Of a DNA stretch of 64,000 nt, positions 1 through 64,000 are shown piece by piece. The notes beneath the pieces are model-generated. The model did no database searches, had not been told where the DNA came from, and saw only the letters and a list, made by a program, of their open reading frames with translations. Position 1 is the first letter of the stretch. Every line of letters begins with the position of its first letter. Made by a program: the position numbers and the translations under genes. The DNA is from Pseudomonadota bacterium (lineage in GTDB: Bacteria > Myxococcota_A > UBA796 > GCA-2862545): assembly GCA_023954855.1 (NCBI GenBank), contig JAGSGY010000019.1:1-64000 (forward strand), given 5' to 3'.

Positions 1-378
1 AAGGCCGAGCTGCTCGGCCGTGGCGGTCGCGTCTATGCGATGACCTCGTCCGGAAGCCTGGCTTGCTGGCCTTCCTACGGCGCCGTCTCGGCCGCGAAGT
101 GCGCACTCGAGAGCCACATCCGCCAGATCGCCGTCGAGCTCGCACCGCAGGGCATCACCGCCAACGCCATCATGGCTGGCGTGACCCAGACCGCCGCACT
201 CTCGAAGATCCCCGGGTCCGACGAGATCGTGAAGGTCGCCCTCGGCCGCAACCCGAGTGGTCGCCTGACCCAGCCCGAAGACGTCGCGCAGTGCTTGCTC
301 GCGCTCTCGGGTCCCGGAACGGCCTGGATGACTGGCAATGTCATCAAGGTCGACGGCGGCGAGGCCATCTCCGGCTGA
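1..378 (+). CDS. SDR-family oxidoreductase, 3' end only
   Basis: The reading frame is open from the window edge to a TGA at 376-378, so the 5' part, with the Rossmann glycine motif, lies outside. What remains has the classical short-chain dehydrogenase C-terminal half: the Ser of 'TSSGS', the catalytic Tyr-x3-Lys in 'SYGAVSAAKCALE', the 'ELAPQGITANAIMAGVTQT' loop that follows the active site, and the 'GNVIKVDGGEAISG' end typical of FabG/FabL-like reductases. The likely role is NAD(P)H-dependent reduction of an acyl or keto substrate; which substrate cannot be told from this fragment. The cysteine desulfurase gene starts 17 bp downstream on the same strand, so the two may be co-transcribed. 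Confidence 0.85.
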   Translation, partial: KAELLGRGGRVYAMTSSGSLACWPSYGAVSAAKCALESHIRQIAVELAPQGITANAIMAGVTQTAALSKIPGSDEIVKVALGRNPSGRLTQPEDVAQCLLALSGPGTAWMTGNVIKVDGGEAISG

Positions 379-395
379 CGGGATAGGGCGGGTTC

Positions 396-1565
396 ATGGA
401 CCTGCCCATCTATCTCGACAACCACGCCACTACGCCCGTGGACCCCGCGGTCGTAGAGGTGATGGTCCCCTATCTGACGCAGCGCTTCGGCAACGCGGCC
501 TCGCGAAGCCACGTCTTCGGCATGCAGGCTCGCGCCGGTGTCGAGAAGGCACGCGGACAGGTGGCGGCGCTGATTGGCGCCACGGCCAAGGAAATCGTCT
601 GGACCTCGGGCGGCACCGAGGCCGACAACCTGGCCATTCTCGGAGTCACCGACGCCTTCACCGAGCCGGGCCACGTCGTCACGACCAACTTCGAGCACAA
701 GGCCGTGCTCGACCCCTGCAAGGTGCTGCAGCGCCGGGGCTGGAAGGTCACCTATCTGCCCGTCAGCCCAGAAGGCCTGGTGACCGTCGACCAGGTGCGC
801 GACGCCCTACAGAGCGACACGCGTCTGGTCAGTGTGATGGCCGTCAACAACGAGATCGGCACCATCCAGCCCGTGGCCGCGATTGGCGCACTGTGCCGCG
901 AGAAGGGCATCGCCTTTCACACCGACGCCTCCCAGGCCGTCGGCAAGATCCCGGTCGACGTCGTCGCCATGAACATCGACCTGCTCACCATCGCGTCTCA
1001 CAAGATCTACGGACCCAAGGGAGTCGGTGCTCTCTACGTTCGACGCGGGCGCCCTCGCCTCAGCGTTCGTCCGCAGATTCACGGCGGCGGTCACGAGCGT
1101 GGCATGCGCAGCGGAACCCTCGCGGTGCCCAACATCGTGGCACTCGGCAAGGCCGCTGAGCTCTGCCAAGAGGAGCTCGCCGGCGACGGGCTCGAGAGCA
1201 TTCGCACCCTCAGAGACCGGCTCTGGGACGGCCTCAGCGCATCGGTAGACGACTGTTGGGTCAATGGCAGCTGGGAGCATCGAAGTCCGCAGAACCTGCA
1301 CGTCGGCTTCAAGGGCGTCGAGTCGCAAGCCCTGATGATGGCCATGCGCGAGATTGCGGTGTCGTCGGGAAGCGCCTGTTCCTCGGCCAACCTCGAGGCC
1401 AGCCATGTGCTCAAGGCGATCAAGGAGCCGGAAGAGCTGAGCCACGCGGCGATTCGCTTCGGCATTGGTCGATTCAACACCGCCGAGGAGATCGACTACA
1501 CCATCGCCAAGGTGGCCGAGAGTGTGGAGCGACTGCGCGCGTTGAACCCTCTCTACGTCGACTAA
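396..1565 (+). CDS. iscS: Cysteine desulfurase (IscS/NifS family)
   Basis: This is a 389-residue fold-type I PLP enzyme that takes sulfur from L-cysteine for Fe-S cluster and thio-cofactor assembly in the cytoplasm. The N-terminus 'IYLDNHATTPVDP' is diagnostic. The PLP Schiff-base lysine is Lys203 in 'ASHKIYGPKGVGALY', and the catalytic cysteine is Cys328 in 'SSGSACSSANLEASHVL', on the mobile loop that carries the persulfide. 'RSGTLAVPNIVALG' is also family-typical. Length matches IscS/NifS. No iscU or iscR is adjacent, but an IscA-type protein is encoded about 2.4 kb away. IscS and NifS cannot be separated from sequence alone. Confidence 0.93.
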   Translation: MDLPIYLDNHATTPVDPAVVEVMVPYLTQRFGNAASRSHVFGMQARAGVEKARGQVAALIGATAKEIVWTSGGTEADNLAILGVTDAFTEPGHVVTTNFEHKAVLDPCKVLQRRGWKVTYLPVSPEGLVTVDQVRDALQSDTRLVSVMAVNNEIGTIQPVAAIGALCREKGIAFHTDASQAVGKIPVDVVAMNIDLLTIASHKIYGPKGVGALYVRRGRPRLSVRPQIHGGGHERGMRSGTLAVPNIVALGKAAELCQEELAGDGLESIRTLRDRLWDGLSASVDDCWVNGSWEHRSPQNLHVGFKGVESQALMMAMREIAVSSGSACSSANLEASHVLKAIKEPEELSHAAIRFGIGRFNTAEEIDYTIAKVAESVERLRALNPLYVD

Positions 1566-1575
1566 CGCCGCTCGG

Positions 1576-3012
1576 TCACCGCTCGCGCTCCGGCCCCACG
1601 AGTGCGAAGCGGTACTGTGCAAAGACTCCATCTTCCGGCTGTGGACGGAAACAATCCGAGCGCGTCTCATCGAGCACGCGGAGTCCGAACCCGGCAAACA
1701 GCGCGCTCGCGTCGTCTGTGCCGTACACAAAGGGCTCACCAAGCTTGGCCATGCCATCCAAGAAGGCTCGCTCGGCGGCGTTCTCGGCCTCTCCCCTGGC
1801 CACCCGCTCCGAGACCAGATCAAGCCAGAGTCGACTGTCCGAGTGCCCACCCAAGAGCGCCGCAAGACCCGCGAGAATGCGTTCAGCGTCCCCGTCCTCG
1901 AAGTACATCGAGCAGCCCTCGAAGGAGACGAACACCGGCGCACCCGTGTCGAAGTCGGAGCGTCCGCGGAGAAGCGTGAGTGGCGACTCGAAGAGCAAAT
2001 TGATGGGGATGCCAACCCGATCAACCTCCGGCAACGTCATCCTTGCCATGACGCGTTCCCTCTCGGCGAGCATGATGGGAAGATCCAGCTCGAAGTAGCG
2101 CACACCTGGATGGGTCTGCGCCATGCGGAACGGCCGGAAGTCCAGCCCTGCTCCCACCACCACCACCTGGCGAACGCCTGCATCCATCGCGGCGAGCATC
2201 TGGTCGTCGAGGGCTCGCGTTCTTGCCGCCACCATGTCCTGCAGCTGCGGAAGCACAGCCAGAAAGCGCTGACCGAGGATCTCCCCGTGCTTTCCGGCTG
2301 CCTCGCGCGAGTAGCTGTCCTCGTAGAGTGGCAACTCACGCCCTGACTCACGCCCCCGCACGTTGGCGATCAAACGGGCCGAGGCCTTGAGCATGTGGTG
2401 CCACATGACCCCGCCCTTCTTCTCAGGGCTGCTCGGTGCCATATGGCCGGAATGTCGGAGATAGTAGACAAACTGCCCCTCGGCGACGAGTTCGCCTTGC
2501 GGGCAGTAGAACCGCACTCCAATTGGGATGAGAGAAGGCGCACCCTTCCAGAAACGCTCGCGAATGCCTTCGTGCGCCGCCTCAGGTACGGAAGCTCGAA
2601 CGAACAGATCGTCCGAGGATGGGCGGTGGTACTCAATCTCGAACTTAGCCAGCCAGAGGCAAGCACTGTCCGTGCCATGAACCAGATGAAAGCCCAACAG
2701 TGGGGCGCCAAAGAGCACTGTCCCCAACGCCGCCCCTCCGGTGTAGTCACCGGCTAGCGCGACCACGGTCGCCTGATGGGTACCGAACTGGTTGCTCGAC
2801 GCCAGCGTCAGTGGAAGGAGCGACTCGCAGGCCCCTTCGTCAACTGACGTGTATCGAATGTCCGCACGCTTCGCGGCCGGCACGCCCTCCACAAGTAGCT
2901 GGGTGAGTTGCTCTGGTTGGTACAGCCGCTTGTGCTGCGTCCAGTTCGTCGAGCGTCCGTCAGACGCGTGGTCAGTAGAGTCGTTCAAAGCGGTCACCGG
3001 CCGAGAGGTCAT
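1576..3012 (-). CDS. Fusion of hotdog (DUF4442-like) domain and LCMT/TcmP-type SAM methyltransferase
   Basis: The 478-residue protein has two parts. Residues about 25-190 resemble the hotdog-fold DUF4442/YiiD-C thioesterase-like family: 'LASSNQFGTHQATVVALAGDYTGGAALG' matches the Asn/His-containing helix, followed by 'FEIEYHRPSSDDLFVRA' strands. Residues about 200-478 resemble leucine-carboxyl-methyltransferase-like enzymes (PPM1/TcmP, PF04072): the SAM loop 'VVVVGAGLDFRPFR' (283-296), the acidic ribose ligand in 'VRYFELDLP' (about 305-313), and 'PVFVSFEGCSMYF'. A role in methylating a small acid or polyketide-like product is an inference. The gene sits alone on the minus strand, 9 bp past the convergent iscS stop. 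I see no good Shine-Dalgarno before the ATG. The fusion order is unusual. Confidence 0.75.
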   Translation of the reverse strand: MTSRPVTALNDSTDHASDGRSTNWTQHKRLYQPEQLTQLLVEGVPAAKRADIRYTSVDEGACESLLPLTLASSNQFGTHQATVVALAGDYTGGAALGTVLFGAPLLGFHLVHGTDSACLWLAKFEIEYHRPSSDDLFVRASVPEAAHEGIRERFWKGAPSLIPIGVRFYCPQGELVAEGQFVYYLRHSGHMAPSSPEKKGGVMWHHMLKASARLIANVRGRESGRELPLYEDSYSREAAGKHGEILGQRFLAVLPQLQDMVAARTRALDDQMLAAMDAGVRQVVVVGAGLDFRPFRMAQTHPGVRYFELDLPIMLAERERVMARMTLPEVDRVGIPINLLFESPLTLLRGRSDFDTGAPVFVSFEGCSMYFEDGDAERILAGLAALLGGHSDSRLWLDLVSERVARGEAENAAERAFLDGMAKLGEPFVYGTDDASALFAGFGLRVLDETRSDCFRPQPEDGVFAQYRFALVGPERER

Positions 3013-3112
3013 TCAAAATGCCATGAGCACGCGGCCAGCATAACGCTGAGCGACTCCACTAGGATTGACGGCCCCCTTCGGCGTGCATGCACTCCTCCAG
3101 GTCACTCGAGGT

Positions 3113-3850
3113 CTACACGTCGTACAGCCGGCCCTGAATCAGCGGCTCGATCACACTGGCATCCAGATCGAAGTCATCCGGGTAGTGTACGAGCCACATC
3201 CGGTCGCGCCGTTCATCGGGCAGATCGGCGAGCGCCTGGTACGGCGTGTGGATGCCGTAGTTCGTCTCGTGGACCACGCGGTCGGCCTCGAAGAGCCAGT
3301 CGAGAAGCCCCTCGTCATAGGAAGTGTCGGCGCTGATGCCAATGCTGCATCCACCCGCGGAGATGCGCAGCGCAAACGTCGGGATGTGGTGGATGGTCCG
3401 GCGGATCTCGACCGAGAAGGGTCCGATCTGCACGGCCTCATGCTCGGTGAGGGCAATGGGACTGATGAAGTCCCCCGCCTCGTGCCGAGACACACAGCCA
3501 TCGGCGTGCAGCAGCTGGCTCATGCCCGCCTGAAGGTGCTGGGGCCAGAGCGCCTCGTGGACCTCGGGGTGTGCCGCGAGCGGTCCCTTGCGCTGCCGGA
3601 CGAAGTGCTCGAAGAACAGGTAGCCCTCGACCCCTGAGCAGTGGTCGGCATGGCAGTGCGTGAGCACCAGGGCCTCGAAGTCGCCCACCTCGAGCGAGAC
3701 CCCCGAAGACTCGCCGGCCTCGCGAAGCATCTTGCGAATCGGGTGCGGGCAATCGATCAGCAGCCACGCACCGTCGTGCTCAATGGCGAGAGAGGTCGAG
3801 TACCAACGCGACGCGAAGGCATCGCCGACGCCAAGAGGAAGGAGCTTCAT
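3113..3850 (-). CDS. Metallo-beta-lactamase-fold hydrolase
   Basis: A 245-residue cytoplasmic MBL-fold protein (no signal peptide). The zinc motif HxHxDH is at residues 65-70 ('THCHADHCSGVEG'). Further ligands are likely in 'RTIHHIPTFALRI', 'GISADTSYDEGLLD' and the C-terminal 'MWLVHYPDDF'. The arrangement resembles RNase Z/phosphodiesterase-like MBL proteins rather than true beta-lactamases. The substrate is unknown. I chose the ATG at 3850; an in-frame GTG lies two codons upstream at 3856. It is divergent from the IscA-type gene (82 bp apart), and its 3' end is near the 5' end of the methyltransferase fusion on the same strand. Confidence 0.82.
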   Translation of the reverse strand: MKLLPLGVGDAFASRWYSTSLAIEHDGAWLLIDCPHPIRKMLREAGESSGVSLEVGDFEALVLTHCHADHCSGVEGYLFFEHFVRQRKGPLAAHPEVHEALWPQHLQAGMSQLLHADGCVSRHEAGDFISPIALTEHEAVQIGPFSVEIRRTIHHIPTFALRISAGGCSIGISADTSYDEGLLDWLFEADRVVHETNYGIHTPYQALADLPDERRDRMWLVHYPDDFDLDASVIEPLIQGRLYDV

Positions 3851-3932
3851 AGACACAGTGTAGCGCTCACCCGGACGCGTTGCCGTCGCCGCCGCCTCAC
3901 AGTCGGGATACCCTCATCGTCTCGGAGGCCTC

Positions 3933-4253
3933 ATGGCACTGACTCTCACCGACGCGGCGCTCAATCGCGTCCGCGAGAAGCGCGAAACTCCCAACAAGTG
4001 GCTGCGCCTCGGCATTCGAGGCGGCGGCTGCTCGGGCTTTATGTACGCCATGGACTTCGTCGAAGAGCCCCAGGACAAGGACCGTCGCTTCGACTTCGAC
4101 GATGTGAAGGTCTGCGTCGACATCAAGTCGTACCTGTTCCTGACCCAGACGACGCTCGACTTCGAGGCCACGCTGATGCACACGGGCTTCGTGTTTCGAA
4201 ACCCGGATGCGGCCAAGACTTGCTCGTGCGGAGAGTCGTTCTCGCCCTTCTAG
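3933..4253 (+). CDS. Iron-sulfur cluster assembly protein, IscA/ErpA (HesB) family
   Basis: A 106-residue A-type Fe-S carrier. The conserved cysteines are present: one in 'GIRGGGCSGFMYAMDF' and two in the C-terminal '[12 protein letters not shown]' motif (CxC followed by G-x-S-F). The length is typical of IscA/ErpA/SufA. A strong GGAGG precedes the ATG. The protein accepts Fe-S clusters from the IscU/IscS system and passes them to apo-targets. IscA, SufA and ErpA cannot be distinguished here. Its TAG stop overlaps the trpA stop on the other strand: the palindrome CTAG at 4250-4253 supplies TAG to both genes. Confidence 0.9.
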   Translation: MALTLTDAALNRVREKRETPNKWLRLGIRGGGCSGFMYAMDFVEEPQDKDRRFDFDDVKVCVDIKSYLFLTQTTLDFEATLMHTGFVFRNPDAAKTCSCGESFSPF

Positions 4254-5011
4254 CCGTGTAGGCCGCGCAGCCAGGTCGCTCCGTCCTCACCGCGACCGAG
4301 GGCCTCGATGAATGCGCTTCCGACGATGGCGCCATCGGCGTGGCCCGTGAGCTCGTCGATCTGAGCAGCGCTGCGGATGCCAAAGCCGGCGCACACCGGC
4401 AGCGGGCTCACGGCTCGCACGCGGTCGAGCATCTCGGTGACCGAGCCTCCGCCCACCTTGCCGCCCGTCACACCGGTCTTGGTGACCGCGTAGACGAAGC
4501 CACGACTCTCTTTCGTGAGCATCTTCAGGCGCTCCGGTGGGGTCACCGGGGTCACGAGCTGAATCACCGCCAAGCCCGCCTCATCGGCCGACTCGCGAAG
4601 GATACTGCACTCCTCGAAGGGCAGGTCGGGGACGATGAAGCCCGAGACTCCGGCCTCTGCCGCGTCGCGAACGACCGCTTCGAAGCCGTAGCGCATCAGC
4701 GGGTTGAGGTAGGACATCAGCACCATGGGCGCCTTGTTGTCCACGCCGCGCAGGGTCTCGAGAATCCACTTCAGCGACACGCCATTCTTGAGCGCGATGT
4801 GGCTGCTGTGCTGGATGGTCACGCCATCGGCCATCGGGTCGGTGAACGGAACCCCGATCTCCATCGCATCGGCGACTTCAGACACGGACTCGACGAGCTC
4901 GGCAAAGCCGTCGAGGGTCGGGTAGCCGGACGTGAGGTACGGCATGATGGCGGGGCGTCCGGCCTTCTTCGGCGAACGAAGAGCGGCGGTCAGCTTGTCA
5001 GCGGCGGTCAT
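4250..5011 (-). CDS. trpA: Tryptophan synthase alpha subunit
   Basis: A 253-residue TIM-barrel subunit that cleaves indole-3-glycerol phosphate to indole and G3P. The catalytic Glu51 (in '[16 protein letters not shown]') and the '[13 protein letters not shown]' loop are present, together with '[11 protein letters not shown]', '[11 protein letters not shown]' and the phosphate loop '[12 protein letters not shown]'. The frame stays open upstream to 5179, but the alpha-subunit start is the ATG at 5011. It overlaps the trpB stop as ATGA, consistent with the coupling seen across the operon. It is the last gene of trpEGDCFBA and ends tail-to-tail with the iscA-like gene. Confidence 0.96.
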
Positions 5012-6222
5012 TTGCCCCCCATATCGATGGCTTCCAGCAAGATGGGAAGGTCCTTGTCGCCTCGGCCCGAGCAGCCAATGAGAATCACCGAACCCGGGTT
5101 CTTCTCGGCGTACCGACGGGCACCCGCGAAGGCGTGAGACGACTCGAGAGCCGGCAAGATGCCTTCGAGACGGCAGCACTGCTGCAGCGCGTCGAGCGCC
5201 TCAGCGTCGGTGACCGCCTCGTAGGTGGCGCGGGCGGTGTCGGCGAGCAGGGCGTGCTCGGGACCCACGCCCGGGTAGTCGAGGCCGGCCGAGATCGAGT
5301 GGGTCTCGATAATCTGCCCGTCGTCGTCTTGGATGAGCAGGCTGCGGCAGCCATGCAGCACGCCGGGGCTGCCGTAGGCGATGGTGGCGCTGTGCTCACC
5401 CAGACCGGTCCCGTGCCCACCTGCCTCGATGCCGAGAAGCGCCACGTCGGTGTCACCGACGAAGGGATGGAAGAGTCCGATGGCATTGCTGCCACCCCCC
5501 ACGCAAGCCACGGCCACGTCGGGAAGACGACCTGCAGACGCAAGCATCTGCGAGCGTGCCTCGCGGCCAAGAACAGCCTGGAGTTCGCGAACCAGCCACG
5601 GATACGGGTGCGGACCGACCGCAGATCCGAGCAGGTAGAAGGTGCCTTCCGGGTCGCTGACCCAGTCGCGCAGCGCCTCGTCGATCGCAGCGCGGAGTGT
5701 CTTGTCGCCGCTCTCGACCGGTCGCACCTCGGCACCGAGCAACTTCATCCGGTGCACGTTCGGCGCCTGTCGCGCGATGTCGATGGAGCCCATGTAGACG
5801 ATGCAGGGCAGTCCCACCCGAGCACAGGCCGCGGCAGAGGCAACGCCGTGCTGGCCCGCTCCGGTCTCGGCGATGATGCGCGTGGCACCCATGCGCTTCG
5901 CGAGCAGGGCCTGACCTAGGGCGTTGTTGATCTTGTGTGCGCCGGTGTGCGCGAGGTCTTCGCGCTTGAGCCACACATCGGCGCCCCAGGCCTCGGACAG
6001 GCGAGGAGCGTGGGTCAGCGGCGTCGGCCGGCCAACCCACGACGCGAGCTCAGCGTCGAGCGATGCCCGCCATTCCTTGTCGGCCAGAGCTTCCTTCGCT
6101 CCTGCCTCCAGGCGGTTGATCGCCGGCACGAGGGTTTCGGGGATGAAGCGTCCGCCAAACGTGCCAAACCGGCCGCGTCCGTCGGGAAGCTTTCCTGCAA
6201 TGAGTGCCGCCAGTGCGGTCAT
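5008..6222 (-). CDS. trpB: Tryptophan synthase beta subunit
   Basis: A 404-residue PLP enzyme that condenses indole and L-serine to tryptophan. The PLP lysine is Lys97 in '[17 protein letters not shown]'. '[14 protein letters not shown]' (the indole/PLP site) and the Gly-rich phosphate loop '[12 protein letters not shown]' are intact. '[14 protein letters not shown]' near the C-terminus is the TrpB1 signature, so this is the canonical TrpA partner and not the TrpB2 type. Its start overlaps the trpF stop and its stop overlaps the trpA start, both as ATGA. Confidence 0.97.
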
Positions 6223-6821
6223 GCGTTCTCCGTGGCGCGCACAGCGCCGATAAAGGCCCGGATTCGGGCGGGATCCTTGATGCCTCGCGACGCCTCGACG
6301 CCGCTGGATACGTCGACACCCTTGGGTCGAACGGTCTCAATCGCTTCGGTGACGTTCTCGGGGGTCAAGCCACCGGCGAGGATGATGGGCAGGTGCTCGC
6401 CGATCTCGCGAACCTCGTCCCAGTCAGCCGTGACGCCGGCACCACTCTGGGCGCCCTCGACGAGCAGCGTTCCGCGAAAGCCCTCATGCGTGTGGGCACC
6501 CGGAGGCGCGCGAACCACGCCATCATCACGGGTACAGGGCAGCGCGAAGGCTCCCTCGGGCAACAGCGCCTCGTAGGTAAACGCCTGCACCGCGTCGAAG
6601 CCGAGTCCGTCGAGAAGAATGGCGTCCATGGCCGCGTAGTGCTTGTAGACGGCGACCTTGATGACGCCCGGTCGCACTGCGGCAAGCAGCGTCTTGGCTT
6701 GCTCGGGGCTCACCTGCCGCACCGAGCCCTCGGCGAAGACCAGGCCAATGGCGTCCGCACCGGCATCGCAGGCCGCCTCGATGTCCTCGACGGTGGTCAG
6801 GCCACAGATCTTCACGAGCAT
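6219..6821 (-). CDS. trpF: Phosphoribosylanthranilate isomerase
   Basis: A 200-residue TIM barrel for the Amadori rearrangement of PRA to CdRP. The family start '[12 protein letters not shown]' (general base Cys), '[20 protein letters not shown]', the phosphate-binding '[10 protein letters not shown]' and '[20 protein letters not shown]' are present. It is a single-domain enzyme, encoded separately from trpC, unlike the fused TrpCF of enterics. The start at 6821 overlaps the 3' end of trpC by 10 bp and the stop overlaps trpB by 4 bp. Confidence 0.95.
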
Positions 6822-7621
6822 CGACCCTCCTCGAGCAGTGCTGACGCGAAGGCGCCAGGGTCGTCGGCCCGCATTAGCGCGGACCCCACGAGAGCGACGG
6901 TGTATCCCGCTCGGGCGAGTGGACCCGCCTCTTCAGGGGCCTCGACCCCACTCTCGGCAACCGCGGGAACGCCCTCGGGCAGCAAGCTCGCAAGCCGCAG
7001 CAGTCGTGCAGGCTCCACGGCGAGCGTCACCAGATTCCGGCTGTTGATGCCGACGAGAAGCGGGTCCGCGCCAGTCCACGCACTCACCGCCGCCGGACAG
7101 CGCGCGAGATCGGCCTCGTCAAAGGCCTCGAGCAGCACGAACAGACCACACTCCGCCGCCGCGCTCATGCAGTCGAACAGCACCTGATCGTCGAGCATCT
7201 TCGCGATCAACAGCACCCCACCCGCACCCGCAGCACGCGCCTCGAAGACCTGGTAGGGATCGACGAGGAAGTCCTTGCGCATGACCGGAATCGGGCAGAC
7301 CGCAGCAGCGGCGGCCAGGTGCGACAGATCGCCATCGAAGCGGTCCGGCTCAGTGAGCACAGACACCGCTGCAGCCCCTGCATCGGCGTAGAGCTTGGCC
7401 CGACGAGCAGCCTCGGCAGCGGGGTCCTTCGGCTTGGCAAGCTGACCCGAAGACGGCGCGCGGAGCTTGCACTCGGCGATGAGGTCGAAGCGGTCGAGCT
7501 GCAAGCGCGGAGCCGGTGCGGTGGCGAGGGCCCGGGTCCGAAGCGCCTCGAGCGACTCCCCTTCCCGCGCAGCCTCACAACGCGCACGGCTCGAGACCGC
7601 CATGTCGTCGAGAAGGCCCAT
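6812..7621 (-). CDS. trpC: Indole-3-glycerol phosphate synthase
   Basis: A 269-residue TIM barrel converting CdRP to indole-3-glycerol phosphate. Motifs: 'LIAECKLRAPSSG' (a variant of the usual EIKKASPSKG loop), 'AAAVSVLTEPDRFDGD', 'VMRKDFLVDPYQVFEARAAGAGGVLLI', 'VGINSRNLVTLAVE' and 'VAESGVEAPEEA'. The two catalytic lysines in the first and third motifs are kept. The ATG at 7621 shares one base with the trpD stop (TAATG). The other end overlaps trpF by 10 bp. Confidence 0.95.
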   Translation of the reverse strand: MGLLDDMAVSSRARCEAAREGESLEALRTRALATAPAPRLQLDRFDLIAECKLRAPSSGQLAKPKDPAAEAARRAKLYADAGAAAVSVLTEPDRFDGDLSHLAAAAAVCPIPVMRKDFLVDPYQVFEARAAGAGGVLLIAKMLDDQVLFDCMSAAAECGLFVLLEAFDEADLARCPAAVSAWTGADPLLVGINSRNLVTLAVEPARLLRLASLLPEGVPAVAESGVEAPEEAGPLARAGYTVALVGSALMRADDPGAFASALLEEGRCS

Positions 7622-8634
7622 TACAGCGCCTGGCTCTTGGCGGCGATGGCGTCGACCATGAACAGCGCGGAGCCGTCGGAGACCACGTCCCCAGCCCGTT
7701 CTGCGGCCTCACGACCGTCGAGGTTCTCGGCGAGCTCGAGCACGAGGGCGGTGTTCAGCACCACAGCGTCACGAATCGCGCCGAGCTGTCCACCGAAGAG
7801 CCGGCGCATGGCGGCAGCATTGTCCTCGGCGTCGCCGCCAGCGAGCTCGGCCTCGTCACAGCGGGCAATGCCGTAGTCGAGCGGGTCCACGACCTCGCGC
7901 TCCACAAAGCCATCCTGAACGCGGAAGCGCACGAAGGGCCCCATTGGCGTGGCCTCGTCCCAAGCGGGGGTTCCATGCACCACGTAGGCGCGCTCGAGCC
8001 CCGGGAACTTCGACAGCGCCTCGGCCATCAACTTGGCGGCCTCCTCGCTCCAGGCACCGATCAGCTGGAACGGTGGGCGAGCTGGGTTCGTCAGCGGTCC
8101 GAGCATGTTGAAGATCGAGCGCACTCCCATGCCGCGGCGCACCGGCATCACCGACTTCATGGCCGGGTGAAAGTGGGGTGCGAACAAGAAGGTCCAGCCA
8201 GTGGCATCGAGCAGCGACTCCGCCGCCTCAGCTGAGGCCGGAAAGCGAATGCCCAGGGCCTCAAGCACATCTGCCGAGCCCGACTTGGACGAGATCGAGC
8301 GATTGCCGTGCTTCACGACCCCAAGACCTGCAGCCGCGCAGGCAATCGAGGTCGCCGTCGACACGTTGAAGCTATGCGATCCGTCACCGCCGGTTCCGCA
8401 GGTATCGACGAGCACGAGGTCACCGCCCGCCTGCACGGGACGGGCCGCGTCGCGCATGCCGAGCGCAAAGCCACGCACCTCCTCGGCGGTCTCGCCCTTG
8501 ACCCGAAGCCCGCCGAGCAGCGCGCCCTTCCAGCCGTCTGGCACCTCGGGATCGGTGATGTACGCCAGCGCCTGACGCGCCTGCTCTTCAGAGAGCGACT
8601 TTCCAGAAAGAACCGAGTCGAGAAGCGCCTTCAT
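7621..8634 (-). CDS. trpD: Anthranilate phosphoribosyltransferase
   Basis: A 337-residue enzyme transferring phosphoribose from PRPP to anthranilate. The PRPP loop 'VDTCGTGGDGSHSFNVSTATSIACAAAG' with 'VVKHGNRSISSKSGSADVLEALG' is the class signature, and 'RRGMGVRSIFNMLGPLTNPA' is also typical. It is separate from trpG, unlike the enteric TrpGD fusion. Its ATG overlaps the trpG stop as ATGA, and its TAA overlaps the trpC ATG. Confidence 0.96.
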   Translation of the reverse strand: MKALLDSVLSGKSLSEEQARQALAYITDPEVPDGWKGALLGGLRVKGETAEEVRGFALGMRDAARPVQAGGDLVLVDTCGTGGDGSHSFNVSTATSIACAAAGLGVVKHGNRSISSKSGSADVLEALGIRFPASAEAAESLLDATGWTFLFAPHFHPAMKSVMPVRRGMGVRSIFNMLGPLTNPARPPFQLIGAWSEEAAKLMAEALSKFPGLERAYVVHGTPAWDEATPMGPFVRFRVQDGFVEREVVDPLDYGIARCDEAELAGGDAEDNAAAMRRLFGGQLGAIRDAVVLNTALVLELAENLDGREAAERAGDVVSDGSALFMVDAIAAKSQAL

Positions 8635-9233
8635 GGCATCTCCATCGCGAGGAAGTTGCCGAGCAGCGCATCGCCCTCGGGGGTCAGCACGCTCTCCGGG
8701 TGGAACTGCACGCCACAGGCGACCGTGTGCTTGTGACGCAGGCCCATCACCTCGCCCTCTTCGGTCCAGCTGGTCAGCTCAAGCGAGTCGGGAATGCGAT
8801 CTGGATCGGCCATCAGGCTGTGATAACGAGCGGCTTGGAAGGGGTTCGAGAGCCCCTTGTACAGCCCCTTTCCGTCGTGCTGGACCGGCGACGACTTGCC
8901 ATGCATGAGCCGGGGAGCGCGGTCGACGACCCCACCGAGCACCGTCGTGAGCGCCTGGTGGCCGAGACACACGCCGAGCAACGGCAACTCTCCGAGAAAG
9001 CGCTCGATCATCGCGCCAGACACTCCGGCATCTTCGGGACGACCGGGGCCGGGGCTAATACACAGGTGCGTCGGCTCGAGGGCGGCCGCCTCGGCGACGG
9101 TGATCTGGTCGTTGCGATGCACGACGACGTCGGCCCCGAGGACCAGGAAGGACTGCACCAAGTTGTAGGTGAACGAGTCGTAGTTGTCGATGAGCAGCAG
9201 GCGAACGCCGTCCGTCTTTGTGAAGCCCTGCAT
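8631..9233 (-). CDS. trpG: Anthranilate synthase glutaminase component
   Basis: A 200-residue class I glutamine amidotransferase supplying ammonia to TrpE. The N-terminal 'LLLIDNYDSFTYNLVQ', the oxyanion segment 'CISPGPGRPEDAG', the nucleophile Cys89 in 'LLGVCLGHQAL', and the His/Glu of 'GVQFHPESVLTPEGD' are all present. The ATG at 9233 overlaps the trpE TAA (TAATG), which implies coupled translation and 1:1 stoichiometry with TrpE. It could also serve PabB, as dual-use TrpG/PabA proteins do; I see no pabB here. Confidence 0.94.
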   Translation of the reverse strand: MQGFTKTDGVRLLLIDNYDSFTYNLVQSFLVLGADVVVHRNDQITVAEAAALEPTHLCISPGPGRPEDAGVSGAMIERFLGELPLLGVCLGHQALTTVLGGVVDRAPRLMHGKSSPVQHDGKGLYKGLSNPFQAARYHSLMADPDRIPDSLELTSWTEEGEVMGLRHKHTVACGVQFHPESVLTPEGDALLGNFLAMEMP

Positions 9234-10615
9234 TACAGCCCCTCCTCGGCAAGTGCGAGCGCGCGTCGCAGCGCAGCGCTCTTCGCGAGCACCTCGGCGT
9301 GCTCACTCTCGGGCACGCTGTCGGCAACGATTCCGGCACCCGCCTGGGCCCGGTAGGTTCCATCGCGCATGACCAACGTGCGAATCGTGATCGCCTGGTC
9401 CATGGCTTGGTTGTGGCCAAAGTAGCCCACGGTGCCCGAGTAGAGGCCTCGGCGCACAGGCTCGAGCTCGTCGATGATCTCCATCGCCCGCACCTTCGGC
9501 GCGCCAACCACAGTGCCTGCGGGGAAGGTCGCGGCAAACAGGTCGAACTGGTCGATGCCAGGCCGAAGCTTGCCCTCGACGCCGCTGACGATGTGCATCA
9601 CGTGGCTGTAGCGCTCGATGCTCCGATACGGGTCCACGTGGACCGAGCCGCCTTGCGCGACGCGACCGAGGTCATTGCGTGCGAGGTCCACGAGCATGAC
9701 GTGCTCGCTGGCCTCTTTGGGATCGGCGAGGAGCTCGCGCTCCATCTCGAGGTCGGAAGCCGGGGTCTCTCCGCGAGGACGCGTGCCCGCGATGGGACGC
9801 AGGGTCGCGACCTCGTCTTGCAGCCGAACGAGCGCCTCGGGCGAAGAGCCGATCACCTGGAGGTCACCGAGGTCGATGAACACCATGTACGGCGACGGGT
9901 TGAGCAAGCGGAGCGCCCGATAGACCTGGAAGGGATCGAGGTCGGTCTCGCCCTCGAAGCCAATCGAGAGCACCAGCTGGTAGACGTCGCCGGCGGCGAT
10001 GTACTCCTTGACCTTGTCGACCCCAGCGAGGAAGTCGGACTTCGACATCGAGGGGACGGCAGCGCCGTGTTTTCCGCCTTCCGAGACGCGGGGGACGCGG
10101 TAGCGGAGTGCATCGCGCACGGCGGCCTCGAGCTTGATGCGATCGGTCTCAGGTCCGTCGTGAAGGACAGCCACGCGCCGGGTCGCATGGTCGAACACCA
10201 GCATCGATCGAGGCGCCATCCACGCGCCCTCGGGATGCCCCGGAAGCGGTGCCGCGTTGTTCGGCAGCTTCTCAAAGCGGCGAACAATGTCGTAAGACGC
10301 CACGCCGACAAGCCCGCCCGCGAAGGGAAGACCGGCTGCCGGGCCCGGGCGAGGTGCATCAGAGAGTGCTGTGCGCAACGCCCCGAGCAGCGCGTCTTGG
10401 CCGAGCCCCACGGGGATGGCCTTGCCGTCGACGATGAGGTTCTCGCCCTCGAGGCGCACCGAGCGCACCTCGCCAAACCCAAGAAAGCTGTACCGAGCCA
10501 CCTGCTCGCCACCCACGACACTCTCGAGGAGGAAGCGGGGCGAGAACGGCGTCATCTTCAGCCACGCCGAGACGGGCGTGTCGAGGTCAGCGGCGATCGT
10601 GAACTGTGGTTGCAT
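9233..10615 (-). CDS. trpE: Anthranilate synthase component I
   Basis: A 460-residue chorismate-utilising enzyme and the committed step of tryptophan synthesis. The N-terminal 'FLLESVVGGEQVARYSFLG' contains the LLES element (residues 29-32) linked to tryptophan feedback inhibition. The catalytic domain has 'YQLVLSIGFEGE', 'GSSPEALVRL', 'PIAGTRPRGETPASD', 'EHVMLVDLARNDLGRV' and 'GAPKVRAMEIIDELEP'. The start ATG at 10615 has an AAGGA about 10 bp upstream. It is the first structural gene of the operon, 77 bp downstream of the leader peptide stop, and is probably under leader-peptide control. Confidence 0.96.
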   Translation of the reverse strand: MQPQFTIAADLDTPVSAWLKMTPFSPRFLLESVVGGEQVARYSFLGFGEVRSVRLEGENLIVDGKAIPVGLGQDALLGALRTALSDAPRPGPAAGLPFAGGLVGVASYDIVRRFEKLPNNAAPLPGHPEGAWMAPRSMLVFDHATRRVAVLHDGPETDRIKLEAAVRDALRYRVPRVSEGGKHGAAVPSMSKSDFLAGVDKVKEYIAAGDVYQLVLSIGFEGETDLDPFQVYRALRLLNPSPYMVFIDLGDLQVIGSSPEALVRLQDEVATLRPIAGTRPRGETPASDLEMERELLADPKEASEHVMLVDLARNDLGRVAQGGSVHVDPYRSIERYSHVMHIVSGVEGKLRPGIDQFDLFAATFPAGTVVGAPKVRAMEIIDELEPVRRGLYSGTVGYFGHNQAMDQAITIRTLVMRDGTYRAQAGAGIVADSVPESEHAEVLAKSAALRRALALAEEGL

Positions 10616-10708
10616 GAGAGGTCGTTCCTTGCGGGAAGCGGCCCCTTATGACCCTCTCCCCGGCGTGTCGCGTGGGGAGAACAAAGACGCAGCTACGCGG
10701 CTCTCCCC
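10616..10708 (-). promoter_or_regulatory. trp leader RNA with competing hairpins (attenuator)
   Basis: On the minus strand the octamer GGGGAGAG occurs twice: segment 2 at 10701-10708, inside the leader-peptide coding region, and segment 4 at 10654-10661. Between them segment 3 (10674-10681, TTCTCCCC) can pair with either, 7 bp perfect each way. Segment 4 plus its 3' flank (10650-10658) can instead pair, with one bulged base, with segment 5 (10616-10623, GACCTCTC) immediately before the trpE ATG. The 3:4 hairpin has no following U-run, so it does not look like an intrinsic terminator. The geometry (2:3 with 4:5, versus 3:4) fits control of trpE translation by ribosome stalling. The pairings are seen in sequence; the mechanism is inferred. 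Confidence 0.75.
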
Positions 10709-10752
10709 AAGGAGGGCCACCACCAACGAAGGGATGTGCGGTGCGTCGTCAT
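10693..10752 (-). CDS. trpL: trp operon leader peptide (19 aa, three tandem Trp codons)
   Basis: The frame from ATG at 10752 to TAG at 10693-10695 encodes MTTHRTSLRWWWPSLGRAA. Codons 10-12 are three consecutive TGG (10717-10725), which is very unlikely by chance directly upstream of trpE and is the hallmark of a tryptophan-sensing leader. The following codons 15-17 contain hairpin segment 2. There is no Shine-Dalgarno before the ATG, and a possible -10 ends 6 bp upstream, so the leader may be translated from a leaderless transcript. It lies between the gene ending at 10797 and trpE. Confidence 0.88.
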   Translation of the reverse strand: MTTHRTSLRWWWPSLGRAA

Positions 10753-10758
10753 GAGGCA

Positions 10759-10787
10759 AAAGTGCCCGTGCGGAACGTGGCTGTCAA
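10759..10787 (-). promoter_or_regulatory. Putative sigma-70-type promoter of the trp operon
   Basis: A perfect TTGACA (-35) lies at 10782-10787 on the minus strand. A weak CACTTT follows 17 bp later at 10759-10764, keeping the A and T at the two most conserved -10 positions. The predicted transcription start falls at or next to the trpL ATG (10752). It lies 10 bp past the stop of the upstream membrane-protein gene. Confidence 0.5.
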
Positions 10788-10796
10788 GAGGCCCGC

Positions 10797-11453
10797 TCAC
10801 ATGCCTCGGCAGATGCCCATCGACTCGCGACAGGTCACGCTGTGGGTGCCTCCGTCCTCGATGCGGATCTTGCCGGTAGTGACTGGCGTTCCGTCCGAGA
10901 AAGTCGCTTCGATGTCGTAGGTACCCGCCGGCACGCTCGCGGGAAGCTTGTAGCGCTTTCCGCTGCGGATCAGCGTGACCGAGGCTCCCGTCGCGGTGAC
11001 ATTCGGCGTCGAGCCGCCACGGCTCATGGTCGTTCCGGACGACGACGGCCTGGGGGCGGGCGCCGGAGCGGGCGAGGGTGCGGCAACCGGGGTCGGCGCC
11101 GGGGCAGGACTCGGAGCCGGCGAGGGACTCGGCTTGGGAGCGGGCGCAGGCCGTGGCGTGGGCTTCGCAGCCACCGCTTCCTCGACCGCCTCCTCGATGG
11201 CGGCTTCGATCTCGGCCTCATCGACGGTGCCCTCGAGCAAGTCGTCGATCGCAACAGCCTCTACAGCCTCGACAGCCGCAAGCTCGTCGGCCACGGCCTG
11301 CATCTTCTGGTCGAGCTGGTTGCTCGAGTACCAAAGGGCTCCGCCAGCGCCGACGCCACCGAGAAACAGCAGTCCGACGCCTCCCAGAAACAGAAAGGTC
11401 AGACAGCCAAACGCGTACAGGCATCCACGGCCCTTCTTCTTCTCTTCAGCCAC
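10797..11453 (-). CDS. Membrane-anchored protein with acidic helix, Pro/Ala linker and C-terminal beta domain
   Basis: I do not recognise a characterised family. The 218-residue protein has a basic N-terminus, one or two membrane segments (about 12-45), an acidic, probably coiled-coil stretch (46-92: 'AADELAAVEAVEAV...EEAVEEAV'), a Pro/Ala/Ser-rich linker (about 96-135) and a compact C-terminal domain (about 150-218) with 'VTLIRSGKRYKLPASVPAGTYDIEATFSDG' strands and two cysteines in 'TCRESMGICRGM'. The end domain resembles small beta domains at the C-termini of myxobacterial envelope proteins and kinases (inference). It may stand alone, because the trp promoter begins directly after it. Confidence 0.75.
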   Translation of the reverse strand: MAEEKKKGRGCLYAFGCLTFLFLGGVGLLFLGGVGAGGALWYSSNQLDQKMQAVADELAAVEAVEAVAIDDLLEGTVDEAEIEAAIEEAVEEAVAAKPTPRPAPAPKPSPSPAPSPAPAPTPVAAPSPAPAPAPRPSSSGTTMSRGGSTPNVTATGASVTLIRSGKRYKLPASVPAGTYDIEATFSDGTPVTTGKIRIEDGGTHSVTCRESMGICRGM

Positions 11454-11507
11454 AGCGCAGCCTCCGTCGCCGGCAGTTAACGTCTCGCCCCTCGCCTCGC
11501 CTTCTCG

Positions 11508-13790
11508 TCATGTCCGCGACACCGCCCACCGCAGAGGCGGAATGAACACCTCATTGCGGCCGGCCGCGAGCTTGAGTGGCCGCGTGGCAAAGGAGCCTGC
11601 GAAGGCGGGGGTCACGACCAGCTGAAGCTCGATCACCTCGCCGGCGCCAAAGGGACGGGTCACCAGGCGCACGCGATCTTGCGAAGCAGTCAGCTCGGTC
11701 AGGCCCGACGAACGTGCACGAGTGGCGGCCTCGTCCAGTGCCACGCCCGCGGGGAGTCCTTGCTCGAGGGTGATGTAGGCACCCGAAGGCGCCGACAGGC
11801 GGAGCGTGACCACGCCGGTCTCTCCGACCCGAAGTGGGCCCGCCTCGACCTCGACCTCGACGCCCGGCAACGCCTCGTCACCCGTCCACGGTACCCACGA
11901 GTCGAGCGTAGCGACAAACGCGAGGCCGGTGGCTTGGTCTATCGAGAGCTCGATGGTGGGGTCCTTCGCGCCCGGCCGCGCTGTGAGCAGCGCCGGGACC
12001 TTGGGCTGCGCCGGGTCGAGCGTGGCCTCGGCGACCACCGCTCCGTCGAGCTTGAGCGTGACCTTGGTAGGGTTCTCGAGCCCCGGAAGCGCTTTCGCCA
12101 CCGCCTCGAGTGCGATGACATCCGCCGCCCCAGCGCCAAAGCCCCAGCCCGCGTCGTACCCCGACATCAGCTCTGCGACGAGGTCACCCTTCCAGTCCAA
12201 ATCGTCCTGATCGGCGAGCGCGAGCGAGGTCCACGCCAGCATCTCAGCCTTGGACGGGCGCGTTGCCCACGGGTTCGATACGCTCGGCACCGACACCGTG
12301 TGAGCGCCGGTGTCGTCCTCGGAAATGGCGTCGAGCACGATCTTGCGCAGGGCGTCGGCTTCGGTGCCGCCAGCCACCCCGGAGGCCAGCCAAAGGGCCG
12401 CCGTGTAGGCATCGTCCACATCCTTGAGGTTGCGCTCGAGCACTCCGGCGGCGCGAAGGCGTGAACCCGTCGCATCTTCGGGCAGGGTCCGTGCCGCGAA
12501 GGCGGTCTGCGCCAACACGAGCTGCAAGGTTCCCCGATCCTGGCGAGCCCAGGTTCCGTCGGCCCGCTGCCCGGCAATGACCGTCTTCACCAGCCGGTCG
12601 CGAAGCTCTTCTGCGAGCTCGTGTCCATCGACATCGCCCATCGACGCGGCAAGGTCGGCAGCCCGTCCAGCCGAAGGCGACCGAGCCTCGCGCACGACAC
12701 GCTGCCAGCCGAGCAACTTGAGGTCGCGCAGCACGCCTTCGTCCACCTCGTTGCCAGTCTTCGCGGACAACGAGCTCAGTCGTGAGGCCAGCGCAAACGA
12801 GTAGGCGGGGTCGTAGGCGTGTGCCCCTCCCGTTCCAGCCCGCTCGATCTCGGACTGGAGCACTGCGAGCGGCCCGGGAAAGACCAGCACCTTGAGTTCT
12901 TGGGTGGAGCCATCGGCCTCACCGGGCCCAGCGAGTACGAAGCTCCGTGGTCCGGACAACGTGCCACCGCGAGACCGACTCACCGGCCTTCCCTCTGGAA
13001 GCACGCGAACCACGCGCTCCACCGCATCCGCATCTTCGAGAAGCGCGGTGATCTTCGAAGCACCCGCGCCCGTGGCCGCCATCGACACGCGCTCGACCGT
13101 CGACCCGCCCGCAGCGAGCTTCATGGCCCCGCCACCACTTCCGGACAGCGCGCCAAAGGCCTCTACAGACAGGGAGCTCGTGACGCCGTCCTTCGTGGTG
13201 TTGACCACCTGCACCGGCAGATCGATGCGGTCACCCGAGTACAGCCAGCCCGGCACGACGGGGTCCACGTAGAGCGGAAGCCGCGAGTCGAAGCTGTGCA
13301 CGGTTCCGGCCTGCTGCCCATCCCTTGAATGGGCGAGGGCAAGCACACGCCAGGAGGTCAGCTGGTCGGGCACGAGCACATCCAGCTCCGCCGTTCCATC
13401 CGCAGAGGTCTCGACAATCGGCTGCCAGAGGAAGCTCTCGGGGAACCACTCGCGAACCGCCGGGCCGCCGTCACCTCCAGCAGCGTTCTTGTCCTTGCCC
13501 TTCTTTCCGGACGCCGAGCGTTCTTCCTTCGCGTCAGCATCGTCCGAGGGCTCCATCGGAGCCATGGCCTTTGACGCGGGGCGCGCTCGCAGCGCGGCCT
13601 GGGGTGCCTCCGCCTCCATCATCACTTCTTCATCAGCCGCCATCAGCCCATCGGCAAAGCCACCTGCGCCCCGGCCGTAGCCCTCGCCGCCGCCGATGTC
13701 CCCCTTCACCTGGGACTCTTCTTGCATGGCGGTGGGTGCAGAGCTTCCGCCGCATCCCATCAATAGTGCGATCCAGGTCCACAGCATCAT
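11508..13790 (-). CDS. Alpha-2-macroglobulin-like lipoprotein, C-terminal half (no thioester)
   Basis: A 760-residue protein. 'LLMGCGGSSAP' at the N-terminus is a lipobox with its Cys near residue 13, so it is probably a lipoprotein. After a low-complexity stretch (about 20-105) comes the A2M core: 'REWFPESFLWQP' with 'DQLTSWRVLALAHSRDG' (PF00207-like), MG-type strands, an alpha-toroid-like TED region ('GQRADGTWARQDRGTLQLVLAQ') and a receptor-binding-like end. The thioester C-x-E-Q that should sit at the start of the TED is absent, so it cannot trap proteases covalently. A strong GGGAGGAAGCG precedes the ATG, which overlaps the stop of the N-terminal-half gene as ATGA. The two proteins probably act together in the periplasm as a non-covalent inhibitor or scaffold. 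Confidence 0.82.
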   Translation of the reverse strand: MMLWTWIALLMGCGGSSAPTAMQEESQVKGDIGGGEGYGRGAGGFADGLMAADEEVMMEAEAPQAALRARPASKAMAPMEPSDDADAKEERSASGKKGKDKNAAGGDGGPAVREWFPESFLWQPIVETSADGTAELDVLVPDQLTSWRVLALAHSRDGQQAGTVHSFDSRLPLYVDPVVPGWLYSGDRIDLPVQVVNTTKDGVTSSLSVEAFGALSGSGGGAMKLAAGGSTVERVSMAATGAGASKITALLEDADAVERVVRVLPEGRPVSRSRGGTLSGPRSFVLAGPGEADGSTQELKVLVFPGPLAVLQSEIERAGTGGAHAYDPAYSFALASRLSSLSAKTGNEVDEGVLRDLKLLGWQRVVREARSPSAGRAADLAASMGDVDGHELAEELRDRLVKTVIAGQRADGTWARQDRGTLQLVLAQTAFAARTLPEDATGSRLRAAGVLERNLKDVDDAYTAALWLASGVAGGTEADALRKIVLDAISEDDTGAHTVSVPSVSNPWATRPSKAEMLAWTSLALADQDDLDWKGDLVAELMSGYDAGWGFGAGAADVIALEAVAKALPGLENPTKVTLKLDGAVVAEATLDPAQPKVPALLTARPGAKDPTIELSIDQATGLAFVATLDSWVPWTGDEALPGVEVEVEAGPLRVGETGVVTLRLSAPSGAYITLEQGLPAGVALDEAATRARSSGLTELTASQDRVRLVTRPFGAGEVIELQLVVTPAFAGSFATRPLKLAAGRNEVFIPPLRWAVSRT

Positions 13791-16700
13791 CGCTTCCTCC
13801 CATGGTCGGCCACCCAGGCGGTCCAGTCTTCGATGTCTTCCGGTAGATGTGTCGCGTCACTCACGACCTGGCGCGGGTCACACTGCGTGAGCAGGTCCCA
13901 CGGAAGCAGCCGAAGCTCCAGCGGCCGCCCAAAGGCATCAACCGCCGGTTTGCCCTGCGCATCCAAGTCTTCGAGCACCTTCGACCACAGCTCGGCCATG
14001 TCGGCATTGCGCATCACAGCATCGGCCTTGGCGGCATCTTCCCAGGCCCCCGTCGCATCGTGCAGCGCCGTCAGCGCGCGGTAGAAGTTGCGCGTCAGCA
14101 CTTCGAGATCGTTGTGTACCGCCGCACCCGAGGCCGAGAGTCGCTCGTCACCCGCGTAGTCCATGGGCAGCTGCGAGATGCGGAGCACGGCCGCCTTCGC
14201 TGCGTTCTCACCCCTCACCTGGCCCAACGTCAGAGCCTTGGGGTCAAAGGAGTCGAAAGCAGGACGGTCAGAGGTCGCTCGAACCGTCACCCGCCCCCAT
14301 TCATCGGGGCCGAGCAGCGGCGCCAGCTGGGCCAGGGTCGAGTCGACGCCCATGAGCCCCACGCCCGCTGCCGTCGGATTCTCACCGGCCAGCGTCGTCA
14401 CCGTCAGCTTCGCCGTCTCGCCGGGTCGGTAGGCATCCCGGTCAGTGGAGAGCGCAACCGAGAGCGGCTTTGCAGGCCGCACGAAGATAACCGCTCGCGC
14501 ACCGGCATACTCGACGTGCAGAAAGCCCTCGGCATCGGACGGGATGGCGAAAGTGACCCGCTTCGCGTCCTGATCGACCTTGGCCTTGGCCACACGGGAG
14601 GAGCCGTCCATCAGCTGGAGCTCCTTCGGCAGGTCCCCACGCCAGGAGGGTCCGCGCAGCAGATCGACCACCACCTCGGAACCCGGGCTCGCAAGCGAGG
14701 GCGTCGCGCGCAGGCGCATGTTCGGAATCGAGCCGGGCTGGAGAATCAGCGTCGTGTCGCCGATCTCGCTACCATCCACATTCGCGGCGATGGCCAGCTC
14801 ATAGGCCGTCTGCGTCGTCGGACGGTTCTGGCGGCTGCCCGGTCGACGCGGTGTGTGGAGGGTGAACGTCGAAGCGCCCATCGAGTCCTGCGTCGAGGGC
14901 TTGTCGAGCTGCGCACGCGCAATCGCACTGCCGATGCAGCTCACCTGAGACGTACTCAAGCCCGAGCCGGGTGCCCGCGTTTCTATCCGCGAGTCTATAA
15001 AGCGTGAGCCTTCCTTCTGGCTCCAGTGCACGATGGCGACGGTGGCACCCGACGAGCCGGAGCCGAAGGGCATGCAGCGCCGTGCGTCCTCTGCCGCGAG
15101 CGTGAGCGCTCCGTCGACACCCGCATTCACACCGTGTGCGATGCGCGTCGAAACGGTGAGCCAGGGCCGCAGGCTGTCGGCCAGACTCCAGGTCAGCTGG
15201 TAAGTCCGCTCGTCTCCACTCGGAAAGCGAACCGTCCGAACAGCGGCGGCGGCACAGGCAGATGCACGGTCATCGGAGGTCATCACCGTGGTCACCGACC
15301 CAGCCTTCGACACACGCGCGCCCATGGTGGCAGATCGGCCTCCAATCGTGAAGTCGCCGCACTTGCGAAGCGCTGGAATGGCCCCATCGAGGGCGCGTCG
15401 CTCCGCCATGGTCAGCGCCGCACCACTCATGACCTGCGAACCGTTCTGAAGTGAGGGCTGCTGAGGCTCGAACGGTCGCTCACGAACCGGAGCCGCAGGG
15501 ATGACCACGGTGACGGGGTCGCCCGGGTCGATCTGGAAGGCCGCAACACCGTCCTCATCCGCAACGGCCTCCTTCACATCCGCAGTCTCGTCGTAGGCAG
15601 GCCGCAGCTTCACGTTGGCGCCGGGAATCGGCTTGCCGTCGGGCGTCTTGACGCGAAGGTAGGCCCGGTTGTTGAACCCACCCACCAAGCCGTCTCCGAG
15701 CTCTGTCACCGCCTCCGCCACGAGGTCATCCTCGGAAAGAATCACCTTTGTGACGCCCGTAATGCGGCCGCCAGCTTCTTCGGTCACGCTCGCCCGGGCC
15801 GTCAGCACACTGCGCTCGAGAAGGTCCGCGGGCACCTCGCCCACTTCGATCGAGAAGTTGCCGTACACATCGGTCTTGGCAGTGAACGACTCCTCCCAGT
15901 CGAGAGGCATCGGCCAGCGTCCCTCGGCGGCACGTAGATCGAGCTGCACAGGAGCATCCGCCACGGGTGCACCAGAGGTGTAGGTCGCCGTGCCCTCGAG
16001 GGTGATCGCATCGGAGACGCCGTACCAGCGCGCATCGGGCTTGAGTTCGACGGCAAAGCGAGGAAGCTGGAACGGACGCACATCGAAGGTCACGCGATCG
16101 CTCGCGTCCCCAGACGTGTAGGTCGCCGTCCACGTCCCGACCTCTGCCCGGGAGTCCAGCGGAAAGCTCGTGTCCGCGACTCCGAACGCACCGGCGCGGT
16201 CCTTCTCTTTGAGCATCTGGTCGCCCGAGGGCGACGTGATCTCCCAGCGTCCGGGACGCTCGTCGAGAGGCGTTCGGTCTGTGCGCTTGAGCAACACCGA
16301 GCGGAGCTTCACCTCTTGGCCCGGCTTGTAGAGCGGGCGGTCTGTCGCGACATGGGCGATGGCGGGCGCATACATCGGCAGGCGAACTTCGGCCGTGAGC
16401 GTCTCGAACGGCGCGTTGGCCGTGACCTCAAGGACGTAGTCGCCATCCGGGATGTCGCCGGGAAGCGTGAAGTCGAACATCTCGCCGGCACCAGCGTGCT
16501 TCAGCTCGTTGATCTCGGTGCCGGTCACAGCCTCGCCATCGCCGTCAACCAACGCGAAGCTGAGGTCGTAGCCCCGGTACATGCTGTGCTGCTCAAGCTG
16601 CGCTCGCGGGCCGTTCCCGCGCATCAGCCGGGCTGAGGGGTACACCTGGAGCGTGCCCTCTCCACCGCGAAGTGCGCCGTGGACGGAGGCCTGAAGATCG

Positions 16701-16957
16701 AGACGCAGATCGGACGTCGGACACTGATCGAGCCACATGCCGTAGCTGAGGCCCGTGGAGAAACACGGGTAGCCGATACACACGCCCCAGCACAGCAGCA
16801 TGGAGGCGACTCCGCCACCGCCAAGACCAAGCATGATCTTGCGGCGCACGGCGCGCACTTCTTCGCGAAAGAGGACTTCTTCAGCCTCTTCTTCAGCCTT
16901 CGCCGCAGCGTCGGAAACCGGCGCCTGCGGGGCGTCCGGGTTCTCCGGATCCGCCAT
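13787..16957 (-). CDS. Alpha-2-macroglobulin-like membrane protein, N-terminal half
   Basis: A 1056-residue protein with a cytoplasmic N-terminus and a membrane anchor around residues 40-62 ('IMLGLGGGGVASMLLCWGVCIGY'). Macroglobulin domains follow, including the MG2 signature 'HVATDRPLYKPGQEVKLRSVLLK' and repeated MG strands ('AVELKPDARWYGVSDAITLEG'). An insert carries paired segments 'ACAAAAVRTVRFPSG' and 'VSCIGSAIARAQL' resembling Cys-containing modules of myxobacterial gliding/AgmX-type proteins (tentative). It ends before the A2M/TED part, which the next gene encodes. GGGAGG precedes the ATG. Many A2M proteins are single chains of about 1600-1900 residues, so this is a two-gene version. 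Confidence 0.82.
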   Translation of the reverse strand: MADPENPDAPQAPVSDAAAKAEEEAEEVLFREEVRAVRRKIMLGLGGGGVASMLLCWGVCIGYPCFSTGLSYGMWLDQCPTSDLRLDLQASVHGALRGGEGTLQVYPSARLMRGNGPRAQLEQHSMYRGYDLSFALVDGDGEAVTGTEINELKHAGAGEMFDFTLPGDIPDGDYVLEVTANAPFETLTAEVRLPMYAPAIAHVATDRPLYKPGQEVKLRSVLLKRTDRTPLDERPGRWEITSPSGDQMLKEKDRAGAFGVADTSFPLDSRAEVGTWTATYTSGDASDRVTFDVRPFQLPRFAVELKPDARWYGVSDAITLEGTATYTSGAPVADAPVQLDLRAAEGRWPMPLDWEESFTAKTDVYGNFSIEVGEVPADLLERSVLTARASVTEEAGGRITGVTKVILSEDDLVAEAVTELGDGLVGGFNNRAYLRVKTPDGKPIPGANVKLRPAYDETADVKEAVADEDGVAAFQIDPGDPVTVVIPAAPVRERPFEPQQPSLQNGSQVMSGAALTMAERRALDGAIPALRKCGDFTIGGRSATMGARVSKAGSVTTVMTSDDRASACAAAAVRTVRFPSGDERTYQLTWSLADSLRPWLTVSTRIAHGVNAGVDGALTLAAEDARRCMPFGSGSSGATVAIVHWSQKEGSRFIDSRIETRAPGSGLSTSQVSCIGSAIARAQLDKPSTQDSMGASTFTLHTPRRPGSRQNRPTTQTAYELAIAANVDGSEIGDTTLILQPGSIPNMRLRATPSLASPGSEVVVDLLRGPSWRGDLPKELQLMDGSSRVAKAKVDQDAKRVTFAIPSDAEGFLHVEYAGARAVIFVRPAKPLSVALSTDRDAYRPGETAKLTVTTLAGENPTAAGVGLMGVDSTLAQLAPLLGPDEWGRVTVRATSDRPAFDSFDPKALTLGQVRGENAAKAAVLRISQLPMDYAGDERLSASGAAVHNDLEVLTRNFYRALTALHDATGAWEDAAKADAVMRNADMAELWSKVLEDLDAQGKPAVDAFGRPLELRLLPWDLLTQCDPRQVVSDATHLPEDIEDWTAWVADHGRKR

Positions 16958-17035
16958 TCAACCTCCCATGACCCCCACCGAACGGGGGAGCCACGGGCAT
17001 CTTACAGCTGCGGAGAAAATCGACTCGGCGCTCGA

Positions 17036-18427
17036 TCAGATGCCGTCGGCGGACGTGACGCGGGCCACGTGATCGATGATGTCGATGCGGGTGATGACGC
17101 CGAGGATTTCCTTGGCCTCATTCATGACGATGGCGAGGCGAACCTTGCGAAGCAGGTCGGTCACGACACTGACCTCGGAGTACGGGCTGACCGTGCAGTA
17201 GCCACTGTCGGCGAGGTCCTCGCAGCGCGCCTCGACCACGCCGCGCTTGAGGGCAGCCTCGAGCAGCTTGCGCTCGTGAATCAGGCCGACGACAGAGCCG
17301 TCTGCGTTGACGACCGGCATCTGGCTGATGCCGTGCATCTTGAGCAGGCCGATGGCCTCGGTGGCCTTCATCGCGGCGGGCACGGTGATGGTCTCGCGGT
17401 CGCCAAGGGTCGAGAGCACGTCGCGAACGGTGCCGAGAGCGACGGCGGGCTCGAGCATGCCGTTCTCTTCGAGCCACTTGTCGTTGTAGACCTTGGAGAG
17501 GTAGCGCGAGCCGTGGTCGGGAAGGAGCACCACGAAGATCTTGCCTTCGCCGTCGTTCTTCTTCACGTACTTGAGGGCGCCAGCGACGGCGGCACCACAG
17601 GAACCACCGACGAACAAGCCCTCTTCGCGGGCGAGGCGGCGCGTCATCTCGAAGCACTCGCGGTCACCGACGCGCACGACGTCATCGACGTACTGGAAGT
17701 CCATCGTGGTGGGCAGGAAGTCCTCTCCGATGCCTTCGGTCAGGTAGCTGAAGGGCTCGGTGAGCGTTCCGGTCTGGAAGTAGTCGTAGTAGAGCGAGCC
17801 CACGGGATCGACGCCGACGATGCGGATGTCGGCGTTCTGCTCCTTGAGGTACTTGCCGGTGCCGGTGATCGTGCCGCCGGTGCCCAGGCCGCCAATGAAG
17901 GCATCGATCTTGCCGTCGAGCTGCTTGTAGAGCTCGGGACCGGTGCTGCGGTAGTGCGCTTCGGGGTTGCTCGGGTTGTGGTACTGGTTCGCGTAGAACG
18001 AGTTGGGGGTCTCGTCGGCGATGCGGCGCGACACGCTGTAGTAGCTACGCGGATCATCGGCCTCGACGTTCGTCGGGGTCACCACCACCTTGGCGCCGTA
18101 AGCACGCAGGGCGGCGCGCTTCTCTTCGGACTGCTTGTCGGGAAGCACGAAGATGCACTTGTAGCCCTTGATCGCAGCCGCCATCGCGAGACCGGCACCC
18201 GTGTTGCCGCTCGTCGCCTCGACAATGGTTCCGCCCGGCTTGAGCTCACCGCTCTTCTCGGCATCCTCGATGATCTGCATCGCGATGCGATCCTTCACCG
18301 ACGATCCCGGGTTCACGAACTCCACCTTGGCGTAGACCGTGGCCTTGATGCCGGCGGTGACCGAGTTGAGCTTCACGAGCGGCGTGTTGCCGACCACGCT
18401 GAGAATGTTGTCGTGGACGTTCTGCAT
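17036..18427 (-). CDS. Cystathionine beta-synthase with CBS-domain pair
   Basis: A 463-residue PLP enzyme that joins homocysteine and serine in transsulfuration. The N-terminal 'ILSVVGNTPLVKLNS' and PLP Lys45 in 'NPGSSVKDRIAMQIIEDAE' mark the fold-type II family, and 'EATSGNTGAGLAMAAA' is the substrate loop. 'FIGGLGTGGTITGTGKYLKEQ' and 'VDPVGSLYYDYF' favour CBS over cysteine synthase. Residues about 340-463 form two CBS motifs ('GISQMPVVNADGSVVGLIHERKL' and 'EILGVITRIDIIDHVARV'), an energy or ligand-sensing module. The ATG at 18427 was chosen because upstream in-frame residues look non-coding. It is divergent from the ALDH-like gene. Confidence 0.92.
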   Translation of the reverse strand: MQNVHDNILSVVGNTPLVKLNSVTAGIKATVYAKVEFVNPGSSVKDRIAMQIIEDAEKSGELKPGGTIVEATSGNTGAGLAMAAAIKGYKCIFVLPDKQSEEKRAALRAYGAKVVVTPTNVEADDPRSYYSVSRRIADETPNSFYANQYHNPSNPEAHYRSTGPELYKQLDGKIDAFIGGLGTGGTITGTGKYLKEQNADIRIVGVDPVGSLYYDYFQTGTLTEPFSYLTEGIGEDFLPTTMDFQYVDDVVRVGDRECFEMTRRLAREEGLFVGGSCGAAVAGALKYVKKNDGEGKIFVVLLPDHGSRYLSKVYNDKWLEENGMLEPAVALGTVRDVLSTLGDRETITVPAAMKATEAIGLLKMHGISQMPVVNADGSVVGLIHERKLLEAALKRGVVEARCEDLADSGYCTVSPYSEVSVVTDLLRKVRLAIVMNEAKEILGVITRIDIIDHVARVTSADGI

Positions 18428-18606
18428 CGAAACCGCGCTCCGGAGAAAGGAATGGGACTCCAGCGGGAGACCCTGAAGGGCGCGCACGTAACGCGCAGTC
18501 GGCAGGCGCAACACCCCACGATGCACCCGGAACCAGGAACCTCTGCAGAGACCGCCGCCGGGCGCCTTCGACGTGGTACGCTGACTGGAAACCGGGAGGC
18601 ACCGAC

Positions 18607-20160
18607 TTGGCCGATCGCGACAGGCTGCTCCGCCGCGGAGACTACATCTGGGGCTCGTTCATCAAGCCCGAGCGGGTCGATGGGTACGTCGTTGGCGTCA
18701 ACCCAGGCGACCGCATGGATGTGCTCGGTCGATTCCCCTTTTCTGAGGGCTCGGTCGACGATGCCGTGAGCTCCGCCATGCGCGGATTTGTGCTCTGGCG
18801 TCAGTGCAGCCTCTCGCAGCGCGTGCAGGCCGTGCGCCGCTATCGCGAGGGCCTCTCCAAGTATCAGGCACACTTTGCGCGCTTGATCAGCCGAGAGATC
18901 GGCAAGCCTTTGTGGGAAGCTCGCCAAGAAGTGCTCCAGTCCCTTCGGGCGGTGGATCTCATCCTCGAAGACGGCCTCGCCCTCCTCGAATCGCGGGTTC
19001 TCGACGAGAATGAAGCGCGCAGCGACTACATTCCGCGCGGCGTCGTCGGTATTCTGACTCCCTACAACAGCCCGCTGTACGTGCCCACGCTTCACGTGAT
19101 TGCGTCGCTCGTGGCCGGAAACACGGTCGTCTTCAAGCCCTCGAAGTTCGCTCCCGCTGTCGGACAGGGCGTGGCCGAGCTGATCGACCGCTGCAAACTT
19201 CCTCGCGGCGTCTTCAACCTGGTACAAGGCAGCGGCGGAACCATCGGCCAGCGCCTCGCGACCCATCCCGGCGTCGACGCGCTTCTGTTCACCGGCTCCT
19301 TCCCAACCGCGATGGCGATCCGTCGCGCGACCTTCGAGCGCCCCGAGCTCCCCTCGCTGTACCAATGCGGCGGCAAGGGCTGCGCCATCGTCACCGACAG
19401 CGCCGAGGTCGAGCGCGCCGTCTACGAGACCTTGGTCGGCGCCTTCAAGAGCTCCGGCCAGCGCTTCAACAGCACCGGTCGCGTCATCGTGACGACCGAG
19501 ATCTTCGACCGCTTCGTCGAGGAACTCTGCAAGCGGGCGGCGAAGATCCGCCTCGACTATCCCGCCAATCCCGACGCGTTCATGGGCCCGCTGATCTCCG
19601 AAAATCTGCGTACCCGCTACCGGCGCTACGGCCGGGCGCTCATGCAACGGGGTCATACGCAGCTGCTCGATCTCGGCACCCCCGAAGTCTCGGGCCACCG
19701 CGGCTTCTACGCCAACCCAGCGATCTACTGGGTGAACTGGCAGAACGGCCACGCCTTCCTCAACGAAGAGCCCCCGGGTCCGAACCTGCTCGTCTACCGC
19801 GTCGAAAACTGGGAAGAAGCCGTCGCACTGCACAACCAGCTCGTCTACCGGACCAGCGCGGCTGTCTTCGCCGACGCCAACGACCCCGCCCTGAGCGAGA
19901 TCGTGCATCGCCTCAAGACCGGTGCCGTCAACGTGAATCGAGGCACCATCGGCTCCTCGATGCGGCTGCCGAGCGTGGGCCTCGGCCGCGCATCCAACGG
20001 TATTCCCGGTGGACTCGAGCTCCTCAAGTTCCTCTCGACCCCACGGGCCAAGCTCGTCGAGAGCCGCCCCTTCGACCCCATGGCCACCGCCCCCGGCATG
20101 CAGTGGGTCGAACTCGAGGAAGAGGACGCTATCCAGACCATCGCCCCGGAGATGGGGTGA
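18607..20160 (+). CDS. AstD-like aldehyde dehydrogenase homologue lacking catalytic Cys and Glu
   Basis: A 517-residue ALDH-superfamily protein closest in style to succinylglutamate-semialdehyde dehydrogenase (AstD): 'GVVGILTPYNSPLYVPTLHVIASLVAGNTVVFKPSKFAP', 'LVQGSGGTIGQRLATHPGVDALLFTGS', 'EEPPGPNLLVYRVENWEEAV', 'LKTGAVNVNR'. The catalytic motifs are replaced. The Glu of ELGGK is Gln253 ('YQCGGKG'), and the nucleophilic Cys of GQRCT is Phe287 ('SGQRFNSTGR'). The 34-residue spacing is the same as between Glu268 and Cys302 in ALDH2, so these are the right positions. The fold and cofactor-binding motifs are kept, so it may be a pseudoenzyme or carry a new activity. It starts with TTG after a GGGAGG. 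Its TGA overlaps the next gene as GTGA. Confidence 0.85.
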   Translation: MADRDRLLRRGDYIWGSFIKPERVDGYVVGVNPGDRMDVLGRFPFSEGSVDDAVSSAMRGFVLWRQCSLSQRVQAVRRYREGLSKYQAHFARLISREIGKPLWEARQEVLQSLRAVDLILEDGLALLESRVLDENEARSDYIPRGVVGILTPYNSPLYVPTLHVIASLVAGNTVVFKPSKFAPAVGQGVAELIDRCKLPRGVFNLVQGSGGTIGQRLATHPGVDALLFTGSFPTAMAIRRATFERPELPSLYQCGGKGCAIVTDSAEVERAVYETLVGAFKSSGQRFNSTGRVIVTTEIFDRFVEELCKRAAKIRLDYPANPDAFMGPLISENLRTRYRRYGRALMQRGHTQLLDLGTPEVSGHRGFYANPAIYWVNWQNGHAFLNEEPPGPNLLVYRVENWEEAVALHNQLVYRTSAAVFADANDPALSEIVHRLKTGAVNVNRGTIGSSMRLPSVGLGRASNGIPGGLELLKFLSTPRAKLVESRPFDPMATAPGMQWVELEEEDAIQTIAPEMG

Positions 20161-20882
20161 CGCGAGCCGCGCTTGGGCCCATCCTCGTCGCAGCGCTACT
20201 CACCGGATGTCCTCCAAAGGCTTCAACGCCAATGGATGTCATCGCGGCTACCCGGGCCGTCGCGCCCCCTCCTGGCGTGCTCACCTACACCCGCGTGAAT
20301 GTGGCCGGTCCCTTCGACCTTCCCGACGTTCCAATGCGCGAGCGGTGGGAGGGCCCTGTCCTCTCCGATAGCGGTGATGTGCAGTACGACGTCATCGCTG
20401 AGAATGCGTCGACAGGCCGCGTACTCGAAGTGGTTCGAGTCTTCTACGGCGAGGATGGCTACGGCTTCGTCGGCACGGTCCAGCCCGACGGAACGCTTCA
20501 GCGTTGGGACCCCGTCCAAGTAGTGTTGCCCCCGGACCCGAAGGTCGGTCAGATCTGGGAAGCCACACACCGAAAGGGCCCGAGCGTGTCCGTTCGAAGC
20601 TGCGAGATCCTCGCCTCTCAAGGCTGCGAGGGCGGCATGGTCAGCGTCTGTGAGTCGAAGCGAGACGGCGGCACCATCGTGCTCCGCGATCACTTCTGTC
20701 CGGGTACCGGTTGGGCGGGCTTCGAGGCCCTTGTGGTCGCCGCGAACCAGCCGCCTGTGCGCATGTGGTCCGAGGAGCTCGAGCGTGATGGGGTGGCCGT
20801 TCCAGCTTTCGAGCGCGAACCGATCCCCGAGGGTGAGCTTCCCGCACCCGTCGACCCCGAGCTTCCACCGCCGCCCCCGTAG
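20157..20882 (+). CDS. Putative lipoprotein of unknown function
   Basis: A 241-residue product begun by GTG at 20157, overlapping the ALDH stop (GTGA). The N-terminus 'ALGPILVAALLTGCPPK' has a lipobox (L-T-G-C). The body is beta-rich ('GDVQYDVIAENASTGRVLEVVRVFYGEDGYGFVGTVQPDGTLQRWDPVQVVLPPDPKVGQIWEATHR') with two pairs of cysteines ('SCEILASQGCEGG', 'SVCESK...HFCPG') and a Pro-rich C-terminus. It resembles no characterised family I can name. The frame is open upstream inside the ALDH gene, but that part is antisense-like shadow. Coupling to the pseudo-ALDH suggests a shared job. Confidence 0.7.
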   Translation: MTRAALGPILVAALLTGCPPKASTPMDVIAATRAVAPPPGVLTYTRVNVAGPFDLPDVPMRERWEGPVLSDSGDVQYDVIAENASTGRVLEVVRVFYGEDGYGFVGTVQPDGTLQRWDPVQVVLPPDPKVGQIWEATHRKGPSVSVRSCEILASQGCEGGMVSVCESKRDGGTIVLRDHFCPGTGWAGFEALVVAANQPPVRMWSEELERDGVAVPAFEREPIPEGELPAPVDPELPPPPP

Positions 20883-23009
20883 CTACGCCTCAACAGCCTC
20901 AGAAGAAGCAACCTCAACGGTCGGCTCCTTCACGGGGAGCGGAATGCGGGTCACGAAGGAGCTGCCGCGTCCCTTCACCGAGAGCACGTCCAGCTCGCCG
21001 CCGTGGGCCTGGACAATGCGTTGGCAGATCGGTAGCCCAAGCCCCGTGCCGTCGGACTTGGTCGTGAAGAACGGGATGAACAGCTTCGGCAGGTCGTCGG
21101 AGTCGATGCCGTCACCCGTGTCATTGACCGCAATCTCGACGCAAGGAATGCCGGCACGGTCGAGGCGTCGTCCAGTGCGAAGCTCGAGCACACCGCCGGT
21201 TGGCATGGCCTGAAGGGCGTTGCGCACCAGGTTCAGCAGCACCTGCGAGAGCCGTGCACGGTCAATGGGAAGCGCGGGAATGTCGCCGGCAAGCTCCTCG
21301 ACAACCGTGATCCCGTCGGGAATGCCTTGAGCCCGTAGGAGTGCGTGGATGTGGGCCACCAACGCGTTGACATGGTCCTGCTCGAGATGAAGCTCGAGAG
21401 GCCGCGCATAGTCAAGGAACTGGCTCACCACGATGTTGAGCCGATCCACCTCATCGACGACCACCTGCAGCATCTCTTGAGACTCGCCGTCGAGGTCTTC
21501 GGTCTGCAGGTACTCCGCCGCGCCCTTGATGCCAGCGAGAGGATTGCGGATCTCGTGGGCCATACCCGCCGCCATTGCGCCGAGTGCCGCGAGCCGATGG
21601 GCTTCTTCGAGCTGTTGGAAGCCCTGGATGTTGGTGAGTGCCACCGTTGCGAGCTCGGCGGTGTCACGCAACCGGCTGACCTCGTCGCCCGAGAATCCAT
21701 CGGACCAGTCCTCGTCCTTGAGCGTCACCCAACCGAGCACCAGGCCCTGTGCCACAAACGGCACCACGAGCTCGGCGCCCATGGCATCGAGCAGGCCAAC
21801 GAGCTCAGCAGAGGTCTCGTCGTAGCGCGCTCGTCGGGCCAGCGTATGCCTGGACACGTGCGTGGCGCCCTGCCGAAACAGCTCGGGAAGCGACTGGGAC
21901 GCGACCGCGGTCAGTGGACGCTCATCCGGCGAGCCCCGTCGACCCGCGAGCGCAAAGGCATCGAGGCCTCGATCCCAGAGGTAGACGCCGCAAGAAGGCA
22001 CCCGGCCCGACGCATGCAGGCGAGAGAGCAAGGTCTCGGTGAGGCCACGGGTCGAGATCGCCGTCGGAAGGTCCCGACGCAGCTGTCCCAGCGCATCGGC
22101 GAGCTGCTGACCACGCTGATTGAGCAACCGGTTTGACCACCAGCCGATCTGGCCTCGGAGCGGGTCATAGGCCGCGAGGAAGAACAGCGACGCGAGGAAG
22201 ATCTGGAAGGTGCTGTGGAAGGGATAGTCGCCTGAGTTCGTCCAGATCACGGTGACGCCATCGACCACGACCAGCACAGCGGCTGAGACGACCAGCGCGG
22301 CAAGCCGCGAGAACAGCTCTTGCAGGTCGAGCAGCCGCAGCATCACCATCGTCTGGTCGATGAAGTACATCGACAGCGCAGTGAACAGCACGCTGAGCGG
22401 TGGCAGCGCGCCCTGAAGCACAACGCCGCGACTGGCGAGGGGCACACTCGAGGGGTCGACAGGCGCCCCAAGGTTTCGCGCCAAATGCTCGAGCAGGGTC
22501 AGCCCGATGGCCAGGCCAATCGAGCCCAGCAGATAGTTCATACGCGCCCGATCGACCTTGAGCTCCATCTCGCTGCGCACGGTGTACAGGCGCTGCAGCA
22601 CGAGGGCGAAGACGGCAAAGCCGAAGCCACCGGCCATGGCCTCCGGAATCGAAGAACGGGGGGTGTCGTAGAAAAAGGCCACATGGGCGAGGGTGGTGGC
22701 CGGTGCGACCACCGCAGTGGCCAGCATGATGCGCGGGACGATGGGCGAAGACGGCGAATCCGGGCGAAGCACCCGGTCGAGACACCACAGCGCAAAACCG
22801 GGAATGAACACCCCGGCGAACATGTAGAGGACCCGGAAGAAGCCAAGGCCCGGGATCAGCGAGGCGGCAAACGCGACGTAGGCGATGCAGATCGACCAGC
22901 CAAGTCCGAGGAATGCGCGCCGCCCCCCGTCACCACGGTCTTCAAGCCACGCACGGGTCGCGAGACCCGCTGAGATCACAGCAGCGCTGAGGTAGAGGAG
23001 CAGCGTCAT
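20883..23009 (-). CDS. Membrane sensor histidine kinase (multi-TM plus GAF-like)
   Basis: A 708-residue kinase. Residues 1-285 contain about seven or eight hydrophobic helices, a 7TM-like sensing module. Residues about 315-465 look like a GAF domain ('FVAQGLVLGWVTLKDEDW'). The HisKA H-box is 'AAGMAHEIRNPLAGIKGAAEYL' with phospho-acceptor His485. The ATPase part has the N box 'LLNLVRNALQAMPTGG', G1 'VNDTGDGIDSDDL', the F box 'FIPFFTTKSDGTGLGLPIC' and G2 'VKGRGSSF'. No response regulator gene is adjacent, so it is an orphan kinase. NtrB/ZraS-like kinases with this H-box style often pair with sigma-54 activators, such as the FHA activator later in the window, but pairing is speculative. Its stop abuts the convergent lipoprotein gene with no spacer. 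Confidence 0.9.
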   Translation of the reverse strand: MTLLLYLSAAVISAGLATRAWLEDRGDGGRRAFLGLGWSICIAYVAFAASLIPGLGFFRVLYMFAGVFIPGFALWCLDRVLRPDSPSSPIVPRIMLATAVVAPATTLAHVAFFYDTPRSSIPEAMAGGFGFAVFALVLQRLYTVRSEMELKVDRARMNYLLGSIGLAIGLTLLEHLARNLGAPVDPSSVPLASRGVVLQGALPPLSVLFTALSMYFIDQTMVMLRLLDLQELFSRLAALVVSAAVLVVVDGVTVIWTNSGDYPFHSTFQIFLASLFFLAAYDPLRGQIGWWSNRLLNQRGQQLADALGQLRRDLPTAISTRGLTETLLSRLHASGRVPSCGVYLWDRGLDAFALAGRRGSPDERPLTAVASQSLPELFRQGATHVSRHTLARRARYDETSAELVGLLDAMGAELVVPFVAQGLVLGWVTLKDEDWSDGFSGDEVSRLRDTAELATVALTNIQGFQQLEEAHRLAALGAMAAGMAHEIRNPLAGIKGAAEYLQTEDLDGESQEMLQVVVDEVDRLNIVVSQFLDYARPLELHLEQDHVNALVAHIHALLRAQGIPDGITVVEELAGDIPALPIDRARLSQVLLNLVRNALQAMPTGGVLELRTGRRLDRAGIPCVEIAVNDTGDGIDSDDLPKLFIPFFTTKSDGTGLGLPICQRIVQAHGGELDVLSVKGRGSSFVTRIPLPVKEPTVEVASSEAVEA

Positions 23010-23110
23010 AGCGCATGCAACCTACCCCAGAGGCCCCCCGGTGCCGAGGCCGAGACCGAGAACAGCGGCTCGAAACGCAAAGCGCCGGTACATCGCGATA
23101 CTCTGCGGCC

Positions 23111-24439
23111 ATGACTGACCTGTACCGCGCCCTCCCCAAAGTCGACGTCTTGCTGGCTGACCCTCGGCTCGCAGCCCTGCCCCGAACCCTGTGTGTCGAT
23201 GCGGCGCGCGAGGAACTCGATGGGCTGCGCTCCGCCATCGGCAGAGGCGAGATCGACGAGGTGCCCGACGTGGCCGCATCCGTCGCCGAGCGCGTGGGTG
23301 AGCTGCTCTCCGAGAGCATGCGGTCGGTCATCAATGCGACTGGCGTCGTGATTCACACGAACCTCGGCCGCGCCCCCTGGCCCGCTCCGGCCGTCGCGGC
23401 CGCCGTGCGAGCGAGCGGCTACACCAACGTCGAGATGGACCTGGCCAGCGGGCAGCGGGGCACACGTGGCGACGGGGTCAAGCGGTTGCTACGCCTGCTG
23501 ACCGGCTGTGAGGATGGCCTGGTGGTCAACAACTGTGCAGCCGCGGTGCTGCTCACCCTCACCGCACTCGCCCGGGAGAAGGAGGTCGTGGTCTCGCGCG
23601 GTGAGTTGGTGGAGATCGGCGGCTCATTTCGCGTACCGGACGTGATCAGCGAAGGAGGCGCAAAGCTTGTCGCCGTAGGAAGCACCAACCGCACTCATCT
23701 GCGGGACTACGCCTACGCCATCGGCCCGGAGACCGCCGTTCTGCTCAAGGTTCATCCGTCGAACTTCAAGGTCGTCGGCTTCACCAAAGCACCCACCCGC
23801 GAGGAGCTCGTGCAGCTCGCAGAGGACAAGGGCCTGCTCGCGGTCGAGGACCTCGGCAGCGGAAGTCTCGAGGGACGTCCCGGCGAACCGGCCGTCCGCG
23901 ACGTGATCTCGGCGGGCGTGCACGTCGTCACCTTCTCGGGCGACAAGCTCCTCGGAGGGCCGCAGGCCGGACTGATCGTCGGTCGACGCGACGCCATCCA
24001 GAAGCTGCGACGACACCCGCTCTACCGGGCACTTCGGGTCGGCAAGGTCACTCTGGCAGCCGTCGAGGCTACCCTGGCGGCGCACGCACGAGGGGACACC
24101 ACGCCGGTGGCCTCGATGCTCGATGCCGACCTCCATCACCTTCATGCGCGCGCACAACGTCTGCAGACGCGCCTCTCCGACGCCGGAGTCGCGAGCAAAG
24201 TCGAAGAGGATGTCGGCTTCACCGGCGGCGGCGCACTGCCCGGAAAGACCTTGCCGACCTGGACGGTCACCCTCGACCCACCCTCGCTCGATGCGGTAGC
24301 CAAGCGCCTTCGCACCGGCACCCCCGCAGTCGTTCCCCGCATTGCACGCGAGCAGTTGGTGCTCGACCTACGCACCGTCACCGACGAGCAGGTCGCCGAC
24401 CTGGCCGAGCGGGTGGCGTCGGCGATCCGGGTCGGGTAG
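23111..24439 (+). CDS. selA: L-seryl-tRNA(Sec) selenium transferase
   Basis: A 442-residue PLP enzyme that converts Ser-tRNA(Sec) to Sec-tRNA(Sec) with selenophosphate. Family motifs: 'VINATGVVIHTNLGRAPW', 'NNCAAAVLLTLTAL', 'RGELVEIGGSFRVPDVISEGGAKLVAVGSTNRTHLRDY', and PLP Lys279 in 'TFSGDKLLGGPQAGLIVGR'. Length is close to typical bacterial SelA (about 460). I used the ATG at 23111, since upstream residues do not resemble SelA. No selB, selD or tRNA-Sec is visible in the window. The next gene (J-like/HTH) starts 10 bp downstream. Its presence implies that the organism uses selenocysteine. Confidence 0.93.
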   Translation: MTDLYRALPKVDVLLADPRLAALPRTLCVDAAREELDGLRSAIGRGEIDEVPDVAASVAERVGELLSESMRSVINATGVVIHTNLGRAPWPAPAVAAAVRASGYTNVEMDLASGQRGTRGDGVKRLLRLLTGCEDGLVVNNCAAAVLLTLTALAREKEVVVSRGELVEIGGSFRVPDVISEGGAKLVAVGSTNRTHLRDYAYAIGPETAVLLKVHPSNFKVVGFTKAPTREELVQLAEDKGLLAVEDLGSGSLEGRPGEPAVRDVISAGVHVVTFSGDKLLGGPQAGLIVGRRDAIQKLRRHPLYRALRVGKVTLAAVEATLAAHARGDTTPVASMLDADLHHLHARAQRLQTRLSDAGVASKVEEDVGFTGGGALPGKTLPTWTVTLDPPSLDAVAKRLRTGTPAVVPRIAREQLVLDLRTVTDEQVADLAERVASAIRVG

Positions 24440-24449
24440 AAACGTGGCA

Positions 24450-25373
24450 ATGACACAGGGTTTCTACGAGCTTCTCGGCGCCGATGCAGGCGCGACCACC
24501 GGCCAGATTCGCGCCGCGTACACGCGCGTGGTCGCCGGACTCGACCGCCGACACAAGGCCATTGTCGAGCAGGGTGGCGACCCGTCGTCCGTCGAGCTGT
24601 CGAAGGCGCAGGCGACCGAAGCCTGGGGCGTACTCTCCGACCCCGCCCGACGCCGTCGCTACGACGCCATGCGCGCCCTCACCGAGGACGGCTGGACGAC
24701 GGACCCCGCACAGCTCTGGGACCGCGTATCGGGCGCCCTCATTCATCCGGCGGCCGCCTCGGCTGTGGAGCTTCTCAGCTCGACGACGGACCTACACCTT
24801 GGTCAGCTTCCCCCGGCACCCGGCGCCCAAGTCCCGACCGCACCGGCCCGTTCCCGCGAAGACGAGCGGACCGTGACCGCGACTACGGTACCTCGCATTC
24901 AGCCGGCACCGCCGCCAATCAGTGCCATGCCGTCGGCCCCGCCGCCGCCGATCACGGCCACTCCGCGCTTTGCACCAACGGGTGCTCCGCCGACCTTTGG
25001 TGGTGCCGAGCCGACCACGCCGCTCGACGGCCCTGACCTTCGCGTCGTCGCCGGACGCCCGGCCGCCCCCGACGTGCTGGTCATGCAGGCGGCACCCGCC
25101 GCGATCGGCGCCGAAGACATCGCGCGCCTCATCGGCACGCATGGTCACTCCGGTGGCCTGCTGCGCGCAGTCCGTGAGCTGCGGGGCATGACGCTGCAGG
25201 ACATGGCGGACACCACCCGCATCAGCGTGCGCTATCTCGAGGGTGTCGAGGCCGAGGCCCGCGACGTGCTTCCGTCTGCGACCTTCGTGCGCGGCTACGT
25301 CCGTGAGATGGCCCGCATGCTCGATCTCGACGACCACGCGGTGGTCGCGGGGTACATGCAGCGCTTCGGATGA
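24450..25373 (+). CDS. J-domain-like and RodZ-type HTH fusion protein
   Basis: A 307-residue protein. Residues about 3-75 resemble a DnaJ domain ('GFYELLGADAGATTGQIRAAYTRVVAGLDRRHK...SKAQATEAWGVLSDPARRRRYDAM'), but the HPD tripeptide needed to stimulate DnaK is absent; the helix II-III loop reads 'LDRRHKAIVEQGGDPSS'. A long Pro/Ala linker spans about 105-215. The C-terminus (about 228-307) is an HTH_25/RodZ-type helix-turn-helix: 'LLRAVRELRGMTLQDMADTTRISVRYLEGVEAE' and 'LPSATFVRGYVREMARML'. Such HTH domains often mediate protein contact with MreB. No membrane segment is evident. It lies between selA and rluD, and its stop overlaps rluD as ATGA. Confidence 0.8.
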   Translation: MTQGFYELLGADAGATTGQIRAAYTRVVAGLDRRHKAIVEQGGDPSSVELSKAQATEAWGVLSDPARRRRYDAMRALTEDGWTTDPAQLWDRVSGALIHPAAASAVELLSSTTDLHLGQLPPAPGAQVPTAPARSREDERTVTATTVPRIQPAPPPISAMPSAPPPPITATPRFAPTGAPPTFGGAEPTTPLDGPDLRVVAGRPAAPDVLVMQAAPAAIGAEDIARLIGTHGHSGGLLRAVRELRGMTLQDMADTTRISVRYLEGVEAEARDVLPSATFVRGYVREMARMLDLDDHAVVAGYMQRFG

Positions 25374-26335
25374 GCCAACTCGAAGGCAACGCGCCCGCGA
25401 AGGGCCGTGTCGATGCCCTGCTCGCCGACTTGTTCCCGGAACTGTCTCGCTCACGCGCCGCCGCGCTCATCAAGGACGGTCGCGTGCGGGTGGATGGCGA
25501 AGTGGTTCGGCGCCCGAGCACCAAGTGCATCTCTGGGGCCCAGATCCTGGTCGAGATGCCGCCACTCGCGTCTGCTCAAGCCGAACCCCAAGACCTGCCG
25601 CTCGACATCGTCCACGAAGACGCCGACCTGATCGTCGTGAACAAAGCACCTGGCATGGTGGTGCACCCGTCCGCGGGTCACGCCGACGGAACGCTCGTGA
25701 ACGCGCTGCTGTTCCACATCAAGGACCTCTCCGGCATCGGCGGCGTCGAGCGCCCAGGCATCGTTCACCGCATCGACCGCGGCACGAGCGGACTCCTCGT
25801 CGTCGCCAAGCACGACGCGGCACACCAGGCCCTCGCGGCCCAGTTCGCCGAGAAGACGGCAGGCCGACGCTACGTCGCACTCTGCTACGGCGTCACGAAG
25901 GAAGACGGCGGGCGCATCGAGTCCACCCTCGCCCGCCACCCGGTCGACCGAAAGCGCTTTGCCTCGAGCGAGTCGGGCGGCAAGCGCGCGGTCACGCACT
26001 GGCGACGCCTCGCCCATGCACCGCAGCTGACCATGGTGGAGTGCCGGCTCGAGACGGGCCGCACGCACCAGATCCGCGTGCACCTTGCCGAGATGCACCA
26101 TCCACTGGTCAACGACGACATGTACGGCAATCGTCGCCGAGTCGGCGGACCTCTACTGCGCTGGATGGATGCAAACCCACGTCGGCCTCTGCTTCACGCG
26201 TGGAAGCTCGGCCTGACCCATCCGACCACAGGAGAGCGCCTGGTGTGTACCGCTCCCCTGCCGCAGGACTTCAAGGATGCACTGGTGGCGGCGAACCTCC
26301 CGGAGGAGGCCCTGCCCGCCGACCTCGTGTCTTAG
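25370..26335 (+). CDS. RluD-family 23S rRNA pseudouridine synthase
   Basis: A 321-residue enzyme with an N-terminal S4 RNA-binding domain ('GRVDALLADLFPELSRSRAAALIKDGRVRVDGEVV', about 12-60) and the RsuA/RluD catalytic domain. The catalytic Asp136 lies in the signature 'GIVHRIDRGTSGLLVVAK', and 'ECRLETGRTHQIRVHLAEMHHPLVNDDMYG' is the second conserved block. It most resembles RluD (pseudouridines in helix 69), but RluC-type specificity cannot be excluded. It starts by ATGA overlap with the J/HTH gene. Its TAG overlaps the TAA of the convergent lipoprotein gene by two bases. Confidence 0.92.
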   Translation: MSQLEGNAPAKGRVDALLADLFPELSRSRAAALIKDGRVRVDGEVVRRPSTKCISGAQILVEMPPLASAQAEPQDLPLDIVHEDADLIVVNKAPGMVVHPSAGHADGTLVNALLFHIKDLSGIGGVERPGIVHRIDRGTSGLLVVAKHDAAHQALAAQFAEKTAGRRYVALCYGVTKEDGGRIESTLARHPVDRKRFASSESGGKRAVTHWRRLAHAPQLTMVECRLETGRTHQIRVHLAEMHHPLVNDDMYGNRRRVGGPLLRWMDANPRRPLLHAWKLGLTHPTTGERLVCTAPLPQDFKDALVAANLPEEALPADLVS

Positions 26336-27318
26336 CAGCCCGGGTCGTTCGGGTTGTAGGCGGCCGGGTCGACCACGAGGCCCGTCTGCCAGGCGGCTTC
26401 GGGCGCTGTAGCCACGACGTTCACGCACTCGACCGCACCGTCGGGGCAAGCCACACACAGGCCTGCAGCGAAGCCACAGATCTGCGCGCTCAAGCGGATG
26501 TGCCCACGAATCCGGATGTCTTCCATCTTCGAGGCATCGGCGTTGAACTTACCGGCGATGTACATGTCGTTGATGATGAAGCCCTGGACATCGAACTCCT
26601 GGGGTCCGATCTCGACGACGGGGTTTCCGCTGAAGTCGGCGTCCGGGTAAGGGTAGACCTGCGCGCAGACGTCCTGCTCCGCTCCGTTGTTTCCGTCGGA
26701 GACACCGGTGGCGAGGGTCATGTCGACCTCTTCGTTGGTCGTGTCGACGTTCTCGGACTCGAGCAACAGGTACTCGATGCCAGCCTGGCCGATGAATTGC
26801 GAGGCGCCAGCAGGCTCCACGAAGGTCACCGTGTCGAAGGGGAGCACGTAGGTACGGCCCTCGATGGTACCGGGAGTAATCGGAGCGGTCGCGGTGGTGA
26901 ACCCAACCGTCTCACTGTCGCCACAGGCCGAGACCACGGCCGAGTACTGGGTCTCGGTGGCCAGATCGGCGTCGGGCGTGAAGGTGGCGGACATGCCATC
27001 ACTGGCAAGCGTGGAGGTACCCGCAACCGTGGGGGTGAGGGCGAAGGAGAAGTCGTCGGATGCAACGGCGGTGGTGAAGGTCGCATGGACCGATGTCGTC
27101 ACCGAGACCGAGGTGTCGCCGTTGAGCGGCGTCACGCTGTAGATGGCACAAGCGACCGTACCGGTGTCGGTACCCGTGTCCGTACCGGTGTCCGTGCCGC
27201 TATCCGTTCCCGAGTCAGTGCCGCCGGTTCCGCTGTCGCCGCTGTCGGTGGTGGTCGCGATCGAGCCGCCGCCGCAGGCTGTCAGCAGAGCGAGCAAAAA
27301 GATAGAAGTCGTACGCAT
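26332..27318 (-). CDS. Putative lipoprotein with Asp/Thr/Gly repeat and Ig-like domain
   Basis: A 328-residue product from the ATG at 27318, preceded by a GGAGGA-type site (complement of 27325-27330). The signal 'TTSIFLLALLTACGGGS' has a lipobox (L-T-A-C). Next is a short low-complexity linker of TDSG/GTDTG units (residues about 25-55), then a Big_5-like Ig domain ('IYSVTPLNGDTSVSVTTSVHATFTTAV', 'TLASDGMSATFTPDADLATETQYSAVV') and a C-terminal beta domain ending in 'ICGFAAGLCVACPDGAVECVNVVAT'. It is paralogous to the next gene upstream: the order of the Ig domain, the 'QDVCAQVYPYPDADF' segment and the Cys-rich end matches. It is probably a surface lipoprotein of unknown function. Confidence 0.8.
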   Translation of the reverse strand: MRTTSIFLLALLTACGGGSIATTTDSGDSGTGGTDSGTDSGTDTGTDTGTDTGTVACAIYSVTPLNGDTSVSVTTSVHATFTTAVASDDFSFALTPTVAGTSTLASDGMSATFTPDADLATETQYSAVVSACGDSETVGFTTATAPITPGTIEGRTYVLPFDTVTFVEPAGASQFIGQAGIEYLLLESENVDTTNEEVDMTLATGVSDGNNGAEQDVCAQVYPYPDADFSGNPVVEIGPQEFDVQGFIINDMYIAGKFNADASKMEDIRIRGHIRLSAQICGFAAGLCVACPDGAVECVNVVATAPEAAWQTGLVVDPAAYNPNDPGC

Positions 27319-27397
27319 AGAGTCCTCCGAGACGCGGCACCGTACCCGATCCAAAAGGCCAGCTTCGCAAAAAACCCGTGTCAATGCCCAAACGACA

Positions 27398-27431
27398 AAG
27401 GCCGACCGGGGGTTGCCCCCCGGCCGGCCTT
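27398..27431 (-). terminator. Intrinsic terminator behind the second lipoprotein gene
   Basis: A near-perfect GC-rich hairpin (arms starting AAGGCCG and ending CGGCCTT, with a run of G/C at the loop) begins inside the end of the gene that stops at 27450. On the minus strand it is followed by TTTGTCGTTT. It is the best intrinsic terminator in the window and separates the two lipoprotein genes. Confidence 0.75.
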
Positions 27432-27449
27432 GCGACTCACAGCCTAAGA

Positions 27450-28469
27450 CTAGGCGGCGTTGCAGTCGTCGTAGCACTCGTCACCGACGTTGGCGCCGTA
27501 GGTGGCACACATCTCGGTCTCGGTCTGCGGGGTGATGGTCGTGCTGGTGGCCTGCGGAGCCGCCAGGTTGTCCACGTACAGCGAGAGGCAGAGCATCTCG
27601 CCATCGGGGCACTCTTCGCAGTCGACGCCGATGGAGCCAGCGAGCTCACAGATGGCATCGGGCTCTCCGCCCTCTTCGACGAGGTCGACGAGGGGACGAG
27701 TGTCGATGGAGCCGGCGAGGACGCCACCAGCGATGTAGGTGCCGTCGGGCGAGAAGGCGCCGGAGACGACGAGGTCATCGATGTCGACCGTGATGCCGCT
27801 GACGGTGAAGCTCGTGGTCTGGCCAGTCGCGTCAACCTCGAAGTACGGGTTGGCGAAGTCGGCCTCGGGGAAGTCGATCGTCGGGCTGCAGTGGTCCTGC
27901 TGCGTGACGGTCGTCTCGTCGGCGAGGGCACCAACCATCTTGATCTTGGTGTCGGAAGCCGACTCGACCGCGAGGTAGATGGTCACGTCGCCCAGGTACT
28001 TGCCGAGAAGGCTACCGATGCCCTCGGGCTGCACGAAGCGGCCCGACTCGAGGTCGAGGTCGTAGGAGTTGCCCACGAGATCGCTGACGGTGCCGATGGC
28101 CGCGCCAACCTCGGAGGTGGTGAACGTGGTCTCGACGGGACAGGCGGAGCCATCCTCCCCGGTGTACGTCGTGGTCATCGTGTACTCGGTGGACGAGTCG
28201 AGGACGTCGTCGGGAGTGAAGATGACGCGGTCGTCGACGACTTCGACGGTGCCGGACACGCCATCGATCTCGATGGTGGCGTCTGCATCGGCGTCGTCAA
28301 GGCGAACCTCAACGGAGGTGCGGTAGTAGGCGTTGTTGACGCCGTCAGCCGGGAACACGTCCTCGACCGAGTTGAAGTCACACGGCGGATCGGCCTCGGG
28401 CTCGGGCTCGCCACAGGCGATTACGGAAGTCAGGGCAATAAAGCCCGAGAGTGCGATGATGCGGTTCAT
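27450..28469 (-). CDS. Putative lipoprotein with Ig-like domain (paralogue of the neighbour)
   Basis: A 339-residue protein. 'ALSGFIALTSVIACGEPEPEADPPC' has a lipobox (V-I-A-C) and an acidic Pro/Glu start. 'VEDVFPADGVNNAYYRTSVEVRLDDADADATIEIDG' and 'VIFTPDDVLDSSTEYTMTTTY' are Big_5-like Ig strands. The second half ('QDHCSPTIDFPEADFANPYFEVD', 'ICELAGSIGVDCEECPDGEMLCLSLYVDNL') aligns in order with the lipoprotein at 26332-27318, so the pair arose by tandem duplication. It is strongly acidic and Thr/Asp-rich, which fits an exported surface protein. It has a good GGAGGAG and its own terminator, so it is transcribed separately. Confidence 0.8.
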   Translation of the reverse strand: MNRIIALSGFIALTSVIACGEPEPEADPPCDFNSVEDVFPADGVNNAYYRTSVEVRLDDADADATIEIDGVSGTVEVVDDRVIFTPDDVLDSSTEYTMTTTYTGEDGSACPVETTFTTSEVGAAIGTVSDLVGNSYDLDLESGRFVQPEGIGSLLGKYLGDVTIYLAVESASDTKIKMVGALADETTVTQQDHCSPTIDFPEADFANPYFEVDATGQTTSFTVSGITVDIDDLVVSGAFSPDGTYIAGGVLAGSIDTRPLVDLVEEGGEPDAICELAGSIGVDCEECPDGEMLCLSLYVDNLAAPQATSTTITPQTETEMCATYGANVGDECYDDCNAA

Positions 28470-28527
28470 GGGTTCTCCTCCACGCGGAAAAATAAGACAG
28501 CGTTAGGTACCTGCAAAAAGCACCACT

Positions 28528-28564
28528 TGTCAACGTGGAACGCGCATTTATCCGGCGTCAACGT
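28528..28564 (-). promoter_or_regulatory. Putative promoter with ACGTTGAC direct repeat
   Basis: Upstream of the lipoprotein gene the octamer ACGTTGAC (minus strand) occurs at 28529-28536 and again at 28557-28564, 28 bp apart. The copy nearer the gene belongs to a perfect TTGACA at 28528-28533, which could be a -35 box with a weak TACCTA about 18 bp on. The duplicated octamer could be a regulator site or two alternative -35 elements. Confidence 0.4.
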
Positions 28565-28597
28565 AGACATTTGCGCTGCCGACCAAAGTCGAGCGAC

Positions 28598-29422
28598 CTA
28601 CTGCTGCGGAGCGCTGGGCGCGCCACCGCCAGGAATGCGGTACGGCCGCACAAAGACGGCCTCGGCCTCTGGCGCTCCGGGCTCTCCTTCTAGGGCACGC
28701 TCGAGACGGCCGAGAGCCTGGCTTCCAGCAAAGTCTTCGGCCAATCGATCGCGAACGCCTTCGGCCTCCGAGACCATGCCCCACGCGTGATAGGCCTCGC
28801 CGAGCAGCGACAGCGCCGTGGGCACATGCTTGGAATCCGGGTAGCGCGACACCAGGCCGGACGTCCGGCCCTGCACGGCGGGCCACGCGGACTCGCGGGC
28901 GTAAAAGCGTGCGACGAACAGCTCCTTCGCGGCCAGGCGGTCGCGCGAAGTCTGGATCAGCTCCTCGACCTCCTCGCGATGCTCAGAGTCCGGGAAGCGA
29001 ACGCCAAAACTGGCCCAGGTCGACAGGGCGGCCCGCGTCGAGCTCTGGTCGCGACCGGCGTACTTCGAGGCGCGCTTGTAGGTCGACATCCCTAGGCGGA
29101 AGGTCACGTAGTGCACGCGATCATGCCGAGGGTGAAGCCGGATGAAGTCCTGGTACGCGAGCTTCGCCTGCTCGTGATCGCCCTTGCGGTAGTAGAGATC
29201 GGCGATCTCGAGCTCGGCCAACACGCTGACCGGGTCGTCGCGGTGGTAGTTCCGCACCCGGTTCAGATCCTCGAGCGCCTTCGTGTAGTAGCCGCGCTTC
29301 GCAAAGCGCTTGCCACGCTCGAAGCGCTGGTTGGCAGACATGTCGTCATCCTTCGGACCTGCGAGGGCCGGCTGGCTGACGAGAGAAAAGGCGAGGGCCA
29401 TAGCGATGAGGACACGATGCAA
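28598..29422 (-). CDS. BamD/YbgF-like tetratricopeptide-repeat envelope protein
   Basis: A 274-residue protein read from TTG at 29422, which has GGAGA just upstream; the frame is open to 29470 and an ATG also lies at 29398. The signal peptide 'HRVLIAMALAFSLVSQPALAG' ends in ALA, a type I cleavage site, so it is not a lipoprotein as BamD usually is. TPR-like repeats follow: 'RFERGKRFAKRGYYTKALEDLNRVRNYHRDDP', 'ADLYYRKGDHEQAKLAYQDFIRLHP', 'RFPDSEHREEVEELI', 'RYPDSKHVPTALSLLGEAYHAWG'. The tandem arrangement resembles outer-membrane assembly BamD or CpoB/YbgF (inference). It is divergent from the DUF1844 gene. Confidence 0.78.
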   Translation of the reverse strand: MHRVLIAMALAFSLVSQPALAGPKDDDMSANQRFERGKRFAKRGYYTKALEDLNRVRNYHRDDPVSVLAELEIADLYYRKGDHEQAKLAYQDFIRLHPRHDRVHYVTFRLGMSTYKRASKYAGRDQSSTRAALSTWASFGVRFPDSEHREEVEELIQTSRDRLAAKELFVARFYARESAWPAVQGRTSGLVSRYPDSKHVPTALSLLGEAYHAWGMVSEAEGVRDRLAEDFAGSQALGRLERALEGEPGAPEAEAVFVRPYRIPGGGAPSAPQQ

Positions 29423-29536
29423 AGGACATCTCCGCGGCCCTTGCGTGTAGCCGGGCAGAGAACCCTTCACAAGGGGGGTTGTCGCTCGCCGACTTCGTAC
29501 CTACATCCCCGCGACCGCTACACCGTGGAGCACACC

Positions 29537-29797
29537 GTGGCAGACAACGCCGACCTTCCCATGACCTTTGGTTCCTTCGTCATTACGCTCGCGAGCTCGA
29601 CGATGCTGCACCTCGGTGAAATCGCCGACCCGTCCACGGGTGACAAGGTCGTCGATCTCGCCATGGCCAAGAACACCATCGACCTGCTCGGCATCCTTCA
29701 AGAGAAGACGGCCGGGAACCTCGACGGCGAAGAGCGCCAGCTCCTCGAGACGCTGCTCTCCGATCTGCGCCTCAAGTACGTGGCCGCGACAAAGTAG
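29537..29797 (+). CDS. DUF1844 family small protein
   Basis: An 86-residue protein started by GTG at 29537 (another GTG lies at 29525). 'MTFGSFVITLASSTMLHLGEIADPSTGDKVVDLAMAKNTIDLLGILQEKTAGNLDGEERQLLETLLSDLRLKYV' matches the DUF1844 pattern of 'F..F...L...A..HLGE' then 'A...ID.L..L..KT.GNL...E...L...L..LR..Y'. The function is unknown; members are common in Deltaproteobacteria, Acidobacteria and Planctomycetes. It is all-helical with no membrane segment. The FMN glutamate-synthase-like gene starts 39 bp downstream. Confidence 0.85.
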   Translation: MADNADLPMTFGSFVITLASSTMLHLGEIADPSTGDKVVDLAMAKNTIDLLGILQEKTAGNLDGEERQLLETLLSDLRLKYVAATK

Positions 29798-29836
29798 CTT
29801 CCAGCTGCTGTACCATCGGGTCCTTCGGAGGATTCG

Positions 29837-31366
29837 ATGGATTGGATGGCTGCCCACCCGCTGCTCACGGCCCTTGCCGTGCTCGTCGGGCTGCTCGCGC
29901 TGGTGTTTGTCTATGACGTCACCCAGCGCAGCCACGCCATCATGCACAACTTCCCAGTAGTCGGGCACCTTCGGTACATCCTCGAGAAGATCGGCCCCGA
30001 GCTCCGCCAATATTGGGTGGCTACCGACAAAGAGGAACTGCCCTTCAATCGAAACGAACGCGCGTGGGTGTACCAGTCCGCGAAAGGCCTGAAGAACGAC
30101 TTCGGCTTTGGTACTTCCGAGCAGATCTACACGATCGGCTACCCGATCCTGAAGCACGCGATGTTTCCGTATGAGCCGCCCAACAAGTACGACACTGGCT
30201 TCGATGCTTCCTACGCGCCGTGCCTGAAGGTCATGGGCGCTTCCCACAACCGGCGCCGCCCCTTTCGTCCGCCGAGCCTGGTGAACATCTCGGCCATGAG
30301 CTTCGGCAGCCTCGGCGAGCGCGCCATTCAGGCTCTCAACCAGGGCGCCCAGCGCGGCGGCTGCTACCACAACACTGGCGAGGGCGGTGTGTCGTCACAC
30401 CATCGACAGGGCGGAGATCTGATGTGGCAGCTCGGCACCGGCTACTTCGGCGCACGTGACGAGAACGGGAGCTTTTGTCTGGATGCCTTGGCCGAGGAGT
30501 GCGAGCGTACTCCGCAGATTCGGTCGATCGAGATCAAGCTCTCGCAGGGGGCCAAGCCCGGCAAGGGTGGCATCCTGCCCGGCAAGAAAGTCACGCCGGA
30601 GATCGCCGCGATCCGAAAGGTCCCCGTTGGAGAGACCGTGCACTCCCCTGCTCGCCACGCGGAGTTCCACGATGTCGACTCGCTCATCGACTTCGTCGAG
30701 CGCATCGCCGATCGCAGTGGCCTACCGGTAGGCATCAAGTCGGCGGTGGGCGAGCTCGACTTCTGGACCAAGCTTGCAGAGCGCATGCGCGAGCGTGGAG
30801 AAGGCCCCGATTTCATCACGATCGACGGCGGAGAAGGCGGAACGGGTGCAGCTCCCCTCACCTTCAGCGACCACGTGTCGTTGCCCTTCAAGGTCGGCTT
30901 CTCGCGGGTGTATCCGATCTTTCAGCACGCCGGCATCTCAAGCGACATCGTGTGGATCGGCTCTGGCAAGCTGGGTTTTCCGGACCGCGCTGCCGTCGCG
31001 CTGGCCATGGGCTGCGATGTGATCCACGTCGCGCGCGAGGCGATGCTCTCGATCGGCTGCATTCAAGCGCAGAAGTGCCAGACCGGAAAGTGCCCGGCTG
31101 GGGTCGCGACCCATGACAAGTGGCTTCAGGCTGGACTCGATGTCGACTTGAAGGCCGCTCGCTTCTGCCGATATGTGCGCACCCTGCGAAAGGAGCTCAA
31201 CGCCCTCGCCAACGCCGCCGGCTACGCCCATCCTGCACAGCTCGGCGGGGACGACATCGAGTTCTCAAGCGGCGTCAACAAGTTCAGCACGCTGGCGGAC
31301 ATCCTCAAATACCACTCCGACCCCGTGACTTTCTCGAAGATCGAGGACTACCCGCTCCTTCCCTGA
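29837..31366 (+). CDS. FMN-binding glutamate-synthase-domain protein, membrane-anchored
   Basis: A 509-residue protein. One N-terminal membrane helix ('PLLTALAVLVGLLALVFVYDV', about 8-30) precedes a stand-alone glutamate synthase central TIM barrel (PF01645): 'NISAMSFGSLGERAIQALNQGA', 'CYHNTGEGGVS', 'EIKLSQGAKPGKGGILPGKKVTPEIA', 'FITIDGGEGGTGAAP', and the 3Fe-4S cysteines in 'GCIQAQKCQTGKCPAGVATHD'. It lacks the amidotransferase and C-terminal GXGXG domains of GltB, so it is not a full glutamate synthase. It probably does FMN/Fe-S redox chemistry on an unknown substrate at the inner face of the membrane. Confidence 0.9.
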   Translation: MDWMAAHPLLTALAVLVGLLALVFVYDVTQRSHAIMHNFPVVGHLRYILEKIGPELRQYWVATDKEELPFNRNERAWVYQSAKGLKNDFGFGTSEQIYTIGYPILKHAMFPYEPPNKYDTGFDASYAPCLKVMGASHNRRRPFRPPSLVNISAMSFGSLGERAIQALNQGAQRGGCYHNTGEGGVSSHHRQGGDLMWQLGTGYFGARDENGSFCLDALAEECERTPQIRSIEIKLSQGAKPGKGGILPGKKVTPEIAAIRKVPVGETVHSPARHAEFHDVDSLIDFVERIADRSGLPVGIKSAVGELDFWTKLAERMRERGEGPDFITIDGGEGGTGAAPLTFSDHVSLPFKVGFSRVYPIFQHAGISSDIVWIGSGKLGFPDRAAVALAMGCDVIHVAREAMLSIGCIQAQKCQTGKCPAGVATHDKWLQAGLDVDLKAARFCRYVRTLRKELNALANAAGYAHPAQLGGDDIEFSSGVNKFSTLADILKYHSDPVTFSKIEDYPLLP

Positions 31367-31372
31367 AACACG

Positions 31373-31398
31373 AAGGGCCCCGCATCTGCGAAGCCCTT
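31373..31398. terminator. Hairpin between convergent genes
   Basis: AAGGGC at 31373-31378 pairs with GCCCTT at 31393-31398 around a 14-nt loop with its own CGCA/TGCG potential. It lies in the 51-bp gap between two convergent genes, so it could work both ways. There is no strong T-run on either side, so termination efficiency is uncertain. Confidence 0.45.
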
Positions 31399-31417
31399 GC
31401 GTCGAGTCGACGAGGAC

Positions 31418-32185
31418 TCAGATGGTGAGACCACCGTCGACATCGATGCAGCGTCCGGTGAAGTAGTCGCACTCGACGATGAACTTCACGGCCTGGTAGA
31501 CCTCGTGGGGCTCAGCAGCGCGACGCAGCGGAACCGCCTTGAGCATGCCCTCGAGCACCTCGGGGCGCATGCCCTGAAGGATGGGCGTGTTCACGAAGCC
31601 AGGGGCGATGGCGCCCGTGCGGATACCGTAGCGACCGAGCTCTTGGGCCCAGAGCTTGGTGTCTGCGACGAGACCGGCCTTGGCCGCCGAGTAGTTGGTC
31701 TGACCCGGGTTGCCGTGGCGGGCGACCGAGCTGATGTTCACGACCACGGAGCCCTTGGTGCCCGTCTCGAGCATCTTCGCCGCGAACTCGCGCGTGCACA
31801 GGAACGGGCCGGTCAGGTCGACGTTGATGACCATGTTCCAGTTCTTCAGGCTCATCTTCTTGATGGCGCCCGTCTCGCGGTCCTTCTTGACCAGCAGGCC
31901 GTCGCGGAAGATGCCCGCGTTGTTCACCAGGCCGTTCAGACCACCCAAGGCCTCGTGCGCGTCCGAGATCAGCTTGATGACGTCATCTTCGTCCGCGACG
32001 TTCGCGGTGAAGCCCACGACCTTGCCGGGAAGATCGGCGGCCTCGGCCTCGACAGCGCGAATGCCCTCTTCGGAGAGATCGCAGAAGGCGACGTCCGCGC
32101 CATCCTTGGCGAGGTTGAGGACGAAGGCGCGACCCATACCGGAGGCGCCGCCGGTGACGAGGATCTTGGCGGAGTTGAGGTCCAT
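31418..32185 (-). CDS. SDR-family oxidoreductase (FabG/hydroxyacyl dehydrogenase-like)
   Basis: A 255-residue classical SDR with the NAD(P) motif TGxxxGxG ('LVTGGASGMGRAF'), NNAG ('GLVNNAGIF'), catalytic Ser in 'NISSVARHG', Tyr-x3-Lys in 'NYSAAKAGLVADTKLWAQELG', 'GAIAPGFVNTPI' and the terminal 'TGRCIDVDGGLTI'. The acidic residue after strand 2 ('FCDLSEEG') suggests NAD(H) preference. The ATG at 32185 has AGGAG upstream; the open frame further upstream looks non-coding. Likely a 3-hydroxyacyl or ketoacyl reductase; the substrate is unproven. It is divergent from the HCCA-isomerase-like gene. Confidence 0.88.
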   Translation of the reverse strand: MDLNSAKILVTGGASGMGRAFVLNLAKDGADVAFCDLSEEGIRAVEAEAADLPGKVVGFTANVADEDDVIKLISDAHEALGGLNGLVNNAGIFRDGLLVKKDRETGAIKKMSLKNWNMVINVDLTGPFLCTREFAAKMLETGTKGSVVVNISSVARHGNPGQTNYSAAKAGLVADTKLWAQELGRYGIRTGAIAPGFVNTPILQGMRPEVLEGMLKAVPLRRAAEPHEVYQAVKFIVECDYFTGRCIDVDGGLTI

Positions 32186-32255
32186 GAAGGCTCCTGAAGG
32201 AGAGAGTGGCCGACCGAGGTAACCTGCCGAATCCCTCCCGTCCCCAGGAGTGCGC

Positions 32256-32906
32256 ATGCCGGCACCGCTGCGGTTCCACTTCGACTTCATCTCGCCCTAT
32301 GCCTACCTCTGCTGGGGTCAGATTCACGCTCTCGCCGAGCGCCACGGACGCACCGTCGAGCCGGTCCCTGTGCTGTTTGCGGCGCTGTTGAACCATTGGG
32401 GACACCGAGGACCGGCGGAGATCCCACCGAAGAAGATCTACGTGTTCAAGGACGTCGTCCGCGTCGCTGCCCGACTCGACGTTCCGATCGCCCCACCCGC
32501 CTCTCATCCCTTTCACCCAGTGCTACCGCTTCGCGTGGCTTGCGTTCCTCTGCCCGCGGATGACAAGCGCCGGCTCGTCGATGCCCTCTGGCACGCGGTC
32601 TGGGGCGGAGGCGGCGGCCTCGACACCCCCGAGGCGATCGCTTCCGCCATCGTTCGGGCAGGACTGGAGCCGAACGACATTCTCCATGCCGCGGTTCTGC
32701 CAGAGAACAAGGCTCGCCTTCGCGCGCACACCGACGCGGCCGTGAAGGCTGGGATGTGGGGGGTGCCGACCATCGACGCGGACGGTGAACTGTTCTGGGG
32801 CCTCGACAGCCTTCCGCACCTCGACGCGGCCCTGCGTGGCGAAGATCCCGTCACCTCCGAGGTGATCGATGCATGGAAGACCGTGACATCGACCGCCGAG
32901 CGGTGA
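32256..32906 (+). CDS. 2-hydroxychromene-2-carboxylate isomerase-like DsbA-fold protein
   Basis: A 216-residue kappa-GST/DsbA-fold protein. 'FHFDFISPYAYLCWGQI' carries the HCCA-isomerase signature with the catalytic Ser in FxSPY. 'FKDVVRVAARLDVPIAPPASHPFHPVLPLRVA' and 'AVKAGMWGVPTIDADGELFWGLDSLPHLDAAL' (with the cis-Pro of GVPT) are the other family blocks. There is no CxxC, so it is not a disulfide oxidoreductase. It uses glutathione in naphthalene pathways, but many homologues have other, unknown roles. The ATG at 32256 sits five bases after AGGAG; a GTG lies at 32250. Confidence 0.85.
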   Translation: MPAPLRFHFDFISPYAYLCWGQIHALAERHGRTVEPVPVLFAALLNHWGHRGPAEIPPKKIYVFKDVVRVAARLDVPIAPPASHPFHPVLPLRVACVPLPADDKRRLVDALWHAVWGGGGGLDTPEAIASAIVRAGLEPNDILHAAVLPENKARLRAHTDAAVKAGMWGVPTIDADGELFWGLDSLPHLDAALRGEDPVTSEVIDAWKTVTSTAER

Positions 32907-33003
32907 GTCGCGTTCGTCGACAAGCTGCAAAGCACTGACAAGGCCATGCAAAGCGGGGAACGCAACCGTGAAGCCCCGGTCGGCATGAGGACCAGGAGGT
33001 CCC

Positions 33004-34986
33004 TTGCTCACTCTCGCCCTGCTCTTCAGCCCCGTCGCCCACGCCCAAGAGGTGCTCCCCGTCGAGCGCATTCGCTTCTACGAGACGGGCGTCGCCTGGT
33101 TCGAGCGTGCCGGCAACGTGCAAGACACCACCCGGCTCCCGGTCCCGACCTCCCACCTCGACGATGCCCTGAAGTCCCTGGTCGTGCTCGGCGGGGACGT
33201 CGATGTGGGGGCGATCACCTTTCCAAGCTCCCCCGGTGAAGATGCGGCGCGGGTGTCGGCCGGCCTCGACGGTAACGACCGAGTCAGCTTCGACGAAGCG
33301 CTACGCGCCCTGCTCGGCGTGGACGTGGTGATCACCGGCAACAAGGGGACCGTACGCGGTGCCTTGCTCGACGTCGAGAAGCTCCCGAACCCACCACCTC
33401 CAAAGGATGGGCCCCAGACCGTGTTGCGGCCCGAGTTCGCCCTCACCGTCCTCGATGAGGCCGGGACGCTCCGTCGCATCGACACCCAAGACATTGACGC
33501 CGTGAAGAGTGACGAGAGCGCGGTGACCTCGCGCCTGGACACTGCCGCACGAACGCTGAGCCGCACCCGTGCCCAAGCCGGAAGCGCTCTAGGCCTTCAG
33601 CTCGCCGAAGGCGGGGACCTCGCCCTCGGGTACCTGACCGAAGCCGCCGTGTGGCGCGTGTCCTACCGCGTGCTGCAAGGACCAAGCGAAGCCACGCTGC
33701 AGGCCTGGGCCCTGATCCACAACGACACCGACGAAGGCTGGGAGAACATCCACGTGGAGCTCGCAAACGGGGAGCCGGACTCGTTTCTCTACCCGCTCGC
33801 GGCCCCTCGGTACGCCGAGCGGCCGCTTGAGACGCCCGACCGCTACATGTCGACCGTGCCCCAGCTGGCCGCAGAGACTCCAGACGACATGTGGACGGGG
33901 AGCGAGAGCTACGGGTCCGGCGGCTTCGGCGCCGTGGGCCACGGATACGGCGGCGGCGGGTCAAGCCTGAGCATGGGGTCAGTCGGGAGTGCGAGCATCG
34001 CTGCGGCGCTGAAGGAAGCCGAGCCCGTGCAGACACCGACGCAGTTCGTGTACCGGGTGGCCCGCCCCCTCGACCTGCAGCCTCACCACTCGGCCCTCGT
34101 GCCTCTGGTCCATCAAGCCGTCCCGACCGAGCGTGCCGTGACCTTCACGCCTCACGCAAGAGAGCCCCGGTCTGGCTTGTGGCTCGAGAATGGGACCGAC
34201 CGAACCCTCCCGGCTGGTGTCGTGTCCGTCCTCGAGGCCGGTGGACTCGCGGGTGAGGCCCGACTCCAGCGCCTCAAGCCTGACGAGACCCAGATGCTGT
34301 TGATCGGCAACGAGCTCGACCTCGAGGTCGACCGTAGCAGCACCCAAGATCCCTTCGCCTACAGCCAGTTCAGCTTTCGCGGCGGACAGGTCCGACTCGA
34401 GGGAGAGCAGACCCATCACAGCGAGTTCGTTGTCCACAACCGCAGCGGGCGCGAGCGCTCGGTGTGGTTCGCGATGGAGCTTGGCCCACGTGCCGAGGTC
34501 AACAAGGACGTTCGGACCGAGATCGACCCTCACCGGGGCTGGACCTACGCCATCTTCGACGCGAGCGCCGGCGACTCGACCTCGGCCGTGGCGTGGTCCG
34601 AGCGTAGCGTGCAGCACCACGCCGCCGAGTCCCTGGCGGCAGACACCTACCTGGAGCTCGGCGAGTCCGGCGTGGCCGAGGCAGTCCTCATGCGGGCGGC
34701 AGCGAAGCAGCGCGATGCGATCGACGACGCGAGAGCCGCTCAGCAAGAGCACGAGGCCCGGCGGCAGAGGGCCGAGAGTCAGTTGCAGGGCCTACGTGCC
34801 GACCTGGAGGCGGCCGCCGGAGGCGACGGGACGACCTCGCTCGCCCGACGCAGTGCCGCCGTCGAGTCTGAACTCCGCCAGCTGGCAGAGCGGGACGCCG
34901 CCGTGCAGGCCGAGATCGACGAAGCGATCGCCGAGCTCTACTCGATCCTCGGCGGCCACATGCAGCAGACCGCGCAGATGCCCTAG
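33004..34986 (+). CDS. DUF4139 (mucoidy-inhibitor-A-like) exported protein
   Basis: A 660-residue protein from TTG at 33004 with a strong AGGAGG. Signal peptide 'LTLALLFSPVAHAQ'. The DUF4139 core is 'AAVWRVSYRVLQGPSEATLQAWALIHNDTDEGWENIHVELANGEPDSF', then later 'FEFVVHNRSGRERSVWF'-type strands. A Gly/Ser-rich stretch (about residues 300-330, 'GSGGFGAVGHGYGGGGSS') interrupts the core, and the C-terminus (about 555-650) is a long coiled coil ('AAKQRDAIDDARAAQQEHEARRQRAESQLQGL'). Function unknown; probably periplasmic or surface. Its TAG overlaps the alaS TAG through the palindrome CTAG (34983-34986). Confidence 0.82.
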   Translation: MLTLALLFSPVAHAQEVLPVERIRFYETGVAWFERAGNVQDTTRLPVPTSHLDDALKSLVVLGGDVDVGAITFPSSPGEDAARVSAGLDGNDRVSFDEALRALLGVDVVITGNKGTVRGALLDVEKLPNPPPPKDGPQTVLRPEFALTVLDEAGTLRRIDTQDIDAVKSDESAVTSRLDTAARTLSRTRAQAGSALGLQLAEGGDLALGYLTEAAVWRVSYRVLQGPSEATLQAWALIHNDTDEGWENIHVELANGEPDSFLYPLAAPRYAERPLETPDRYMSTVPQLAAETPDDMWTGSESYGSGGFGAVGHGYGGGGSSLSMGSVGSASIAAALKEAEPVQTPTQFVYRVARPLDLQPHHSALVPLVHQAVPTERAVTFTPHAREPRSGLWLENGTDRTLPAGVVSVLEAGGLAGEARLQRLKPDETQMLLIGNELDLEVDRSSTQDPFAYSQFSFRGGQVRLEGEQTHHSEFVVHNRSGRERSVWFAMELGPRAEVNKDVRTEIDPHRGWTYAIFDASAGDSTSAVAWSERSVQHHAAESLAADTYLELGESGVAEAVLMRAAAKQRDAIDDARAAQQEHEARRQRAESQLQGLRADLEAAAGGDGTTSLARRSAAVESELRQLAERDAAVQAEIDEAIAELYSILGGHMQQTAQMP

Positions 34987-37631
34987 CTGAGCTGCTCGGT
35001 CGCCACTTCAATGGCGCGCTCGAGCGCCGCTGCAATGCCCGACGGGTCGGAACCGCCACCCTGCGCGAGGTCCGGGCGACCACCGCCTCGCCCCCCCACC
35101 ATCGGGGCGATGGCCTGGATGATCTTGCCGGCATGCACGCGCGAGCCCGCGACGTCCTTGGTGGCTGCGGCGACGAGTTTGACGCCGTTGCCTCCGCGGC
35201 CCAGAAGCACGACGAGAGCGCTACCGAGCTGCTCACGCAGACGGTCGGCCTGCTCCTTGAGGTCGCCGTCGTACTCGGCTGCGAGGACCTTGATGCCGCC
35301 GATGTCATGCGCCCCAGAGACAAGGTCCCCAGCAGCAGCAGCAGCGATCTCTCGCTTGAGAGCCTCGAGTTCCTTCGCAAGCTGACGGCGCTCATCTTGG
35401 AGCTTCGTGATGGCCCCAGTCAGGTTGTCGGCGCCCGTCTTGAGTGCAGCCGCCGCACTGTCGAGAAGCTGAGCCTGCTCACGGGCGACGCGGAGGCTAC
35501 CGAGTCCGGTCTGGGCCTCGATGCGACGCACGCCGGCTGCGATTCCGGTCTCGGTGGTAATGCGGAACAGGCCGATGTCGCCGGTGGCGGTCACATGGGT
35601 GCCACCGCAGAGCTCGACCGAGTAGCCGGGCACGCTGACCACGCGGACATCGTCGTCGTACTTCTCGCCAAACAGAGCCATCGCGCCGGCTTCCTTGGCG
35701 GCGTCGAGGTCCATGACCTTGGTGTTCAGTCCTGCATTGGAGAGGACCTGGGCGTTGACCTCGTCCTCGACCTGCGCCACCTCTTCAGCGGTCATCGGCT
35801 TGAGGTGCGAGAAGTCGAAGCGCAAGCGCTCGGGTCCGACGAGCGAGCCCTTCTGGGTGACGTGCTCGCCGAGCACGCTGCGCAGCACTGCGTGGAGCAG
35901 GTGGGTCGCGGTGTGGTTGCGACGCGTCTGATCACGACGCGCGCCATCGACCGAGGCCTGCACACCGTCGCCAGCCGCGAAAGAGCCGCCACTCACTGCG
36001 ACGTGATGCAGGAACAGACCGCTCGCCTTGGTGGTGTCCGAGACAGCGGCGGTGTTCTCGCCCGCCGAGATCACGCCGGTATCGCCCACCTGACCGCCAG
36101 ACTCGGCGTAGAACGGGGTGCGGTCGAGCACGAGCACGCCGCGCTCCCCTTCTGCGAGACGCTCCACCAGCTCGTGGTGGTCGCCGTCGTCATCGGTCGT
36201 GACCCGCACGGCGCCGATCACCGTCGCCACATCGACGTCGCGGTCATAGCCGAGGAAGTTGGTGGCGCCGGACTGCTCGGCAATCTGGAACCAGAGTCCG
36301 CTGATGGCCTCTTCTCCCGAGCCCTTCCAACCGGCGCGCCCGCGGGCCTTCTCGGCCTCGAGTGCGGCGGTGTAGCCCTCTTCGTCGACCGAGACGCCAT
36401 GCTCCTCGGCGATCAGCACCGTGAGGTCCTTGGGAAAGCCGAAGGTCTGGTAGAGATCGAAGGCCGTGTCGCCGTCGATGGTTCCACCCTCGCCGGCCTT
36501 GGCCACCTCGGCCTCGATGAGCTTCATGCCGCGCGCCAGCGTCGAGCGGAAGCGAGTCTCTTCGGAGCGCACCACCTCGTCGATGAAGGCAGAGCGCGTC
36601 GCGAGCTCGGGGTAGGCCTCGCCGAAGGTGTCGACGACCGCCTGGCTTGCGAGGTGGAAGAACGACTCCTGCTCGAAGCCGAGCTTCAGACCGAAGCGGA
36701 TGGCGCGACGCATGACGCGGCGAAGCACGTAGCCCCGGCCCTCGTTCGACGGCATCACTCCGTCGCCGATCAAGAAGGCGGCGGCACGGGCATGGTCGGC
36801 GATGACGCGCATGGCCGTGTCGGACTCACCGGCCTGTCCGTAGGCGATGCCCGAGGCCTTGGCGATGGTCTGGATCAGAGGCTGAAGCAGGTCGGTGTCG
36901 TAGTTCGAGGTCACGCCCTGCATGACGGCGGCGACGCGCTCGAGACCTGACCCGGTGTCGATGGACGGCTTGGGAAGGTCCGTGCGTGTGCCGTCTGCAT
37001 GCTGCTCGAACTGCATGAACACGAGGTTCCAGATCTCGACGTAGCGATCGGACTCAGTGGCGGGGCCGCCGAGGTTGCCGGGGTCAATCGCCTCGCCGTG
37101 GTCGTAGAAGATCTCGGAGCAGGGTCCGCAAGGACCCGTCGGTCCCATCGACCAGAAGTTGTCCTTGGCGCCGAGCCGCTGGATGCGCGCCTCGGGAACG
37201 CCGACCTTGTCGCGCCAGATCGTGTAGGCCTCGTCGTCTTCCTCGAAGACGGTGACCCAGAGTCGCTCGGCATCGATGCCGAGCTCGTTCGTCAGTAGGT
37301 CCCACGCAAAGGGAATTGCATCCTCTTTGAAGTAGTCGCCGAAGCTGAAGTTCCCGAGCATCTCGAAGAAGGTGTGGTGGCGCGGCGTGCGGCCGACGTT
37401 CTCGAGGTCGTTGTGCTTGCCAGACACGCGCAGACACTTCTGCACCGTGGTGGCTCGAGTGTAATCGCGGGCCTCGTTGCCGGTGAACACGTCCTTGAAC
37501 GGCACCATGCCAGCGTTGACGAAGTACAGCGTGGGGTCATTGTGGGGAATGAGCGACGCGGAACGAACGGCGCTGTGTCCGTTCTTCTCGAAGTACTCAA
37601 CGAAGCGCTGACGAATCTCACTGGCCTTCAC
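34983..37631 (-). CDS. alaS: Alanyl-tRNA synthetase
   Basis: An 882-residue class II synthetase of standard length. N-terminal motifs 'RQRFVEYFEKNGHSAVRSASLIPHNDPTLYFVNAGMVPFKDVF' and 'CLRVSGKHNDLENVGRTPRHHTFFEMLGNFSFGDYFK'; editing-domain zinc ligands in 'NHTATHLLHAVLR' (HxxxH) and 'CGGTHVTATGDI'; and the DHHA1-type C-Ala domain with 'VLLGRGGNGVKLVAAATKDVA' and 'GGRGGGRPDLAQGGGSDP'. All are intact, including editing. I chose GTG at 37631, five bases after TAGGAG; a GTG two codons upstream at 37637 would overlap that site. It is convergent with the DUF4139 gene. Confidence 0.97.
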   Translation of the reverse strand: MKASEIRQRFVEYFEKNGHSAVRSASLIPHNDPTLYFVNAGMVPFKDVFTGNEARDYTRATTVQKCLRVSGKHNDLENVGRTPRHHTFFEMLGNFSFGDYFKEDAIPFAWDLLTNELGIDAERLWVTVFEEDDEAYTIWRDKVGVPEARIQRLGAKDNFWSMGPTGPCGPCSEIFYDHGEAIDPGNLGGPATESDRYVEIWNLVFMQFEQHADGTRTDLPKPSIDTGSGLERVAAVMQGVTSNYDTDLLQPLIQTIAKASGIAYGQAGESDTAMRVIADHARAAAFLIGDGVMPSNEGRGYVLRRVMRRAIRFGLKLGFEQESFFHLASQAVVDTFGEAYPELATRSAFIDEVVRSEETRFRSTLARGMKLIEAEVAKAGEGGTIDGDTAFDLYQTFGFPKDLTVLIAEEHGVSVDEEGYTAALEAEKARGRAGWKGSGEEAISGLWFQIAEQSGATNFLGYDRDVDVATVIGAVRVTTDDDGDHHELVERLAEGERGVLVLDRTPFYAESGGQVGDTGVISAGENTAAVSDTTKASGLFLHHVAVSGGSFAAGDGVQASVDGARRDQTRRNHTATHLLHAVLRSVLGEHVTQKGSLVGPERLRFDFSHLKPMTAEEVAQVEDEVNAQVLSNAGLNTKVMDLDAAKEAGAMALFGEKYDDDVRVVSVPGYSVELCGGTHVTATGDIGLFRITTETGIAAGVRRIEAQTGLGSLRVAREQAQLLDSAAAALKTGADNLTGAITKLQDERRQLAKELEALKREIAAAAAGDLVSGAHDIGGIKVLAAEYDGDLKEQADRLREQLGSALVVLLGRGGNGVKLVAAATKDVAGSRVHAGKIIQAIAPMVGGRGGGRPDLAQGGGSDPSGIAAALERAIEVATEQLS

Positions 37632-37729
37632 GTTCACTCCTACCCGTATAAGAACGGGATAGATCGGCGTAGCCGACCCCCTTAACGCCTCATGGAGGGC
37701 GCATCGACGACGTCGCGCGATCGCAACGC

Positions 37730-38032
37730 ATGACCCGGATCTACCGGGGCCACGATCCAGTGGGTCCCTTCCTCGTGCGGGACTGGCTGAAACGCAACGG
37801 CATCCGCGCAGAGCTGCGCGGCACGCAGCTCATCGGCCTGGGTGGAGGCATCCCTGTGCCCAAGTCCTTTCCGACGATCTGGGTCCCGGAAGCACAACGG
37901 ACCGAAGCCGAGCGACTGCTGTCCCTCTTCAACGGTCCGAGCCTCGTGCATCCCGAGTGGGTCTGCCGCAAGTGCGGTGAGAACAACGCCCCCACCTTCG
38001 GCTCGTGTTGGAGCTGCCAAGCCGAACCCTAG
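37730..38032 (+). CDS. DUF2007 protein with C-terminal zinc ribbon
   Basis: A 100-residue protein. Residues 3-65 match the DUF2007 'putative signal transducing protein' fold ('DPVGPFLVRDWLKRNGIRAELRG', 'IPTIWVPEAQRTEAERLLSLF'-like). The last 25 residues form a CxxC-x10-CxxC zinc ribbon ('WVCRKCGENNAPTFGSCWSC'), similar to RanBP2-type fingers. The pairing is common in bacterial DUF2007 proteins. The function is unknown. It is convergent with recA, 42 bp apart. Confidence 0.82.
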   Translation: MTRIYRGHDPVGPFLVRDWLKRNGIRAELRGTQLIGLGGGIPVPKSFPTIWVPEAQRTEAERLLSLFNGPSLVHPEWVCRKCGENNAPTFGSCWSCQAEP

Positions 38033-38046
38033 CGGCTCACCGGACC

Positions 38047-38070
38047 CCCAAGCCCGGCGACGACCTTGGG
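38047..38070. terminator. Weak hairpin downstream of recA
   Basis: CCCAAG (38047-38052) pairs with CTTGGG (38065-38070) in the 42-bp gap between the recA stop and the convergent DUF2007 stop. There is no T-run on either side. It may be a weak or Rho-assisted terminator. Confidence 0.35.
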
Positions 38071-38074
38071 CGAC

Positions 38075-39100
38075 CTACTCGACGACCTTGAGCGCGGGCT
38101 CGGCCTCGTCGAGACCGTGGGCGACGCGCACGTCGTTGCGAAGGCGGTCCATGATCTCGGTGTTCTGGAGCAGGTACTGGCGGGCATTCTCTTTGCCCTG
38201 CCCAGCGCGCTCGTCGTAGACCGAGTACCAGGAGCCACTCTTCTTCACGTGGCCCTGCTCCATGCCGAGGTCGAGCAGCTCAGAGGCCATGCAGACGCCC
38301 TGGCCGTAGTAGATGTCGAACTCGGTACGCCGGAACGGAGGCGCGACCTTGTTCTTCACGACCTTGACGCGGGTGCGGTTGCCGAGGATCTCGTCACCCT
38401 TCTTGATCGAGCCGATGCGGGCGATCTCGAGGCGGACCGAGGCGTAGAACTTGAGTGCCTTACCGCCAGAGGTGGTGACCGGGCTGCCGAACATGACGCC
38501 GATCTTCTCGCGGGTCTGGTTGATGAAGACCACCATGCAGTCGGACTTGTGGATGGCACCAGTGAGCTTGCGAAGCGCCTGGCTCATCAGACGAGCCTGG
38601 GCGCCGGGGAGGCTGTCGCCCATGTCGCCTTCGAGCTCGGCACGGGGCACCAGGGCCGCAACAGAGTCGACAACGACGACCGAGAGCGCGCCGGAACGCA
38701 CCAGCGTCTCGGCAATCTCGAGAGCCTGCTCACCGGTGTCGGGCTGGGAGATCAGCATCTCTTCGACGTCGACGCCGAGGTTGCGGGCATAGCCGACGTC
38801 GAGTGCGTGCTCGGCATCGATGAAGGCCGCGACACCGCCGACCTTCTGGGCCTGTGCGATGACCTGCAGGGCAATCGTCGTCTTACCCGAGGACTCTGCG
38901 CCGTAGATCTCGACGACCCGACCACGGGGCACACCGCCCACGCCGAGCGCGAGGTCGATGCCCATCGATCCCGTCGAGATGGTCTCGATCTGCGGAATCT
39001 CAGCATCGCCGTACTTCATGATGCTGCCCTTGCCGAACATGCGCTCGATGCTGGCGACGGCTGCGTCAATGGCCTTGCTGCGGTTCTTGTCGATGGTCAT
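38075..39100 (-). CDS. recA: Recombinase A
   Basis: A 341-residue RecA. Walker A 'GAESSGKTT' (67-75), Walker B-type '[12 protein letters not shown]', the L1/L2 DNA-binding loops ('[20 protein letters not shown]', '[35 protein letters not shown]') and '[17 protein letters not shown]' are canonical. '[13 protein letters not shown]' opens the protein. The frame is open far upstream, but the ATG at 39100 with AGGAG fits all RecA proteins. It starts 19 bp after the cinA stop with no promoter space between, so it is co-transcribed with cinA and probably shares its LexA-type control. The C-terminus is short and less acidic than in E. coli. Confidence 0.98.
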
Positions 39101-39119
39101 GGTTGCTCCTGGGGGGAAA

Positions 39120-40361
39120 TCAAAGGGTGAGGTGGCGCCGCAGCAAGTCGAGTGCGGCTGCAGAGGCGAGGTTCTGAATGCGGCGGCGATCGCCACCAAG
39201 ACGAAGCTGGCGATGCACGTCGTCGGACGGTGTCGCAAGCGCAATGTGGACGGTGCCGACCGGCTTGTCGGCGCTGCCGCCGCCAGGGCCCGCAATGCCA
39301 GTGGTCGCGATGCCGTAGGTGGCACCCGAGGCCTCGCGGATGCCGCGAGCCATGGCGTAGGCGACTTCGGTCGAGACGGCACCGTTGGAGGCGATCAGTG
39401 TGGGGTCGACGCCCAACTGCCGGGACTTGGCGGCATTGGAGTAGGTCACGGCCCCCTCGAGGAACCAGGCGCTGGACCCCGCCACCGACGTGCACTCGGC
39501 AGCCACCCGGCCACCGGTGCAGGACTCGGCCGTCGCGAGGGTCTGACCCTTGTCTGCGAGGGTGCGGCCGATCACCTCGATGAGGCTGCCTCCCAGCTCG
39601 CCGTCGAGTCCCTCGATCGAGAACACCGGCGAGCCGATGGTCTCGGCAAGCTCGAGGCTCAGCTCGCGAACCAGCTCGTCCGAGGCCGATGGCACGAAGC
39701 GCAGCTTGATCTGGTTCTCGGGGCTCATGGTCCGGTACGAAATCACGGCCTCGGGATGGTCGAAGCGGCCGATCCGCTCTTGCAGGTTCGACTCGCCGAT
39801 GCCCGTCGTGCGTAGGGTCACAAGGCGGCCAGGCCGTAGGTGAAAGCGCTCGTCGAGCAGTGCGAGCACGCGCTCGGTCCACAGCACCTTCATCTCGCGA
39901 GGCACGCCCGCCACGCAGACGAGCAGGCAGTCGTTCACGTCGAGTGCGAACCCAGGGGCCGTGCCCCAGTCGTTGTCGATGCGACGCGCACCCATCGGAA
40001 GCCAAGCCTGCTTCTGATTGACCTCGGGCATGACCCGGCCATGCCGTGCATAGAGGTTGCGAATGTGCTCGAGAGCGACCTCATCGAGGGCGAGCGGGCA
40101 CTCGAAGGCCTGGGCTGCAGCGTGTGCCGTCATGTCGTCGTCGGTCGGACCAAGCCCGCCCGTGCAGATGACGAAGTCGGCCCGCTGGGTGGCCTCGACC
40201 ATCGCATCGGAGATCTCTTGCTCGACGTCACGTACAGAGACGTGACCCAGCACATCGATGCCGAGCTGCGTAAGCCGGTCACCGAGCCAAGCGGCGTTCG
40301 TGTCGACCGTCTGGCCGGTCACGACTTCGTCGCCTTGAGAGAGAATGAATGCGGAGGGCAT
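39120..40361 (-). CDS. cinA: CinA family protein (competence/damage-inducible; NMN deamidase type)
   Basis: A 413-residue protein with both CinA domains. The N-terminal MoCF/COG1058 domain has '[24 protein letters not shown]', '[19 protein letters not shown]' and '[11 protein letters not shown]'. The C-terminal CinA domain (about 255-405) has '[43 protein letters not shown]' and '[26 protein letters not shown]', the nicotinamide-mononucleotide amidohydrolase signature with its catalytic Ser. So it may recycle NMN in pyridine-nucleotide salvage. The start at 40361 is chosen because an AGGTGA lies 8-10 bp upstream. It is followed directly by recA. Confidence 0.93.
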
Positions 40362-40372
40362 GAAGGACTTCA

Positions 40373-40389
40373 CCTGAACACTTGTGCAG
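40373..40389 (-). promoter_or_regulatory. LexA-box-like operator of cinA-recA
   Basis: The minus strand reads CTGCACAAGTGTTCAGG. This matches 16 of 17 positions of the Myxococcus xanthus LexA-box consensus as I remember it (CTRHAMRYBYGTTCAGS), the exception being A for Y at position 8. It lies 12 bp upstream of the cinA ATG and overlaps the ribosome-binding region, where a repressor would block the cinA-recA transcript. This suggests SOS control. The consensus is from memory and binding is untested. Confidence 0.6.
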
Positions 40390-40415
40390 TTGTACCGCTT
40401 GACCACCGTACTGTC

Positions 40416-40449
40416 CAGATTGTGAGGACCATTTTCTGTCCGCAATCTG
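40416..40449. promoter_or_regulatory. 34-bp interrupted palindrome between cinA and ruvX
   Basis: CAGATTG (40416-40422) is the exact inverse of CAATCTG (40443-40449). Inside these, GGAC (40426-40429) pairs with GTCC (40438-40441). It lies in the 227-bp divergent intergenic region, in an AT-richer patch where promoters for both genes must lie. It could be a dimeric regulator site or an RNA hairpin in a cinA leader. I see nothing else distinctive in this intergenic stretch besides the LexA-like box. Confidence 0.5.
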
Positions 40450-40588
40450 AAATCATTGCTTTAACGCCCTGTTTTGGATAGCGTTTTGCGGGTGCAATGG
40501 AATGCCGTGCCGCGCCGTAACACCCGATGAGCCCTGAGGTGTCACCCTGAACACGCATCGGGATACGAGCGCCGCAGGGAGAAGCATC

Positions 40589-41038
40589 ATGGGACGGGTC
40601 ATGGCACTGGACGTCGGAACAAAGACCATCGGAATCGCGATCAGCGATCCGCTGCGCATGTTCCCCCAGCCACACAGCACCCTCTCGCGCGAAGGCGTGA
40701 AGAAGGACATCGCGCGACTGAGCCCGCTGGTCACCCAGCTCGAGGTGGACCACCTGGTCGTCGGCCTTCCGCTCGAACTCGACGGCGAGGAGAGTCGCTC
40801 TGCCCGCCTGGCCCGGCAGATCGGAGAAGCCATGCGTGAAGCCACCGGCCTCTCCCTGACCTACATCGACGAGCGCTACAGCTCCGTCGAGGCGGAGCGC
40901 TGGCTACTCGAGGCCGATCTGTCGCGCTCGCGCCGCAAGCAGGTCATCGATCAAGCCGCAGCCATCGTCATCCTGCGCTCGTACCTCGATCACGGTGACT
41001 GGACTCAGGACGCAGCGTCCGACACGGAGAACCGGTGA
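40589..41038 (+). CDS. ruvX: Holliday junction resolvase-like protein / pre-16S rRNA nuclease (YqgF)
   Basis: A 149-residue RNase H-fold protein. 'VMALDVGTKTIGIAISDPL' has the first catalytic Asp; 'LEVDHLVVGLPLELDGEESRSA' is the YqgF core; 'LTYIDERYSSVEAERWL' carries the second acidic residue; 'RRKQVIDQAAAIVILRSYLD' the last Asp. The length is typical of YqgF/RuvX, which in E. coli processes the 5' end of pre-16S rRNA. It is divergent from the recombination genes cinA-recA. Its TGA overlaps the next gene as GTGA. Confidence 0.92.
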   Translation: MGRVMALDVGTKTIGIAISDPLRMFPQPHSTLSREGVKKDIARLSPLVTQLEVDHLVVGLPLELDGEESRSARLARQIGEAMREATGLSLTYIDERYSSVEAERWLLEADLSRSRRKQVIDQAAAIVILRSYLDHGDWTQDAASDTENR

Positions 41039-41763
41039 AGAACGTACTCATCGCAGCGGCCGCGCTCGTCATCGGGCTGCTGATTGGCAGCGTCGTCCCC
41101 TCCTCCAAGATCCGTGGGCTCGAGGCCGAGATCGAGGAACTTCAGCGCCAGACCCGAAGCAGTCGCGCCCAAGATCTGGCCCGCTTCTTCCAGCAGGGCG
41201 CAGACATCGCGAAGAACGCGGACGATGACGAGCTGCTCAAGGACGTCGCCCGTGACCTCGACGATGAGATCCCCGATGTCGACGAGAGCCGATGGGAACG
41301 CCGACGCCGTGAGCGCCGCGAGCATCGCCGCGAGATGTTCGAAGAAGCGGACGGCCTGGGCGCCGAGGACGGCGAGGGCATCGAAGTGATGCGTGAAGCC
41401 ATGGAGCTTCGACGCACACAGGCCCGGGAGGCACTGAAGCAGGCCGCCAACGCCGATGAGGAGCAGCTCGCTGCCATCGATGGGGCGATGGGTCAGATGA
41501 ACGACCAGCTCAGAGACCTCGCCCAGCGCATGGTCGACGACGTTGTGGAGTACGGCGAGCCCGATCGAAGAGGCACCATGGAGTTCGCCGCCGAAGGCTT
41601 GGACATTGTGCTCGCCGCCGACACGGCGGTTCGGGGTGCGCTGACCGAGGAGCAGCTCTGGGACGTGGACGACGCCGCCGTCGACCCCTTCTCTTACGTC
41701 GACCCGTCGATTCTCGACGTCTTCGAGAACATCGAGCTGCCTCCCCCGCCTCCGGAAGAGTGA
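41035..41763 (+). CDS. Membrane-anchored coiled-coil protein of unknown function
   Basis: A 242-residue product starting with GTG at 41035 by GTGA overlap with ruvX. Residues 1-22 are a single hydrophobic anchor ('KNVLIAAAALVIGLLIGSVV'). The rest is highly charged helix: 'KIRGLEAEIEELQRQTRSSRAQDLARFFQQGADIAK', 'ESRWERRRRERREHRREMFEEADG', 'EAMELRRTQAREALKQAANADEEQLAAIDGAMGQMNDQL', ending in an acidic 'LPPPPPEE' tail. I do not recognise the family. The downstream ABC permease starts by TGATG overlap, so this may be an accessory periplasmic or membrane-fusion-like part of that exporter (inference). Confidence 0.75.
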   Translation: MKNVLIAAAALVIGLLIGSVVPSSKIRGLEAEIEELQRQTRSSRAQDLARFFQQGADIAKNADDDELLKDVARDLDDEIPDVDESRWERRRRERREHRREMFEEADGLGAEDGEGIEVMREAMELRRTQAREALKQAANADEEQLAAIDGAMGQMNDQLRDLAQRMVDDVVEYGEPDRRGTMEFAAEGLDIVLAADTAVRGALTEEQLWDVDDAAVDPFSYVDPSILDVFENIELPPPPPEE

Positions 41764-42659
41764 TGCGCTCAGTCCTCGACACCTTCCTGGTCGCGCGCTT
41801 CGAGCTGATGCGGGCGATGCGGACCTGGCGCGCAGTCGCATTGGCGACGCTCTACGTGATCGCCCTCTCGGGCGCGACCTACATCTACGTACGCATCCTG
41901 TGGTTCATCGAGGCGGGCCTTGCCGAGACACTCGGCGTGCCGGCCAACGACAAGCCAGGCGCGATGATGAACGAGCTCATGGACAACGGAGACCTGACCC
42001 GGATGCTCCAGGAGATGAGCGGAAGCCCGGAGGCCGTCGAGTACCTGCTCACCTGGCCGCTGCTGTCGATCTGGGGCCTCTGGATTGGCATCCTCTTGCT
42101 GCCGTTCCTTGCGACCTCGGCGGCCGCCGAGTGCATCTCGATCGACATGAGCACGCGGGCCCTTCGCTTCGAGGCGCTGCGCACGGGCCGTGCAGAGCTC
42201 GTCCTCGGCCGCTTCTTCGGTCAGGTCGCGCTCACCGGCATCGCTGCGAGCTTCGGTCTTGTCGGAGCTTGGGTCGTCGGAATGACCCAGATGGTCGGCA
42301 ACGACCCCATCGTTCTGGCCTACGGGCTCGCTGCGATGGGACTTCGGGCCTGGCTCTTCGGCTTGCCCTTCATCGGCCTGGGAGTGGCCTGGAGCCAGTG
42401 GACCGCCTCACCCAACTGGGCGCGGGTGCTGTCCGTCAGCTTCACCGCGGGAAGCTGGATCCTGTTCGGCTTGGCGACCGAGTTCCGCGACAGCTCCTGG
42501 GGTTGGCTCTCCGACCTCGTCTTGCAGGTCCTGCCCCAGGGCTGGCTCAACGGCCTGTGGCATCCCACCGACTGGATCATCTCGGGCGGGGTCTACATCG
42601 CCTTGTCGCTTCTCGCCGTGGGTCTCGGATTCATTCGCTTCAGCCGGAGGGACCTGTGA
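41763..42659 (+). CDS. ABC-2-type transporter permease
   Basis: A 298-residue membrane protein with about six hydrophobic helices: one at 20-45 after a cytoplasmic elbow ('FELMRAMRTWRAVALATLYVIALSGATYIY'), a periplasmic loop around 50-95, then helices around 103, 150, 180, 205-225 and 265-290 ('GGVYIALSLLAVGLGFIRFSRRDL'). 'AAAECISIDMSTRALRFEALRTGRAELVLGRFFGQ' is the coupling helix region typical of ABC-2 permeases that exchange with an ATPase. ATG at 41763 (TGATG with the previous stop); GTG at 41760 is possible. The following ATPase starts by GTGA overlap. Confidence 0.85.
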   Translation: MRSVLDTFLVARFELMRAMRTWRAVALATLYVIALSGATYIYVRILWFIEAGLAETLGVPANDKPGAMMNELMDNGDLTRMLQEMSGSPEAVEYLLTWPLLSIWGLWIGILLLPFLATSAAAECISIDMSTRALRFEALRTGRAELVLGRFFGQVALTGIAASFGLVGAWVVGMTQMVGNDPIVLAYGLAAMGLRAWLFGLPFIGLGVAWSQWTASPNWARVLSVSFTAGSWILFGLATEFRDSSWGWLSDLVLQVLPQGWLNGLWHPTDWIISGGVYIALSLLAVGLGFIRFSRRDL

Positions 42660-43579
42660 GCGACCCCCTGGTCTTCACCGACGTGCGCAAGCAGTACGGC
42701 CGGCGCGGAGTCAAGGCCCTGGACGGCCTGAGCTTCCGCGTCCCCGAAGGCTCGATCTGCGGCTTTGTCGGACCAAACGGCGCCGGCAAGACCACCGCGT
42801 TTTCCGTGGTCAGCGGCTACCTCCGACCCGACAGTGGACGCCTGCAGATCCTCGGTCATGAGGGCTTCGAGCCCTTCGCGCTGAAGGGCCGCCTTCAGGT
42901 GTTGCCCCAAGATGCCGAGCTCGGCGACCGCCACACACCGCGGGAGCTTGTCACCCACCTTGCCCAGCTCGGCGGTCTCAGCGGCGCGGACTCTCGGCGG
43001 GCAGCCACCGAGGCCCTCGACATCGTGCGGCTCACCGACAAGCGTGACAAGCGCATCGGGACCCTCTCGCACGGCATGCGCAGACGGGTCGCCGTCGCCA
43101 GCGCCCTGGCCGGAAAGCCGGATCTGGTCCTGCTGGACGAACCCACCGCGGGCCTAGACCCAGTTCAGGCGCAGGCCCTACGCGAAGCGCTCGCCGAGGC
43201 ACGCGGCACCCGCACGCTCGTCATCTCGAGCCACAACCTCGACGAGCTCGAGCGGCTCTGCGACTGGGTGGTGATGGTCGACGCAGGGCGGTGCGTCCGC
43301 GAAGGCACTATCGCGGAGGTCACCGGTCGGAACAGCCGCGCGGAGTGGTCACTGGGACCAGGAGAGCTCCCCCTCGAGGCACTTCGGCTCGCCGTGCCCC
43401 GCCACCACTTTGAACAGGCTGGGCACATCCTGCACGAGTCGGCGGGACCCGATGGAGACCTGGACGCATCGTCGCTGATCGTGGCCCGCATGCTCGCAGA
43501 ATCCAGCGTCCCGATACGCGAAATCCGCCGGGGCCGAAGCCTCGAGCGGACCTTTATGGAAGACGCGAGAGGAGAGTAG
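42656..43579 (+). CDS. ABC transporter ATP-binding protein
   Basis: A 307-residue ATPase from GTG at 42656. Walker A 'GPNGAGKTT' (39-47), Q-loop 'VLPQDAELG', signature 'LSHGMRRRVAVASALAG' (a variant of LSGGQ), Walker B 'PDLVLLDEPTAGLDP' and H-loop 'LVISSHNLDE' are all present. The C-terminal extension (about 220-307) is as in ABC-2/CcmA-like exporters. With the permease at 41763 it forms a likely heteromeric exporter of unknown cargo. A bidirectional hairpin follows directly after the stop. Confidence 0.93.
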   Translation: MSDPLVFTDVRKQYGRRGVKALDGLSFRVPEGSICGFVGPNGAGKTTAFSVVSGYLRPDSGRLQILGHEGFEPFALKGRLQVLPQDAELGDRHTPRELVTHLAQLGGLSGADSRRAATEALDIVRLTDKRDKRIGTLSHGMRRRVAVASALAGKPDLVLLDEPTAGLDPVQAQALREALAEARGTRTLVISSHNLDELERLCDWVVMVDAGRCVREGTIAEVTGRNSRAEWSLGPGELPLEALRLAVPRHHFEQAGHILHESAGPDGDLDASSLIVARMLAESSVPIREIRRGRSLERTFMEDARGE

Positions 43580-43610
43580 GCGCCCCGCGGCCGAGACCGC
43601 GGAGACGCCT
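43578..43610. terminator. Bidirectional hairpin between convergent genes
   Basis: AGGCG...CGCGG pairs with CCGCG...CGCCT across 43578-43610, a GC-rich hairpin with an internal loop. It fills the 37-bp gap between the ATPase stop and the TMEM43-like stop. On the plus strand it is followed by TCTCAGCT, a poor T-run. Confidence 0.55.
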
Positions 43611-43616
43611 TCTCAG

Positions 43617-44807
43617 CTACGCCGCTGCCGGCTCATCACTCGCGCCGAGCTTCTTCTTGCCAATGGTGATGGCGAGAACCGCTAGGGCGGCGAACATCAG
43701 CACCGACACGGTGCAGAGCAGCATTCCGAGGATCGGGCGGGCGAAGAGCCAGCCGAGGCCAATCGTGCCCAGCGAGAGAATCGCGGAGACGAAGAAGCCG
43801 ATGATGCCCGAGCCGAGGCGCAGGAAGCTTCCCAGGAACGGGATGATGTCGGCGATGACCACGAACGGGCGCACGATCATCGTGATGCCGAAGAACATCG
43901 CGAAGAAGCCGCCAATCCGCAGAATCCAGGTCATCATGACCGCCGAGCTCTCAGCCGCCTCGAACATCTCGTCCGAGGTGAGGTTGCCCACCGAGAGCAT
44001 CGAGAGCGAGCCCGTGCCGCGCGGAGACTCCCACGAGTCGAGCGTGGAGTTCTTCTGGCCGGAGACCACGGTCACAACCGTCGGGCGGACCACATCGAAG
44101 TTGATGCGCACGTCGCCGATCACAGGGCTCGCCGGGTTTGCACCCATGTAGTAGCCGCCGTTGTGGACCTGAAGCTGCGGGCGAAGCGTCTCGGGTGCCG
44201 CCGCAAGCTGCTCGGCACTGACGTCGAGGTCTTCCCACGAGGTGATCTTGCTGATCAGGCCAGGCGAGAGGTCGAAGGCTTCGACGGTGACCCGCTTCGC
44301 AGCGAAGTCCTCATCCTCGTAGGGCATGGCTCCGGGGTTGCCGTGGCCCTTCTTCTCTTTGAACGAGGAGCTGTCGATGGCAGTGCCCTTCCAGACCTTC
44401 TCGTAGGAGTAGGTGGTCACGGTCTCTTCGCCGCCGCCGACCTTCTTGCGCTTCTCTTTCTTCTCGTTCTGCTGCCACTGGTACATCTCGACGTCGCGCG
44501 ACAGCTTGATGGCCGTCTCGCTGATGCCGAACTGCACATCGGAGAGCGTCTCTTCGGTGTCGGCCTTGCCGGAGAGGTGCACCAGAGCGCCCTCGTTACC
44601 CGGATCGACCGTGCCCGCTTCGACGCTTACGACCGCACCGCGGCCGGACTGCAAGGTCTCCCATGCATTGACGGCGCGAATCTCGTTCCAGAACAGACAG
44701 GGGAAGGCAATGATGAACAGAAGCAGGCCAAAGGCGACGCCCTTGATGCTCTCCATCAGTCGCGAAAAGAAGCCCTGATTGGTGACTTCGGTGACAGTCT
44801 CAGCCAT
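43617..44807 (-). CDS. TMEM43/LUMA-family membrane protein
   Basis: A 396-residue protein. One helix at about 22-40 ('IKGVAFGLLLFIIAFPCLFWNE') is followed by the family signature 'NEIRAVNAWETLQSGRGAVVSV', a large extracytoplasmic domain (about 45-285) and a cluster of four C-terminal helices (about 290-385: 'MMTWILRIGGFFAMFFGITMIVRPF...IIPFLGSFL'). This is the layout of PF07787 (TMEM43), known in animals as a nuclear-envelope/ER protein linked to cardiomyopathy and found in scattered bacteria. The bacterial role is unknown. A TATGAT that could serve as a -10 lies 45-50 bp upstream (44852-44857). Confidence 0.85.
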   Translation of the reverse strand: MAETVTEVTNQGFFSRLMESIKGVAFGLLLFIIAFPCLFWNEIRAVNAWETLQSGRGAVVSVEAGTVDPGNEGALVHLSGKADTEETLSDVQFGISETAIKLSRDVEMYQWQQNEKKEKRKKVGGGEETVTTYSYEKVWKGTAIDSSSFKEKKGHGNPGAMPYEDEDFAAKRVTVEAFDLSPGLISKITSWEDLDVSAEQLAAAPETLRPQLQVHNGGYYMGANPASPVIGDVRINFDVVRPTVVTVVSGQKNSTLDSWESPRGTGSLSMLSVGNLTSDEMFEAAESSAVMMTWILRIGGFFAMFFGITMIVRPFVVIADIIPFLGSFLRLGSGIIGFFVSAILSLGTIGLGWLFARPILGMLLCTVSVLMFAALAVLAITIGKKKLGASDEPAAA

Positions 44808-44845
44808 AGATGCAGCCCTCTAGAAATGTGCGCACTCGGGGGGTT

Positions 44846-44864
44846 CGCCGCATCATACGCGGCG
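44846..44864. other. Small perfect hairpin around a possible -10 box
   Basis: CGCCGC (44846-44851) pairs with GCGGCG (44859-44864) around a 7-nt loop. The loop holds the complement of TATGAT (44852-44857), a plausible -10 for the TMEM43-like gene on the minus strand. No convincing -35 lies 17 bp away. The rest of this 119-bp gap shows nothing clear. Confidence 0.35.
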
Positions 44865-44926
44865 GAATGCTCTCGAACCCTAGCGCGCCTGGGTCCGAGT
44901 GGCGAAAAACGCGCAAGACCGAGGGC

Positions 44927-45280
44927 CTAGGCGAGGAGTTTCGCCTCGAAGTCCTCGTCCGAGCCACGGAAGCCAACTTGGGTGGGCACGCCGTCGCGCT
45001 CGATGATCGGGCGCTTGATCAGCATGGGATCGGCGGCAAACGCGTCGAGCCAGCGAGCGTCGTCCCAATCCGCCTTCTCGGCAGGAAGCGCACGGTAGGC
45101 CCCACCAGACGTGTTGCGCATGGCCTTTGCCCCAAACGCGCTCACCCAGGCGGCGACCTGATCACGAGAGACCTCGGTCTTTCGAAAGTCTACCCAGGTG
45201 TGATCCGCGCCCCGCGCATCCAGCCACTTCCGGGCCTTCTTGACGGTTCCACAGCTCGAGATTCCATAGACGGTCAGCAT
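44927..45280 (-). CDS. ArsC/Spx-fold (YffB-like) thioredoxin-superfamily protein
   Basis: A 117-residue ArsC-family protein. 'LTVYGISSCGTVKKARKWLDARGADHTWVDFRKTEVS' has the single active-site Cys10 at the N-terminus of helix 1, and 'FAADPMLIKRPIIERDGVPTQVGF' contains the conserved RPI motif. The single Cys and short length suit the ArsC/YffB class rather than Spx, which is usually CxxC. The substrate may be arsenate or a small thiol; unresolved. It starts 29 bp after the argB stop and may be the last gene of the arginine transcript. Confidence 0.83.
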   Translation of the reverse strand: MLTVYGISSCGTVKKARKWLDARGADHTWVDFRKTEVSRDQVAAWVSAFGAKAMRNTSGGAYRALPAEKADWDDARWLDAFAADPMLIKRPIIERDGVPTQVGFRGSDEDFEAKLLA

Positions 45281-45308
45281 GTCGGCGACTCCATTGCGAG
45301 CCCCTCCG

Positions 45309-46223
45309 CTAGCCCAGCACAGCCTCGGCGTCCGCCGCATCGCCGTCCCGAACAATGAGCGTTCCCGCACCGTCGGTCGTGAAGACCTCGCGCAAGATCG
45401 CCTGCGGAACGCGCCCGTCGAGCACGTGGACCCGAGGGACACCCCCTGAGAGGGCTCTCCGGATCGCCGCGACCTTTGGACGCATGCCGCCGGTGAGTAC
45501 ACCCTTCGCTTCGAGCGCGTCGAGACCGCCGAGGTCCGTAAACGCGACCACTGACGAGAGGTCTTCGGGGTCGGAGAGAATGCCTGGTGCGCGAGTCACC
45601 AAGATCAGCTTGGCAGCACCCAGCGCGACCGCAAGCTCGGTCGCCACCGTGTCGGCGTTGACATTGAGCAAGGACGCGTCGCTTCCGACGGCGAGTGGGC
45701 TGACCACTGGAATCGCGCCCGCGCCGAGCAAGGCCTCGAGGCTGCCCGGGTTCACCGCGCTGACATCGCCGACCTGGCCGTAGTCGACCTGGACACGCTT
45801 TCCGTCGTCGTCGGTGATCACCGCAGGAGGGCGTCGGACTGCGGCAACCAAGCGTCCATCCGCGCCGCTCAAGCCGACCGCGGACTCGCCCTGCTTGAGC
45901 AGAGCGGTCACCAACAAGGTGTTGAGGCGGCCGCGCCAGACCATGACTGCAGCATCGATGAGCTCGGGGCTAGTGACCCGACGACCGGCCACTCGCTCGG
46001 TCTCAACGCCGAGCTCTGCCGCAGCGGCGTCGAGCTGAGGTCCACCGCCATGCACCAGCACGACGCGAATGCCGAGGCGGTGAAGGGCGGCCACCTCGGT
46101 GGCGATCGACTCGAGTGAACGAGGCACGTCGAGCAGCTCACCGCCAACCTTCACGACGAAGGTCTGACCCGAGTAGGCGCGCAGGTAGGGAATGGCTTCG
46201 AGCAGTCCGAGCTCGGTGCTCAT
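45309..46223 (-). CDS. argB: Acetylglutamate kinase
   Basis: A 304-residue amino-acid kinase phosphorylating N-acetylglutamate. 'TFVVKVGGELLD' (phosphate-binding Lys), 'VVLVHGGGPQLDAAAAELG', 'VVSPLAVGSDASLLNVNADTVATELAVALGAAKLILVT' and 'LTGGMRPKVAAIRRALSGGVPRVHVLDGR' cover the family blocks. There is no GNAT domain, so it is not an ArgB-ArgA fusion. The ATG at 46223 overlaps the carbamoyltransferase stop as ATGA. As the second enzyme of the pathway it is usually feedback-inhibited by arginine in organisms with the cyclic pathway; the N-terminal helix for that is short here. Confidence 0.94.
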   Translation of the reverse strand: MSTELGLLEAIPYLRAYSGQTFVVKVGGELLDVPRSLESIATEVAALHRLGIRVVLVHGGGPQLDAAAAELGVETERVAGRRVTSPELIDAAVMVWRGRLNTLLVTALLKQGESAVGLSGADGRLVAAVRRPPAVITDDDGKRVQVDYGQVGDVSAVNPGSLEALLGAGAIPVVSPLAVGSDASLLNVNADTVATELAVALGAAKLILVTRAPGILSDPEDLSSVVAFTDLGGLDALEAKGVLTGGMRPKVAAIRRALSGGVPRVHVLDGRVPQAILREVFTTDGAGTLIVRDGDAADAEAVLG

Positions 46224-47212
46224 GAGGTCTCCAACATGCGCTCAAGCAGCGCGATTGCGGTCCAAAGTCGATTTCCGGCTTCCTCGACGACCCAGGACTG
46301 GGGCCCATCGAGCACCTCGGGAGCGACCACCACGCCCCTACGAACAGGAAGGCAGTGCATAAAGCCACCGCCCTTCGGGAGCTTGTCGGAGGTGACCGTC
46401 CAGTCGCGATGTTCGGCACGCTGCACCGCCTCTTCATCGCGGCGGCCGTAGCCCGCAAAGCCGCTCCAGGACTTCGCGACCACCACCTCGGCACCCGCCA
46501 TCGCCTCGCGTTGGTTCTGGGAGGTCCGCACCGAGCCCCCTCCCGAAGACGCCATCGCAGCTGCGCGTTCGACGATCTGCGGATCGAGATCGAAGCCCTC
46601 GGGATGCGCGAGCGTGACGTCCATGCCCTGAAGAGCGGCGGAGAGCAGCACCTGGTTGGGCACTGCTGCCGGGAGTGCCTTGGGATGGGGCGCCCAGGTC
46701 AGCGTGATCCGCTTTCCACGCAGGTCCGGACCGAGGTGGTTCACCCATGTCGCGGTATCGGCGAGCCCTTGAAGCGGGTGCCAGAGCGCGCTCTCAAGGT
46801 TGATGACTGGGACGCTCGAGTAACGGTCGAAGGCGGAAACCACTGGGTCCGCCCGGTCCTCCTCGGCGCTCTCGAGCTTCGCGAATGCGCGCACCGCGAG
46901 AAGGTCGGCAAACTCCGAGAGCACGGCAGCCGCCTCGCGGATGTGCTCGGCCTTGTCGCCATCCATGACCTTGTCTTCGAGCTCGAGCGCCCAGGCGTCC
47001 TTTCCGGGCATGATCATCAGCGGCTGAGCGCCAACAGCCCCGCACGCCGCCTCAAGGGACGTCTTCGTGCGCAAGGACGGGTTCAGGAAGACACCGGCCA
47101 CGCGGGCACCGTCGCTACGATGGGCCTTGGAGCCGGCTCTCAGCTCGAGCGCTCGCTGAGCCAGCGCCAGGATTCCGTCTTGGCCGAGCTCCGTTCCGTC
47201 GACGAAGCTCAC
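46220..47212 (-). CDS. argF': N-acetylornithine carbamoyltransferase (AOTCase type)
   Basis: A 330-residue transcarbamylase. The carbamoyl-phosphate motif is 'FLNPSLRTKTSLEAA' rather than the S-T-R-T-R of ornithine transcarbamylase. 'PLMIMPGKDAWALELEDKVMDGDKAEHIREAAAVLSEFADLLAVRAFAKLES' and 'ALWHPLQGLADTATW' (variant of HPCQxLAD) follow the Xanthomonas N-acetylornithine enzyme closely, as do 'RITLTWAPHPKALPAAVPNQVLLSAALQGMDVTLAHPEGFDL' and 'FMHCLPVRRGVVVAPEVLD'. I infer that it makes N-acetylcitrulline. It is overlapped by argD upstream and argB downstream (both ATGA). Confidence 0.87.
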   Translation of the reverse strand: MSFVDGTELGQDGILALAQRALELRAGSKAHRSDGARVAGVFLNPSLRTKTSLEAACGAVGAQPLMIMPGKDAWALELEDKVMDGDKAEHIREAAAVLSEFADLLAVRAFAKLESAEEDRADPVVSAFDRYSSVPVINLESALWHPLQGLADTATWVNHLGPDLRGKRITLTWAPHPKALPAAVPNQVLLSAALQGMDVTLAHPEGFDLDPQIVERAAAMASSGGGSVRTSQNQREAMAGAEVVVAKSWSGFAGYGRRDEEAVQRAEHRDWTVTSDKLPKGGGFMHCLPVRRGVVVAPEVLDGPQSWVVEEAGNRLWTAIALLERMLETS

Positions 47213-48369
47213 TCCGCCTCCAGAACAGCACCCAACGCGGCGGAGAGCGCGCCCACGGCCGATTCGGGAAGCACCGCAGGCGGACAGAGGCGTAGCACCT
47301 TCGGATCACCCGACGTGCCGACCATGAAGCCCCGCTCGAGCAAGGCCATCTGAACGGGCTTGGCAGGACGATCGAGCACGAGGCCCAGCCAGACGCCGGA
47401 GCCGCGCACGACCTCGACACCGTCGAGACCACCGAGGGCGATCTTCAGCAGCGAGCCGAGACGACCCGCGCGACTGACCAGGTTCTCGTCGCGGAGAATG
47501 CGCAGCGTCGCTTCAACTGCCGCACACCCAAGCGGCGCTCCGCCGAAGGTTGTGCCGTGTTCACCGGGGCTCGCCGATGCCGCCACCGCCTCGGTCATCA
47601 GCGTGGCCGCCACGGGAAAGCCTCCACCGAGGCCCTTTCCGACGGTGACGATGTCGGGGCGCACGCCCTCGCGCATGCAGAGCAGTGGCCAGCCTGCGCG
47701 ACCGATACCGGACTGCACTTCATCGCAGATCAGCATGGCGCCGGCGGTGCGTACCGCCGACTCGACCGCCGCGAGGTAGCCGGGAGGCGCCTCGACGATG
47801 CCAGCGATGCCTTGAACGGGCTCGGTGATCACCGCCGCCACATCCGGACCGAGTGCGGCCTGTAGGGCCTCGAGATCCCCAAACGGCACGAAGCGCACGT
47901 CCCCATGCGCGGGTGCGTGCTGCTCCCGGTACTTCCACGTGGCTCCGAGGGCGCCCATGGTCCTGCCGTGAAAACCCTTCTCCATCGCGATGATCACGGG
48001 ACGTCCGGTGAGCTTGCGGGCGAGCTTGAGTGCGGCCTCGTTGGCTTCGGCACCCGAGTTCACGAAGAAGGCCACGTCCATGCCCGTGAAGTCACACAGC
48101 GACTGCGCCGCCTTGGTGCGAATCGGAGTCGGCGTCATCGTCGTACAGAACGACAACTTGGCGGCCTGATCGGCAATGGCGGCGATCCACCGTGGATGCC
48201 CCTGGCCGAGAATGGTGACGGCGTGGCCACCGTAGAAGTCCCAGTAGCCGCGGCCGGTGTCGTCGTAGACACGGGCGCCCGAGCCCTCAACGAGCGTGAC
48301 GGGAAGCTGCGCAGCACCGAGGTTGTCAAGCAGCGGGGGCGGAAGGGGCAGAGCGGGAGCAGCAGACAT
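47209..48369 (-). CDS. argD: Acetylornithine aminotransferase
   Basis: A 386-residue class III aminotransferase. 'DFYGGHAVTILGQGHPRWIAAI', 'FFVNSGAEANEAALKLARKLTGR', 'GFHGRTMGALGAT', 'LICDEVQSGIGRAG', PLP lysine in 'DIVTVGKGLGGGFPVAATLM' and 'GTTFGGAPLGCAAVEATLRI' are the family blocks. It converts N-acetylglutamate semialdehyde to N-acetylornithine. The ATG at 48369 is used; upstream frame residues are non-coding. It starts 10 bp after argC and is coupled to the AOTCase gene. Confidence 0.93.
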   Translation of the reverse strand: MSAAPALPLPPPLLDNLGAAQLPVTLVEGSGARVYDDTGRGYWDFYGGHAVTILGQGHPRWIAAIADQAAKLSFCTTMTPTPIRTKAAQSLCDFTGMDVAFFVNSGAEANEAALKLARKLTGRPVIIAMEKGFHGRTMGALGATWKYREQHAPAHGDVRFVPFGDLEALQAALGPDVAAVITEPVQGIAGIVEAPPGYLAAVESAVRTAGAMLICDEVQSGIGRAGWPLLCMREGVRPDIVTVGKGLGGGFPVAATLMTEAVAASASPGEHGTTFGGAPLGCAAVEATLRILRDENLVSRAGRLGSLLKIALGGLDGVEVVRGSGVWLGLVLDRPAKPVQMALLERGFMVGTSGDPKVLRLCPPAVLPESAVGALSAALGAVLEAE

Positions 48370-48379
48370 GATGGTTGTC

Positions 48380-49327
48380 CTACGGAAGCGACGGGGCAGT
48401 GAGCGTGGACGTGGGAAGTCCAAGGGCGAGGTCGAGGCATTGAAGAGCCTGTCCTGCCGCGCCTTTGCCGAGATTGTCGATGGCCGAGAGCACCGCGACG
48501 GTGTCCTCGTCCTGAGAGACTGCGAGGTCGCAGAAGGCTGTGCCGCGTACGTGGCGAAGCTCCGGCGATCCGGCCCGCAGACGAATGTGGGGATGCTGTT
48601 TGGCGAAGTCCGCGACGATGGCCGAGGCGTCTGTGCCCGGCTTCACGGTTGCGAGCAGGGTCGCGAAGATGCCGCGATCAACGGGTGCAGAGAGCGGCAC
48701 GAAGTCGAGCTTGGGCGCCGAGCCAATGCTGTCCCAAAAGGACACGACCTCGGGAACATGCTGGTGGCTCAGCACCTTGTAGGCCTTGAGGTTCACGAAC
48801 CGGTACGGATGATGGGTGCCTGCCTTCGGGGTCGCCCCCGAGCCGGTCGAGCCAGTCGCCGCGACGACGCGAATCGGCCCATCGACCACACCCGCAGCCA
48901 CGAGTGGGGCGCCAGCGAGCGCGATGGCCGTCGCAAAACACCCCGGAACGGCCACGCGGGTCGACGACGCAATCGCCTCCGCCGCGTACTCCGCCATGCC
49001 GTAGGTCCAGCCCGTCGCGTGGCGATGGTCACGGGAGCAGTCGATGATCACCGGCGCCCGCTCGAGCTGGGCGGCGAGTGGTGCGGCCGCTCCATGGGGC
49101 GTGGCCAGCACAACGGCATCAAAGGTCGAGAGGCGATCGGCGTCGAAGGGTTCGAGCACGAGATCGGTGAGCCCCTCGAGGCCTGGGTGCACTTCAGCGA
49201 GCCGCGTGCCGGCCTTGGAGGTCGAGATCACCGCGGACGGCGTCGCATCGGCATGGCCAATGAGACGACGAACGACCTCGGCTCCGACGAAGCCGGTGGC
49301 TCCGACGATGGCGATGCGTGCGCTCAC
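48380..49327 (-). CDS. argC: N-acetyl-gamma-glutamyl-phosphate reductase
   Basis: A 315-residue dehydrogenase. 'IAIVGATGFVGAEVVRRLIGH' is the NADP loop; the catalytic Cys is in 'VAVPGCFATAIALAGAPLVAAG'; 'TGSTGSGATPKAGTHHPYRFVNLKAYKVLSHQHVPEV' and 'DLAVSQDEDTVAVLSAIDNLGKGAAGQALQC' complete the family pattern. Reduces N-acetylglutamyl phosphate to the semialdehyde. It starts by ATGA overlap with the upstream P-loop gene. Confidence 0.95.
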   Translation of the reverse strand: MSARIAIVGATGFVGAEVVRRLIGHADATPSAVISTSKAGTRLAEVHPGLEGLTDLVLEPFDADRLSTFDAVVLATPHGAAAPLAAQLERAPVIIDCSRDHRHATGWTYGMAEYAAEAIASSTRVAVPGCFATAIALAGAPLVAAGVVDGPIRVVAATGSTGSGATPKAGTHHPYRFVNLKAYKVLSHQHVPEVVSFWDSIGSAPKLDFVPLSAPVDRGIFATLLATVKPGTDASAIVADFAKQHPHIRLRAGSPELRHVRGTAFCDLAVSQDEDTVAVLSAIDNLGKGAAGQALQCLDLALGLPTSTLTAPSLP

Positions 49328-50397
49328 CCGGTGCTCCGCGCCAGCGAGAGGGTCGGCGTCGGTGCGACACCCGCCGCCGCGAGCAACGCGTGACCGAAGC
49401 GATCGGCCTCCTGCACAGCATTGATCGCCAACATGCCAAGGCCACCGACGCTGCTCGTGCCGGCCGCGTTGTCCGTGGCGGGGCCCGTCAGCACGTCAGC
49501 CGAGAGACCCATGCCCTCGAGGAGCACCTTGCCCCCGAACGCGCCGACCGGATCGGTCGCACAGAACGCAATCGCGCTGATCGAGCGCTTCAGGTCGGGT
49601 GCGCTCAGCAGCTCGCGCACGCCGTACTCACCGAGAAGCCCGTCACCAAGCTCGACGACGAGTAGGTCGGCCCCCTCGGTCGCCAGGTGGTTGAGGCAGC
49701 CGCGCGCTACGGCGACGCTGTCCACGCCACAGGTCGAGGGCAGTCCGGCATCGGCGAAGGTCACGCCGTGCTTGGCACCGTGATCCACCATCTTCAGCAC
49801 GTCGGACTTGAGGGCAACGCCCGTCAGCTTCGCCACACCCACCGTAAAGCCAGCCTGAGCCGCGGCCTTCACAATCGAGCCCGCTGCACGGGTCTTGCCA
49901 GAGTTCATGCTGGTTCCGACAATCCAGATCGATGGCGGAAGCGCGTCGAGGGTGTCGGACACAGCAACGGGCCCGGGAAAGATCGACGCCGGCACACCGA
50001 CGCGACGGCCGAGCTCTGGGAAGTTCAGCACCGATCCAAGCACCTCAACCCTCGCTGGCGGCCCCACCTCGGGGTTCGCCGAGGTCGCCAGGCCGATGAC
50101 CCCACCAAGGTTGAGCAGGTGCAGGATGTCGCCCGGCTTCACGCTCTCGGGAACATCGCCGGAATAGCCGTGTAGAGCGTGCCGACGACCAAGAACGCCA
50201 GCGATGATGTCGCCCTTGTGCACGGTCATCATCCGGCCATGCACGTCTTCGAGCTTGTTGTAGACGCGCTTCTCGTCGAGGACGCGCACGGCGACGATCG
50301 ACCCCGGTACGGCCGGGATGCTGGTGCCGAGCACGACGTCGCGCCGGAGCCGGGCATTTGCAGAAGAAGAAGCGATCTTGTCGAGACGAAGCCTCAT
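49324..50397 (-). CDS. P-loop protein of unknown function in the arginine operon (DUF1611-like C-terminus)
   Basis: A 357-residue protein from the ATG at 50397, with GGAGG five bases upstream. I do not recognise a named family. Residues about 1-160 are beta-rich ('GSIVAVRVLDEKRVYNKLEDVHGRMMTVHKGDIIAGVLGRRHALHGYSGDVPESVKPGDILHLLNLGG'). Residues about 160-350 form a SIMIBI-like P-loop domain with Walker A 'WIVGTSMNSGKTRAAG', 'FTVGVAKLTGVAL', 'FADAGLPSTCGVDS' and 'DLLVVELGDGLLGEYGVREL'. This order parallels DUF1611 proteins ('VGTDCxxGKxTT', 'ATGQTG', 'VEGQGxL'), one member of which, DgcN, is a D-glutamate N-acetyltransferase. It lies between argR and argC and overlaps argC as ATGA, so a role in arginine synthesis, possibly glutamate N-acetylation, is an inference. 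Confidence 0.72.
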   Translation of the reverse strand: MRLRLDKIASSSANARLRRDVVLGTSIPAVPGSIVAVRVLDEKRVYNKLEDVHGRMMTVHKGDIIAGVLGRRHALHGYSGDVPESVKPGDILHLLNLGGVIGLATSANPEVGPPARVEVLGSVLNFPELGRRVGVPASIFPGPVAVSDTLDALPPSIWIVGTSMNSGKTRAAGSIVKAAAQAGFTVGVAKLTGVALKSDVLKMVDHGAKHGVTFADAGLPSTCGVDSVAVARGCLNHLATEGADLLVVELGDGLLGEYGVRELLSAPDLKRSISAIAFCATDPVGAFGGKVLLEGMGLSADVLTGPATDNAAGTSSVGGLGMLAINAVQEADRFGHALLAAAGVAPTPTLSLARSTG

Positions 50398-50409
50398 CGA
50401 GACCTCCAC

Positions 50410-50426
50410 GGCGGAAGACGTCCGCC
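50410..50426. other. Intercistronic hairpin between argR and the P-loop gene
   Basis: GGCGGA (50410-50415) pairs perfectly with TCCGCC (50421-50426) around a 5-nt loop, just upstream of the GGAGG of the next gene. There is no T-run. It may be a partial terminator or processing site separating argR from the biosynthetic genes, or it may present the ribosome site. Confidence 0.4.
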
Positions 50427-50455
50427 AAGCGTGAGAAGAGGGAAGAAACCCGAAA

Positions 50456-50851
50456 TCAGCGACGTCGCAGAGCTCGCGTCAGGCGCTCGCCAGCGCCCGC
50501 ATCGCGGAGCGCCACGAAGACGGTGTCATCGCCCGCGATGGTTCCAAACACGCCGTCGAGGTCCATGCCGTCGACGAACTGTGCCAGCACCGAAGCGTGT
50601 GCGGGGTCGGTCTTGAGAATGCAGAGACTCGCGTGCGGCGCCAGGTTCATCGAACGAATCGGCGCGCCAATGTCGTCGGAAGACGCCAGCGCGTAGACCC
50701 CGTCGACCTTCGTGACGCCGAGAGCCTTGAGCTCACGAGACACGGTCGCCTGGGTGACCGGATGGCCCTGCTGGTCGAGCGCGCGCACGAGCTCGCTCTG
50801 GGTCCGAAAGGCCCCCGACAGGATCAGGTCTGGAAGTAGAGTTCTCCACAT
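50456..50851 (-). CDS. argR: Arginine repressor
   Basis: A 131-residue ArgR/AhrC. The N-terminal winged helix has 'FRTQSELVRALDQQGHPVTQATVSRELKALGVTKVDGVYAL', with the SR-x-L-K-x-L recognition helix. The C-terminal hexamer/arginine domain has 'HASVLAQFVDGMDLDGVFGTIAGDDTVFVALRD', including the GT-AGDDT motif that binds arginine. I used the ATG at 50851. The predicted -10 ends 7 bp before it, which suggests a leaderless mRNA. It is the first gene of the arginine cluster and probably represses its own promoter through the palindrome at 50869-50883. Confidence 0.92.
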   Translation of the reverse strand: MWRTLLPDLILSGAFRTQSELVRALDQQGHPVTQATVSRELKALGVTKVDGVYALASSDDIGAPIRSMNLAPHASLCILKTDPAHASVLAQFVDGMDLDGVFGTIAGDDTVFVALRDAGAGERLTRALRRR

Positions 50852-50858
50852 GGAGTCC

Positions 50859-50887
50859 CGTATAGTATGCGTATAAAATACGCGCAA
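50859..50887 (-). promoter_or_regulatory. argR promoter overlapping an ARG-box-like palindrome
   Basis: On the minus strand TTGCGC (-35, 50882-50887) and TATACG (-10, 50859-50864) are 17 bp apart. The spacer and -35 hold a perfect palindrome GCGTAT-AAA-ATACGC (50869-50883). It is similar in size and AT centre to ArgR operators, but the flanks are GCG rather than TGA. Binding there would block RNA polymerase, implying arginine-dependent autorepression. The palindrome also covers codons 1-6 of the divergent nitroreductase gene. Confidence 0.6.
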
Positions 50888-51616
50888 CACGATGGGCGAA
50901 TTCCCCGGCTAGTCTTCGGCGCCAAGGAGGCGCAGATCACACGCCCGAACCATCCCTTCGTCCCGCACAAGCCCGCACCCGTCTCGCCAGTTGACGGCCT
51001 TTCAAGGGGCCAACGGCTCTTCGACGAGCTCGACGCACGACGGAGCGTCCGCTTCTTTTCAGATGCGCCCGTTCCACGCGAAATGATCGAGATCGCGATC
51101 CGCACCGCCAGCACCGCACCCTCTGGCGCGCATATGCAACCGTGGACCTTCGTCGCCATCTCGGACCTGGTGATCAAGGCCAAGATCCGCGAGGCCGCCG
51201 AAGCCGAGGAGTACGCCTCCTACGAGGGAGGACGCATGCCGGAAGACTGGCGCGAGGCCCTCGAACCGCTCGGCACCGACTGGCGAAAGCCCTTTCTCGA
51301 GACCGTGCCGTGGATCGTCGTGCTGTTCGCGCAGTCGTACGGCTTCACGGCCGACGGGCAGAAGAAGAAGCACTACTACGTGAAAGAGAGCGTCGGCTTG
51401 GCAGGAGGCCTGTTCGTCGCGTCACTCCACCGGATGGGGCTGTCCACACTCACGCACACGCCAAGCCCAATGGGATTCCTCACCGAGATCCTCGGCCGGC
51501 CATCGAACGAGAAGCCCTTCATCTTGTTTCCGGTGGGCTACGCCGCCGATGACTGCGTGGTGCCGGATCTCGAGCGCAAGCCCCTCGACGCGGTCTCGGC
51601 GTGGTTCGACGGCTAG
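50867..51616 (+). CDS. Iodotyrosine-deiodinase-like FMN nitroreductase
   Basis: A 249-residue flavoprotein. 'RRSVRFFSDAPVPREMIEIAIRTASTAPSGAHMQPWTFV' binds FMN phosphate and isoalloxazine. The middle, 'EEYASYEGGRMPEDWREALEPLGTDWRKPFLETVPWIVVLFAQSYGF', 'KKHYYVKESVGLAGGLFVASLHRMGLSTLTHTP' and 'LGRPSNEKPFILFPVGYAADD', resembles mammalian iodotyrosine deiodinase much more than typical nitroreductases. The three substrate-lid residues align: Glu115, Tyr119 and Lys141 (human Glu157, Tyr161, Lys182), with one extra residue before the Lys. Likely a reductive dehalogenase of halotyrosines or a related flavin reductase. The ATG at 50867 lies in the ArgR-like palindrome. Confidence 0.85.
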   Translation: MRIKYAQHDGRIPRLVFGAKEAQITRPNHPFVPHKPAPVSPVDGLSRGQRLFDELDARRSVRFFSDAPVPREMIEIAIRTASTAPSGAHMQPWTFVAISDLVIKAKIREAAEAEEYASYEGGRMPEDWREALEPLGTDWRKPFLETVPWIVVLFAQSYGFTADGQKKKHYYVKESVGLAGGLFVASLHRMGLSTLTHTPSPMGFLTEILGRPSNEKPFILFPVGYAADDCVVPDLERKPLDAVSAWFDG

Positions 51617-51618
51617 TT

Positions 51619-51646
51619 TTCGCCGAAGTTCGCCGATTTTCGCCGA
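51619..51646 (+). repeat. Three 10-bp-phased TTCGCCGA repeats (candidate UAS)
   Basis: TTCGCCGA occurs at 51619-51626, 51629-51636 and 51639-51646, exactly 10 bp apart, with a degenerate fourth unit (GATTCGTC) after. The repeats begin two bases after the nitroreductase stop and lie 61-88 bp upstream of the sigma-54 -24 box. That places them about 87-114 bp upstream of the predicted start, a normal place for enhancer-binding sites on one helix face. A GGCCGCGGCC palindrome lies between (51689-51698). Confidence 0.6.
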
Positions 51647-51706
51647 TTGATTCGTCAAAATCCGACACGTGAGCTGGAAGATCCGCTTGGCCGCGGCCTA
51701 GGCTGT

Positions 51707-51722
51707 TGGCCTTGACCTTGCA
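51707..51722 (+). promoter_or_regulatory. Sigma-54 (-24/-12) promoter of the FHA activator gene
   Basis: TGGCCTTGACCTTGCA matches the sigma-54 pattern TGGCAC-N5-TTGCA with correct GG-to-GC spacing (12 bp between the first G of each). The predicted start is near 51733, followed by TTGGAGGA and the ATG at 51747. A sigma-54-dependent activator gene behind a sigma-54 promoter suggests autoregulation. Confidence 0.65.
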
Positions 51723-51746
51723 GAACCTCATCTTGTTGGAGGACTC

Positions 51747-53369
51747 ATGTTGGCAACCCAAGGACCCGCTGCGACTTCGCGGCTCCCTCACCTGTGTTTC
51801 GAAATCGACGGCTCCCCGCAGTTCGCCTACTCCCTTGGAGGCGGACGCACTGTCCTAGGACGGGCCGATTCCTGCGACGTCGCCCTTCCGTCCGAGAAGA
51901 TCAGCCGCGTGCATTGCTTCGTCGAGCAGCGCGGCGAGGGATGGTGGCTGATCGACCGAAGCTCGAACGGCACCCTTCTCAATGGACTGCCGGTGCAGCG
52001 ACGAGCCCAGCTGAAGCCCGGTGACCTGGTCGGAATCGGCGACCTCGATGTGCGATTCCTTGTGGGGCCAGACACCGATCGCCTTCGCCCTACCGAGAGT
52101 CGCGTGTGTGCCGCCGTACACGAAGAGCCCGTAGGCATCGACGGTGACGGTCTCACCTCGTGCCGGGTCGCACTCACCGACACCAGCACCGGCCGAAGCT
52201 GGGTACTGAAGCGACAGCGCAGCTGGCTCGGTGGCCCCGGCGCCGACATCGAGATCGACCCCCACCTTGCCGTGCGGGGCTGCAGAGTTCACGTCGTGCG
52301 CGGTCGCCCAATGGTCGAGGCGGGAGAGGCCGCAGCCTTCGTGGCCGGGCAGCGGGTGCGGGAGACGGTCCCGATCTACCCCGGCGAGTCGCTGCGCATC
52401 GGCGACCACACCCTCGTCGTCGAGCACGTCTTCGAGCGGCGGGGACGCGAGCGCGAGCGCTTCGGTGAGATGGTCGGTGCCCATCCTGCGATGAAGCGCC
52501 TGTTCGGAGCCCTCGAGAAGGCGGCTGCCCACGACCATGCCGTTCTCCTCGTCGGCGAGAGCGGAACCGGCAAGGAGCTCGCTGCACGGGCGCTTCACGA
52601 CGTCGGTCCGAGAGCCGATGGGCCCTACGTCGCACTCAATGTGGCAGCGCTCTCCGAGAGTCTCTTCGAGTCCGAGATGTTCGGCCACGAGAAGGGCGCG
52701 TTCACCGGCGCCACCTCTCGGCAGGCCGGTGCCTTTCAGCGCGCAGACGGTGGCACTCTCTTCCTCGACGAGATCGGTGAGCTCGCCTTGCCGATGCAGG
52801 CCAAGCTCCTGCGAACCCTCGAGAGCGGAGAGGTGCGCCGAGTCGGTGGAGGGAAAGTCGAGTACCCGGATGTTCGCATCGTCGCGGCAACCAACCGCGA
52901 CCTACCCGCGATGGTTGCGGAAGGCACATTCCGAAGCGACCTCTACTTCCGTCTCAGCCAGCTACCGGTTCGGCTCCCACCCCTGCGCGGCCGGCGCACC
53001 GACATTCTGCCAATCGCCCAGGTGTTGCTGCATCGCATCGACCCAAAGGCGCGGCTTCTCGACGACGCGGCCGCCGCCCTCGAGCAATACGACTGGCCCG
53101 GCAACGTGCGCGAGCTCCGCAACGTGCTGACCCGCGCCGCCGTGCTTGGCGGCCCGATGGTGAGCAAGGGCATGCTCCAGTTCGAGCCGACCGCCTTCGG
53201 TGCCCCGTCGGCCTCCCAGGGGCTCACCGAGGACTACCAGGCCGCCGAGCGGCAGACCGTGCTTCAGGCCATGCGCGATGCAAGCGGAAACAAGGCGCGG
53301 GCGGCCCGCATTCTTGGCATGCCACGCAGCACCCTCACCTACAAGCTCAAGCGTCTCGGCTTGGTCTAG
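51747..53369 (+). CDS. FHA-domain sigma-54-dependent transcriptional activator
   Basis: A 540-residue enhancer-binding protein. The N-terminal FHA domain (about 28-105) has '[53 protein letters not shown]', which binds phosphothreonine. A second, degenerate FHA-like segment spans about 140-228. The AAA+ domain has Walker A 'GESGTGKE' (270-277), the sigma-54 contact 'GAFTGA' (317-322), Walker B '[12 protein letters not shown]' and the sensor '[13 protein letters not shown]'. The Fis-type HTH is at the end ('[27 protein letters not shown]'). There is no receiver domain, so input is probably a Ser/Thr kinase, the style common in Myxococcota. It is autonomous with its own promoter. Confidence 0.94.
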
Positions 53370-53483
53370 GAATGAAGGCTCCGAGGCCACTGCACACCCA
53401 GCAGGTCTACGTTCGTCACCGCACGTCACAGTGCCGTGCGAGCGCTTCGGTGCTCGATAGTCGAGCCAGAGTGAAGGAGTCCA

Positions 53484-54557
53484 ATGCACCGCTCTCTTGT
53501 CACCGCAGCAGCCCTCGGGCTGGCGTTTTCGGTCGGCCTCAGTCTCGGAGACGGGGCCACCCAGACCGCAACCGCCGCCGTCAGCCCCCTACAGACCGAC
53601 GAGCAGAACACCATCTCGGTCTTCGCGGCGGCCTCCCCTTCCGTGGTCTTCGTCGAGAGCACGGCCACTCGCAGGAATCCATGGACGGCCAAGGCCTTCG
53701 AGGTCCCACAGGGGAGTGGCAGTGGCTTTATCTGGGACCCGAAGGGGCACATCGTCACCAACTTCCACGTCGTGCAAGGGGCTTCGGCCTTGTCCGTCAA
53801 GTTGCAGGACGGCACCAGCTGGCCCGCCACCGTCGTCGGCGGTGATGCGAGCAAGGACCTCGCGGTGCTGAAGATCGAAGCGCCCAAGGCGGCCCTCACA
53901 CCGCTCAGCAGAGGTCTCTCTTCCGATCTTCGCGTGGGGCAGAAGGTCATCGCCATCGGCAACCCGTTCGGCCTAGACCATACCCTCACCTCCGGCGTGA
54001 TCTCCGCGCTCGGACGGGAGATCGAAGCCGTCAACGGTCGCTCGATCACCGGCGTGGTGCAGACCGACGCCGCCATCAACCCCGGAAACTCCGGCGGCCC
54101 GCTGCTGAACTCGCAGGGCGAACTCATCGGTGTGAACACCGCGATCTACAGCCTCTCCGGCGCGAGTGCGGGCATCGGCTTCGCCATCCCCGCAGACACC
54201 GTCTCCCGCATCGTTCCCCAGCTGATCTCGGACGGGCGAGTGCGACGTCCGGCGCTTGGCATCGCCATTCTCGGCGACCACGTCTCTCGTCGGGCCGGCA
54301 TCAACGGCGTCATCATCCGGTCGACCGACGAGAGCGGACCCGCCCACGCTGCCGGCCTGCGCGGCTTGACCCGCGCCTCGAACGGCGGCACGGAACTGGG
54401 CGACGTCATCGTCGCCGTGGGTGAGCATCAGGTGACCGACGCAGACTCGCTCTTCGCCGCGCTCGAGGCACACAAGATCGGCGAGGCCACGACCGTCACC
54501 GTTCTGCGCGACGGCGAACGAGCCAAGGTCGACGTCGATCTCGGCGAGCTTCGCTGA
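53484..54557 (+). CDS. DegP/HtrA-type trypsin-like serine protease with PDZ
   Basis: A 357-residue protein with a signal peptide ('VTAAALGLAFSVGLSLGDGATQTATA'), so periplasmic or exported. The catalytic triad is His95 ('VTNFHVVQGA'), Asp125 ('GDASKDLAVLK') and Ser203 ('INPGNSGGPLLNS'). 'GFAIPADTVSRIVPQLISDGRVRRPALGI' leads into one PDZ domain (about 265-355: 'INGVIIRSTDESGPAHAAGLRG...GDVIVAVGEHQVTDADSLFAALEAHKIGEATTVTVLRDGE'). One PDZ suits DegS-like or HhoB-like members. A role in envelope protein quality control is likely. It is 114 bp after the activator gene. Confidence 0.92.
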   Translation: MHRSLVTAAALGLAFSVGLSLGDGATQTATAAVSPLQTDEQNTISVFAAASPSVVFVESTATRRNPWTAKAFEVPQGSGSGFIWDPKGHIVTNFHVVQGASALSVKLQDGTSWPATVVGGDASKDLAVLKIEAPKAALTPLSRGLSSDLRVGQKVIAIGNPFGLDHTLTSGVISALGREIEAVNGRSITGVVQTDAAINPGNSGGPLLNSQGELIGVNTAIYSLSGASAGIGFAIPADTVSRIVPQLISDGRVRRPALGIAILGDHVSRRAGINGVIIRSTDESGPAHAAGLRGLTRASNGGTELGDVIVAVGEHQVTDADSLFAALEAHKIGEATTVTVLRDGERAKVDVDLGELR

Positions 54558-54608
54558 GACCGACCTGGCCGAATGGGCCAACCCTCCCTTGTCCGGTTAG
54601 GCGAGCGC

Positions 54609-54869
54609 ATGCGCATCCTCATCCTGCCCTTCCTGGTGCTCGCCGCCTGCAACATCGAGCTGCCGGACGAACGAAACTGCGACGACCGACTCGCCTACTA
54701 TCCAGACGAAGATGGCGACGGCATCGGCGAGCCGACCGACGTCTACATCGGCTGTGAGGCCCCCGAGGGCTGGGTCGACAACGTCGACACCGCGATGCCG
54801 TACGTCGGAGCCCGTCGCCGAGCACAGCCAAGCGGTTGGCGCCTTCCTCCGGGGTCGTCCTCCCGTTGA
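54609..54869 (+). CDS. Small putative lipoprotein with Asp-rich calcium-type motif
   Basis: An 86-residue product from the ATG at 54609. 'RILILPFLVLAACNIE' has a lipobox (L-A-A-C). 'YYPDEDGDGIGEPTDVYIGCEAPEGWVDNVDT' resembles one MopE/thrombospondin-3-like calcium repeat (DxDGDG followed by 'CEAPEGWVDN'), a unit usually present in many copies in myxobacterial surface proteins. Here the unit breaks off and a basic tail follows ('GARRRAQPSGWRLPPGSSSR'), so this could be the eroded remnant of a longer gene. Its TGA overlaps the plsB start by 4 bp in the TTG reading. Confidence 0.6.
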   Translation: MRILILPFLVLAACNIELPDERNCDDRLAYYPDEDGDGIGEPTDVYIGCEAPEGWVDNVDTAMPYVGARRRAQPSGWRLPPGSSSR

Positions 54870-57478
54870 CACCCACTGAGCCAACCGCGACTCCGGAACA
54901 ACCGCCCCGACGCACCGAGCCGCTAGCGCCCCCGAGCGAGGCCGTGCGCTACGGCTCCGCGATGCTGCGCAAGTTCGGCTGGTTCTACTACGTCAGTGGA
55001 CTTGGACGTCTGCTGTCCCGCGTACCGATGGATGAGCCATCGGCCGCCCGAATCCGAGAGGCTGCGAGTCGCGGCCCGATCGTCTACGTGCTGCTCAGGG
55101 CATCCACCCTCGACCACCTCGCGCTCAACACCGCTCTGAATCGCCGCCGACTACCCCTCTCGCTCTGGGCAAATGGCGTGACCAGCTTCACCTGGCAGCC
55201 CGTGGCCGAAGCCTGGGCAGACGTCGGCCGCCGGATCGCCACGCTATTCAGTATGGGCCCCCCGGACCCCATCGAGTCCGGCTGGGTCCAGCGCACCGTC
55301 GAGGGCGGGCACCCGGTCAGCGTCTTCATCTGGGGCCGACGGACGCTCGGTCAGTGGCTCACCCGCAAGTCTCCTCCGGACCCGCTGCACGCCATCCTCG
55401 CCGCACAGAAGGACTCGGATCAGGAGATCCAGCTCCTACCCGTTGTGGTCAGCTGGGACCGCTCGCCAGACGTGAAGGGCGGGACCGTTCGCAGCTTCAT
55501 CCAAGCGGCTCGCGAAGAACCGGGCCCCCTCTCACGGGCATGGCATCTGCTGTTCTCGCGTCACGATGCACACATCCAGGTCGGCGAGGCTGTCGATCTC
55601 AAGACCTTCGTCGAGCGCGTGCCGGAGCGTCGCAGAGACGGCGCACTCCGCACACTGTTGCGCCGATACCTGCGGCGCGAGACCAAGATCATCCGTGGCC
55701 CGCGGCTTCTGCCCTACGACGAGATGCGACGTCTGGTCCTCGACACGCCGCCGATGCGACGCCTCGCAAAGGAAGAGGCCGCCGCAAGCGGTCGAACCGA
55801 GGCCCAGGTGCAGCGCACTATGGTCAAGGAGTACCAGCACGTCGCAGCACACTTCCGCTGGTGGGTGATTCGCCTGCTCTACGTGGCGCTCTACCCGCTG
55901 TGGACCAAGGTCTTCGCAGGTGTCGACATCGGAGACGAAGACCTCGAGCGCATCCGCAACGCGATGCGCACCGGCACCGCGGTCATCATTCCCTCCCACA
56001 AGTCCCACTTCGACTACTTGCTGCTCTCCTGGCTGTTCTATGAGCACAAGCTGATCACCCCGCATGTCGTCGCAGGCGAAAATCTGGCGATCTGGCCGGT
56101 GTCGATCTTCCTGCGCGGCGGCGGAGGGTTCTTCATCAAGCGCAAGTTCTCGGGCGAGCGTATTCACCCCGCGGTGTTCAACCGCTACCTCCGCGAGCTC
56201 ATCCACCAGGGCTACCCGGTCGAGTTCTTCATCGAGGGCGGACGCACCCGCACGGGCAAGTTGTTGCCCGCAAAGACCGGCGTGCTCGGCATGGTGATGG
56301 AGGCGAGCATGCTCCGCCGCGCCGGTAAGGAAGTGACCCTGCTTCCCATGGCCCTCGCCTACGAGCAGGTCGCCGAAGAGAAGGCCTACGCCCGCGAGCT
56401 CGGCGGCGAGGACAAGCGTCCGGAGTCCCTGCAGCAGGTCGTCAAGGCTCGCAGCGTGCTCCGCCGCCGCTTCGGAAAAGTGTACTGCCGCGTCGGAGAG
56501 CCGATCCGGACATCGACCATCGTGGACCCCACCGATGACTCTCCCGCATGGACCGACCGACCGCAGGAAGAGCAACGCGAGAAGCTCCACCGTATCGGCG
56601 AACGGGTCATGCATCGCATCGGGCAGAGCACCGTTGTCCTGCCGACGTCGCTCCTCGCGCTCGCCCTGATGGCCCACCACCGCCGTGGCATCAAGCAAGA
56701 GGAGCTGCGCGCCCGGGTGCACCGCTTCCACAAGATGCTCACGCATCTCGACGCACCCGAAGCCTCATCGATGGCCCACTTCTCCCAGGCCCTGGTGCAG
56801 GCACAGGTGAAGTTCTCGGAGCAGGGGTTGATCACCGGCCACTCCATGGAAGGCACCCGCGTCTGGGGCATCAACGTGGACGAACGCATCACCCTGGCCT
56901 TCTACGCCAACATGCTGGTGCACTACTTCGCCCCGATGGGCTACGCGGCCGCCGCCATCCGCGGACTCGGGGACCAGGACAGCTTCACCGCAGAAGATGT
57001 CCGACCGAGCTTCATCGCCGTCGTTTGGCTGCTCCGCCGCGAGTTCGTGCTCGACCCCGACCGTTCCGCCGCCACTCTGCTCGACGAAGCCCTCCGTGAC
57101 CTCGTGCTTCATGGAGCCCTCACCGAGCACGAGGGAACCTTCAGGGTAGCCGAGACGTCTCACCTCTTCGAGATGTACAGCCTGTTCCGCGCACTGCTTG
57201 AGGGATACGCCGCCGTCGCGAGGCGTGCAGGCGCTCTACTCACCGACAAGCTCGACGCGAAGGGCCTCACCCGAGCCGTCATCGACGAGCGCGACGCCTT
57301 GCTCGACGCCGGCGCCGTCAGTCGCCCAGAGGCTCTGTCCCTCGACACGCTCAAGAACGCCGTGTCCTCCTACAAGGAGGCCGGCGGCTTGCGGGTCGAC
57401 GAGGACGGCATGCTCCACATCGTCCAAGACCAGCTCGCGCACACACTCGAGTTGCTCAAGCCTTTGGTCCGCGAATGA
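54866..57478 (+). CDS. plsB: Glycerol-3-phosphate acyltransferase (PlsB type)
   Basis: About 870 residues. I chose the TTG at 54866 because it overlaps the previous stop as TTGA, like many junctions here. A TTG at 54836 and an ATG at 54961 are also in frame. The acyltransferase block I is 'VIIPSHKSHFDYLLLSWLFYEH' (HxxxxD-type motif), then 'RGGGGFFIKRKFSG', 'PVEFFIEGGRTRTGKLLPAKTG' and 'VTLLPMALAYEQVAEE', all typical of PlsB and animal GPAT. Length is near E. coli PlsB (807) with an N-terminal extension. It makes lysophosphatidate at the inner membrane. Downstream coupling is ATGA with a two-helix membrane protein. Confidence 0.9.
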   Translation: MTPTEPTATPEQPPRRTEPLAPPSEAVRYGSAMLRKFGWFYYVSGLGRLLSRVPMDEPSAARIREAASRGPIVYVLLRASTLDHLALNTALNRRRLPLSLWANGVTSFTWQPVAEAWADVGRRIATLFSMGPPDPIESGWVQRTVEGGHPVSVFIWGRRTLGQWLTRKSPPDPLHAILAAQKDSDQEIQLLPVVVSWDRSPDVKGGTVRSFIQAAREEPGPLSRAWHLLFSRHDAHIQVGEAVDLKTFVERVPERRRDGALRTLLRRYLRRETKIIRGPRLLPYDEMRRLVLDTPPMRRLAKEEAAASGRTEAQVQRTMVKEYQHVAAHFRWWVIRLLYVALYPLWTKVFAGVDIGDEDLERIRNAMRTGTAVIIPSHKSHFDYLLLSWLFYEHKLITPHVVAGENLAIWPVSIFLRGGGGFFIKRKFSGERIHPAVFNRYLRELIHQGYPVEFFIEGGRTRTGKLLPAKTGVLGMVMEASMLRRAGKEVTLLPMALAYEQVAEEKAYARELGGEDKRPESLQQVVKARSVLRRRFGKVYCRVGEPIRTSTIVDPTDDSPAWTDRPQEEQREKLHRIGERVMHRIGQSTVVLPTSLLALALMAHHRRGIKQEELRARVHRFHKMLTHLDAPEASSMAHFSQALVQAQVKFSEQGLITGHSMEGTRVWGINVDERITLAFYANMLVHYFAPMGYAAAAIRGLGDQDSFTAEDVRPSFIAVVWLLRREFVLDPDRSAATLLDEALRDLVLHGALTEHEGTFRVAETSHLFEMYSLFRALLEGYAAVARRAGALLTDKLDAKGLTRAVIDERDALLDAGAVSRPEALSLDTLKNAVSSYKEAGGLRVDEDGMLHIVQDQLAHTLELLKPLVRE

Positions 57479-57846
57479 GCCAGATCGACGACCTGTTCGA
57501 GGGCGAGGACGCGGTCAAGCCGAACGTCGCGTTCATCTCCACGCTGCTCGTCGTCGGACTCCTGCTCTCGATTCTCGGCCTAGCGTGCAGCTCGGTCCCC
57601 GGCGGCATCCTGGTCTTGCTGGCCTTTCACTACGCAGACGTCGAGCTCGACCGCGTCGAGTCGGGCTATCTCCCCGAGACGGAGCGCCCGCGGGTGCGGC
57701 GCTTGCGAAGCTTCGCCCTGGCAGGTGTGGTGCTGCTCACCCTGGTCATCATTCAGCAGATCTGGCTGACCAGCATGGGCTTCTACGACGTGTTCTGGGA
57801 AGCGTCGCTGCGCACCCTGTTCGGCACCACCGAAGCCGTCAGCTAA
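57475..57846 (+). CDS. Small membrane protein with two transmembrane helices
   Basis: A 123-residue protein of unknown function started by ATGA overlap with plsB. Two hydrophobic helices lie at about 18-55 ('NVAFISTLLVVGLLLSILGLACSSVPGGILVLLAFHYADVELD') and about 82-105 ('FALAGVVLLTLVIIQQIWLT'), with a basic loop between ('ETERPRVRRLRS'). The acidic N-terminus 'SQIDDLFEGEDAVKP' should be cytoplasmic. It may help a membrane lipid enzyme such as PlsB (context only). It overlaps the convergent xseA stop by 8 bp. Confidence 0.72.
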   Translation: MSQIDDLFEGEDAVKPNVAFISTLLVVGLLLSILGLACSSVPGGILVLLAFHYADVELDRVESGYLPETERPRVRRLRSFALAGVVLLTLVIIQQIWLTSMGFYDVFWEASLRTLFGTTEAVS

Positions 57847-59143
57847 CGATCACATCCAGCGAGCCGTCGCTGACCCGCACGGACAAGCGGTCGCCAAAGC
57901 CCACGTCCTCGCGCGACGACACGAGCTTGCCGTCGGGTCCTCGCACAATCGCGTAGCCACGCTGCAGGACGGCCGTGGGAGAGAGCGCACTCAGCTGACC
58001 CTCGGCTCGTTCCAGCGCTACCCGCCGTCGCTCCAACGTCCGGCCCATCGCGGGCTGAAGACGGCCACGCACCGCCTCGAGACGCTCGCGCTGAATCCGG
58101 AGCGGGCCCTGAAGGGTGCGTGCGAGCCGCTCCTCACCGCCGCCGAGGGCCAGCCGCCGCTGCAACAGCACACGGTCCATCGCCACACTCAGGCGCTCAC
58201 TAAGGTCGGTGTGCTTCTTCCGACTCGAAGCGACCCGGTCGGCGGGCGAGCGAAGTCGCGCAGAGAGCTGTTGCACGCGGTCACGATGACGCACAAGCCG
58301 CCTCTTCATCGCGGACTGGAGGCCCAGCAGCGTCTCATCAGTACGACGGGTGAGCGCAACCCCATCAGGCAGCGCCAAGACGGCGGCGGCCGAAGGCGTC
58401 GGCGCCACCGCATCCGCCACTTCATCGCAGAGGGTCGTATCGATCTCGTGGCCGACAGCGCTGATCGTGGGCACCGAGCAACCTGCCACCGCGCGGGCCA
58501 CGTACTCGTCCTGAAACGCCATCAGGTCACTCTTCGACCCACCACCACGAGTGAGCACGATCACGTCGGAGCGCCCATCCTCCTGGAGCAGGTCCAGAGC
58601 CTGCACGATGGATGGCGGCGCTTCTGGCCCCTGAACGAGCGTCGGCGCCACACGAATCTGCGCGGCGGGAAAACGCAGCCCACTCACCTTGAGAAAGTCC
58701 TGAAGCGCGGCGCCGGTGAGCGACGTCACCACACCGACGACCCTGGGAGAGGCCGGTAGTTCCCGCTTCCGCCGTGGGTCGAGCAGACCATCACGCATCA
58801 GGCGCTCGCGGCGACGCGCGAGCTCCTTGGCCATGGCCCCTTCGCCCGCTGGGGCGAGCTCGTTGACGATCAGCTGGGCCTGGCCCCGTCGTGGGTAGAA
58901 AGACAGTCGTCCACGGGCGACCACCCGCATGCCGGCCTCGGGCCGCAGCCGCAGACGACGCAACGTCCCGGCAAAGATGATGGCTGAAAGACGCGCATCG
59001 CGATCGCCGAGGGTGAGGTAGCAGTGCCCGCTCGCAGGCGTCTGAGCCTGCACGATCTCGCCCTCGACCAGCACGACCGGGTAGCGCGACTCAACGATGC
59101 GCTGCAGCTCCCCGCACAAGCCGCTCACGGAGTAGGGCTGCAT
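57839..59143 (-). CDS. xseA: Exodeoxyribonuclease VII large subunit
   Basis: A 434-residue XseA. The N-terminal OB fold has 'YSVSGLCGELQRIVESRYPVVLVEGEIVQAQTPASGHCYLTLGDRDARLSAIIFAG' and 'GMRVVARGRLSFYPRRGQAQLIV'. The catalytic domain has 'VGVVTSLTGAALQDFL', 'DVIVLTRGGGSKSDLMAFQDEYVARAVA', 'SAVGHEIDTTLCDEVADAVAPTPSAAAVLALP', then long coiled coil and 'TAVLQRGYAIVRGPDGKLVSSREDV'. The usual small-subunit partner XseB is not in the window. Its ATG overlaps the sulfatase-like stop as TAATG. Confidence 0.93.
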   Translation of the reverse strand: MQPYSVSGLCGELQRIVESRYPVVLVEGEIVQAQTPASGHCYLTLGDRDARLSAIIFAGTLRRLRLRPEAGMRVVARGRLSFYPRRGQAQLIVNELAPAGEGAMAKELARRRERLMRDGLLDPRRKRELPASPRVVGVVTSLTGAALQDFLKVSGLRFPAAQIRVAPTLVQGPEAPPSIVQALDLLQEDGRSDVIVLTRGGGSKSDLMAFQDEYVARAVAGCSVPTISAVGHEIDTTLCDEVADAVAPTPSAAAVLALPDGVALTRRTDETLLGLQSAMKRRLVRHRDRVQQLSARLRSPADRVASSRKKHTDLSERLSVAMDRVLLQRRLALGGGEERLARTLQGPLRIQRERLEAVRGRLQPAMGRTLERRRVALERAEGQLSALSPTAVLQRGYAIVRGPDGKLVSSREDVGFGDRLSVRVSDGSLDVIVS

Positions 59144-60816
59144 TACTCGGCTCCAAGGCGCTGGAGTGCCACGAATTCGGCGGCGAGCAGTCGTTCCGCG
59201 TCGGCCACCGTGGACGCATTGGTCTCGACCAGGTCCTCGGTCTCGGCCGGGTCCGACTCAATCGAGAACAGACGTCGCTGCCCATCCCGCAGCCGCCGGC
59301 TGTACTTGACGCCGTTGGCGCGCATGCCGAGTACGGCCCCATCCTCGTCGCCGAGGAGGGCGCACCACATCGACTTCTTCCGGCGACCTTGCGCGTAGTC
59401 GAGCAGGTTGACGCCCTCGGTCTGCTCAAACCCCGTGATGCCCAGATAGGCGAGCGCGGTCGACGGAATGTCGGTCAGCCGCACCTGTGCCTCGACGCGA
59501 TCCGTCGACAGCTCGCGGCCTGGCGCTCGCATGACCATCGGAATGCGTACAAGCTCCTCCCACAGCCCCTGCCGGGTCGCGAGCTGGTCGTGCTCGCCGA
59601 GCATCTGGCCGTGGGAACCATGCACGATTACCAACGTCCGGTCCGAGAGACCGCGGGCATCGATCTGCTCGAGAATACGCCCGACTGCAGCATCGGCCTC
59701 GCCCACCGCATCCGCATAGGCAGCCGCCCCGACACCATTGGAGGACTCCCACTCGAGCACCTCTCCCAGCTCGAGCCATGCGAACAGAGGCAGCTCCGAG
59801 TGGGCACCAAGCCACTGGCCGAAGCGTTCCTCGAGGTCCGCTGCGGGGCGATAGGGCCCGGCGCCGAGCCAGAAGGCCGGGACGAGAAGATGCCGAAAAC
59901 CGCCGAGGCTGTCGTCGTCGTAGGTGCGAAAGCCCTGCGAGAGGCCCGTGGCGGCGGCTGCGTGGGGCGTTGCTGTGAAGGCCGCCGTCGCGTACCCCTC
60001 TTTGTCGAGAAGCTCCGGCAGCGTCCGGAAGCCCCGGTAGAGGCGCACGTCATCCGCGATCACGCGATGGCGAAGTGGATGGAGGCCGGTCACCAACGTC
60101 GCGTGGGCCGAAGTCGTCCGCGCAGTCGGCGTCACGGCGTTCGCGAAGGTCACGCCCCCACCGTCCGCGATGCCGTCCCAGGAAGGAGTTGCGGCCGGAG
60201 ACCCGCCCCAGGTGGTGCGCACGTGGTCACGACGCAACCCGGGAATGCTGATGAGGACCACATTCGGGTCGCCCTCGAGGGCACCAGCGCCTCCGGTATA
60301 GCGAGTCGCAAATCGCGCCGTTCCACCGAGACCGAGAAGGCCGGCGACCGCAAGAGCGACCGGCAGGAACGAGACCCGGTACTCGAAACCCAGATCGAAG
60401 CGGCGGAGGAAGTAGTGCGCATTGAAATAGACGACAAAGAACAAGGCGATCGGCATCGAAGCCATCGCCGCTGCACCGAGCCAGCGCTCTTCGGACAGCA
60501 ACGTCTGCGTCGCGGGAATCAGATAGGTCGCGCAGAGCAGCATGCCGGCAATGCCGAGCTGAATCGACACAGCCGCCGGTGCAGATCGGCTGCGGCCCAT
60601 GAGGTGAACGACGCCACCGAGCAGACCACACGCCACCCCGTAGATCGCCATGACCAGCACGTCCACGGCACCGAGAAGCATGAACTCAGCCGAGGACAGA
60701 GGCAGGCGTAGGGTCAGCGACTGGCCGAGCGATTCGGCCCCTCCGGCCACCGCACCAAGGCCCGCGGCCCGGATTGCCCCGAACCGCCACCGCTGAACTG
60801 TTGTCCACTCATACAT
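59143..60816 (-). CDS. Membrane sulfatase-fold protein with altered metal ligands
   Basis: A 557-residue protein. The first about 170 residues contain four or five hydrophobic helices, and a soluble sulfatase/alkaline-phosphatase-superfamily domain follows. The order of motifs is kept, but key residues differ. The first metal Asp of 'SIDTLRADH' is Pro192 ('ISIPGLRRDHV'), and the Asp of 'SDHGEMLGEH' is Ser401 ('VHGSHGQMLGEHD'). The nucleophile position holds Thr234 in 'TARTTSAHATLVTGLHP', as in phosphotransferases rather than Cys/Ser sulfatases. 'LWEELVRIPMVMRAPG' is also conserved. It is probably catalytically altered or dead; a phosphoglycerol-transferase-like ancestry is possible. It is co-transcribed with xseA. 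Confidence 0.75.
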   Translation of the reverse strand: MYEWTTVQRWRFGAIRAAGLGAVAGGAESLGQSLTLRLPLSSAEFMLLGAVDVLVMAIYGVACGLLGGVVHLMGRSRSAPAAVSIQLGIAGMLLCATYLIPATQTLLSEERWLGAAAMASMPIALFFVVYFNAHYFLRRFDLGFEYRVSFLPVALAVAGLLGLGGTARFATRYTGGAGALEGDPNVVLISIPGLRRDHVRTTWGGSPAATPSWDGIADGGGVTFANAVTPTARTTSAHATLVTGLHPLRHRVIADDVRLYRGFRTLPELLDKEGYATAAFTATPHAAAATGLSQGFRTYDDDSLGGFRHLLVPAFWLGAGPYRPAADLEERFGQWLGAHSELPLFAWLELGEVLEWESSNGVGAAAYADAVGEADAAVGRILEQIDARGLSDRTLVIVHGSHGQMLGEHDQLATRQGLWEELVRIPMVMRAPGRELSTDRVEAQVRLTDIPSTALAYLGITGFEQTEGVNLLDYAQGRRKKSMWCALLGDEDGAVLGMRANGVKYSRRLRDGQRRLFSIESDPAETEDLVETNASTVADAERLLAAEFVALQRLGAE

Positions 60817-60909
60817 GCCGCCGCCGATAACCCGAAGAGACCTCTCACCGCCGCCCTGGTTCCGTGCGTGCGTGGCGTGGAGCGGCTACGCGGGCGGTCT
60901 GGAGGTTCG

Positions 60910-62310
60910 ATGCGCATTCTATTGGGGCTGGCCCTGACCCTACCCCTCGCAGCGACCGCGAAGCCAAAGCGCAAGAGCCCGCCGCCCCCAACCGCCGAGG
61001 TGGCCGCTGACCTGATGGGTCGCGCCCTCGCTGACGATGGCGCCTACACCGACCTCGTAGAGCTCTGCGATGACATCGGGGCTCGCCTATCGGGCTCTCC
61101 GGAGCTCGACCGTGCCATTGCCTGGTCCCAGTCCAAGATGGCGGCGCACGGCCTGACCAACGTGCGCGCAGAACCGGTGATGGTGCCGAAGTGGATCCGC
61201 GGCGAAGAGCGAGCAGAGCTCCTCGGAGACAGCACGCGCGACCTCCACATCCTCGCCCTCGGGGGATCGGTGAGCACCCCCGAAGGTGGGATCGAGGCCG
61301 ATGTGCTCGTGGTTCGCACGTTCGAAGAGCTCCAGGAACGCGCGGCCGAAGTCAAGGGGCGCATCGTGCTCTTCAACGCACCCTTCGTCGGCTACGGGCA
61401 GACGGTCGGATACCGCACCCAGGGGCCCAACAAGGCAGCCGAGCTCGGCGCTGTGGCCGCTTTGGTGCGCTCGATCGGACCGGATAGCCTCGACACGCCT
61501 CACACCGGATCGACTCGCTTCGCAAAGGAGGTCACGCCCATTCCCGCCGCGGCGGTGAGCCTCGAGAACGCCGAGTTGCTTCAACGGCTCCAAGACCGCG
61601 GCAAGACACCGCGAGTGCGCCTGGTCTTAGGCTCGAAGAGTGAGGGCGAGGTCGCTTCGGCCAATGTTATCGGAGAGATCCCCGGTCGCGAGTCCCCCGA
61701 AGAAATCGTCGTGCTTGCCTGCCACCTCGACTCTTGGGACGTCGGGCAGGGCGCGCAGGACGACGGCGCCGGGTGCATGAGCGCACTTCACGCTGCGAAA
61801 CTCATCGGCCAGTCGGGCTACCAACCGCGCCGCACGGTTCGAGTGGTCTTCTACACCAACGAAGAGAACGGCTTGGCAGGGGCGCGAACCTACGCAGCCG
61901 AGCACGCCGAAGAGACTCACGTGGCAGCCATTGAATCCGACAGCGGAGCTGGCGCCCCCGCCGGCCTAAGGGTTCACACCCACGAGAGCGACGATACCGC
62001 CGCCGTCATCGCAGCCCTGAAGCCATACTCCGGCACCCTCGCTGCGCTCAACGCGAACGGCTTGCGCGAAGGCTATGCCGGCGCCGACATCGGCCCGCTG
62101 TCCGCCCCCGGCGTGCCCACGTTTGGCATCGACCACGACACGGAGCCTTACTTCCGCATTCATCACACCGAGGCAGACACGATCGACAAGATCGACCCCG
62201 TGTTGCTCCAGCACAACGTCGCGACCATGACTGTGTGGGCGTGGACGCTGGCCGATGTGGATGTCCAAGTGATAACGTCGCCCACGCTGCGTGGAAATAT
62301 GCCGGAATGA
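60910..62310 (+). CDS. M28-family metallopeptidase (carboxypeptidase Q-like)
   Basis: A 466-residue exported peptidase; ATG at 60910 with GGAGG. Signal 'RILLGLALTLPLAATAKP'. A PA-like insertion domain (about 95-190, 'DVLVVRTFEELQERAAEVKGRIVLFNAPFVGYG') precedes the zinc peptidase. Zinc ligands: His and Asp in 'LACHLDSWDVGQGAQDDGAGCMSALHAAKLIG', the Glu-Glu pair 'FYTNEENGLAGARTYA', 'AAIESDSGAGAPAGLRVH' and the His of 'FRIHHTEADTIDKI'. This resembles plasma glutamate carboxypeptidase. It probably degrades dipeptides outside the cytoplasm. Its TGA overlaps the next gene as ATGA. Confidence 0.9.
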   Translation: MRILLGLALTLPLAATAKPKRKSPPPPTAEVAADLMGRALADDGAYTDLVELCDDIGARLSGSPELDRAIAWSQSKMAAHGLTNVRAEPVMVPKWIRGEERAELLGDSTRDLHILALGGSVSTPEGGIEADVLVVRTFEELQERAAEVKGRIVLFNAPFVGYGQTVGYRTQGPNKAAELGAVAALVRSIGPDSLDTPHTGSTRFAKEVTPIPAAAVSLENAELLQRLQDRGKTPRVRLVLGSKSEGEVASANVIGEIPGRESPEEIVVLACHLDSWDVGQGAQDDGAGCMSALHAAKLIGQSGYQPRRTVRVVFYTNEENGLAGARTYAAEHAEETHVAAIESDSGAGAPAGLRVHTHESDDTAAVIAALKPYSGTLAALNANGLREGYAGADIGPLSAPGVPTFGIDHDTEPYFRIHHTEADTIDKIDPVLLQHNVATMTVWAWTLADVDVQVITSPTLRGNMPE

Positions 62311-64000
62311 CGAAGGACGATCTTCTCGAATTCTTGGACCGGGTGGGCGCTCGAAGCCTCGAGACCTACCTGACTCAAGAAACGGACGACCCCCAGGCGG
62401 GGTTGGACGAACGCCTGGACTGGGCCCAGTCTCGGCTGGCTGACCCCCGCTACAGCCGCGCTGCGCGCTTCTTGGTGTCCCACGAGAGTGAGATCCGCGC
62501 GATCATGCGAGAGGGTGAGCAGCCCTGGCTCCACCGGCAGCTCACCGGGGCAAAGCGCCCCAGGGTGTATGAACCCGAGCCTGACCATGCGGACGCCGTC
62601 GAAGATGTCGACGCCCCCCCTCCACCGGTGGCCGCGCCGCTTCTGTTGACACCGCCCGATGGAAACGAGCCGCCACCGGAATTCAGTCCGCCCGACGGCA
62701 CCGAGACCCTGATCCCCGCCGCGAAGGGGCCGCCCCCCGTCGCCTTCGAGCCACCTGAGATCGGCGGACTGGACTTGCTGAACCCCGCGCCCAACCTCTT
62801 CGCGGAAGATGAAGAGGGTGACCCTCCAAGTCTCGGTGATCTCGGTCCGCCCCTTGAGCCCATGTTCCCCTCGGATCCTTACGAGGCCGACATGGAGCCG
62901 ACCACGGTCGCCCGTCGGTCCATGCTTCCGATGGATGTGCTCCTGGATCCGCCAGGAGAATCCGCGAAGGGGGCGCCTGTTCGCGATGAGAGGCCACCAC
63001 TCGACCCGCCCTCCCTGAGCGATCCGGGTACCGAGGCGGTCGAGAACGACTGGAACCCCTCCCCGCTCGGGTTCATGCCTTCGGTCCAGGATCGTCCCAA
63101 GCCCAGCGGCGGCCCGGTCGGAAACCTCTTCGAGGACGTACTCGAAGACCAGGACACCCACGCATCCTTCGACACAGGCACCTCGACCGGACTGCGGGCC
63201 AATCCCACCCTCATGCCGGCGCCGTCCCCGCCACCCGGGGCGCCACCCCGTCCACCCGGGAATGCTCGCGACAACATCACGTTCTTCGCCGATGAGCTGC
63301 CGCCAGAACCCACGCCGACGCCCACACCGCTCACCGCGAGCATCGTCGACCCCTCTCATCCCCCCGATGAGTTTCCGCGGGAGAACACCGCGTCGACACG
63401 CTTCGTCACCACGAAGAAGAAGCGCCGTTATGACCCGTACCTCCTCGGCGTCACGGTCTTGCTCGCGGTCGCGATTGCCTTCCTCGCGGTGAACGTCCTG
63501 TCTTGGTTCGACCAGAGAGATGCACCCGCGGCCGCCCAGGTCCTTGTGCAACGCTCAAACCCGGTCCCAGAAGCCCAAGTGGTTCCTCCGACGCCGAGCG
63601 AGCCCGCCGAGGTCCAGCCAGAACAGCCCGTCGAGCCCGTGCCAGCGGAGGGCCCTGCGCCCGTTCCGCCAGCACCCGCCGCCGTCGCGCCTACACCCGC
63701 TGCGCCAACCCCATCGCCAGTCGTACCCACACCGAGCCCGGTGGCACCTACACCGGTGGCGCCCACACCCGTGGCACCGACGCCCACTCCGGTCGCACCC
63801 ACACCGACACCCGTCGCGCCGCAGCCCAATCCGGTCGCGCCGACACCGGTGGCACCGACGCCCACTCCCGTGGCGCCAAAGCCTGTCCCTGAACCTGTAC
63901 CTTCGGCACCGACCGCAATGGGCAACTGGGCTGGAACCGCAGGCAGCGGCGCCCTCACGCTGCGGTTGGATGAGCCAAAGCGCAACGCCATCACCGGCTC
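62307..64000 (+). CDS. Envelope-spanning Pro-rich protein, 5' part (runs off the window)
   Basis: An uninterrupted frame from the ATG at 62307 to the window edge gives 564 visible codons with no stop. The N-terminal about 65 residues are helical ('MTKDDLLEFLDRVGARSLETYLTQE'). Next comes a long acidic, Pro-rich cytoplasmic region (about 85-365), a basic 'TKKKRRYDPY' stop, one membrane helix ('LLGVTVLLAVAIAFLAVNVLSWF', about 378-400), and a periplasmic linker built of PxP/'PVAPTPTPVAPT' units (about 410-530). A beta domain starts at 'MGNWAGTAGSGALTLRLDE'. The layout is TonB-like or envelope-spanning, but no TonB C-terminus is visible yet. The function is unknown. It starts by ATGA with the M28 gene. 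Confidence 0.8.
   Translation, partial: MTKDDLLEFLDRVGARSLETYLTQETDDPQAGLDERLDWAQSRLADPRYSRAARFLVSHESEIRAIMREGEQPWLHRQLTGAKRPRVYEPEPDHADAVEDVDAPPPPVAAPLLLTPPDGNEPPPEFSPPDGTETLIPAAKGPPPVAFEPPEIGGLDLLNPAPNLFAEDEEGDPPSLGDLGPPLEPMFPSDPYEADMEPTTVARRSMLPMDVLLDPPGESAKGAPVRDERPPLDPPSLSDPGTEAVENDWNPSPLGFMPSVQDRPKPSGGPVGNLFEDVLEDQDTHASFDTGTSTGLRANPTLMPAPSPPPGAPPRPPGNARDNITFFADELPPEPTPTPTPLTASIVDPSHPPDEFPRENTASTRFVTTKKKRRYDPYLLGVTVLLAVAIAFLAVNVLSWFDQRDAPAAAQVLVQRSNPVPEAQVVPPTPSEPAEVQPEQPVEPVPAEGPAPVPPAPAAVAPTPAAPTPSPVVPTPSPVAPTPVAPTPVAPTPTPVAPTPTPVAPQPNPVAPTPVAPTPTPVAPKPVPEPVPSAPTAMGNWAGTAGSGALTLRLDEPKRNAITG

Follow-up and report, generated by a model that had tools for sequence, protein, structure and literature searches.

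A putative tryptophan-responsive translational attenuator upstream of a trpEGDCFBA operon and its relatives with and without terminators

Leader reading frame, promoter and trp operon

The window, a stretch of 64,000 nucleotides from contig JAGSGY010000019.1 (assembly GCA_023954855.1), carries on its minus strand a trp operon in the order trpEGDCFBA, preceded by a short reading frame rich in tryptophan codons. The following features were located:

4250..9233, minus strand: trpG, trpD, trpC, trpF, trpB and trpA, with reading frames that overlap or abut
9233..10615, minus strand: trpE, encoding anthranilate synthase component I, at the head of the operon, with its ATG at 10615
10752-10693, minus strand: leader peptide reading frame upstream of trpE, MTTHRTSLRWWWPSLGRAA, 19 codons and a stop
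10725-10717, minus strand: TGG TGG TGG, the three tandem Trp codons of the leader
10759..10787, minus strand: promoter-like element, TTGACA and a weak -10

The TIGR00564 match of trpE scored 475.6 bits, which lies under the 517.7-bit cut-off of that model, and the assignment therefore rests also on the operon context. Since the reading frames that follow overlap or abut, control of trpE translation could spread down the operon by coupling. The leader frame, which the original prediction had described as 19 codons with three consecutive TGG directly upstream of trpE, was confirmed, and its codons are ATG ACG ACG CAC CGC ACA TCC CTT CGT TGG TGG TGG CCC TCC TTG GGG AGA GCC GCG TAG. In the promoter-like element, TTGACA (10787-10782) is separated by a spacer of 17 nt from CACTTT (10764-10759), a -10 too weak to be picked up in a consensus promoter scan, which ends 6 nt upstream of the leader ATG. 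From this spacing, and with a -10 of such weakness, a 5' UTR of approximately 0 to 2 nt is predicted, and the transcript would probably start at, or adjoining, the leader AUG, making it leaderless or nearly so.

Alternating RNA segments between the Trp codons and trpE

Downstream of the Trp codons the octamer GGGGAGAG is present twice on the minus strand (10708-10701 and 10661-10654), with a gap of 8 nt between the last TGG and the first copy, and UUCUCCCC at 10680-10673 (minus) is complementary to both copies. The stretch CCUCUC (10621-10616) adjoins the trpE ATG and is complementary to the GAGAGG of the second octamer copy. The duplicated octamer, its complement in the middle, the arm beside the trpE ATG and the missing U-run had all been predicted and are all present. 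New relative to that prediction are a short segment directly upstream of the first octamer (segment 0) and two arms, 10653-10633 and 10628-10608 (minus), that form a hairpin over the trpE ribosome binding site (RBS). Six segments can thus be listed:

10711..10716, minus strand: segment 0, CCCUCC; pairs with segment 1 and lies under a ribosome that has stalled at the Trp codons
10700..10709, minus strand: segment 1, UGGGGAGAGC; segment 2 of the original prediction; pairs with segment 0 or 2
10673..10682, minus strand: segment 2, GUUCUCCCCA; segment 3 of the original prediction; pairs with segment 1 or 3
10654..10661, minus strand: segment 3, GGGGAGAG; segment 4 of the original prediction; pairs with segment 2 or 4
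10633..10653, minus strand: segment 4, GGUCAUAAGGGGCCGCUUCCC; anti-RBS arm, of which the core CUUCCC pairs with segment 3
10608..10628, minus strand: segment 5; trpE RBS, CCUCUC and AUG; closed by segment 4

Read as a chain, the window leader runs CCCUCC, GGGGAGAG, UUCUCCCC, GGGGAG(AG), CUUCCC (part of a longer arm) and GGAA, the last being located inside the SD-like AAGGAA of segment 5. Mutually exclusive hairpins 3' of the Trp codons, a hallmark of classical attenuators, are accordingly found in this leader. Helix 0:1 is short and the weakest of the chain, and taken alone it is no better than expected from composition (p 0.39).

No U-run follows the hairpin at 10680-10654, the bases after it being GGUCAUAAGG, and a scan of 10000-11200 for intrinsic terminators found nothing. 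The U-run is likewise absent from all five trpE leaders of the family described below, none of which therefore ends in a classical terminator. Terminator usage in the lineage was judged from positions 1-60000 of the window alone, where 11 U-tract terminator-like sites were counted compared to approximately 26 in shuffles (three scans), and the lineage may rarely use canonical intrinsic terminators. This makes the missing U-run less telling, and it also offers a rationale for a translational output being preferred.

Leaders in related genomes

The comparison covered 71 genomes of the class. WWW leaders upstream of trpE were found in the window, in the sister species G001 (MTTSDRTCRWWWLP, stop) and in G019 (MNASRTIVRWWWTNPGVGSR, stop) and G020 (MTNSLAQRWWWWLSSVEMAA, stop), together with a WWRW version in G015. 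No such leader was found in eight further TrpE relatives from the family or the order. TTGACA starts 36-38 nt upstream of the leader ATG in all five family trpE leaders and a weak -10 ends 6-8 nt upstream of it, and from this layout all five transcripts are predicted to start no more than about two bases from the AUG.

The RNA segments of the four related leaders have other sequences with the same pairing possible, and the five-helix chain 0:1, 1:2, 2:3, 3:4, 4:5 is readable in each of the five. In G019, for instance, it consists of CCAACC, GGGGUUGG, CCGACCCC, GGGGGUC, GGCUCC(C) and GGAGCC, while the segment 0 picked by eye in G015 lies upstream of its Trp codons. The RBS hairpin 4:5 can form in all five leaders, and its inner pairing UUCC/GGAA in the window is replaced by CUCC/GGAG in G001, a U-A to C-G exchange in which the two pairings were matched by structure rather than by alignment column, as the loop lengths differ. 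The helix GAGAGG/CCUCUC, which had originally been proposed to close trpE, is not kept in G001, where ACCCU precedes the GTG start. The absence of the leader from the eight further TrpE relatives counts against the attenuator proposed below.

Helix chain compared with shuffled sequences

The global folding energy of the window leader is unremarkable (z -0.62), and the case therefore rests on the arrangement of the helices and on the relatives. Neither the global fold z-score nor RBS structure alone, measured against shuffles or leader-less relatives, was discriminating in such GC-rich sequence, and the structure around the window trpE RBS is ordinary for a sequence of that GC content. When the helix arms were shuffled for composition, Fisher p values over the five leaders were 0.004 for 0:1, 2e-6 for 1:2, 1e-5 for 2:3, 0.001 for 3:4 and 2e-7 for 4:5, values that are optimistic because the arms were picked by eye.

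An automatic chain search was given the Trp codons and the RBS only, no segments, and was run against dinucleotide shuffles. A five-helix chain was recovered with p 0.010 in the window and 0.005 in each of G001, G019 and G015. The search returned the by-eye segments in the window, G001 and G019, and in G015 the first two helices differed from the by-eye choice. G020 failed this strict contiguous-helix test, apparently because its helices have mismatches. None of the 4227 models of Rfam 15 gave a covariance match at gathering score in the window leader; the best was a sub-threshold match to whalefall-1 (20.2 bits, gathering 37) at 10651-10720 (minus), over the 0:1 hairpin, and whalefall-1 had no match in the relatives' leaders tested.

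Proposed mechanism and modelled opening of the trpE RBS

A tryptophan-responsive translational attenuator is the best explanation for the window leader and, in our judgement, a fairly probable one. It draws on the anatomy of the locus, its recurrence in five genomes, the complementarity of the segments and a modelled stall-dependent opening of the RBS, all within a set of only five predicted trpE leaders. Transcription would start at or beside the AUG of the WWW frame, and a ribosome would translate the (near-)leaderless message. If Trp-tRNA is ample, this ribosome would run to the stop codon, segment 1 being covered or left paired as 0:1; segments 2 and 3 would then pair, and segment 4 would be free to close trpE by pairing over its SD and start codon (4:5), whether the ribosome is still at the stop codon or has left. 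When Trp-tRNA is short, the ribosome would be expected to wait on the UGG codons with its front edge over segment 0 only. With segment 0 covered, 1:2 and 3:4 would form, segment 5 would be released and the RBS would be open, turning trpE on in Trp shortage. Both the RNA structures in the cell and the resulting change in protein amount are inferred. Two broader elements of the original prediction are retained in this scheme, namely a Trp-sensing leader peptide that lacks an intrinsic terminator, as supported by the WWW frame, the missing U-run and the empty terminator scan, and control most likely exerted on trpE translation initiation by the general ermC logic, for which the RBS coupling obtained in silico speaks.

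The coupling was modelled by removing the RNA through A-site + 11, refolding the remainder and computing the cost of opening trpE from -16 to +3. In a mask scan of the window leader with the RNA ending at +10, the RBS was easiest to open at offsets 40-44 (2.6-2.8 kcal/mol), which correspond to the end of a ribosome sitting on the Trp codons, and the cost jumped to 10.2 kcal/mol at offset 48, where segment 1 is covered. The scan had a similar shape in the other four family leaders with the same RNA end. Opening energies with the ribosome on the Trp codons and at the leader stop (RNA end +10), and the resulting stall ddG, were as follows, in kcal/mol:

Window: 3.7 and 11.1, ddG 7.3
G001: 9.6 and 15.8, ddG 6.2
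G019: 5.2 and 9.0, ddG 3.8
G020: 5.4 and 17.2, ddG 11.9
G015: 14.4 and 20.6, ddG 6.2

Stall-dependent opening in the window leader alone had p 0.017, and the summed ddG of the five leaders reached 35.3 kcal/mol, compared to -1.7 +/- 5.1 in shuffles (maximum 12.0 in 120; Fisher 6e-6). In G015 the RBS hairpin remains very stable with the ribosome stalled, at 14.4 kcal/mol. Refinement of the RBS-coupling model drew on these same five leaders, with RNA end points of +6, +10, +15, +20 and +45, and since +10 was chosen after seeing +20 and +45, its p value is to be read together with the others. With the RNA ending at +15 the summed ddG was 22.2 (p 3e-4) and the effect was lost for G015, and at +20 it was weaker still (combined p 0.026). 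The modelled switch is thus clearest when the RNA ends 6-15 nt past the start codon and fades with longer RNA, so the model suits nascent RNA at the moment when its start codon emerges, and less a long equilibrated RNA. An RBS hairpin undone by a stalled leader ribosome, the mark of a translational attenuator, was accordingly obtained in silico only.

Terminator-bearing relatives

Outside the family, the nearest TrpE proteins are those of MAGs labelled Gammaproteobacteria, Proteobacteria or Woeseia. Their leaders (L031-L035, L037-L040, L042-L046, L050) are Trp-rich and end in a U-tract terminator of the CCGGGATGGG-TTTTTT type, with segments such as CUCC / GGAGUGGG / CCCAUCUCCGG / CCGGGAUGGG; of the terminators tabulated for 14 relatives, 13 have five or more T and that of L045 has TCTTT. 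They resemble the family leaders in promoter-ATG layout (most have a similar TTGACA-ATG arrangement), in their Trp codons and in segments 0-3, but differ in ending in terminators and, mostly, in lacking a stall-coupled opening of the RBS. The mean ddG of the 14 terminator-bearing relatives was 1.3, corresponding to little switching on average (Mann-Whitney p 0.002). When the family leaders were searched with a profile built from the MAG leaders, four of the five were hit at the correct position and scored higher than every one of 200 shuffles (E 0.00045 to 0.062), and the G020 segments CCCAUCCCC and GGGGAUG are near the terminator stem of the MAG group, without its U-run. In a TrpE tree the MAGs group as a single clade (98), nested together with the family of the window in a larger one (100) whose inner branching order the tree does not settle.

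Because the related leaders of the nearest TrpE clade end in U-tract terminators, one type of attenuator, transcriptional or translational, appears to have been turned into the other. Whether a trp attenuator was in fact converted between transcription-terminating and translation-controlling forms within one homologous leader lineage is, to us, an evenly balanced question. Such a conversion would consist in the loss or gain of the U-tract and the addition of one more alternating helix pair (3:4, 4:5), and the extra pair would preserve the sign with which trpE responds. The TrpE tree is compatible with either direction, and it may be the MAG relatives' terminator form that is derived.

In the MAG leaders L034 and L038, the terminator is so near the trpE start that RBS accessibility changes (ddG 4.8 and 6.2), an arrangement that is plausible as an intermediate between the two output types.

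Alternative explanations

The window leader might instead attenuate transcription without a U-run, termination at plentiful Trp being brought about by the 2:3 hairpin or by Rho on leader RNA that is not translated, 1:2 serving as antiterminator and the RBS hairpin being incidental. The alternation of 1:2 and 2:3 is indeed the classical switch, the 2:3 hairpin occupies the terminator position of the MAG relatives, where related leaders have true terminators, and a lineage with so few U-tract sites in 60 kb may end transcription otherwise. We nevertheless regard this explanation as unlikely, since all five family leaders lack the U-run, and all five have a 3:4 / 4:5 layer beyond that of shuffles, for which plain termination would have no need. 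Control at both levels, in which the hairpins change translation initiation and the untranslated trp mRNA is then lost via Rho or RNA decay, is given a small probability. In its favour, blocked translation in bacteria usually leads to mRNA loss by these routes, and the terminator overlaps the trpE RBS in L034 and L038.

Slightly less probable still is the pairing order originally predicted, in which the stalled ribosome masks the first octamer (its segment 2, segment 1 here), 2:3 forms (its 3:4) and CCUCUC and the trpE start are freed, and in which 1:2 and 3:CCUCUC form and close trpE at ample Trp. The complementarities it invokes exist; the geometry disagrees, however, as with the usual ribosome edge (A-site first base + 11) at most one base of segment 1 is covered, whichever of the three Trp codons the ribosome occupies, and what it covers instead is CCCUCC of segment 0. 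This order was rejected on that geometry and because masking the first octamer closed the RBS in the mask scan, the opposite of what was predicted; its closing helix, moreover, is the one not kept in G001. That the leader peptide is vestigial, with pairings that arise by coincidence in GC-rich sequence, as the global fold z-score and the many relatives without a leader might suggest, is the most improbable explanation, given that the TTGACA, ATG and WWW spacing is kept across divergent genera and given the combined shuffle tests (helix arms, chain search, RBS opening).

Relation to known attenuators

Attenuation of trp operons is the textbook example of transcription termination under ribosome control. 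In ermC-type attenuators a ribosome stalled on the leader rearranges hairpins and frees the RBS of the next gene; stalling there is caused by an antibiotic and the nascent peptide and the helix chain is shorter, whereas the window leader would respond to empty Trp codons. Classical trp attenuators are known in proteobacteria and Actinobacteria, the latter having GC-rich terminators followed by poly-U (PMC1262725). The window leader is like those of E. coli trpL and the Corynebacterium and Streptomyces trp operons (PMC1262725) in its tandem Trp codons, short leader peptide, hairpins chosen by the stalled ribosome and place just upstream of trpE, and it differs in having no U-tract terminator and two further helices that link the switch to the trpE RBS. 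Translational T-boxes and terminator-less cys leaders have been reported (PMC1262725). In Sinorhizobium meliloti, the trpL leader transcript starts at the AUG of a Trp-rich sORF, as predicted in the window, but acts by transcription termination, yielding the sRNA rnTrpL (PMC7298713).

Mycobacteria have leaderless polycysteine sORFs that attenuate translation, according to accounts of Canestrari et al. 2020 given in other articles (PMC9031893, PMC13236596). As far as these accounts describe them, such sORFs resemble the window leader in being amino-acid-responsive, located at the 5' end and in control of downstream translation, and differ in responding to cysteine rather than Trp and in belonging to another phylum. 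Their characteristic stretch of codons specifying the regulated amino acid has its counterpart in the WWW of the trp leader. We know of no five-helix relay in them and of no tie to a terminator-type attenuator. In the literature searched, with most subscription journals outside it, no trp operon was found to be described as controlled by a translational attenuator of the Trp-codon type. If the present explanation is true, the sensing half of an attenuator keeps working while its output half is exchanged, an exchange already known for riboswitches. Its proposed setting is a GC-rich lineage with few U-tract terminators in the scanned region, and the odd number of helices needed for the correct sign is a simple, testable design rule.

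Further leader-like sequences in the class

In UBA796, which belongs to the same order (L011 / L041), a hairpin and a run of eight T lie right upstream of trpE, and a Trp-codon leader was not found upstream of that gene. A pattern search for further leaders in the 71 class genomes gave mostly matches that are reading frames of other genes. One extra match looked like a real leader, located in G006, another genome of the family (L141:1115-1291, G006:C222), behind TTGACA and before a stand-alone TrpB-like gene (TIGR01415). This WWW leader (MMTNLSARSFYWWWPNPLG, stop) gave no RBS switch in the stall model. It ends in a hairpin, GGGGGTCGTGA..TCACGACCCCC, with TCATCTATTTT after it, that may act as a terminator.
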